Source: a virus
Length of the DNA stretch: 33,669 bases
Reading direction: 5' to 3' (one strand)
IMG/VR virus record: IMGVR_UViG_3300020603_000071
Span: 1 to 33,669 of that record
Each line of letters opens with the position of its first letter. Within the stretch, counting starts at the first letter, position 1. Shown here piece after piece: positions 1-33,669 of the stretch. Below the pieces are notes generated by a model. It did not search any database and was not told the origin of the DNA. It worked only from the letters and a program-made list of their open reading frames with translations. Both the position numbers and the translations under genes were made by a program.

Positions 1-1086
1 TGATTTTCCTGAATAGATGTAAGTTGAATTGTATGCAAGATAATCTTTGTAATAAACATTCTGAGATGGTGAAATTTTAGTATCAACTGCCTTTGAAAGG
101 TTTAAGAACTTTTCAAGCAGTGCTTGTGGAGTTCCTGATACATTACCAACTTTTTTGCTATCTACAACAACTACATGGAAGGCATCATTTCCACCACCTC
201 TTTCTGTTACATAACCATTAGTTCTTGGTTTAGGGGCAACGCTTCTCCAAGAAAGTGTAGTAGAATCGCCCTTGGCAGTATCTAAAATATTTTGAGAATT
301 ATACCAGTCAGATACTGATTCTGTGGTTGTAATTGCTGATGGAGTACCAACATCAGGATCACCTGGCATGTGTAATCCCAATTCATCAGATGCTTTAAAT
401 GCATAAACTCCCTGTTCAGTGTACTCTCTTGCAGTTTCTGTTGCTCCACTTACAGAGGAAAGAACTTTAACTGCTATGTGAGAAGAAGATGGGAGTCCAG
501 AAGTTATTCCAATACCTGTAATAATACCTTTAAGGTATCCAGATGCTGTGGCAGTAATTCCAACTCCAGCAATAACACCAGATAATGGTTGAGTTACACC
601 ATACCCAACTGCAAAATCAGTAATATCATTTACTTCAATAATTTGATCTGCAAAGTTGTCAATAACACATACTTTAAGACCTTCTGCCCAGTGCCCAGGG
701 TTTTTTGCTGCCCAGTAGTATGAAGTTGGAGTTGATGCTTGGTATGCATCAAAGTTATTAACAGTTACTGCTGTTGATGCTATACCAACACCAGCATTTG
801 AGTTTTTGAGGTATGAACCAGCACATCTAACAACCTTTAAACTTCCGCCATATGCAAGGAAGTTAGATGCTGAATACCATGACTCATAGTGATAACTATC
901 TAAAGATGGTTTACCAAAAACAGTTACTAACTCATTTTCATTAGCAATAGTAACTACTTGATTGACTGGACCTTTTGCAAAAGGTGCTGCAATTCCTGCT
1001 GATAAAGATGTCGTATTTGTTACTCCACCTCTTGTTAAATCAACTTCTCTGACTTTGACCCCTGGAGATGCTAAGCTTAACGCCAT
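1..1086 (-). CDS. 18: Tail sheath protein gp18, N-terminal part (runs off the left edge)
   Basis: This is the first 362 codons of the contractile tail sheath subunit, which polymerises around the tail tube and contracts on infection. The reading frame is open from the ATG at 1086 to base 1 and continues beyond the window. The start reads MALSLASPGVKVREVDLT, the typical opening of myovirus sheath proteins (short leader, SPGVxVxEVD). Further in are stretches such as NENELVTVFGKP and NNFDAYQAS that fit the sheath fold. T4 gp18 is 659 residues, so roughly the C-terminal half is missing. The start is well supported: AGAGGAG lies 5 nt upstream and a perfect T4-type late promoter TATAAATA lies about 37 nt upstream. 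The position downstream of gp17 matches T4 order. The call is firm; only the C-terminus is unseen. Confidence 0.93.
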   Translation of the reverse strand, partial: MALSLASPGVKVREVDLTRGGVTNTTSLSAGIAAPFAKGPVNQVVTIANENELVTVFGKPSLDSYHYESWYSASNFLAYGGSLKVVRCAGSYLKNSNAGVGIASTAVTVNNFDAYQASTPTSYYWAAKNPGHWAEGLKVCVIDNFADQIIEVNDITDFAVGYGVTQPLSGVIAGVGITATASGYLKGIITGIGITSGLPSSSHIAVKVLSSVSGATETAREYTEQGVYAFKASDELGLHMPGDPDVGTPSAITTTESVSDWYNSQNILDTAKGDSTTLSWRSVAPKPRTNGYVTERGGGNDAFHVVVVDSKKVGNVSGTPQALLEKFLNLSKAVDTKISPSQNVYYKDYLAYNSTYIYSGKS

Positions 1087-1091
1087 TTTAA

Positions 1092-1098
1092 CTCCTCT
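1092..1098 (-). promoter_or_regulatory. Strong ribosome binding site of gp18
   Basis: Read on the minus strand this is AGAGGAG, separated from the gp18 ATG by TTAAA. It is one of only two strong Shine-Dalgarno sequences I found at gene starts in the window. This fits a sheath protein needed in many copies. Confidence 0.75.
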
Positions 1099-1122
1099 AA
1101 ATGCTTCATTTTGATCTACAAG

Positions 1123-1130
1123 TATTTATA
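1123..1130 (-). promoter_or_regulatory. T4-type late promoter, TATAAATA, upstream of gp18
   Basis: The minus strand reads TATAAATA, an exact match to the T4 late promoter -10 consensus recognised by the gp55 sigma-like factor with the sliding clamp. It sits in the largest gene-free gap of the window (1087-1168), 36 nt upstream of the gp18 start codon, leaving room for a short leader containing the ribosome binding site. Activity is inferred from sequence and position. Confidence 0.7.
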
Positions 1131-1168
1131 ATTTGCGACTTTTTCATTGGGGAAACAATGCATGAACA

Positions 1169-1399
1169 TTACCAATCTGGGTAGCACCACTCAATAGACA
1201 TAAGGTTTTGTTTTCGTTTTTGAATAATTCTTTTTATAGTACATGATTTACATTCATAAGCATAGGATGATGCATACTTCCCCCTATCCTTTCTGGTTTG
1301 ATAAAAATCATTTAGTAAATCTTTCTCCTTTCCACAACATCTACATTTTCTGGTAGAAAATAATAAATGGTCTAAGGTAAAAAGATTTTCTATATCCAT
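1169..1399 (-). CDS. Small four-cysteine (zinc-ribbon-like) protein between gp17 and gp18
   Basis: This is a 76-residue protein of unknown function. It contains two CxxC pairs, C19-x2-C22 (CRCCGKEK) and C50-x2-C53 (ECKSC), 27 residues apart, which is the layout of a zinc ribbon, followed by a basic tail (IKRIIQKRKQ). The segment between the pairs (LLNDFYQTRKDRG) resembles the zinc-binding front of some phage HNH nucleases, but no HNH core follows. I chose the ATG at 1399 because it overlaps the gp17 stop as TAATG, the same coupling seen at other junctions here. A GTG at 1414 would add five residues. Similar small proteins occur at this place in marine T4-like phages, from memory. A DNA- or terminase-related role is a guess from position only. 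Confidence 0.72.
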   Translation of the reverse strand: MDIENLFTLDHLLFSTRKCRCCGKEKDLLNDFYQTRKDRGKYASSYAYECKSCTIKRIIQKRKQNLMSIEWCYPDW

Positions 1400-3057
1400 T
1401 ACCTGTATTCCCACATATAAGAGAATTCATGAGACCTATCTCCATATTCATCAAGGTGCCATAGGTCTCCATCTACATCAACTTCTGCTTTGTCTTCAAA
1501 TCCTGTTAAAATAAATCCAAATGGTGACATGTCTTGTTCAATTTGATTCTTCTGTTCTTCATATAATCTTTTTCTAACATCTTGTTCAGTAAGTTCTTTG
1601 AAGTAATCTTGTGCCACTAACCATGCATAGATTACAAGACACATAGCCAAGTCATCATTACAACCTTCTTCTGCTTCAAAGGAGTTGTGTTTTTGGATAA
1701 AGGTAGTCAATTCACTGATGATTTCATAGTCATTAAAGATAAGTTTGTCTTCCTCAATCATAGTTTTAAGATTGAGGCAACCAACTTTCTTAACTGTCTT
1801 AGACATTTTAAGACCAAGTTGCGTTTTCTTACCAGAGAATCCTTGACCTACAATCTGTCCTGCTCTACCACGCATAGAACACATGAGTAAGTTTTGATAC
1901 TCCAAGTCATATTGAATAATTGCTGCTACTTGGTCTCCAACATCATTGACTTCACAAAGTATAAATGCATTATTGTATGCCTTTGCTACATCCACAATTA
2001 CACTTGGAAATAGCATAGGTTTGATTTCATTATTTCTATACTTACCTACAATATTGTGTGGAAATGTTGTAATGTCTACAACTACAAATGCAGAGTAGTC
2101 ATTACCAACACCACGTGCCACATCAACAGTAATCAAGTAATCATGATGTTCTTGAGGTTCATAATAAACATCAAGACCTTTGCTTCTTTTGATGGGGTCA
2201 TCATAAACTAAACTTTTGAGTTTGCTTGGTGCAATCAGAGTATCAACAGATCCTAAGAATTCGCACTCGAATTCTGTCTTGAACTGTTGTTCTGATGTAT
2301 TTTCAATAGTTTGTTTCTTCCATAGATCATCTCTACCTGGGACCTCTGACCAATGAACATCAGTTGGAACATAAGAGTTTCTTTCACGTTCAGCATCATG
2401 CCACATCCTATAGAAGTGATTCATGCCATTTGGCGTAGAAACTATGATAACTTTCGTGCTTTGACCAGAAGAAATAGTAGGATAAACAGATGCAAAGAAT
2501 TGGTCTGCAATATGGTTTGGAATGAATGCGAATTCATCAAGGAATATGATATTATAGGATCCACCTCTGACAGCAGATGCAGATGTAGAAGCTGCCAATA
2601 TCTTTGACCCATTCTCCAACTCCATAGAACCTTTATTCCATGCCAAGATACCCTGCTGTAACCATTTTGGTAGGTTTTCATATGCAGTTTGTAATCTTGA
2701 CAACAAATCTCTTGCAGTAGATGCTTTGTTTGCAAGAATAGCAATATTTACATTATCATTAAAGATGGCATAATGTAAAAGATAAGATACAACAGTTGTA
2801 GATTTACCTGTCTGACGAGGCATCTTACAAATATTGAATCTATGTTCATGGAAGTTTTTAACTAACTTTTCTTGAAAATGATATGGTTTGAATAATTGCA
2901 AACCATGGTCCAAAGTTACAATCTGAACATAGTTCTTTAAAAAATATACAGGGTCATTTTTACATTTAACAAATTCAATAATTTGTTCTTGAGAAAATTC
3001 AATAGGTGTATTCGCTTTCTTAAGAAGAGGATTACCAAGATATATATTTTCGCTCAT
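1399..3057 (-). CDS. 17: Terminase large subunit gp17 (packaging ATPase and headful nuclease)
   Basis: This is the motor protein that pumps DNA into the prohead and cuts the concatemer. The N-terminal ATPase domain shows a Walker A motif PRQTGKST at residues 80-87 (K85) and a Walker B motif IIFLDEF with D174 and E175. The C-terminal RNase H-like nuclease shows its three acidic clusters: D312 in TVDVARG, E369 in ILCEVNDVGD, and D468/D469 in CNDDLAM. The length of 552 residues is close to T4 gp17 (610). The ATG at 3057 is separated from the 436-aa gene by only a few bases, and the stop overlaps the next small gene as TAATG. All recognised catalytic residues are present, so the enzyme looks intact. 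The gene normally follows gp16 directly; here another gene lies between them. Confidence 0.96.
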   Translation of the reverse strand: MSENIYLGNPLLKKANTPIEFSQEQIIEFVKCKNDPVYFLKNYVQIVTLDHGLQLFKPYHFQEKLVKNFHEHRFNICKMPRQTGKSTTVVSYLLHYAIFNDNVNIAILANKASTARDLLSRLQTAYENLPKWLQQGILAWNKGSMELENGSKILAASTSASAVRGGSYNIIFLDEFAFIPNHIADQFFASVYPTISSGQSTKVIIVSTPNGMNHFYRMWHDAERERNSYVPTDVHWSEVPGRDDLWKKQTIENTSEQQFKTEFECEFLGSVDTLIAPSKLKSLVYDDPIKRSKGLDVYYEPQEHHDYLITVDVARGVGNDYSAFVVVDITTFPHNIVGKYRNNEIKPMLFPSVIVDVAKAYNNAFILCEVNDVGDQVAAIIQYDLEYQNLLMCSMRGRAGQIVGQGFSGKKTQLGLKMSKTVKKVGCLNLKTMIEEDKLIFNDYEIISELTTFIQKHNSFEAEEGCNDDLAMCLVIYAWLVAQDYFKELTEQDVRKRLYEEQKNQIEQDMSPFGFILTGFEDKAEVDVDGDLWHLDEYGDRSHEFSYMWEYR

Positions 3058-3063
3058 AAATTA

Positions 3064-4374
3064 TCAACACTTCCACTTACGTAATGCTAAGGCTTTTCTT
3101 GTTGGACGACCTTTTTCATCTTTCATAGGACCAGGCATTCCTCCCATTCTTGCACAAAATGATCTTTTACGTGGACCACCGCCAGGTTGGGGTGGTTTAA
3201 GATCACTTCCAGGATTTTCCCTTTCATAAGATTTTCTACCTCTTTCATTAAGCCCACCAGATGGATTCTTGCCCGCCTTTTTTTGCCATGCAGCAACTTC
3301 TTTGATATCTTTCCATCCTTTGGAAGTTTTTACATTATGTTCTTTTCCTCCTGGACCAATATCTGCAATTTTAAATTCTATGGGTTTAGTTGTGCTTATT
3401 TTTACTTTTTTGTTTGCCTCTGCAATCTGCATAAACTGTGAGAAAGTTTTGCAAGTATCTTCATTCGCAGGAACGCAATTTGGAACTATCTTCTTACCTT
3501 TCTTCTTCATTCCAACTTGCTTATAACCAGTCCAACATGCTTCTGAAACATCTTCATCACTTTGCATATATTCTGCTGCAGTATCAATAAAATCTGCTGC
3601 TCTGGTAATCTTTGATTGTACCCAAGCAGGAATCTGCTGATCCCCTTTTTTGATTTTGCTTCTTAAAATATTAACTGCTGTTTCAATTTGATCGAACTCA
3701 ACTCTTGCCATATATCCTTCTTCATCTTTCTTTTTGCCACTTGCAATTTCCTTGTGGTTTTCATGAATCTTTAATTCATTGGTAAGATTCATCTTGCCAA
3801 TAGTATATCTGTCCCACATGGTTGGACCATAAGAACACTCTGCTCTGGTTTCATTCTTTCTGCAGAGGAGGCAGTACTTAGTATCTGTTTCGTATTGCTG
3901 TTCTACACTAACTTCTTCAGATTTGTTTCCCCAATTTGCAGCACCTGCTTTTCTACACTTAACAAGTGCTCCAGATCCATAGGCACTAGGCCAAACTTTG
4001 AACCTTGCTTTTACTTTATGGTAACAGGCATCTTTCTTACCACTACCCTTACCTTTTATATCTTCTTCTGACATGAATTCTTCTTTTTTCATTTTTTTAG
4101 TTGGAGAATCTGTCGAAACATAAGTTGGTTTTGCTGCACCTGTCTTCTGTTGTTGTCCAGGATCCTTTTCTCTCTTTCTTCTTACTGCTGATCTAATTTC
4201 ACCTTTAGACATACTTGCTAATTTTGAACTTGAAAAGCATTTTGGTGTTTTTGTTTCTCCTGGTTCATTAGCACAAGGAGATCCATCTGATTGAACCCAC
4301 CCTGGTTTTTTCTTACCAGTTTTGGTGACACCACTGGAACTCTGAAACCACTGATGTAAATTTCCTTCTTTCAT
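3064..4374 (-). CDS. Basic, Cys-rich mosaic protein inserted between gp16 and gp17
   Basis: This 436-residue protein has no assigned function. It is very rich in Lys and built from several short modules that I recognise, from memory, in other marine T4-like phage proteins. Residues 1-90 hold HQWF, GWVQSDGSPC (C34), PKC (C46) and a basic SAVRRKREK stretch, resembling the DUF5872 type. Around 115-142 is an ACYHKVKARFKVWPSAY to VKCRK segment. Around 278-300 is ACWTGYKQVGMKKKG followed by VPNC. The last 100 residues (AWQKKAGKNPSGGLNERG, then KRSFCARMGGMPGPMK, ending RKWKC) resemble DUF6321. A further pair, CLLC, lies near the middle. Basic charge and scattered Cys suggest nucleic-acid or metal binding, but this is inference. 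The gene lies within the packaging cluster, 9 bp from gp16 and 6 bp from gp17, so it is probably co-expressed with the terminase. Confidence 0.8.
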   Translation of the reverse strand: MKEGNLHQWFQSSSGVTKTGKKKPGWVQSDGSPCANEPGETKTPKCFSSSKLASMSKGEIRSAVRRKREKDPGQQQKTGAAKPTYVSTDSPTKKMKKEEFMSEEDIKGKGSGKKDACYHKVKARFKVWPSAYGSGALVKCRKAGAANWGNKSEEVSVEQQYETDTKYCLLCRKNETRAECSYGPTMWDRYTIGKMNLTNELKIHENHKEIASGKKKDEEGYMARVEFDQIETAVNILRSKIKKGDQQIPAWVQSKITRAADFIDTAAEYMQSDEDVSEACWTGYKQVGMKKKGKKIVPNCVPANEDTCKTFSQFMQIAEANKKVKISTTKPIEFKIADIGPGGKEHNVKTSKGWKDIKEVAAWQKKAGKNPSGGLNERGRKSYERENPGSDLKPPQPGGGPRKRSFCARMGGMPGPMKDEKGRPTRKALALRKWKC

Positions 4375-4383
4375 TTATGATGA

Positions 4384-4800
4384 TTATTCTTCTGTATTAT
4401 TTAGAAGACCTTGTTTTATAAGTTTAGAAAGTTCTGCTGTGGATCCAACAAATAAAGAGTTATTGACTGTTGTTGGACCTTTTTGTGGTGCTTCAAGGTC
4501 TTTCATTTTTTTTTGTAAATCAATCAACTTATCTGTGGTATCTGCAACAGATTTGATTAATTGACCTGCAACTTCAAATGCTCTTGGGTGTCCTGACTCT
4601 TGAGCAATCTCTAATATACCATCAACTGCTTCTTGACCTTTGGAGATTAAACTATACAGTTGTCCTCTACTGTATTCATAATCTTTTTGTGGGTCATTTA
4701 CTTCTTCTATTTTTTTTAAATCAATATCACTTTTAGATATAGGAACAATAGTTGTTTCTATATCTAATGACTTTTCTATCTGTGAGAAATTATTATCCAT
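4384..4800 (-). CDS. 16: Terminase small subunit gp16
   Basis: This 138-residue protein sits directly after gp15, where T4 encodes the small terminase that recognises DNA and regulates gp17. The sequence is acidic and helical. The centre (YEYSRGQLYSLISKGQEAVD, then ILEIAQESGHPRAFEVAGQL) matches the conserved core of T4-like gp16 proteins in marine phages. A coiled-coil-like stretch follows (LIKSVADTTDKLIDLQKKMKDL). It is slightly shorter than T4 gp16 (164 residues). The ATG at 4800 is 3 bp from the gp15 stop. Assignment rests on the core motif and synteny, both of which agree. Confidence 0.88.
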   Translation of the reverse strand: MDNNFSQIEKSLDIETTIVPISKSDIDLKKIEEVNDPQKDYEYSRGQLYSLISKGQEAVDGILEIAQESGHPRAFEVAGQLIKSVADTTDKLIDLQKKMKDLEAPQKGPTTVNNSLFVGSTAELSKLIKQGLLNNTEE

Positions 4801-4803
4801 ATA

Positions 4804-5658
4804 TTATATATCTACATCAGTTCCCTGACTGTCACTATAAGTTTTAAAGTCTTGGAAGTCTATAATATCTTCATTAAATCCAAAGTCATCACCAAATGGA
4901 ATTAGTGTATCATCAGCAGCATCAATAATGTTATCATTGTTATAATCTTTAAGTGCTTTTGGAGTCGCTGTGTATCTAATTTCACGCTTTGCACTTCTGA
5001 GAGCATCAGTTGCATAATCAACTTGAACTTTCTTAATGAGACCTTGATTATTTTCAGAAAGTTCACTGAACAGATAAGTTTTTGCAGTAAAGTTTAGTGT
5101 ATAAACAATACTTCTTCTTGTTGTATAATCACCTTCATAATCATCTCTAAACCCAATTCTATTGAGGATGATTGGAATATCTTTTGATTCATGAACTTCT
5201 GAAAGCATGTTCACTGTCACATTAAATGATGGTTGGAAGAATGGAAGAATTTGTTCTACAATTTGAAGAACATCATCTTGAATCTTTGCAATGATATTGA
5301 GTTCAAACCCAATATTGTAAGGAACTGGGGTAAAGATTTTATTTACAGCAGATCCATCTTCAACTCTTGATGTTTTGAAGGTTTGAGTGATAGAACTTTT
5401 TCTTTGGGGATCATAGTCTAAGGATACCATCTCAAATGACATTCTTGGCAGGGTAATGGCGATTTTTCTATTACCTTGATTCTGCTGTTCAATTCTTGCC
5501 AAGAACTTTTGAATAGGTCCATATGCAAGAGGAACTTTCAATACTGAAACTGGATTTCCTGTTTCATCACAATGTCTGATTTGAATGTTGTTGAATAACG
5601 TTCCAAATGCAGTTACAGTTTTTGATATTCCTTTATGATAAAAATAATGCCCAAACAT
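4804..5658 (-). CDS. 15: Tail sheath stabiliser and completion protein gp15
   Basis: This 284-residue protein caps the tail tube and sheath and joins the tail to the neck. The N-terminus MFGHYFYHKGISKTVTAFGT, then LFNNIQIRHCDETG, aligns by eye with T4 gp15 (MFGYFYNSS...LFSNIQIKR). The middle contains YDPQRK and IVEQILPFFQPSFNVTVNM, nearly identical to T4's IVEQILPYFQPHFNTTM. The length is close to T4 (272). A C-terminal acidic tail (IIDAADDTLIPFGDDFGF) differs from T4. The ATG at 5658 follows a 32-bp gap after the protease gene; no good ribosome binding site is visible. The call is firm. Confidence 0.95.
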   Translation of the reverse strand: MFGHYFYHKGISKTVTAFGTLFNNIQIRHCDETGNPVSVLKVPLAYGPIQKFLARIEQQNQGNRKIAITLPRMSFEMVSLDYDPQRKSSITQTFKTSRVEDGSAVNKIFTPVPYNIGFELNIIAKIQDDVLQIVEQILPFFQPSFNVTVNMLSEVHESKDIPIILNRIGFRDDYEGDYTTRRSIVYTLNFTAKTYLFSELSENNQGLIKKVQVDYATDALRSAKREIRYTATPKALKDYNNDNIIDAADDTLIPFGDDFGFNEDIIDFQDFKTYSDSQGTDVDI

Positions 5659-5690
5659 ATTCTAATCTTTTAATTGTACTATTTAACCAA

Positions 5691-7961
5691 TTAAGGTTGT
5701 TTAAATTTTAAAGTTCCCATTCTGGGCCAAGTTTGTCCAGAAGTTTTTCTAACTTTTTCTGCAACTCTTGGGAGGATAGTTCCTTTTAATGGTCTATCTT
5801 GCCTGTAATATAAGTATCTATTTCCAGAACTTTGAAGATTGTAATTATCTAAGTATGCATTATATGAAGTTATTTTTGGGTTGGCACCTACATGAAGATC
5901 TATTTGTGTATTTGCATTTTCATAGAATGTCATTTCCCAAAATAATGTAGGAGAACCAAGAACTCCTCCACTATAAGAACTATGCCCCTCAAATCTAACT
6001 CTATAAGTTCTGTTGGGAATTGTTCCTTCAACACCATAATAAATTCTTTGAGCAGATCCATCTGCCGATGAAATTTGTATTTTTGGAATTGCTGGTGTAG
6101 TTGTATTGTAACTCCAACCTATACCTGCATCATAAGTATCTGTTGGTTTAGTTCCAAACAAAACATAAGAGTTTGTATTTACAAAAATTGTAGAATAAGT
6201 AGATCCATTATATGAAATATTGAAAGGTAAATTTAATTGCCAAAATCCATCATCATTAAATCCATAATTAGAATTCCCAGTATCTGGTGTTGTAGATGCA
6301 GTTAAAGATGCAGCACCTAATAAATTATTTGCCAAAGAACTTAGTGTTGCTGCACTAGCACTAGTTACAATTCTTACAGATGTATTTGATGCAGGAACAA
6401 AAGATTCTGAACCTGTTATTTTTGAAGATGTATTAGATACAGAACTAACACCTTGATCAATGTATTGTGCTGAAGTTGGTTCAAATATTTGATTATTTTT
6501 AGAAATTCCTTGAATGTACTCAATTGCTTCATTATTAGTCATTCTTGGATACTGTTCTAATGCACATGCAATCAATCCACAAACATTTGGAGAAGCCATG
6601 CTGGTCCCAGAATACTTATCTATTTTATATGATGCATCTCTAAAATCAGTAGCAGGTCCTGAGTGAACAGAAGAAATGATATTTGATCCTGGTGCATAAA
6701 TTGCTATTCTTGGTCCAGTATTACTAAAAGTTGCTTTGGAATCATTTTTAAGTGCTCCAATGCATCCAACACAAATTGCAGTAGAGGCAGATGTATTGAC
6801 AGAACCTCTATGATAGTAATAATCGACTCCACCTTCAACTATTCTATTATTATAATCTTGTCCACCAGGAGAATCTATTTTATAAGATGAGTTTCCAGCA
6901 GCTCCAACAACAATCACCCCATCATCAATAGCATCTTCTATATCTGCTACATCATCTGGAAACCAACCTTCAATATAAACATTAGAAAAATCAAATTTAA
7001 TTATTCCACGTTGTTGAAGTGCAGCATCTGTAAATCCAGATGATAAAGTTGCACCTCTCCAAACAATTGAACTAATTTGAGATCTTGTAATGGTTATATT
7101 GTATCCCCAACTGTTGTTAATGATAGTTGGATTTCTTAGTCCTGTTGCTGGATTGACTGACTTGTTTAAATGAAAAGCCCTTGCATAGTCAAATGGAAAA
7201 AATCCTGCAATTTGACCATCCCCATACACATACAAGTTATAAACATTAGCATCTCTTGCCCATCCTTGTGAGTTTCCTGCTGCTGTTCCTGCTACGTGCA
7301 TTCCATGATCATCACCATATGCAGTATATGTTGCTGGATATGTATATGTGCCATTAGATCCATGTCCTGCAAATTGATTTAAAGAATGCCAGTTAAATTG
7401 AACTACTCTTGTTCCACCAGTTCCATTAGCATTTACTGCCATTTCAGGATGATTTGGATTGACAAATCCATCTATAATAACCACATCAACATTTTTTCCA
7501 GAACTTGTTGCAGTAATTATTCCAGAAACTCCAAGAGTTGCATCAGATCCCCAATCACTTCTTTGTTGTCCTTCAATACATCTAAGAAGTCCCCAATTTC
7601 TATATGAGTTTGCAACAGATGAAGATTTGTTCCACCCAGAAGTATCTTCTGACCATCCTCTTGGAGTTATTGTTGCAGAATCTTTGAGTTTTTTGGGAAT
7701 AATACTTAAAACTCTTTCATCTTGACTTAAAGTTTCAACTTCTTCTGAACTTAGATGATAATGAGTATTTCTTGAAATAGATCTTCTTTCTGCACATTCA
7801 ACGCATCTATCTGGAACATATTCTGTCCCACCAGGAGTTTCTAAATCATCATAAAAAGATTCTAAGTCTTCTTTATTTTTTAAAGTTACAATATATTCAT
7901 CTATTTCATCTAATTCAAAAGAAGAAGCTGTATTTAAATTTTGATATCTTCTATTTTGCAT
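5691..7961 (-). CDS. Subtilisin-like (S8 family) serine protease with virion-type C-terminal module
   Basis: This 756-residue protein (from ATG 7961) looks like an intact serine endopeptidase. The catalytic triad is visible: D164 in VVIIDGFVNP, H219 in DDHGMHVAGTAAG and S454 in YSGTSMASPNVCG. The oxyanion-hole Asn is N357 in VVVGAAGNSS. Residues 23-90 (DEYIVTLKN to RVLSIIPKK) resemble an inhibitor I9-type propeptide, with a CVEC pair inside. No signal peptide is seen. From about residue 560 a second domain begins (DDGFWQLNLPF, IFVNTNSYVLFG, RIYYGVEGTIPNRTYRVRFE), a type I know from marine phage tail and fibre proteins, so the enzyme may be carried on the virion. A TTG at 7982 would add seven residues; I prefer the ATG because it follows the upstream stop at once and has GGAAAG before it. 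Substrate is unknown: host surface, a competitor, or phage protein maturation are all possible. Confidence 0.9.
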   Translation of the reverse strand: MQNRRYQNLNTASSFELDEIDEYIVTLKNKEDLESFYDDLETPGGTEYVPDRCVECAERRSISRNTHYHLSSEEVETLSQDERVLSIIPKKLKDSATITPRGWSEDTSGWNKSSSVANSYRNWGLLRCIEGQQRSDWGSDATLGVSGIITATSSGKNVDVVIIDGFVNPNHPEMAVNANGTGGTRVVQFNWHSLNQFAGHGSNGTYTYPATYTAYGDDHGMHVAGTAAGNSQGWARDANVYNLYVYGDGQIAGFFPFDYARAFHLNKSVNPATGLRNPTIINNSWGYNITITRSQISSIVWRGATLSSGFTDAALQQRGIIKFDFSNVYIEGWFPDDVADIEDAIDDGVIVVGAAGNSSYKIDSPGGQDYNNRIVEGGVDYYYHRGSVNTSASTAICVGCIGALKNDSKATFSNTGPRIAIYAPGSNIISSVHSGPATDFRDASYKIDKYSGTSMASPNVCGLIACALEQYPRMTNNEAIEYIQGISKNNQIFEPTSAQYIDQGVSSVSNTSSKITGSESFVPASNTSVRIVTSASAATLSSLANNLLGAASLTASTTPDTGNSNYGFNDDGFWQLNLPFNISYNGSTYSTIFVNTNSYVLFGTKPTDTYDAGIGWSYNTTTPAIPKIQISSADGSAQRIYYGVEGTIPNRTYRVRFEGHSSYSGGVLGSPTLFWEMTFYENANTQIDLHVGANPKITSYNAYLDNYNLQSSGNRYLYYRQDRPLKGTILPRVAEKVRKTSGQTWPRMGTLKFKQP

Positions 7962-7962
7962 A

Positions 7963-9561
7963 TCAACTTTCCATTTGAACAAGAGTTAATGTCACAGTAA
8001 TGTTTGCATTAGAACCTGATTTATTAACTACTTTTGCATAAACATTTGTAGAAGCTGGATCATCATTATTGAATCCAATTGTTCCTGGTGTAATTAATTG
8101 AGTTGTTGCACTAGTAGTAATAATTTCAGCAATTACACCAGAACCTGGAAGTGGATCAGTTGTTTCTGTTCTGGAAGCATCATTAGATCTTGATGCAGAA
8201 TCAATGTAAATTGTAACCCATGCAGCAGCAGAGGTTTGAATTTTTGCCAACAAATATGTTTTAAATCCTGTGATAGTTATATTTGCTGATGCTCCATTTG
8301 CAATAGTTCCAGTTGATTGAGATGCTGTTACTCTTCCTCCAAGAGCTCCACCAGAAGCACCTTGTGGACCTTGAATTCCCTGTGGTCCAAATCCCTGTGG
8401 ACCTTGAACACCTTGAGGTCCTTGAACACCTTGTGGACCTAGAATTCCCTGTGGTCCAAATCCCTGTGGACCTTGAACACCTTGAGGTCCTTGAACACCT
8501 TGAGCACCTTGTGGACCATAAGTTCCTTGAGATCCAGTTGAACCTTGAACCCCTGGTGGACCTTGAACACCTTGTACACCTTGTGCACCTTGTGGACCAC
8601 CACCTGCTGCACCTTGAATACCTTGAGAACCTTGAGGTCCAGAAACACCTTGAGCACCTTGTACACCTTGAGTACCTTGTACACCTTGAGTACCTTGTAC
8701 ACCTTGAGGTCCAGAAACACCTTGAGCACCTTGTACACCTTGAGTACCTTGTACACCTTGAGGTCCAGAAACACCTTGAGCACCTTGTACACCTTGAGCA
8801 CCTTGTACACCTTGAGCACCTGTAGGTCCAACATCAGTAATTAATATTGTTCCAGACATTCCAATATGAACTTGGCAAATATAATATAAAGTATTAGGAG
8901 CATCATAAGGAACCGCAAATGTAATAGTCCCACTAGCAGTTCCATTGTTTGTTACACCACTACTATAAGCACTTCCAGTTCCTGTAACTTGTGCAGTTTT
9001 AATCCAGAATGGATGACCAGAAGCATTAATGCTAAAAGTGTAAGTAAATCCACGCAGTAAATTTAAAGTTGGATTACCAGATGCACCATCTATTGTATAT
9101 GAACTTGCTCCACTATTTGTTACTGAATAAGTTCTACTACCAACAGCACCTTGAGCACCCTGAGATCCCACAACACCTTGAGCACCTTGAGATCCTTGTG
9201 GTCCTATAAATCCTTGTGCACCTTGAATACCTTGAAATCCTTGTGCACCTTGTGGACCTTGTGTGCCTTGTGGACCACCACCTGCTGCACCTTGAATACC
9301 TTGAGAACCTTGAGGTCCAGAAACACCTTGAGCACCTTGAGCACCAGCACTACCTGTACCACCAGTAGCACCTTGAGCACCCTGTGGACCTAAAAATCCT
9401 TGGGGTCCTTGTGCGCCACTAATAGTAGTTAAGTTTACACCATTGCCAAAAGTAGCATAAATTTCACTAAAATTTTGATTTATCTTAGTGGCACCTGTGA
9501 TAAGCGTATCACCAGTTCCATCATTAGGAGCAGAACCAGTAGATATTATTTGCTTTGCCAT
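7963..9561 (-). CDS. Collagen-like fibre protein with embedded cupredoxin-like domain
   Basis: This 532-residue protein is probably a virion fibre. Residues 1-45 ([20 protein letters not shown], then [13 protein letters not shown]) are a common phage tail-fibre N-terminal anchor. Two Gly-X-Y arrays, about 50-140 and 250-405, are dominated by GPQG and GVQG triplets and should form a collagen-like triple helix. Between them, about 143-245, is a compact beta domain with H183 (GHPFWIK) and C229-x2-H232-x2-M235 (YICQVHIGM), which together match a type 1 copper site. The last 125 residues ([20 protein letters not shown], then [13 protein letters not shown]) are a C-terminal domain frequent in marine phage structural proteins, perhaps a trimerising tip. 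The gene lies between gp14 and gp15, where T4 has nothing, next to the protease. Fibre identity is well supported; copper binding is inferred. Confidence 0.85.
8373..8502 (-). repeat. 61-bp perfect direct repeat with 69-bp period
   Basis: Positions 8373-8433 and 8442-8502 are identical by eye. The offset of 69 bp is 23 codons, so it is an in-frame tandem duplication. Each copy encodes a block with [10 protein letters not shown], in which the Gly-X-Y phase is broken at FG. Confidence 0.85.
8588..8661 (-). repeat. 74-bp direct repeat, copy A (C-terminal side of the cupredoxin domain)
   Basis: This is identical by eye to 9266-9339 and encodes the segment containing [20 protein letters not shown], including the same GGG break in the Gly-X-Y phase. 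The two copies flank the cupredoxin-like domain. The distance between them is 678 bp, exactly 226 codons. Confidence 0.88.
9145..9415 (-). repeat. N-terminal collagen-like Gly-X-Y tandem array
   Basis: This is the first Gly-X-Y array of the fibre, about 90 residues of GAQG, GPQG, GSQG and GIQG triplets between the anchor domain and the cupredoxin-like domain. It is less regular at DNA level than the second array. Confidence 0.85.
9266..9339 (-). repeat. 74-bp direct repeat, copy B (N-terminal side of the cupredoxin domain)
   Basis: This is the partner of 8588-8661, same orientation and same codon frame. Recombination between the copies would remove or exchange the domain between them without a frameshift. 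Confidence 0.88.
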
Positions 9562-9581
9562 TATTAATGATAGTTTATTTT

Positions 9582-9589
9582 TATTTATT
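9582..9589 (-). promoter_or_regulatory. Candidate late promoter (AATAAATA) before the fibre gene
   Basis: The minus strand reads AATAAATA, one mismatch from the T4 late consensus TATAAATA, 20 nt upstream of the fibre ATG. It overlaps the gp14 stop in an AT-rich tract (TTTAAATAAATAAAAATAAA), so chance composition is a real alternative. Confidence 0.4.
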
Positions 9590-10965
9590 TAAACTTCCCC
9601 AAAGGGATTTATTTCTGTGAAGTCTACAATCTTATCAGATTCTTCTTGAATTTCATCATTAGTATCATATGAATTGACTAATTCAAATTCACCATACTCT
9701 TGAATTCTGTACATGGCACTTGATGCTGCACCAACAACAATGTCGCCAACTTGGAAGTCAGTTCCCATCCCAGTGACATTTAATTTTCTTGTTAAAGGTT
9801 CCCATGATTTTACTAATCCACTTGCCCCAGATAGATTTGCAAACACTTGTTCTCCAATAATAAAGTTTCCTGATGCAACAGTAGCACCAGCACCAATAGT
9901 TATAATTGGGGCAACTGTATAACCATATCCAGCATTAATGATTCTAATAGTTGAAATTCCACCTTGACCATTTAAGAATGCTTGCCCAATAGCAGTTTGT
10001 CCAATTCCACCAGGACCAGAGAATGTGACAGTAGGAGGTTCATAGTAACCTTTACCACCATAAGTCATGCTTACATTCTTAACACTTCCTGTTGTTGCAA
10101 TTCCTACCTGAACAGAAGCTCCATATCCTCCACCACCAAAGAATGTAACTGATGGAGGTTTTTGATATAAGTATCCACTTCCACCATCTTCAATAAAGAC
10201 TTTATCTAAACTTTGCCCAGAGGTTAATCTTCTGGCACTTGTCATAATGCCAACAATTCTTCCTTTACTACCAGAAATTGGCGAAGACACAACCATGGAA
10301 GGTGTTGATGAATATCTATAACCACTATTGACTATGTTTACATATTGTATACCACCACTTGAAATTGTAGACTGTGCTGTTGCAGTTCCTCCAAGCTCTG
10401 CAAGAGTCAGTAGTGCACCATATCCAATGTCTTTGAAATTATCATCAAGGTCTTTAATACTTGTAGAAATTTCTTCATCTTCATATTCAAACAGTTCGCA
10501 TCTCAACTCATAAACATAGTTTTTTTGAAGTTGATAAAATGGTTTTCTATTTTCAACATACTTAATCTCCATTACGCTGTCAGATAATGGAACATAAATC
10601 AAATCACCTTCATAAGGTCTTGATGAACCAGCAACATCTGGTATAACCTTCATCAACTCTGCAATATACAAGTCAAAACGTTCTTTTGAAATAACCAAAG
10701 TCATTTCATCAGTTACTTTTACTCCAAACTTACTCATTATAATACTATTGGAATCAAATCCTTCATAAGATGAAAGATATGCTTCAATAGGAAATGCATT
10801 CTTAAATTTGGAATAGATCACATCCTTTATAATTTTTCCTTTGGATACAATCTGTCTTGGCATGTAGTAAACTTCAATGCCATACATCTTCAACTGTTCG
10901 TTGATAAGATCTTGAATAAGACCTTGTTCTCCTTTTGTACCTTGGATAAAAAATGGATTTAACAT
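9589..10965 (-). CDS. 14: Neck protein gp14, enlarged
   Basis: This is the neck (head closure) protein that joins the filled head to the tail. The N-terminus MLNPFFIQGTKGEQGLIQDL, then INEQLKMYGIEVYYMPRQIV, is the classic T4-like gp14 opening, and the C-terminus (VDFTEINPFGEV) is also typical. At 458 residues it is far longer than T4 gp14 (256). The extra length is accounted for by an insert at about residues 205-360 made of four tandem beta repeats of the form V-x-I-x-x-x-G-x-G-Y-x-x-x-P-x-V (for example VNIVNSGYRYSSTP, VSMTYGGKGYYEPPTV, IRIINAGYGYTVAP). The same repeat appears in the baseplate proteins. The ATG at 10965 has AGGA 4 nt upstream. The gp13 stop lies immediately before. Confidence 0.93.
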   Translation of the reverse strand: MLNPFFIQGTKGEQGLIQDLINEQLKMYGIEVYYMPRQIVSKGKIIKDVIYSKFKNAFPIEAYLSSYEGFDSNSIIMSKFGVKVTDEMTLVISKERFDLYIAELMKVIPDVAGSSRPYEGDLIYVPLSDSVMEIKYVENRKPFYQLQKNYVYELRCELFEYEDEEISTSIKDLDDNFKDIGYGALLTLAELGGTATAQSTISSGGIQYVNIVNSGYRYSSTPSMVVSSPISGSKGRIVGIMTSARRLTSGQSLDKVFIEDGGSGYLYQKPPSVTFFGGGGYGASVQVGIATTGSVKNVSMTYGGKGYYEPPTVTFSGPGGIGQTAIGQAFLNGQGGISTIRIINAGYGYTVAPIITIGAGATVASGNFIIGEQVFANLSGASGLVKSWEPLTRKLNVTGMGTDFQVGDIVVGAASSAMYRIQEYGEFELVNSYDTNDEIQEESDKIVDFTEINPFGEV

Positions 10966-10966
10966 A

Positions 10967-11797
10967 TTATCCTATCATATCAAATGGGGCAGTTTCAAAC
11001 TCACTGATCATTCTCATTCTGATCTCTTCAAGTTCTTTGACTGCATCATCATAGATTTGACGTCCATTCAACTCTACTCCACCAGGAAGTTTAACTCCAT
11101 TAAACTTGATTAAATTCTGACCCCACTGTTTTTTCAAAGATGCTGTAAAGTATAGTTTTAAGAAGTAATCATTATAAACTTTGGTGTAATCATTTGGGTC
11201 TAAAATTCTATAACATTCCATGATGAGATAGTTTCCTTCAACAATGGTATCCCAACTCATGTCAATGTATAATCTATTCTGTCTCTTATTAAATCTAATT
11301 TGTCTTTGTGGGTTTACAATCCAATCAATATCTTCAAGATATCTTTTGGTAACATAGTAGTTTACAAGTTCAGTAGAGCTAAACCAGTAAATATCATTCA
11401 AGAATAACTGGTAATTAACATTGAACAAATTTGACGTAATAGTTCTGTTGTCAAGTTTAAATACTCTTTCTACTCCAATAACAGTATCAGGAATTGGAAT
11501 GTAGTTTGAGTTTTCTTCCCACCCAAAAGTTCCTATTCCAGATGAAACAGTGGTGGTTACAATACCAGCAGTTCTTGCTCCTCCACGTGCTCTTCCCCTA
11601 TCAATATCATTCTGAGTGAACTTATACTTCAAGAACATTTTCTCAACACCATCAAAGTGTCTTTCATTGAAGTATTGAAGAGCATCATCTAACCTATCAT
11701 CTATCTGTTCCTCTGAAACGTTAATTTCCAGAACAGGAGCACCAAGTTGCCTTAAAGCATAATCAATTAATTGTTGTCTTGATGCTGGTTTTGACAT
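10967..11797 (-). CDS. 13: Neck protein gp13
   Basis: This 276-residue head-completion (neck) protein binds between portal and gp14. The opening (ASRQQLIDYALRQLGAPVLE, then INVSEEQIDDRLDDALQYFN) is strongly conserved in T4-like gp13. Further matches are GVERVFKLDN, LFLNDIYWF and FLKLYFTASLKKQWGQNLIK near residue 225. T4 gp13 is 309 residues. It sits directly upstream of gp14, as in T4. A TCTAAATA element, one mismatch from the late promoter consensus, lies 18 nt upstream of the ATG at 11797. Confidence 0.94.
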   Translation of the reverse strand: MSKPASRQQLIDYALRQLGAPVLEINVSEEQIDDRLDDALQYFNERHFDGVEKMFLKYKFTQNDIDRGRARGGARTAGIVTTTVSSGIGTFGWEENSNYIPIPDTVIGVERVFKLDNRTITSNLFNVNYQLFLNDIYWFSSTELVNYYVTKRYLEDIDWIVNPQRQIRFNKRQNRLYIDMSWDTIVEGNYLIMECYRILDPNDYTKVYNDYFLKLYFTASLKKQWGQNLIKFNGVKLPGGVELNGRQIYDDAVKELEEIRMRMISEFETAPFDMIG

Positions 11798-11815
11798 TAT
11801 TTTCTACTTTTTAAG

Positions 11816-11823
11816 TATTTAGA
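11816..11823 (-). promoter_or_regulatory. Candidate late promoter (TCTAAATA) before gp13
   Basis: This is one mismatch from TATAAATA and lies at the end of the preceding small ORF, 18 nt upstream of the gp13 start. It is supported only by sequence and position. Confidence 0.3.
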
Positions 11824-11995
11824 AACCTTTGACTAAGTTTGCTACAACTTCCTCTTGTCTCATGTACAATTTCACATAACACTTACATAAACTTCTCATT
11901 AAATCAAGATTATTACAAGAATCCAATTCTCTTGAAATTTTTTCATATTCAAATAATTTAGAAATAGTTTCAAGTTTCAGTTCATCTGGGTCCAT
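11819..11995 (-). CDS. 58-residue hypothetical protein upstream of gp13
   Basis: This is a small gene easily missed because of its length. It starts with MDPDELKLETISKLFEYEKI, continues SRELDSCNNLDLMRSL and CKCYVKLYMRQEEVVANL, and ends VKGF before a TAA. It is predicted to be all helical, with three Cys. It is supported by a very good ribosome binding site, AAGGAG at 12008-12003, 7 nt before the ATG, better than for nearly all larger genes here. Without it a gap of about 180 bp would remain in an otherwise gapless region. The start lies inside the end of the 77-aa gene (14-bp overlap). Small proteins of this look occur beside gp13 in marine T4-like phages, from memory. Function is unknown. 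Confidence 0.78.
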   Translation of the reverse strand: MDPDELKLETISKLFEYEKISRELDSCNNLDLMRSLCKCYVKLYMRQEEVVANLVKGF

Positions 11996-12215
11996 TTAAG
12001 ATCTCCTTCAATAAAGATTTAATTTCATCCAAATCAGATTTTACATTTTGAAGGTCTTGTTCAATAGTTTCTATTTTATTTTTTTCTGCTGACCTTCTTT
12101 TTTTAAGCATATTATATTGATCAGAACCAAAAGTGTCAGTGTTAATTATTGCATTTGTATTAAGATCTCTCAGTAAATTTGAATACCCTTCAACTTTTGC
12201 ATACTGTTTATTCAT
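11982..12215 (-). CDS. 77-residue hypothetical protein with C-terminal coiled coil
   Basis: This is a small protein of unknown function. The N-terminal half (YAKVEGYSNLLRDLNTNAII, then NTD) looks like a conserved motif of cyanophage small structural-region proteins. The C-terminal half (KIETIEQDLQNVKSDLDEIK, then SLLKEIL) has regular heptad spacing of I/L/V and should form a coiled coil. The ATG at 12215 overlaps the stop of the 2142-aa gene as TAATG, pointing to coupled translation. A role in baseplate or neck assembly is inferred only from position. Confidence 0.78.
   Translation of the reverse strand: MNKQYAKVEGYSNLLRDLNTNAIINTDTFGSDQYNMLKKRRSAEKNKIETIEQDLQNVKSDLDEIKSLLKEILNGPR
12003..12008 (-). 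promoter_or_regulatory. Ribosome binding site of the 58-residue gene
   Basis: The minus strand reads AAGGAG with a 7-nt spacer to the ATG at 11995. It fixes that start and is the main evidence that the short ORF is real. Confidence 0.75.
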
Positions 12216-15200
12216 TACTTTAATGCAATTACTCTCAAATCTTCAATAATAGGTGAATATGCTTGATTACTGCTTGTTCCAACAATTTTGATTTGATATC
12301 CAATAAATTCTGGAAGATTCTCAATGGTGAAAGAATAATCTCTAAATTCATCATTTAAGCTACTTGGAACATTTACATCAGATCTTCCATCATTATTGGC
12401 AGAATTGATGACTTGACCATTAATATTGTAATTTAAGTATCCTGGGAACATTTGCCAAATTTTATCTTCATCTGGTGAATCATTACTAAAAACTTTGTAC
12501 AGAACTCTAATGTCAGATGATGCATTTCTGTATGCAGAGAAAAATACTTTGATAGCGTTTGCAGATTGTTGTAAATCAACTCTTTTAGAAATATGAATAA
12601 ATGAATGAGGATCATCTAAGTTAGAATTTACTCTAGAATCAGATACATAAGAACTTAATCCTACTGGTTGATTAATTCTATAGTTCTTAGATGTTATAAA
12701 TGCTTGTTCAACATCAATAATTGGTGAAAGATTAACATCTGATGTATTAAGATTCAATTCTAATGTTAATGATTTGTTTCCAGTAAATTGAGTTGCATTT
12801 AAATATTCAAGTTCATTTACTTTGGATGCTACCATTCTTGGAGTAATAAATTTATTTTCATTTATAACGTCAATAGACTGGAATCCCTGATCTCCAAATG
12901 AAACCTCAGTTCCATCTACACTGGAAGCAGAGATTGTTCTCACTTGACCATTGATTGTAGTCTTATTAAAGTTTGTAATAAAGTTTTCGTTTAATTCAAG
13001 TCTATCAAACTGTTTATTTGATGATGCATAAACATCTGTTTCTCCACCAAACTTAGTTTCTTTAAATGAAGTTCCAGCACCAATCTGAATAAAATACTCA
13101 TCAATAGTTGGTTCAGGAGAATCAACAACATCATGAGTTGTATTAATCCTTTCTAATGAAACACTATTAAACTCATACTTATAAACAAATGAGTTATTAT
13201 CATGTGGGGATATGATAGTATCTAATGCACCTCTAGTAATGGTAAGAAGTTGTCCAGGACCAAGTGCTTCATACTTAATAATTTCATCATCAATTTTAAT
13301 GTACCCTGGATTTGTTCCAGAAGTAACAGCAGATCCATTAAATGTTTCTAAGTATTGTGTACTTGCTACACTAATTGGACCAGATTCAGTGCTTGCATAA
13401 GAAACTGTCAACTTAGTAGGAACAATATCAGTTTGAACTCCTTTAATTTCAACTTTATTATTTACTGAATGCATTCCATGATTGGGATGGAATACCAACA
13501 TGTATCTACCATTATTTAATGAAGGTGCAGTAGTTGAAATCGCAAGAATTGGATTTGTAGGAAGTTTATTTTCTGCACTATCTGTTGCAACTTTGGAGTT
13601 GTAGAATCTTGCTGTTCCACCAGTTGTGATAAACTTACACTTCTTGATTGTAAATTTGAGGTCTTCCTCTTGGCTAGCAGTCCAAGTAGTTCCATTTTGG
13701 GATTTGAACAAACTTCCCATAGCTGGTTGACTACTAATAATAACTTTTTGAATTTCTGGGAGATTTCTTGTTACAATTTCAACTTCTCCCATTCTTGCAA
13801 TCCAAACATTATATTCATCAGAGTCAGAAAGAAGAACCATGGAATATTCCTTTCCACCTTCTAATCTTGTCAAAGAATCAAATTTAAAATTAGTTGCAAC
13901 TGTTCCATTTGAACTGACATTTACATTTTCTGGAAGAAGAACTTTCTCAAGACCTTCTATAACTTTATCAGGACCTCCTGGTGTTCCAAACGATACTTCT
14001 CTGATTTGAAGAGTAACTGGAATAGTATCAGATTTAGTTGCAAAATAAATGTCAACAGATGATGGGATGATCCCATTTAGATCATCAACTATAAATGTTT
14101 GTGCAAGAGGATCATAGTAATTAATTGTAGTAGTAGTTACTTTTGTTCCTGATGAAGTAAATGTTGTTTCTGCTGAACTAATAACTTCTCCTGGGACACC
14201 AAGTGCAGGTTGAGTTGTATTTAATTTAACAGAAGAAGATCCTGTTAAATATTTTACATCACTTGTGTTTGGGTCAGGAATAAAGATACTGCCAACAACA
14301 GTTCCATTATCATCTGTAACCAATCTATTATCAGAAATTTTAGCAGTTGCTTTGCTGTCTAATCCATAGAGGTTCATTCCAATTAAAGCATTTCCAGAAA
14401 AGTCTGAAATGTTAGAGATTTGTAATGATGCAGTATCTACATTTAAAAGTGTAGATTGTGGACCATAAAGAGTTGAAATCCCAACAGAAGGAGAATATGG
14501 ATTTGTTTTAAATACAAAACTTGGAGAATTATGATCACCATCTTTGTGATTTGGAACACAAATTCTAAATTTAATTTTATCTCCATATGGAGTTGTTCCA
14601 ACTACAGTTTCGCCAACTCTAAAAGTTCCTACAACATCACTAATTTCAAGAAGTTTGGGAAAGGCATAAGTTTTTCCACTAGATGCATTTGAAAGATTTC
14701 TTGATGCGAAAATTAAATCAAACTTTGTTTTTGGTTTTAACCTAGTTCCAATAAATTGAATATTTCTTGATCTGATATATGGAATACTCTGATAACTAAT
14801 TTCAGTTCTACTTGAACCCCTTCCTGCCACATTCCTTGTTTCTGAAATATTTACAGTCCAAGTATCAATACTTGGAGAAAGATTTAAAAGTCCTGTCCAA
14901 GTTACAATGTTAAATGGGTTAACATTTACAATTCTACTTGCAAAAGGTTGTTGAATTTGAATAACTTCTGTATAATCTAATGTTAAACTTTTTCCAGTTA
15001 ATTTTAAGTTGTTGCAGTTAGTATTACTTAAATTAATTTGACCTGTTGATACTTGATTGTCAAAACTGAAAAGTGATAAATCAATTCTATTTTTATTTGT
15101 TGGTGCAAATAAAGAATTATTTGCAATTTCTGCTCTGTATAATGGATTAGATGTTTCTGAAACTCTATCTGAACTGAAATTGTCTACAAAGAATCCAGAC

Positions 15201-18200
15201 TTGAATCTGTTAAAACCATTAGCATCTTCAATTAATAAATTTTGAGTAGAAACTTCAAGTAAAGAAAGTGATGTATAATATTCTAAGTTAGAAACTCTTT
15301 GCTCAATGTCTTTAATATCAGACATTGTAAATCTTTTATGTTCTGCTAATATGATAGCAACATCAGACTGAATGTTGTAAACATATGGAGTGCTAATAAT
15401 TGTAGCCACATCTAAAACTTCATTTGATATGGCAGGAACTACTGGAGTTTCTGCTGGATCTCCAAAAGCAATTTCAAAAACTCCTTCTTTTGATAAAGTC
15501 AATTTATCAACTCTTGGAAGATAAAAATCATAATCAAAAATATAACTTTCATTAGAAACTAAAATCTGAGAAGCATTTAAATATGAAGAATTGAATGATC
15601 TTGATGAAAAGTCAAATGGACTCAGTTTTAAACCACTATCATATGGAGCAACTCTTGGTCTAATGTCAATGGTATCAGTATTTCTTACTCCTTCGTATAC
15701 TGCTATTTTATTTTTTGGTAATGATGTTGGATAACTATTAACAGTGATTACGTCTCCATCATCAGTTGATTCATAGTCAAAATAGTCAAAGTAAATTTTT
15801 AATCTTGATGATGGTTCTTTTGATGATGCAAGTCTTTTAATTCTTCCAAAATCATAAAAATGTTTTCTTTGTCCATTATCAATTATAAAATCATTGATAA
15901 TATTAATGTCACCAGGATCTACATTAGTGACAGTTGCTTCATATCCAGTTTCTGCAAAAGAAACTTTTTCCAACTCTTTAAATCTTTGGAATGATTTGTA
16001 AATTAAGTAAGCTTGAGACCCTGATCTTACTTCAGCATAAATTGCTACTGCACCAGTAGTTTGTCCAATTACAAGTTCACCTAAAATCAAATCTGAAGTA
16101 TTGCTATTTGGACTGTTAAGACCTGTCAGAGTAATCCAAGGTAAATATGGATCAGAACTTGTTGAAGACTGGAATACACCATGAACTTCCACAATGTCTG
16201 GAAGATTTAAGCTAATTTCAACATCTTCAACTCTTGTTCCATAAACACTTGTATACCCTAATCCAACATTTCTTGGAGTTGAATACTTTGTTTTTGCAAG
16301 AGAAATGCTTTGTACTCTTTTTAATTTTTTATATTTTGCAGATACATTAGATTTAATTTGAGTTGTGATTACTACACATGGACCTGCAGCATTAGTCATC
16401 CCAGTAATTGTCCCAGTCTTTCCACCAGTATTGATAGTAACATTAGAACTTGATAATGATTCAATAGTTCCATTTGAGTTAATTACAAGATATCTTTCTT
16501 CATCAAATCCAGAATAAACATAGTTACTTCCAGTTAAGTCTGGTAATGTAATTGAAGTCCCAGTTTTTGTAACTCCTTTATATTCTCTTCTTACATAAAG
16601 ATTTGAATTTGTTAAATCTACATTAGCAATGTTTGAGTTTTCTAATTTTCCATATAAAGAAGAATTATCAAATTGAACAATTTCTGGGGTAATTTTAGCA
16701 ATATTTTGAGCAGAAATTGTTCCAGACCCTAAATCACCAGTAGAAACATTAATCACAGTAGATGTTCCTTCTACAGTAACTGAACTGTTAGAACCATTAA
16801 CTTCTGTTACTTTTGCATAAACTGATGAGGTAATTCCAGATCTTTCGTATTTAATAATATCACCAACTTTAACTCCATTAGCAAAACTTCCTCCATTGTT
16901 TTTAGTAATTGTTGCAATACCAGTTGGAGAATATACTTCAATACTAAAGGGTCCAGTTAACTGTGTCTGTTTTGATAAAACACTATCTGCTGCAAAAGAA
17001 TTTGAATCTGTTAAAGACTTAATATCATTGATTGAGTAGTTAGTTACAGTTCCAATTGATACAGGTTTCTCAATACCATCTACAACTAAAACTTCATTTT
17101 GAATAAATTGTCCTGATACTTGATACAGAGATAATGAAGCACCAGACTTCTCTTTGATATATCCTGCTGCTCCACTATTCTTTCCTTGAACATATGAACC
17201 AATAATTGCTGAAGAAATTGCAGAAGTTCCTACAATATTGGTATATGTTTGAATGTCAAAAAGATATAAATTAAATTGACTAGAATCTCCACTATAGGAA
17301 TCATTGTTTATTTCATAATCATAAACTCTTGCATATCCAATTGTTCCTCCAATAGAAACACCATTTTCTAATCTTAAATTTGAAAGAGTCACAGTAGCAT
17401 CTGTTGATAACCCAATATTTGGAGCAGATGTTACATTATTGATTTTTAATAAATTTCCTGCATAAAAATTATTTGATGAAGATTCTATATGTTTTTTAGT
17501 TCTTGTTTTTGGAAAATCTAAGACAGTTTCTGCTGGTGATATTTCATATCCTTTAACATATGCTTTTCCAGGAGATACTTTGATGACTCCAAGGTCATCT
17601 GATGGTGTGCTTCCTTGTGATGTATTTTGATTTTCAAAATATAATCCTCCATTTCCTAATCTGTCATTTAATGAATTTGTTGCTTCAACATTAAATGGCT
17701 TTACATAATAGTTTCCAGATTCATCAAATGTTCTTCTTGCTAAAGTGTCTGCAAGGAATGTACTTTCATTTTGAGTTTTTATCTTTTTGATTATGCCATT
17801 TTCAATTCTAAACAATTCAATAAAATTATCATCATAAAAATCATCTAATGGTTTGCTGATTAAAGTTGTATGAATTTTTAATCTATCTGCACCAGGAGCT
17901 GCATAATTTGAAAATCCTTGTGCATTATCATTAAGAGAAGAATCTTCATTAGAATCAATGATTTCTTCTGAAATTGATAATCCTATCCTTAAAGATGCAG
18001 TATTTGAATATGGAGAAAGAACAATAGTGTCAGAAGATACATTTGCAAAATATCCTCTGATGAAATAAACTCCATTATCAATTTTAGCAGCAGAACCAAC
18101 TGACAGTGCACTTCTGCCAAGTGGAGATGCAATCTTAACAATTTCACTATTAGCAAAAATATATGAACTACCTACTGCAACATCTTGATTTGTTATTAAT

Positions 18201-18643
18201 TCCTCACCATTTTCAAAAATTTCAGAGGAAAAATCAGTTGGTGAAGAACTTATATACTTAACAAATAATGTGGTAGAAACATCAGTATCAGATTTAGATG
18301 CTACTTTAACAACCTTTGCTGTTACTCCTGTAATTTTTCCAGTAACAGTTTTCCCAACCATATTTTCATAATATGACTCTACATCAATCCCTTTAAATGT
18401 ACTTTCTACTTCTACTGCATTGAAAGTATCATCATAAGCAAATCCACCAGGAATTACAATAGAACCTTCTGAGAAAAATTTAGAACCAAATTTTTCAATT
18501 TGATTTTGAAGTATAGATTGTAATGTTGTTAATTCTCTTGTTTGTACAGTAACACCAGGCTTAAATAAAACCTTGTAATAATTTTTGTTGTCACTGAAAT
18601 CATCATAATATGGGGATTTATTTAAATCTATACTTTGTGGCAT
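12215..18643 (-). CDS. Giant DUF4815 baseplate/tail protein in the gp9-gp10 position
   Basis: This 2142-residue protein lies immediately after gp8, where T4 encodes gp9 and gp10 (602 residues). The first 80 residues (SPYYDDFSDNKNYYKVLFKP, GVTVQTRELTTLQSILQNQI, then EKFGSKFFSEGSIVIPGG) match the DUF4815 signature. Near residue 1510 is a second recognisable block, YYDPLAQTFIVD followed by VDIYFATKSDTIPVTLQIRE and VWIARMGEVEI, frequent in marine T4-like baseplate proteins. Around 1790 is an IDDEIIKY to ITRGALDT module also found in the gp7-position protein. Near 1860 is GTSFKETKFGGETDVYASSN. It is mostly beta and Ser/Thr/Asn rich, as expected for a peripheral baseplate or fibre-connecting protein. 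A role like gp10 is inferred from position. A TATAAATA lies 100 nt upstream of the ATG. Confidence 0.88.
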   Translation of the reverse strand: MPQSIDLNKSPYYDDFSDNKNYYKVLFKPGVTVQTRELTTLQSILQNQIEKFGSKFFSEGSIVIPGGFAYDDTFNAVEVESTFKGIDVESYYENMVGKTVTGKITGVTAKVVKVASKSDTDVSTTLFVKYISSSPTDFSSEIFENGEELITNQDVAVGSSYIFANSEIVKIASPLGRSALSVGSAAKIDNGVYFIRGYFANVSSDTIVLSPYSNTASLRIGLSISEEIIDSNEDSSLNDNAQGFSNYAAPGADRLKIHTTLISKPLDDFYDDNFIELFRIENGIIKKIKTQNESTFLADTLARRTFDESGNYYVKPFNVEATNSLNDRLGNGGLYFENQNTSQGSTPSDDLGVIKVSPGKAYVKGYEISPAETVLDFPKTRTKKHIESSSNNFYAGNLLKINNVTSAPNIGLSTDATVTLSNLRLENGVSIGGTIGYARVYDYEINNDSYSGDSSQFNLYLFDIQTYTNIVGTSAISSAIIGSYVQGKNSGAAGYIKEKSGASLSLYQVSGQFIQNEVLVVDGIEKPVSIGTVTNYSINDIKSLTDSNSFAADSVLSKQTQLTGPFSIEVYSPTGIATITKNNGGSFANGVKVGDIIKYERSGITSSVYAKVTEVNGSNSSVTVEGTSTVINVSTGDLGSGTISAQNIAKITPEIVQFDNSSLYGKLENSNIANVDLTNSNLYVRREYKGVTKTGTSITLPDLTGSNYVYSGFDEERYLVINSNGTIESLSSSNVTINTGGKTGTITGMTNAAGPCVVITTQIKSNVSAKYKKLKRVQSISLAKTKYSTPRNVGLGYTSVYGTRVEDVEISLNLPDIVEVHGVFQSSTSSDPYLPWITLTGLNSPNSNTSDLILGELVIGQTTGAVAIYAEVRSGSQAYLIYKSFQRFKELEKVSFAETGYEATVTNVDPGDINIINDFIIDNGQRKHFYDFGRIKRLASSKEPSSRLKIYFDYFDYESTDDGDVITVNSYPTSLPKNKIAVYEGVRNTDTIDIRPRVAPYDSGLKLSPFDFSSRSFNSSYLNASQILVSNESYIFDYDFYLPRVDKLTLSKEGVFEIAFGDPAETPVVPAISNEVLDVATIISTPYVYNIQSDVAIILAEHKRFTMSDIKDIEQRVSNLEYYTSLSLLEVSTQNLLIEDANGFNRFKSGFFVDNFSSDRVSETSNPLYRAEIANNSLFAPTNKNRIDLSLFSFDNQVSTGQINLSNTNCNNLKLTGKSLTLDYTEVIQIQQPFASRIVNVNPFNIVTWTGLLNLSPSIDTWTVNISETRNVAGRGSSRTEISYQSIPYIRSRNIQFIGTRLKPKTKFDLIFASRNLSNASSGKTYAFPKLLEISDVVGTFRVGETVVGTTPYGDKIKFRICVPNHKDGDHNSPSFVFKTNPYSPSVGISTLYGPQSTLLNVDTASLQISNISDFSGNALIGMNLYGLDSKATAKISDNRLVTDDNGTVVGSIFIPDPNTSDVKYLTGSSSVKLNTTQPALGVPGEVISSAETTFTSSGTKVTTTTINYYDPLAQTFIVDDLNGIIPSSVDIYFATKSDTIPVTLQIREVSFGTPGGPDKVIEGLEKVLLPENVNVSSNGTVATNFKFDSLTRLEGGKEYSMVLLSDSDEYNVWIARMGEVEIVTRNLPEIQKVIISSQPAMGSLFKSQNGTTWTASQEEDLKFTIKKCKFITTGGTARFYNSKVATDSAENKLPTNPILAISTTAPSLNNGRYMLVFHPNHGMHSVNNKVEIKGVQTDIVPTKLTVSYASTESGPISVASTQYLETFNGSAVTSGTNPGYIKIDDEIIKYEALGPGQLLTITRGALDTIISPHDNNSFVYKYEFNSVSLERINTTHDVVDSPEPTIDEYFIQIGAGTSFKETKFGGETDVYASSNKQFDRLELNENFITNFNKTTINGQVRTISASSVDGTEVSFGDQGFQSIDVINENKFITPRMVASKVNELEYLNATQFTGNKSLTLELNLNTSDVNLSPIIDVEQAFITSKNYRINQPVGLSSYVSDSRVNSNLDDPHSFIHISKRVDLQQSANAIKVFFSAYRNASSDIRVLYKVFSNDSPDEDKIWQMFPGYLNYNINGQVINSANNDGRSDVNVPSSLNDEFRDYSFTIENLPEFIGYQIKIVGTSSNQAYSPIIEDLRVIALK

Positions 18644-18648
18644 TTTTT

Positions 18649-20190
18649 TTAAAATTCTAAAATGATTTTAATGTCTTCTCTTTGCTGTGATGCTCTGGTT
18701 ACAGAAGAACGATTGTCTACGTATACAATTTCACCACTCTTTATATTTATATCGGGCAACCCCATGCCATTAATAAAATTTTGACCAAGGTAATAGGTAA
18801 CAGATCCAATTATAATATTGTTAGAATTAAATGTATTGTCTACACTATAAGAACTTGATCCGACATTAATTGTTGTTGGACTAAATTCTGTAAAAGCATA
18901 TCTAGTTGCAGTTTGAATTCCAGTTATACTATCTGCATAATGATAATCTATTACTTTTTTTGTGCTCACTTGATAAGTGTCAACTAAATTTGTTCTTGGT
19001 TGAATATACTTAGCAACTTTTGTAATTGAATCAAAACTGATTAAATTTCCAATAGCATTACTTCCAGTTTGGGTCATTGTAGAATCCAAATCTTCGGTAA
19101 TGTTTGTAGTAACTTTTACTCCATAAACCCCAGATCCAGTAGATCCTGAAAAATAACTTTGAGATCCAAAATTTTTAATATTTTTGATGATGCCAATTCT
19201 GGCAAATTGGTTACCAACTATAAAATCTGGGTTAGTAGGATCGTTCTCAATCCTTCCATAAACAAGAACTTTATTTGCACCTAGTTCATCATAAACATTA
19301 GATCCATGTCCATCAGGAGGAGGAATGATAACATTAAAAATGGCTTTGTTTCCAGTTAAAGAAGGTAAAATTGAGTCTAAATCTAAAGTTGCATAAGTAT
19401 ATCCAGATCCTCCATTAGTAACTTCAACAGAAACTGGTTTAGATTCTTCATCAAAAGTTACTGTAGCAAATCCACCAGAACCATCACCTTTAATAGGAAC
19501 ATTTGTCAGTGTTCCATAATAGTTATAAATTTGTTGCTCTTCAATTAAAATAGTTTCAATTTTACCATCAACAGCATTATTTCTAATTCTTATAATTTCT
19601 GCATTATTGTTAGAAGCACTAGTCCAATCATTAGGAACACTCACATAATCAGTAGAATCAAATTTTAAAACATCAGATGGAGAAAGTGTGTAGAGGTATT
19701 TCCAAGTATATCCATCACTTTCCTTTCTTGGGGACAAATCTGTATGTAATGGTTCTTGAGTAGAAGCAACTCCTGTGTTAGAGTTGGAGGGAGCAGATCC
19801 ATTATTAATACAAATATAAATTCTATAATCTTTGTTAATTACATAATAATTGGCATCATACAATCTGGTAGCTCCTGTTACTGGAGCAGTGTTATAGACA
19901 CTATAATCATGTCTATACATATCATATTTTTTGCCACTTTGCCATTGATTTTTTCTAATTACTCTTACTACATCAGATGAATTAATTTTCTTTACACCTA
20001 AAATAGTATCTCTATATGAATTAGTGTATAAAGTATTATCTATTGGATCTGGTGGAGAAGAGTCCCAACCACTATCAAAACTAATAGAATTTGGTAATCC
20101 TAAGAAAATATAATATCTTCCAGACGCAATATCATTAACAAAGTTATTGCAATTGATAATCCTTAGTTTATCAGTAACTATTGCTGGCAT
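18649..20190 (-). CDS. 8: Baseplate wedge subunit gp8
   Basis: This 513-residue protein resembles T4 gp8 (334 residues), a wedge component binding gp7 and gp10. Shared features by eye are an N-terminal AIVTDKLRI, RDTILGVKKI followed by VRVIRKNQW and YDMYRHDY, the central DGYTWKYLYTLSPSDVLKFD near residue 160, and a following STDYVSVP. The C-terminal part is longer than in T4 and contains at least one GSGY-type beta repeat (VEVTNGGSGYTYATLDLD) shared with gp14 and the neighbouring wedge proteins. The ATG at 20190 is 28 bp from the upstream stop, with an AATAAATA element between. Confidence 0.88.
   Translation of the reverse strand: MPAIVTDKLRIINCNNFVNDIASGRYYIFLGLPNSISFDSGWDSSPPDPIDNTLYTNSYRDTILGVKKINSSDVVRVIRKNQWQSGKKYDMYRHDYSVYNTAPVTGATRLYDANYYVINKDYRIYICINNGSAPSNSNTGVASTQEPLHTDLSPRKESDGYTWKYLYTLSPSDVLKFDSTDYVSVPNDWTSASNNNAEIIRIRNNAVDGKIETILIEEQQIYNYYGTLTNVPIKGDGSGGFATVTFDEESKPVSVEVTNGGSGYTYATLDLDSILPSLTGNKAIFNVIIPPPDGHGSNVYDELGANKVLVYGRIENDPTNPDFIVGNQFARIGIIKNIKNFGSQSYFSGSTGSGVYGVKVTTNITEDLDSTMTQTGSNAIGNLISFDSITKVAKYIQPRTNLVDTYQVSTKKVIDYHYADSITGIQTATRYAFTEFSPTTINVGSSSYSVDNTFNSNNIIIGSVTYYLGQNFINGMGLPDINIKSGEIVYVDNRSSVTRASQQREDIKIILEF
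18744..18751 (-). promoter_or_regulatory. T4-type late promoter, TATAAATA, inside the end of gp8
   Basis: This is an exact TATAAATA on the minus strand, 100 nt upstream of the 2142-aa gene, within the last 35 codons of gp8. It could start a transcript for the DUF4815 gene. Chance occurrence in AT-rich coding DNA cannot be excluded. Confidence 0.45.
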
Positions 20191-20212
20191 TTTGCAGTTG
20201 TATCTTTATGTT

Positions 20213-20220
20213 TATTTATT
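20213..20220 (-). promoter_or_regulatory. Candidate late promoter (AATAAATA) before gp8
   Basis: AATAAATA, one mismatch from the late consensus, lies 22 nt upstream of the gp8 ATG and overlaps the stop codon of the preceding gene. Confidence 0.4.
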
Positions 20221-22999
20221 AGGTAATACGATAGAAGGAAATTGGAATTGTGTTAATTCCAGATGGAGATGATGAATATGAAGTAATTCCTAAGAATAAA
20301 TTACCAGATTGAGTTGAGATACCAATAGAAGTTCCTGAACCAATATTGATGTTACTTGATCCAATAGAAACTATGCTAACTCCTATTGCAACATAAGAAC
20401 CTTCTACATAATCTCCAACTTGTATTAAAGATCCAATTCCTACAGAAGTATTAATTCCAATAATACTAGTACAAAATCCACTGAAAGTTCCAGATATTGT
20501 AGAAATTCCATTGCTAGATAATTGAGTAAATACTATTAATTTAGAATTTTGTTCATTTCTAGATTTACTTACATATTCTCCATTAATAATTAAATCTTTA
20601 CTTTGAGGAGTCCAGGAAATAGATCTTAGTTGATCTGATGCATCTGAAATGCCTACATAATCATACACCTCTGTTCTTAAAGTATCAGAACTTACTATTT
20701 TTACTACAGTTCTTGAATTTTGAGAAACTGGAGGAGGTCCATAAATGTGTTGAGGAATTTGTAACTTATCACCTTCTTTAACTTGAATTTTGCTAGTAAA
20801 GAACTGAGAATCTGTTGCTGCTCCTTTATAAAAATACACTTTAAGTGTACTTCCAAAAGGCACAGATTCTAAAAATGTTATTTGAGATCCCCCAGTAAAA
20901 CTATAAGATTTTCCTGGTTGTTGTAAAACATCATTAATGAATACTAAAAGGTTGTAAGAAAGTTCAACTTCTGACCCAACTTCAGATTCTAAGCTTACTC
21001 TTTTTGATATATTGTCAAAAGTTTCTGTAAGTGTAAACACTTTTCTTCTTCCATTAACTTTACTTGTTAAGTCATCAAATTTTTGAAGAATTCCTATATT
21101 CCATGCAGAAAAATCATCTTTTGCAACTTCTTGAATTTTAATTTTAAGAGCATTACTATTGATATAATTTGGACCAGTTAAAATTCCAACTGGAGTGAGA
21201 ATTTCTTCTGTTTTATAGTTATATCCACGATTTGAAAAAACTAATTTTTCAATTTTTCCATCTGGGTTTACATCAAACGAAACTAGTGCTCCAATGCCAC
21301 CACTTGATCCAGTAACAGGAACATTTTCATAAGGTAGAGGAGGATCAAATCTTGCAAAATATGTTCCTGATCCAACTTGATACCCACTTCCACCAGTAAT
21401 GATTCCAACTGAAACAACTTTACCATCAGCAACTTCTGCAATAGCTAATGCACCAGATCCATTTCCTTCACCATCATCAAAAGTAACATAATATGTTCCA
21501 AGTCCAGATCTATAACCAGAACCTGGGATGATCAAAAATACATCACTAATAGTTCCTCCAGCAGAAACTTGAGCAGTGCCTTCTGCCTGCACTAAAGGTT
21601 GATAGTTGTGTCCCCCAGTAGACTCATAGGAAATAATAATTCCACCTCTTGGGAGTCCTCTAACATTTACATCATAATCTTTTACAGATGAAATTCCTGA
21701 TACTACAGATCCATTGAACACTAGATTGGTCTGAGTTCCTCCAACTTCTTCATACTTAAATGATTCTTCAAATTCTGGATATTGAAACACATTATTGATA
21801 AGTACAATACCATTGTCAGATTTGATTCCTACGGTATTAATTCCAGAAACTGTTAAACCAAAAGAACTAGTTATTCCTGTAAATTGTTCTGATACGTCAT
21901 CAAAGACGTAGTTGCCATCATAATTTGATTTTAAAAACACTCTTCCTTGGAAACTACTATTGTCAACAGCACTTACTGCAAATAATTGAAATCCTTCAAC
22001 AGCAAATTCATTTCCACTTATATTAGTAAATTCAATTTTTACATTATTTAAAGAATTGATAAAATTAGATGCTAAACTAAAATTGTTGATTGCATTTTTA
22101 ATGATGTAATATTTCTGCCCATTTACTAATTCTTGTGGAGGATTATTTGAAAAGAAATAAACTTCATCACCTGTTATAATATCATTAGTTAAAAAAGAAA
22201 ATGAAAATGTGGCAAAATCAATGTCAGTTAAAGGAATAAACACGTTTGTGCTTTTTCCTTCTAATGGAGCATCTGTAAAATAAATTTTATCTTTTACTAT
22301 GTTGTAAGTTCCTGAGAGAATTTCTGCATAAGATGCTGTGATATTATCATTAAAATTAATTTGAGGAGTTCCTAAAAGGTTTTCTCCTCTGGAAATAGAT
22401 ATTTGTTTAGTATCATAGTTAATAGCAGAAACTCTTACTATTTCTGCACCAATTTTGATATTTGTTCCAATTTTAATATTTTTAATTTTATCTACTATGA
22501 TATTAATGTTAGAGTATGTAACAATTCCTACTGTTGCTGCAACAGAAACTGGAGATTGAATAATATTATCTACACTGATTAAACATTTTGAGTTTTGTTT
22601 AAATGCTTCAAATGAATGTTGAGTTCCAATGCCAAGAGAAGTTATATTTACATATTGATTAGATAACGCCAAAGAAGAAGCTAATGCAACTCTAATTCTA
22701 TCTTTATCTAATACGATTGGATAAACAGTTTCAGGAAAACTTGTAATAGTCCCTCCAGCACCAATACTAGATGAACTAATTCCTATTGGGGATCCAGTTT
22801 GATATGTATATTTTAATGGTTCTCCAGTTTTAAAAAAATGGTTTTGTATATAAATTGAATCCTGAGTCAAATTTACAATTGATGAATTGGCTGCATCAAA
22901 AATTTTATAAAAAATTGGATCCCCTTTATGTTTTAGTGGAAATGAAGTCCTACCAAAAATAGAAGGGGTATAAATTGCACCAATATCTTGTAAAGGCAT
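20219..22999 (-). CDS. Modular baseplate/tail structural protein between gp7-like and gp8
   Basis: This 926-residue protein has no T4 counterpart at this position. The N-terminus (IFGRTSFPLKHKGDPIFYKI, then FDAANSSIVNLTQDS) is of a type I know from marine T4-like phages. The body is a chain of short beta modules: NHFFKTGEPLKY near 55; a RVSAINY to ISISRGENLLG module near 205; VYFFSNNPP to KYYIIKNAINNFSLAS near 285; GSGYRSG and GSGYQVG repeats near 495 and 540; LLVFINDVLQQPGKSYSFTG near 690; and FFTSKIQVKEGDKLQIP to RTVVKIVSSDTLRTEVYDYV near 735-790. Several recur in the 2758-aa neighbour. It probably decorates the wedge or links fibres; that role is inferred from location and module type. The ATG at 22999 is 17 bp after the upstream stop. 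Confidence 0.82.
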   Translation of the reverse strand: MPLQDIGAIYTPSIFGRTSFPLKHKGDPIFYKIFDAANSSIVNLTQDSIYIQNHFFKTGEPLKYTYQTGSPIGISSSSIGAGGTITSFPETVYPIVLDKDRIRVALASSLALSNQYVNITSLGIGTQHSFEAFKQNSKCLISVDNIIQSPVSVAATVGIVTYSNINIIVDKIKNIKIGTNIKIGAEIVRVSAINYDTKQISISRGENLLGTPQINFNDNITASYAEILSGTYNIVKDKIYFTDAPLEGKSTNVFIPLTDIDFATFSFSFLTNDIITGDEVYFFSNNPPQELVNGQKYYIIKNAINNFSLASNFINSLNNVKIEFTNISGNEFAVEGFQLFAVSAVDNSSFQGRVFLKSNYDGNYVFDDVSEQFTGITSSFGLTVSGINTVGIKSDNGIVLINNVFQYPEFEESFKYEEVGGTQTNLVFNGSVVSGISSVKDYDVNVRGLPRGGIIISYESTGGHNYQPLVQAEGTAQVSAGGTISDVFLIIPGSGYRSGLGTYYVTFDDGEGNGSGALAIAEVADGKVVSVGIITGGSGYQVGSGTYFARFDPPLPYENVPVTGSSGGIGALVSFDVNPDGKIEKLVFSNRGYNYKTEEILTPVGILTGPNYINSNALKIKIQEVAKDDFSAWNIGILQKFDDLTSKVNGRRKVFTLTETFDNISKRVSLESEVGSEVELSYNLLVFINDVLQQPGKSYSFTGGSQITFLESVPFGSTLKVYFYKGAATDSQFFTSKIQVKEGDKLQIPQHIYGPPPVSQNSRTVVKIVSSDTLRTEVYDYVGISDASDQLRSISWTPQSKDLIINGEYVSKSRNEQNSKLIVFTQLSSNGISTISGTFSGFCTSIIGINTSVGIGSLIQVGDYVEGSYVAIGVSIVSIGSSNINIGSGTSIGISTQSGNLFLGITSYSSSPSGINTIPISFYRIT

Positions 23000-23008
23000 T
23001 TTTTGAAC

Positions 23009-23016
23009 TATTTATT
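23009..23016 (-). promoter_or_regulatory. AATAAATA element before the 926-aa gene
   Basis: This matches the late consensus with one mismatch, but ends only 9 nt before the ATG. Transcripts from it would have almost no leader, so it is the weakest of the four junction elements. Confidence 0.28.
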
Positions 23017-26000
23017 TTAATTTGGACTGGTTATACTTCTTTGATAGAATTTGATAATATAATCTGCAGATTCTGTTCCTTCCATAGAAAGAACATAATT
23101 TCCAGATCCACTGTCATAATTTGATTGGAATGTAAATTGGCCTTGTGGTAAGTTTCCAACAAATCCATATTCTATTATATTTAAATAATTCTCAAAATGA
23201 ATAGAATTTAATTGAACTAAACATCTTTGTGTTGTAACACCAACAGTCTTTTCAATTTCAAGAGTAATTTTTGAAACCCCATAATCACTAGAAATTGTTG
23301 ATATAATTTGAGGACCTGTTCCACTAAAAGTAACTTTACCACTATCTAATCTAGTCAAGTCTTTTAATTGATATGCTGGTGATGTTAAAGTTTCTACTAA
23401 CAGATTTAAATTAGCAGAAATTTTGACCTCATTTGGTAAACCAACACCACCATCATATGTAAAGATAATATCAGATCCACTTGTAGTAACACCAACTGAT
23501 CCAAGATTTTTAGATTTTTGTTCAGAATATACATTATAATTAATTTGCCCATTTATATTGATAAATGACAATTCAATAGAACTTTCTACTTTATTTGATA
23601 TAGTAGAAAGTCCCACAAACAAAGTTCCAGATTTGCATTCTAATGCTGGAATAGTGTAGAATGTTTGAATACTAGAAGTTTCAGTAGATGCATATCCAGT
23701 TGTAATTTCAACATTTCTATTATATCCAATTGAAACTGTGCTAATTCCAGAATTTACTTGAGAAATTTCTTTCAATGCTCTGATTGCATAGCTATTAAAT
23801 GGATTTTTTGGAGTAAATGATACTACTATTTCATCAGAGTTTGTTGGACTAATATCAGCAGTTACATCTCCCAATATAGAAACTATACTACTTGAAGTAT
23901 CATAAAAGTAAGAATATGAAGTCAAATTTACATCATTTTCAGATCTAGTTATAAAAACTTCTAAAAATTGTGGGAGAACAAACTGACCAAAGAATGAAGT
24001 GGTGGATGATATAAAGAAAATATATTTTAAAACATTTACATTTGTAGAATCTATAGTGTCAAGAGTTATGTTAACTACTGGGAAGTTGTCAGTATTAAAT
24101 AAATTAGAAATATCATCTATTGACAAAACTCTATTTTCTTTAGAAAGTAAAAAGTTTGATAATTTTTTAGATTTAAATTTTAAATACTCTGAATATAATC
24201 CATTATTGTTATCAACATCTTCTTCTGAAATTAAATCAAATCCAGATACAGTGTTTACATTTCCATATTCACTTAAAGAAAGATTGACAGTAGAATCTGA
24301 ATTTGATTTTATTGATAATGTAGATGCTATTCCAACTGGAAGAGTTGATTCTACAATTAAGTCTCCAAATTTTTTATATCCAGAAACATGAGTTATATCA
24401 GATACTATTGAATTCCAATCAATAAATGGTTTTTTACTCTTTAATGAGTATGAGAACTTTTGGTAATAATCATTATCTGGAAGTTTTTGTAGTATAGAAG
24501 ATAAATTACCTTTAAAGTTTTTCCAACCAATAATTTCAGAAACACTTGAGTCTACATTAAAACTGGTGTCAAAATTTTCAATGCTATAAACTTTTCCTTT
24601 ACTATTTGATGAAGATCCTGTTATAGTTTGATTTGTTTGCAAACTAGTAGATTCTTTTACTTTAAGTAAATTTGTTATTTTTGAATTTTCATTATTATCA
24701 ATAATATGAGTTTCATTTATTTTTTCAGAATTAAAAAATTCACTTTCTGTTAAATCAACACTGAATTTTGGAATATTCTGATAATTAATGACTTTTGCAT
24801 CATAAGAATCTTCTGCATAAATTCCAGGAAAACTTGGCAATTCATATTGAATTGTTGCTGCATTCTGTGATCCAAATGCTTGGTCAACATAAGTTACAGT
24901 AAATGGTTCATACTTATAATCGCTTGAGTTAAATCCACTTCCTACAGTATAACTAATCCCTTCTACAAATATTTCATCTTCAACTTTAATTTCAAGTGAA
25001 TTATCTGTTGAAAATCCTACTATTGGAGTCTCTAAAGTTAATGTAATTGTGTATGGACTTGTCACTCCAGACACAGAAACTTCAAGAATTCTAATCCCAT
25101 TAGTATTTTTTGTAACTACTATTTGGTTATTTGTATTTTTAAGACCAGAACCTGGATTTAAAATTTGAATAGAGTCAATAGAACTATTTTTAAGAATTGC
25201 TTTAGCTGAAAAATCAGATACAATAGTATTTTCTAATTTATTGTATAATTCTAAAGTTGGTTCTGTTAAATAATTTTTACCACCACTCAAGATAGAAATA
25301 TTGCTAACTTTTAAATTGTCTTTTAATCTGATTACTGAAAATACATTTGATAATGGTTTTAAAGTTTGATCTGATGGGTAAATTGATTTTGTATTTAAAA
25401 TTTGTACATTTTTAATTTTTCCAATAGTTTTACTATTAGCAATTAAAGATGCACCAAATCCAAATTGAGTTTTTATAGATTTAATTGAAGGTATTTTTTG
25501 ATAGTTAGCACCTTTTGAAATAAATTTAGTTGCAGCAATTGGACCTCTTATTCCCTTTGAAAGAATCGTATAAGAAAGAATTGAACTATTTGATGTATAT
25601 GATTTTCTTTCTAAATTCAATGGATAATTTAATGTAAAAGTGCTTGACGTGCAAGTTGTGATATAACCTTGTCCATTATAGGCACTATTATTAACGATTA
25701 TTTCATTATAGTTGATAATAGTTTTATCTGAGTAAATTTCTTTTGATGAGGATTCTAAATTATAATAAAGAATTTTTGGAGTATAGTCTGAAATATTAAG
25801 AGTTACATAGTTAGTAGTTCTTACAACTTCTAACCCAGACTGTGAAGTTCCAAAATACTTATTTTGAAATAAAGGATCAGTATAAAAATTAAATTGAGTA
25901 TTTGCTAAGTCTGCAGAAGCAACATCAAATCTAACAATGTCATTTTCATAGACATCAATTCTTGGATTTATGTTAGAATTTATATATGCTCTTTTTGTTA

Positions 26001-29000
26001 CTGTAGAGTATCCTACAGTAAAAGTGGTTACAATCCCAGATTTTACATTTAATTTGACAAGATTATTTTGAGATAGTCCATGAGTAGATGCAGTTGATAC
26101 TACAACATTATTCAATGTAACAGTTCCTTTAACTGTATTTCTATCACTTTCTAATTTGTGTGTTGCTCCTGTACCACTTGCAGTGTAATATAATAAATTG
26201 TCAAAGTTTGAAATGTTTGATTTGCTTGTTACCAATCCAACTACATCATCACCTAAATTTACAATATATAAATTAGAAATGTCCTCAAGATCACCATAAT
26301 TTGTTACTATGGTTGAAGTGCTTGGAGTATATTTAACTTTTTCACCATGTTTAAATTTATGTTTTGGTAAAAATATCCCAGCAGTTTTTACAAATCTAGA
26401 TTCTGAAATTCCTGGTCCAAGAGGATTAATAGTTAAATTATTTCCAGATCCTGGTATAGTAGAAGTGCCAATAGAAACAGATTCTGATGATTTAAAGTAA
26501 TATGAAGTATTTTCTTCTGGGAGATTGTAATTAAATTGATTGTCAAATATAAATTCAGTTTGTCTTAATGTAACTGGAGTTCCTCTTAAATGAGCTGGTG
26601 ATGGAGAAGTTCTCACAACATTGATTAAATTGTTTTTTGTGTCTAGTCCAATTATAGTCAAAATTTCATTTTCAATTTTAATTTTAGAATCAATCTTAAA
26701 AGAAAGAATAGATTCTTTAATTTGAATTGATGTTACTAATCCAGTTGTTGAACTATCTGGAAGATGTGTAGAAAGTCCAGCAGAAATATTTTCTACTAGA
26801 ATTTTTTTAAATCCTGAAATTTTTGGATAAGTTGATGTACTTAATCCAGAAACATTTACATAATAATTAGACTCTAAATTGTGATTAGTTGTACAAATTG
26901 CAACTATTTTATCTTGTGTTGAAGCGAACGTAACATTAGTAAATGTAGTTTCTGTGCTACTAACTGTGCTTACTCCAACACCAGAAATTTCTGAAATTTT
27001 TGCAGATGCTCCTGTACCATTATTTCCTACATTATCAAAAATAATGTCTTCATCTATTTGATAATCAAATCCACTATTAGAAATTAAAATTTCATCTATT
27101 GTTCCTTCAGATATTTGTGTTACAATAGCGTCGTTAGTAATTTCACTTTTTAAGAAATTGAAGTATTCATAACTATGCTCTTTATCATCCATTCTATAAG
27201 GTTTAGTACATTTATCAATTCCCAAATCATTAAAGTTTAAACTTTGATTATATTTCAAATCAAAATTTTCTTTTTGAGGAGTAAAACAATATTCATCTCC
27301 AATGATGTATGGAAATTCTGGGATATTGTTATCATCTAATGTGCAAAAGTAAGCATACACACCATTTGGATATTCTGGAGTTACGCAATATCTTCCATTG
27401 TGCTTATCTAAAGTTCCATCATTTGTAAATTTATAATCTTCTATACAATCATACAATGGAGAAGGGCTGATTTTATTTCTTGTGTAACCACTTCTCATTC
27501 TGGATAGACCACCTGTTCCATTTTGGTTTGTAAATCCAAATGGTCCATAAATTGGACAACCATCATATGCCCAACCAACAATTGGAGAATGACTTGTTGG
27601 TGATGATGGGATATTAAATTTTGTTCTTAAATTAGAATTTAAGAAAAATGTTCCAAAAACATTTCCAAATAAAGAATATTTTTTACCAAAAAGCAATCCA
27701 TTTTCTACATTACTATATCCAAGTTTACTTATTTCATTAATTGTCAAATTTTGAATATTTGCCTTAAGTTTCAATCCAGTTCCAACAGGAACTACTTTGA
27801 TTGTGGTATTGTTTTGAGAATAACCAACACCAGAATTAATTATTTTAACTTGTGTAATTTTTCCATCTACAATAATTGGGTATAAAGATGCTCCATATCC
27901 ATCTCCACTTACTACAAGTTTAAAATTATTATAATAGTTACTTCCTTGAGTTTTAACAACAACTTCATTAATTTCTCCATCAACAATTAAAGGTTCTAAT
28001 AAAGCATCAGATCCTTCTAACGGAATTATACTTAAATTTTTGTTAAAATTAATAATAGTTGCAGATCCTAGTGTATTTTTAGCTGGTTGTGCTAAACCTT
28101 TTTGAACTTCTACTCCTACTACAGATCCTTCAACAACTGGTGATAAAATTGCAGAATATCCAATAGTAGAAATTCCAGTTGTAGTCAAATTTCCTTTAAT
28201 ATTTACAATAATAGGTGAATATTGAAAAAAGTAAGTTGTAGCAAAATCTGTACTTAAAATGTCAACATAATCTGCTCCATTTTTAGTGTGTGATAATCTA
28301 AAATTATCATTGTCAAGTTTTACTATGTAATATTTTTTATTTGGTTCTAGTCCCTCTAAGTAAGTTCCATCAACTGTAACTATAATTTCTTCTCCACTTT
28401 CAAATCCATGATTTGCAGATCTAATAATGTTATCATAAATGTTAATATCTTCTGGTGGCACTGATAATTTTTTATAATTAAAATCATAATTATTATCTAC
28501 GATTACAACTTCATCTACGCATTTTTTTTTATTTTTTGAAATAAATTGATTGAGTCCACCACCATTGGTTCTCAATTTGATAAAATTAGTTTGATTAAAA
28601 GCATCAACTTGTGTTTTAGCAATTTTGAATGAAGTTCCAGATCCAACATTAATGACATAATAAACAGCACCATCTAGTAAAGTTCCATCAGAAGACAATG
28701 TTCCAATCCCAATTGGTCTTGTGCCAAAAGTTTTATAAACAATTGGTTCACCAGTAATAAATCTATGTTGAGAATTGAAAATAAATGAATTTGTTGAAGT
28801 GTTTACTACATCATCTTTTGTAGTAGAGTTAAAAGTTACAGAATTAGAGATCAACTTCATCTTAACTTCTGTTATAACCTCAGTGTTATTTCCTCCACTG
28901 ATAGTTACAATTGGAGGTTCTAAGTAATCAAATCCTGGATCTATAACTTCAATTTTTTTTAATTTTCCTTTCAGTTGAGGAATTAATTTAGTTTCAGTAT

Positions 29001-31293
29001 CTTCTACATTTCCATCAAAAATTTTAAACTGAGGAGGATTTAATAAACTATAATTTTCTCCACTATTTGTCACAACAATGTTATCAATTTTGCCATAATA
29101 TAATTTGTCAAATGATTTGTAATTTTGAATTTCTACTCCATTTACAAAAATTCCAACAGGACCAGAATTTGTTTTTTGTTTTACTACTGGATAAACTGGA
29201 GTTTTTAGAAATTTTCTAAGTATTTTTGCAGTAGTAAAATTATTATCATAAAGAGGAGAAATAATTAAATTTAAATTAGTGATAAAACCAGTAACAATAC
29301 CAGAAGAAGTTTGATTGTATTCTACAAATGAAATATAAGAAGATAACCCTACATTTTCTCTTGACTCTGATAATCTAATTCTGTTACTATTGACTCTAGA
29401 AACATAGTAACTAACCCCTGTGGAAATACCAATTTTATTTTGAAAATTTCCAGATACTTGATAATTTACAACAGTTACTAATTCTCCACTATAAAAATTA
29501 TGAGATCCATTTAATTCAAAATTATTTACTGAAAATGTAAATTGTCTTTTATATGGATTGATTTCATAATCAGGAAGACCATTTGAGGTCAAGTAGTTAT
29601 AATTTTGGTCAACAAAAGAATCTTGAATATTAGCAATAAATTTATTACTGATTGATTCGATGACATTAGCAGGAGATAAAGTCTTCTTTAATGTTCTTCT
29701 GAAGAATACTTCTTTTCCTAATATGGATAGATTATTAATTTGTTGAACACTAAATTGTTTTTGTAAAGTAGTGGCAACAGTTAAATTGGTTGCTATGGCG
29801 ATATTAGTTCTTTTATCAAAAAGATCTACCTTATCTCCATTTTTTAATCCATGATCATATTTGGTAAGAACTAATCCAGAGTTAATGTCAAATCCTTCTT
29901 TAAGGTATTGAGTAATATATGGAGTGATTTGAGATGTGACAATGCCAGCATAGACATTAATTGGGTGGTTGTAGTATAATGAATTGACAAATGTAGATTC
30001 TTTTGGATTTCCAATATCAGTAATTTTAATAGGATCTTTTGGATATGCAAAAGATATATCAGAAGAATTTATCTTTGATAAAACATTGTGAATTCTAAAT
30101 TTTACTGGTTTTGTACTGTCCCCATTTTCATAGGAATAAACATAATTTTGAGAAAATGCTTTTACACCTCTTGGAATATTATTAGTAATTCCAGAGCAAT
30201 TTAAAAATTGGTCATTTGTTTTATCTGTATATGTAACTGTTAATTCATTTACAATCACTGTTCCAGATTGTGCAAATCCAATAGTAGAATCTACAAATAA
30301 TTCTGTACTACCTGCTGGAATAGCATCTGTAACAAATGATTTTGATGTAGCTACAAAAGTTCCAGAAATAGAACCTTTTGGATTTAAATTATTTGAATAT
30401 CCAGAGAATAATTTAATATTATGAAAAACAGTTCCACCTATAGGATATTGTTCTATTTCATAAATTGAACCATTTGCCTCTAAAACTCCATCAGATGTAA
30501 ATTCATCTTGATATAATGTCTGACCTTTAATTTTTGTTGGATCTCCACTTACAAGTTCCCCCAGAAGGGTTTCTGTAATGACCCACTGGTCATCAGAAGT
30601 TGTAAAACATAAATCTTGTGGTTTTATAACTTCAACTTTAATGTTATATAAAACTTTGAATAAAATTTTATAAGCTTCATCAGTACCTTTTGTCAAATAA
30701 AATGATTTTGATTTGCTAATAAAGTTTTGTGGGTTGATATTTGAATCAAAACTAACTTCTTCAAATCCTGGAGTAAACTGATATTTAATTTTTTTGAAAA
30801 ATTCCTGTAAGAACAGATTGCTCAGGTTTTGAACTGATGTACCTGAGGTATGTTCATTAGATTCTGTTTGAGAGAAAACTAAGAATTCTGGATTGTTCTC
30901 TTGAGTTAATGATGAGATGCCACTAAATCCACGAATACAACCAGTAAAGGTATTTGTAGTAATTCCAGTATAAGTAATAATCTCATCATCAATTTTTAAA
31001 AGACCATATTGATTTGGCCAACCTTTTGTAGAATTTACATTAATAACATCGTCAAAAAACTCTACATCACTTGTTAATGATGTATTGATGATTAAATTAG
31101 TCTTATCAAATGAATCAAGATTTTTGTAAGAGACTAAATTTTCTGCAAGGTCAACTGATGCCCCTTGATATTCCTGTGAAATATAATATTGCTTTAAAAA
31201 TTCTGAAAAGTTTGGATTTTCTGCTAAAATAAACTCTGGAATCTGATTCTCAATGACATCATTGATCTTGACTACTTTTTTTTCTTGATTCAT
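23017..31293 (-). CDS. Giant YHYH-domain baseplate wedge protein in the gp7 position
   Basis: This 2758-residue protein follows gp6 directly, where T4 encodes gp7 (1032 residues). The N-terminus (VIENQIPEFILAENPNFSEF, then LKQYYISQEYQGASVDLAEN) is typical of the large wedge protein of marine T4-like phages. A block near 200-235 (YLTKGTDEAYKILFKVLYNI, then KVEVIKPQDL) is also characteristic. Residues about 1236-1340 form a YHYH-type domain: SPIVGWAYDGCPIYGPFGF, then HNGRYCVTPEYPNGVYAYFC and PYIIGDEY. Much of the rest is a series of short repeats: IDDEIITYTG to GCIRGFSG, HGF-x2-G modules with YYI or YYV, and about eight GxxY-x3-P beta repeats. It probably forms a large part of the wedge periphery. 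The gp7 equivalence is by synteny, not by clear similarity to T4 gp7. Confidence 0.87.
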   Translation of the reverse strand: MNQEKKVVKINDVIENQIPEFILAENPNFSEFLKQYYISQEYQGASVDLAENLVSYKNLDSFDKTNLIINTSLTSDVEFFDDVINVNSTKGWPNQYGLLKIDDEIITYTGITTNTFTGCIRGFSGISSLTQENNPEFLVFSQTESNEHTSGTSVQNLSNLFLQEFFKKIKYQFTPGFEEVSFDSNINPQNFISKSKSFYLTKGTDEAYKILFKVLYNIKVEVIKPQDLCFTTSDDQWVITETLLGELVSGDPTKIKGQTLYQDEFTSDGVLEANGSIYEIEQYPIGGTVFHNIKLFSGYSNNLNPKGSISGTFVATSKSFVTDAIPAGSTELFVDSTIGFAQSGTVIVNELTVTYTDKTNDQFLNCSGITNNIPRGVKAFSQNYVYSYENGDSTKPVKFRIHNVLSKINSSDISFAYPKDPIKITDIGNPKESTFVNSLYYNHPINVYAGIVTSQITPYITQYLKEGFDINSGLVLTKYDHGLKNGDKVDLFDKRTNIAIATNLTVATTLQKQFSVQQINNLSILGKEVFFRRTLKKTLSPANVIESISNKFIANIQDSFVDQNYNYLTSNGLPDYEINPYKRQFTFSVNNFELNGSHNFYSGELVTVVNYQVSGNFQNKIGISTGVSYYVSRVNSNRIRLSESRENVGLSSYISFVEYNQTSSGIVTGFITNLNLIISPLYDNNFTTAKILRKFLKTPVYPVVKQKTNSGPVGIFVNGVEIQNYKSFDKLYYGKIDNIVVTNSGENYSLLNPPQFKIFDGNVEDTETKLIPQLKGKLKKIEVIDPGFDYLEPPIVTISGGNNTEVITEVKMKLISNSVTFNSTTKDDVVNTSTNSFIFNSQHRFITGEPIVYKTFGTRPIGIGTLSSDGTLLDGAVYYVINVGSGTSFKIAKTQVDAFNQTNFIKLRTNGGGLNQFISKNKKKCVDEVVIVDNNYDFNYKKLSVPPEDINIYDNIIRSANHGFESGEEIIVTVDGTYLEGLEPNKKYYIVKLDNDNFRLSHTKNGADYVDILSTDFATTYFFQYSPIIVNIKGNLTTTGISTIGYSAILSPVVEGSVVGVEVQKGLAQPAKNTLGSATIINFNKNLSIIPLEGSDALLEPLIVDGEINEVVVKTQGSNYYNNFKLVVSGDGYGASLYPIIVDGKITQVKIINSGVGYSQNNTTIKVVPVGTGLKLKANIQNLTINEISKLGYSNVENGLLFGKKYSLFGNVFGTFFLNSNLRTKFNIPSSPTSHSPIVGWAYDGCPIYGPFGFTNQNGTGGLSRMRSGYTRNKISPSPLYDCIEDYKFTNDGTLDKHNGRYCVTPEYPNGVYAYFCTLDDNNIPEFPYIIGDEYCFTPQKENFDLKYNQSLNFNDLGIDKCTKPYRMDDKEHSYEYFNFLKSEITNDAIVTQISEGTIDEILISNSGFDYQIDEDIIFDNVGNNGTGASAKISEISGVGVSTVSSTETTFTNVTFASTQDKIVAICTTNHNLESNYYVNVSGLSTSTYPKISGFKKILVENISAGLSTHLPDSSTTGLVTSIQIKESILSFKIDSKIKIENEILTIIGLDTKNNLINVVRTSPSPAHLRGTPVTLRQTEFIFDNQFNYNLPEENTSYYFKSSESVSIGTSTIPGSGNNLTINPLGPGISESRFVKTAGIFLPKHKFKHGEKVKYTPSTSTIVTNYGDLEDISNLYIVNLGDDVVGLVTSKSNISNFDNLLYYTASGTGATHKLESDRNTVKGTVTLNNVVVSTASTHGLSQNNLVKLNVKSGIVTTFTVGYSTVTKRAYINSNINPRIDVYENDIVRFDVASADLANTQFNFYTDPLFQNKYFGTSQSGLEVVRTTNYVTLNISDYTPKILYYNLESSSKEIYSDKTIINYNEIIVNNSAYNGQGYITTCTSSTFTLNYPLNLERKSYTSNSSILSYTILSKGIRGPIAATKFISKGANYQKIPSIKSIKTQFGFGASLIANSKTIGKIKNVQILNTKSIYPSDQTLKPLSNVFSVIRLKDNLKVSNISILSGGKNYLTEPTLELYNKLENTIVSDFSAKAILKNSSIDSIQILNPGSGLKNTNNQIVVTKNTNGIRILEVSVSGVTSPYTITLTLETPIVGFSTDNSLEIKVEDEIFVEGISYTVGSGFNSSDYKYEPFTVTYVDQAFGSQNAATIQYELPSFPGIYAEDSYDAKVINYQNIPKFSVDLTESEFFNSEKINETHIIDNNENSKITNLLKVKESTSLQTNQTITGSSSNSKGKVYSIENFDTSFNVDSSVSEIIGWKNFKGNLSSILQKLPDNDYYQKFSYSLKSKKPFIDWNSIVSDITHVSGYKKFGDLIVESTLPVGIASTLSIKSNSDSTVNLSLSEYGNVNTVSGFDLISEEDVDNNNGLYSEYLKFKSKKLSNFLLSKENRVLSIDDISNLFNTDNFPVVNITLDTIDSTNVNVLKYIFFISSTTSFFGQFVLPQFLEVFITRSENDVNLTSYSYFYDTSSSIVSILGDVTADISPTNSDEIVVSFTPKNPFNSYAIRALKEISQVNSGISTVSIGYNRNVEITTGYASTETSSIQTFYTIPALECKSGTLFVGLSTISNKVESSIELSFININGQINYNVYSEQKSKNLGSVGVTTSGSDIIFTYDGGVGLPNEVKISANLNLLVETLTSPAYQLKDLTRLDSGKVTFSGTGPQIISTISSDYGVSKITLEIEKTVGVTTQRCLVQLNSIHFENYLNIIEYGFVGNLPQGQFTFQSNYDSGSGNYVLSMEGTESADYIIKFYQRSITSPN

Positions 31294-31297
31294 TTTA

Positions 31298-33175
31298 TTA
31301 GTTTCTTACTTTTCTATCATAAGTGTAACTTGATTCTGGATTAAACATGCTTCCAGAAGCATTTTCTCCAGATGAGATAACATCTTTGACCATTGAAATG
31401 GTGCTTGTTCCTATATCTAATTTGAGATAGATTGTCTTTTTAGCAATCACATCATTAGAATACGGAGTTGCTTCCAGTTCTATAATATTATTTGGTCTCA
31501 AAGTAGAAATTACATTTATATTATCTATATTTATTTTTCCAATGATATAATCAACTGTACCTATATTCTTAGACTGTGTGATTACTTTTTCTCCAATTAA
31601 TGAGAATAAAAATAATGTTCCAGTCTTCATGTCTGGTTTTGGAATATCAGAGATGTAAACTACATCGGCAACATTCTTTACATAGAATCCTGTTGACCTT
31701 AAATTGAATCCATCTGCACTTAAATCACTAAATCTATTCTCAAAACAAACCTCATACTGAGTTGGTTTTCCTAAAACAACTCCAACATTCCTTCTAATCT
31801 TGACTCTGGTGATGTTAGAGGTGATTGCAGTGTTAGTAGCATCAATAACTCTCAGAGCTTTACTGTACTTAAATCTCCCACCAAACTTGTTAAGGTCAGT
31901 TGAGTTGGAAAATGCAGTCAAAGAACTGGCAACTTGTGATTTTAAGGTATCAACAGACCCTACAAAGTTAGAATTATAGTAAACAGTTGACTCTAACTCA
32001 ACATAGAGGACATTAACATCAACAAATTCTGGTTTGATGCCAGCAATTGTGTACTTTTTGAGTAATGAAAGGATATTTTCTTTAGTTGCTTCTGACAAAT
32101 ATTCTGAATTTTTTGGTTTTACTGCTAAAAAGACCTTTCCATACTGAGGAGGATCTAATTCTTCTCCTCCATAGGCAGTAACTGACTCAATATTGGAGTA
32201 GATTGATGGCAATAATGCCTCATAATCACCTGCTGTGACTGCTCTGTACTGTGATGCATACAGTCTTGGGGCATAATACCTTATAGAGTCTGTAGACTGG
32301 ATATCGTCCCCATTCTGAGAGGGTACATTAGTGACAACAATACCCACATTTGGACTTAATGCATTGTTTGAATTGTCTTGGATGGTGCCTGAAAAAGTAA
32401 AATTGGATGCTCCATTCCCAGCAGGACCATTTGTGACAATATATGATGCTGTAATTTGGGATCCATTGGTTATTTTTTTACCAAAAACACCATCGCCAAA
32501 GAAAAGTTCATACTTTTCATCAGCAATTTCTTGAACTAAGAAGATTTGAGAGGCAGAACTGATGCTAACAATGTTATCTACTGCTACATATTGCTCATTT
32601 GTACCACCATTATTAACATTGACTCTAATTGTAGAGGTATCTACATAAGGATTTGGGATAATATACTTCTGATTTGGTTGAGAATTGTTTACTGTAAAGG
32701 ATTTTGTTAAAAATGTACCTTCATAAATGTCAATTTCAGAGAAAATTGCCTGACCACCCACAACTCCAACAGTAATATCCTCTGGGGTTGAGAAAATATA
32801 ACTTGTATTGTCTAATGAACCAGTGCAAACAATGCCTGATTTGAGTGTTGCAGTCTTTACTGAGGTGCTAATACCTGTTGCAATGAAGGAAATATTTGCT
32901 TTTGCTGCTCTTCTGGACAGTGGAACAAATCCTATATTTCTTGCAAGAGAAACGACATTCTCTCTGACTGTTGCACTGTCCAAAAATGCCTCATTTGCCA
33001 CCATGTTGGTGTTGTAGGCAGTCAGATAACTGTTGTAGGCAAGTACATCAATCAGTACTGAAAAGTTAGAACCTTCAAAATCAAAGTCAGTAAAGGTTGA
33101 ATTTGCTCTTAGATAGTCTTTGATGGAGGCTCTAATCTGATCGAAGTCCAGATTAGTGAAATCTGTGAATGCCAT
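31298..33175 (-). CDS. 6: Baseplate wedge subunit gp6
   Basis: This 625-residue core wedge protein forms the ring around the hub; T4 gp6 has 660 residues. The N-terminal region (FDQIRASIKDYLRANSTFTD, then FDFEGSNFSVLIDVLAYNSY and NTNMVANEAFLDSATVRENV) is the conserved gp6/J-like start. Near residues 310-355 is the baseplate J-like signature YRAVTAGDYEALLPSIYSNI, then ESVTAYGGEELDPPQYGKVF. The ATG at 33175 shares a base with the gp25 stop (TAATG), as in translationally coupled pairs. The gene ends 4 bp before the gp7-position gene. Confidence 0.95.
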   Translation of the reverse strand: MAFTDFTNLDFDQIRASIKDYLRANSTFTDFDFEGSNFSVLIDVLAYNSYLTAYNTNMVANEAFLDSATVRENVVSLARNIGFVPLSRRAAKANISFIATGISTSVKTATLKSGIVCTGSLDNTSYIFSTPEDITVGVVGGQAIFSEIDIYEGTFLTKSFTVNNSQPNQKYIIPNPYVDTSTIRVNVNNGGTNEQYVAVDNIVSISSASQIFLVQEIADEKYELFFGDGVFGKKITNGSQITASYIVTNGPAGNGASNFTFSGTIQDNSNNALSPNVGIVVTNVPSQNGDDIQSTDSIRYYAPRLYASQYRAVTAGDYEALLPSIYSNIESVTAYGGEELDPPQYGKVFLAVKPKNSEYLSEATKENILSLLKKYTIAGIKPEFVDVNVLYVELESTVYYNSNFVGSVDTLKSQVASSLTAFSNSTDLNKFGGRFKYSKALRVIDATNTAITSNITRVKIRRNVGVVLGKPTQYEVCFENRFSDLSADGFNLRSTGFYVKNVADVVYISDIPKPDMKTGTLFLFSLIGEKVITQSKNIGTVDYIIGKINIDNINVISTLRPNNIIELEATPYSNDVIAKKTIYLKLDIGTSTISMVKDVISSGENASGSMFNPESSYTYDRKVRN

Positions 33176-33579
33176 TAGTATCTAGTTGGTTGTAATATGA
33201 AGTTAATTGCCTGTGTTGGAACAGCAAGTCCAACAATATCATAAGTAATAGTTACATCAAGTTCATTATCTTCAGGATATAATTCAACATTTACATCTCT
33301 AACAACAACTCTTGGTTCAAAGTTAGAGAGAACAGTCTTAATTTCTTCTTGTAAAGGGTCTACAATTCCACTATCTGCAAGTTCAAAGAAGTAACTTTCA
33401 ACTTTTGACCCTAAAAGTGAGTTAAAAAACCTTTCACCAACTCTTGTTCTGACTAAATTAACTACAGATCGCTTAATTGCATCTTCATTTGAGAGTGTTC
33501 CAATATCATTAGTCACAGGATGCCTTAAAAAGGACAAGCTGATGTCTTTAAATCCTCTTGAAATATTCTGTAAAGGCAC
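33175..33579 (-). CDS. 25: Baseplate wedge subunit gp25 (GPW/gp25 family)
   Basis: This 134-residue protein connects the baseplate wedge with the sheath and belongs to the gp25/lysozyme-like sheath-initiator family. It shows SRGFKDISLSFLRHPVTNDI, NLVRTRVGERFFNSLLGSKV and the invariant NFEPRV core near residue 90, followed by VNVELYPEDNELDVTITYDI. T4 gp25 has 132 residues. The only usable start is GTG at 33579: the next codons upstream are CAG, TCA and then TAG, so no ATG is possible in frame. An AATAAATA element lies 25 nt upstream. Confidence 0.95.
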   Translation of the reverse strand: MPLQNISRGFKDISLSFLRHPVTNDIGTLSNEDAIKRSVVNLVRTRVGERFFNSLLGSKVESYFFELADSGIVDPLQEEIKTVLSNFEPRVVVRDVNVELYPEDNELDVTITYDIVGLAVPTQAINFILQPTRY

Positions 33580-33604
33580 CTGTGACTATCAAATACATTA
33601 CTTT

Positions 33605-33612
33605 TATTTATT
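33605..33612 (-). promoter_or_regulatory. Candidate late promoter (AATAAATA) before gp25
   Basis: AATAAATA, one mismatch from the T4 late consensus, lies 25 nt upstream of the gp25 GTG start and overlaps the stop of the preceding gene. It could drive the wedge block gp25-gp6 onwards. Confidence 0.42.
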
Positions 33613-33669
33613 GAGGTTTGCCATAGGTTGGTTCAGTTCCATATTCCCAATCATCATAGTCCTCATCAT
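33608..33669 (-). CDS. C-terminal end of an unidentified upstream protein (partial)
   Basis: The minus-strand frame is open from the window edge and ends DEDYDDWEYGTEPTYGKPQ followed by TAA at 33610-33608. Only about 20 residues, acidic and Tyr-rich, are visible, too few to identify. By position next to gp25 it should be another baseplate or tail gene. The closeness of its stop to the gp25 promoter candidate supports it being a real gene end. Confidence 0.55.
   Translation of the reverse strand, partial: DEDYDDWEYGTEPTYGKPQ

Follow-up and report, generated by a model that had tools for sequence, protein, structure and literature searches.

A predicted cupredoxin domain with a complete type 1 copper ligand set in a collagen-like fibre of a T4-like cyanophage

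Can a fibre on the outside of a phage particle hold a copper site? The question is raised by one gene of a 33,669-base virus fragment (IMGVR_UViG_3300020603_000071, positions 1 to 33,669; this whole stretch is referred to as the window). A sequence-only reading of the window had placed a beta-rich domain of about 100 residues between two Gly-X-Y arrays of a fibre, had noticed in it H183 and the motif C229-x2-H232-x2-M235, with the spacing of amicyanin, and had proposed a copper-binding module of cupredoxin type.

The window belongs to a T4-like cyanophage. Its minus strand carries T4-like structural genes recognised by Pfam and PHROG profiles (baseplate wedge, neck protein, tail sheath stabiliser and terminase small subunit), and the baseplate wedge protein of Synechococcus phage S-SRM01 is 54% identical to that of the window. 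Such cyanophages rank with the most abundant viruses in sunlit water. The neck protein (9589-10965, minus strand) has an additional C-terminal half, approximately residues 184-437, which matches baseplate and virion-structural PHROGs. The fibre gene and its neighbour are organised as follows.

7963..9561, minus strand: tail-fibre/baseplate-connector gene, 532 aa (Pfam T4_gp9_10_N, 2.3e-07; Collagen, 4.6e-33)
9439..9561, minus strand: N-terminal T4 gp9/gp10-type anchor, residues 1-41 (Pfam PF07880, residues 3-41)
9139..9417, minus strand: first Gly-X-Y array, residues 49-141 (translation, Pfam Collagen)
8827..9138, minus strand: predicted cupredoxin domain, residues 142-245 (AlphaFold2, Foldseek, VIA)
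9013..9015, minus strand: H183, putative first Cu ligand, in G-H-P-F (invariant in 56 distinct close copies)
8875..8877, minus strand: C229, putative thiolate ligand of Cu, closing the penultimate strand (conservation, AlphaFold2 model)
8866..8868, minus strand: H232, putative Cu ligand, loop before the last strand (conservation, AlphaFold2 model)
8857..8859, minus strand: M235, putative axial Cu ligand (conservation)
8344..8829, minus strand: second Gly-X-Y array, residues 245-406, with short breaks (translation, Gly-X-Y scan)
7966..8340, minus strand: C-terminal beta domain, residues 408-532 (phrog_9627/phrog_15343)
5691..7982, minus strand: subtilase (Peptidase_S8) gene (Pfam PF00082, 3.2e-26; phrog_9158)

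Judged by its sequence, the gene encodes a collagen-like fibre of a T4-like phage, in which a gp9/gp10-type N-terminal anchor, a Gly-X-Y array, the cupredoxin domain, another Gly-X-Y array and a C-terminal domain follow each other. The N-terminus scores 31.5 bits against the PF07880 (T4_gp9_10_N) model, above the cut-off of 25, in a match that spans only model positions 1-39 of 175. The C-terminal beta domain is likely to be the fibre tip. Its best AlphaFold2 model has a pLDDT of 91.5 and the other four models have 75-79; a structure search of the PDB gave no match at E<=0.001. The same domain is common to a few other phages.

The subtilase gene lies directly downstream of the fibre gene and overlaps it by 20 nt. 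In related phages a subtilase and the cupredoxin domain are fused into one protein (loci L073-L076, L086, L091, L240, L242 and L261) or encoded by adjoining genes (L002, L004 and S-SCSM2R). The pairing thus recurs among phages.

Translation of the fibre gene bears out the positions and spacing of H183 and C229-x2-H232-x2-M235 between the two Gly-X-Y arrays. These four residues are the sole His, Cys and Met residues in the whole 532-residue fibre besides Met1 and Met530, and the C-x2-H-x2-M motif is found in no other of the 16 main open reading frames of the window. The domain thus carries His, Cys, His and Met in the order of a type 1 copper site, and Cys, the second His and Met are grouped around the loop that leads to the final strand.

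For modelling with AlphaFold2, 42 copies of the domain from bacterial genomes, viral contigs and the window itself were aligned. The model of residues 142-245 has eight strands, with a mean pLDDT of 96.8 and a pTM of 0.89, in agreement with the beta-rich domain of about 100 residues described earlier, whose limits of 8820-9135 are practically those found here (8827-9138). In the numbering of the model, the residue corresponding to H183 precedes strand 44-47, C88 (C229 of the fibre) closes strand 83-88, and H91 and M94 (H232 and M235) are situated in the loop before the last strand, 95-101. This predicted placement of the ligands is the canonical cupredoxin arrangement. Foldseek found 86 matches in the PDB at E<=0.001, with a best E-value of 2.4e-05. 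The best 50 of the 86 are all cupredoxins or proteins with cupredoxin domains, including rusticyanin, AcoP, plastocyanin, amicyanin, auracyanin, CueO, laccases, copper nitrite reductase, N2O reductase and CuA domains. Upon superposition with VIA-align, 89 residues match residues 26-134 of the Hyphomicrobium copper nitrite reductase (2dv6) with a Z-score of 10.9 and an rmsd of 1.9, and 92 residues match rusticyanin with a Z-score of 10.9 and an rmsd of 2.0; the Z-score to two-domain laccases is about 10. The prediction and the structural comparison together support a cupredoxin fold for residues 142-245, as had been proposed. A similar predicted fold (TM 0.78-0.80) is present in small "beta-sandwich proteins" of Pithovirus and Marseillevirus LCPAC/LCMAC (BFVD A0A481Z6J5, A0A481Z7Q7 and A0A481YVH3).

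The domain lies outside the Pfam Copper-bind and NCBIfam amicyanin families by the cut-offs of those models. The window domain scores 13.1 bits against Copper-bind (PF00127), under the gathering cut-off of 21.2; the best match among its relatives, at E 0.0012, is below the cut-off, as are three fibre or subtilase copies with E-values of 1.8e-4 to 4.6e-4 per phage genome. The amicyanin model TIGR02657 does not match the window domain, and its best relative, with an E-value of 0.0072, is below the cut-off. Sequence searches of the PDB with the domain gave matches at chance level (auracyanin, E 0.2; copper nitrite reductase, E 0.15). A profile-profile comparison was made by hhalign against nine cupredoxins recovered by the Copper-bind model. 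It places His on His, Cys on Cys, His on His and Met on Met, with an E-value of 6.5e-05 and a probability of 64%, so that the complete ligand set in the right order, as first noticed, corresponds ligand for ligand to that of known cupredoxins. Two other candidate families, the carbohydrate-binding domain CBM_4_9 (E 0.013) and DUF4352, give partial, sub-threshold matches and were rejected. The Pfam At5g54830-like domain matches 19 of the 42 aligned members, below the cut-off in those scanned in detail, and may be a distant eukaryotic relative.

The family to which the domain belongs is widespread. Of 50,697 phage records, 362 contain a match at E<=0.01, and almost all of these are Synechococcus or Prochlorococcus phages; a single query of IMG/VR found more than 580 stretches, which is a lower bound. 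It also occurs in a podovirus and in a lake actinobacterial phage, and one genome holds up to four matches. At least eight consecutive Gly-X-Y triplets are found in 87 of 101 distinct open reading frames of the window type. Often the domain forms the C-terminal part of gp9 (baseplate wedge tail-fibre connector): the profile of phrog_677 (gp9) matches the domain at E 5.3e-28 over positions of about 306-410 of 412. In bacteria the domain is encoded at 26 loci with 38-69% identity, several of the proteins having visible signal peptides or lipoboxes. The placement of the domain in a collagen-like fibre therefore stands, but the domain is not confined to such fibres, since gp9 proteins, subtilases and bacterial proteins carry it as well. 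In marine alphaproteobacteria (OCS116/PS1/Rhodobiaceae), a protein of about 430 residues has two tandem copies, both with the His and C-x2-H-x2-M set (loci L102, L103, L107-L110, L112-L115, L117, L118, L121 and L122).

Capture of a photosynthetic plastocyanin is not favoured as the origin of the domain. In P-SSM2, S-SSM5, S-H9-1 and other phages a separate petE-like gene scores far above the domain, and in a tree of 91 rows, which is weakly resolved, the bacterial copies are mostly together and the window copy is among the fibre copies, close to secreted bacterial domains. In S-SCSM2R, a small domain protein beside a subtilase is annotated "PetE" (L083 2794-3300, XQU50115.1). By sequence this protein belongs to the fibre-type family, and the same record has a separate plastocyanin-like gene at position 79-321.

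The virion location of the family is supported by a relative. In S-SZBM1, residues 398-497 of protein 206 (S-SZBM1_206, 498 aa) form the domain, complete with the four ligands. The mass-spectrometric proteome of CsCl-purified S-SZBM1 virions includes this protein, identified by 9 peptides that cover 24.9% of it (PMC9146016). A domain-bearing protein is therefore present in a virion. This location, which the sequence-only reading had assumed, is established for that one relative, and synteny and the T4_gp9_10_N match would place the window fibre likewise.

The explanation that best fits these observations, with a probability of roughly 0.7, is that residues 142-245 are a true cupredoxin domain whose type 1 copper site is intact, that this domain forms a module of a trimeric, collagen-like fibre that hangs from the baseplate, and that copper probably stabilises the exposed knob. 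Copper binding itself is strongly suggested. The domain would be inserted as a module into the trimeric fibre, which would be attached to the baseplate through its gp9/gp10-type N-terminus. The cyanobacterial cytoplasm has little free copper. Because the fibre is made in the host cytoplasm without a signal peptide, and free copper is scarce there, the site is probably filled after lysis. The bound copper would most likely make the ligand loop of the exposed knob rigid, and the knob may act as a spacer or adhesin at the host surface. Pro184, directly after H183, means that the usual backbone NH at this position cannot bond to the Cys sulfur. V231, two residues after the Cys, could supply this bond as in azurin, a prediction concerning the second-shell geometry.

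All 56 distinct close copies (the window and 55 from viruses) have the four ligand residues unchanged, and likewise Pro184. The ligands persist in GenBank cyanophage copies with as little as about 30% identity, and almost all of the secreted homologues from bacteria have them too. The aligned copies that score at least 40 bits number 188: H-C-H-M is present in 183 and H-C-H-Q in one, and the other four are remote paralogues, of which an Opitutae protein contributes two and S-RIM phage baseplate proteins the other two. With the threshold raised to 100 bits, H-C-H-M is found in 150 of 151 copies, the remaining one being the H-C-H-Q copy, an acidobacterial lipoprotein-like protein (L104). A Gln in place of M235 is found in this bacterial protein and in one viral copy (L179), and it is the sole single-ligand change among well-scoring copies; natural cupredoxins are known to have an axial Gln in place of Met. 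A chance occurrence of the ligand set is ruled out by the 56 close copies and by the 183 of 188. Loss of the ligands in close homologues, which would have spoken against the copper proposal, was looked for, and the four residues were found to be kept. Conservation alone is not decisive, because Y227, G171, G202 and F176 are conserved as strongly as the ligands.

It is unlikely that the cupredoxin fold has been reused only as an adhesion or spacer module, with the four residues kept for packing and the domain metal-free in the virion. Such a role would agree with the equal conservation of other residues and with the frequent recruitment of beta-sandwich adhesion domains by tail fibres. It would also agree with the ligand-less versions of the fold in neighbouring baseplate genes and in the Opitutae protein. 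The baseplate gene beside gp9 encodes a sister domain that lacks the Cys, His and Met and has a variable first His; in S-SSM5 (L084), in the gene after gp9, the equivalent of a 13-residue stretch of the domain reads LYLFAYTTAGHG, and further equivalents are found in L125-L204. The fold therefore survives without these residues, all of which are retained by the copies in gp9 and in fibres. However, packing alone would permit replacement of Cys by Ala or Ser, or of His by Asn, whereas nearly all copies, in phages and in different bacterial phyla alike, retain H, C, H and M as a set, and decay of the site removes several ligands at once. This pattern supports selection on the complete ligand set.

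In a stronger form of the copper reading, the type 1 copper centres on T4-like cyanophage virions would be functional and redox-active and would serve at the host surface for electron exchange or copper-dependent docking, so that the virion would be a copper metalloprotein complex; this is doubtful. As a rival to structural copper, a redox-active site, exchanging electrons with the host envelope or exploiting a host copper receptor as a Trojan horse, is slightly less likely than the metal-free spacer. The complete type 1 set with its axial Met and the electron-transfer proteins among the fold neighbours are in its favour. However, the domain is situated in the middle of the fibre between collagen-like arrays, away from the tip, and no copper receptor of picocyanobacteria is known to serve as a phage receptor. 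A metal on the fibres of marine phages has been proposed for iron, bound by HxH motifs (the "Ferrojan horse"; PMC11705849). Least probable is that the domain binds a different soft metal, such as Zn, Fe or exclusively Cu(I), in a structural role: Zn(II) or Cu(I) would suit the four ligands, and the cytoplasm in which the fibre folds offers more Zn than Cu, but the choice of Met or Gln as axial residue, like the cupredoxin fold, is a hallmark of type 1 copper.

If the preferred assignment, a structural type 1 copper site, is correct, many marine phage particles may carry copper; should both gp9-type connectors and fibres do so, each virion could hold many copper atoms. This would matter for the adsorption of the phages, for the stability of their particles and for the chemistry of copper in the sea. 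The annotation is also corrected, as the domain is present in hundreds of phage records and exceeds no Pfam or NCBIfam cut-off, and its proteins are labelled "hypothetical", "tail fiber" or, once, "PetE". A literature search that covered few subscription papers found no description of a cupredoxin in a phage tail fibre or virion, nor of a plastocyanin-like or copper-binding domain in cyanophage tail fibres.

Compared with known copper proteins, the window domain has the cupredoxin fold and the His...Cys-x2-His...Met order of amicyanin and plastocyanin, and it would function as a blue copper domain provided that copper is bound. The spacing C-x2-H-x2-M is that of the amicyanin loop, and to this extent the proposed likeness holds; identity with amicyanin does not, because Pro184 takes the place of the Asn that directly follows the first His in amicyanin and plastocyanin and that forms part of the second shell in most mononuclear cupredoxins. 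The GHPFWIKT...TNNG region is also distinct, and the domain is part of a virion fibre, whereas amicyanin and plastocyanin are soluble electron carriers. Rusticyanin and AcoP of Acidithiobacillus, the best Foldseek matches (E 2.4e-05 and 4.4e-05), have about 18-24% identity to the domain; they are free periplasmic electron carriers with longer ligand loops. The H-P-F at the first ligand resembles the HPF part of the HPFHLHG motif of multicopper oxidases. Copper nitrite reductase and the laccases are enzymes, whereas the window protein has a single cupredoxin domain without a trinuclear or type 2 site and is no enzyme as far as its sequence indicates. In cyanophage gp9 (phrog_677) the C-terminal 100 residues or so are the same domain with the ligands kept; unlike the window fibre, none of 60 gp9 copies has Gly-X-Y arrays, and none of the gp9 annotations examined mentions copper. 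The HxH iron sites of T4 gp37 and marine phages (PMC11705849) likewise place a metal on a phage fibre; those sites are octahedral and bind iron, whereas that of the window domain is a putative type 1 copper site within a single domain.
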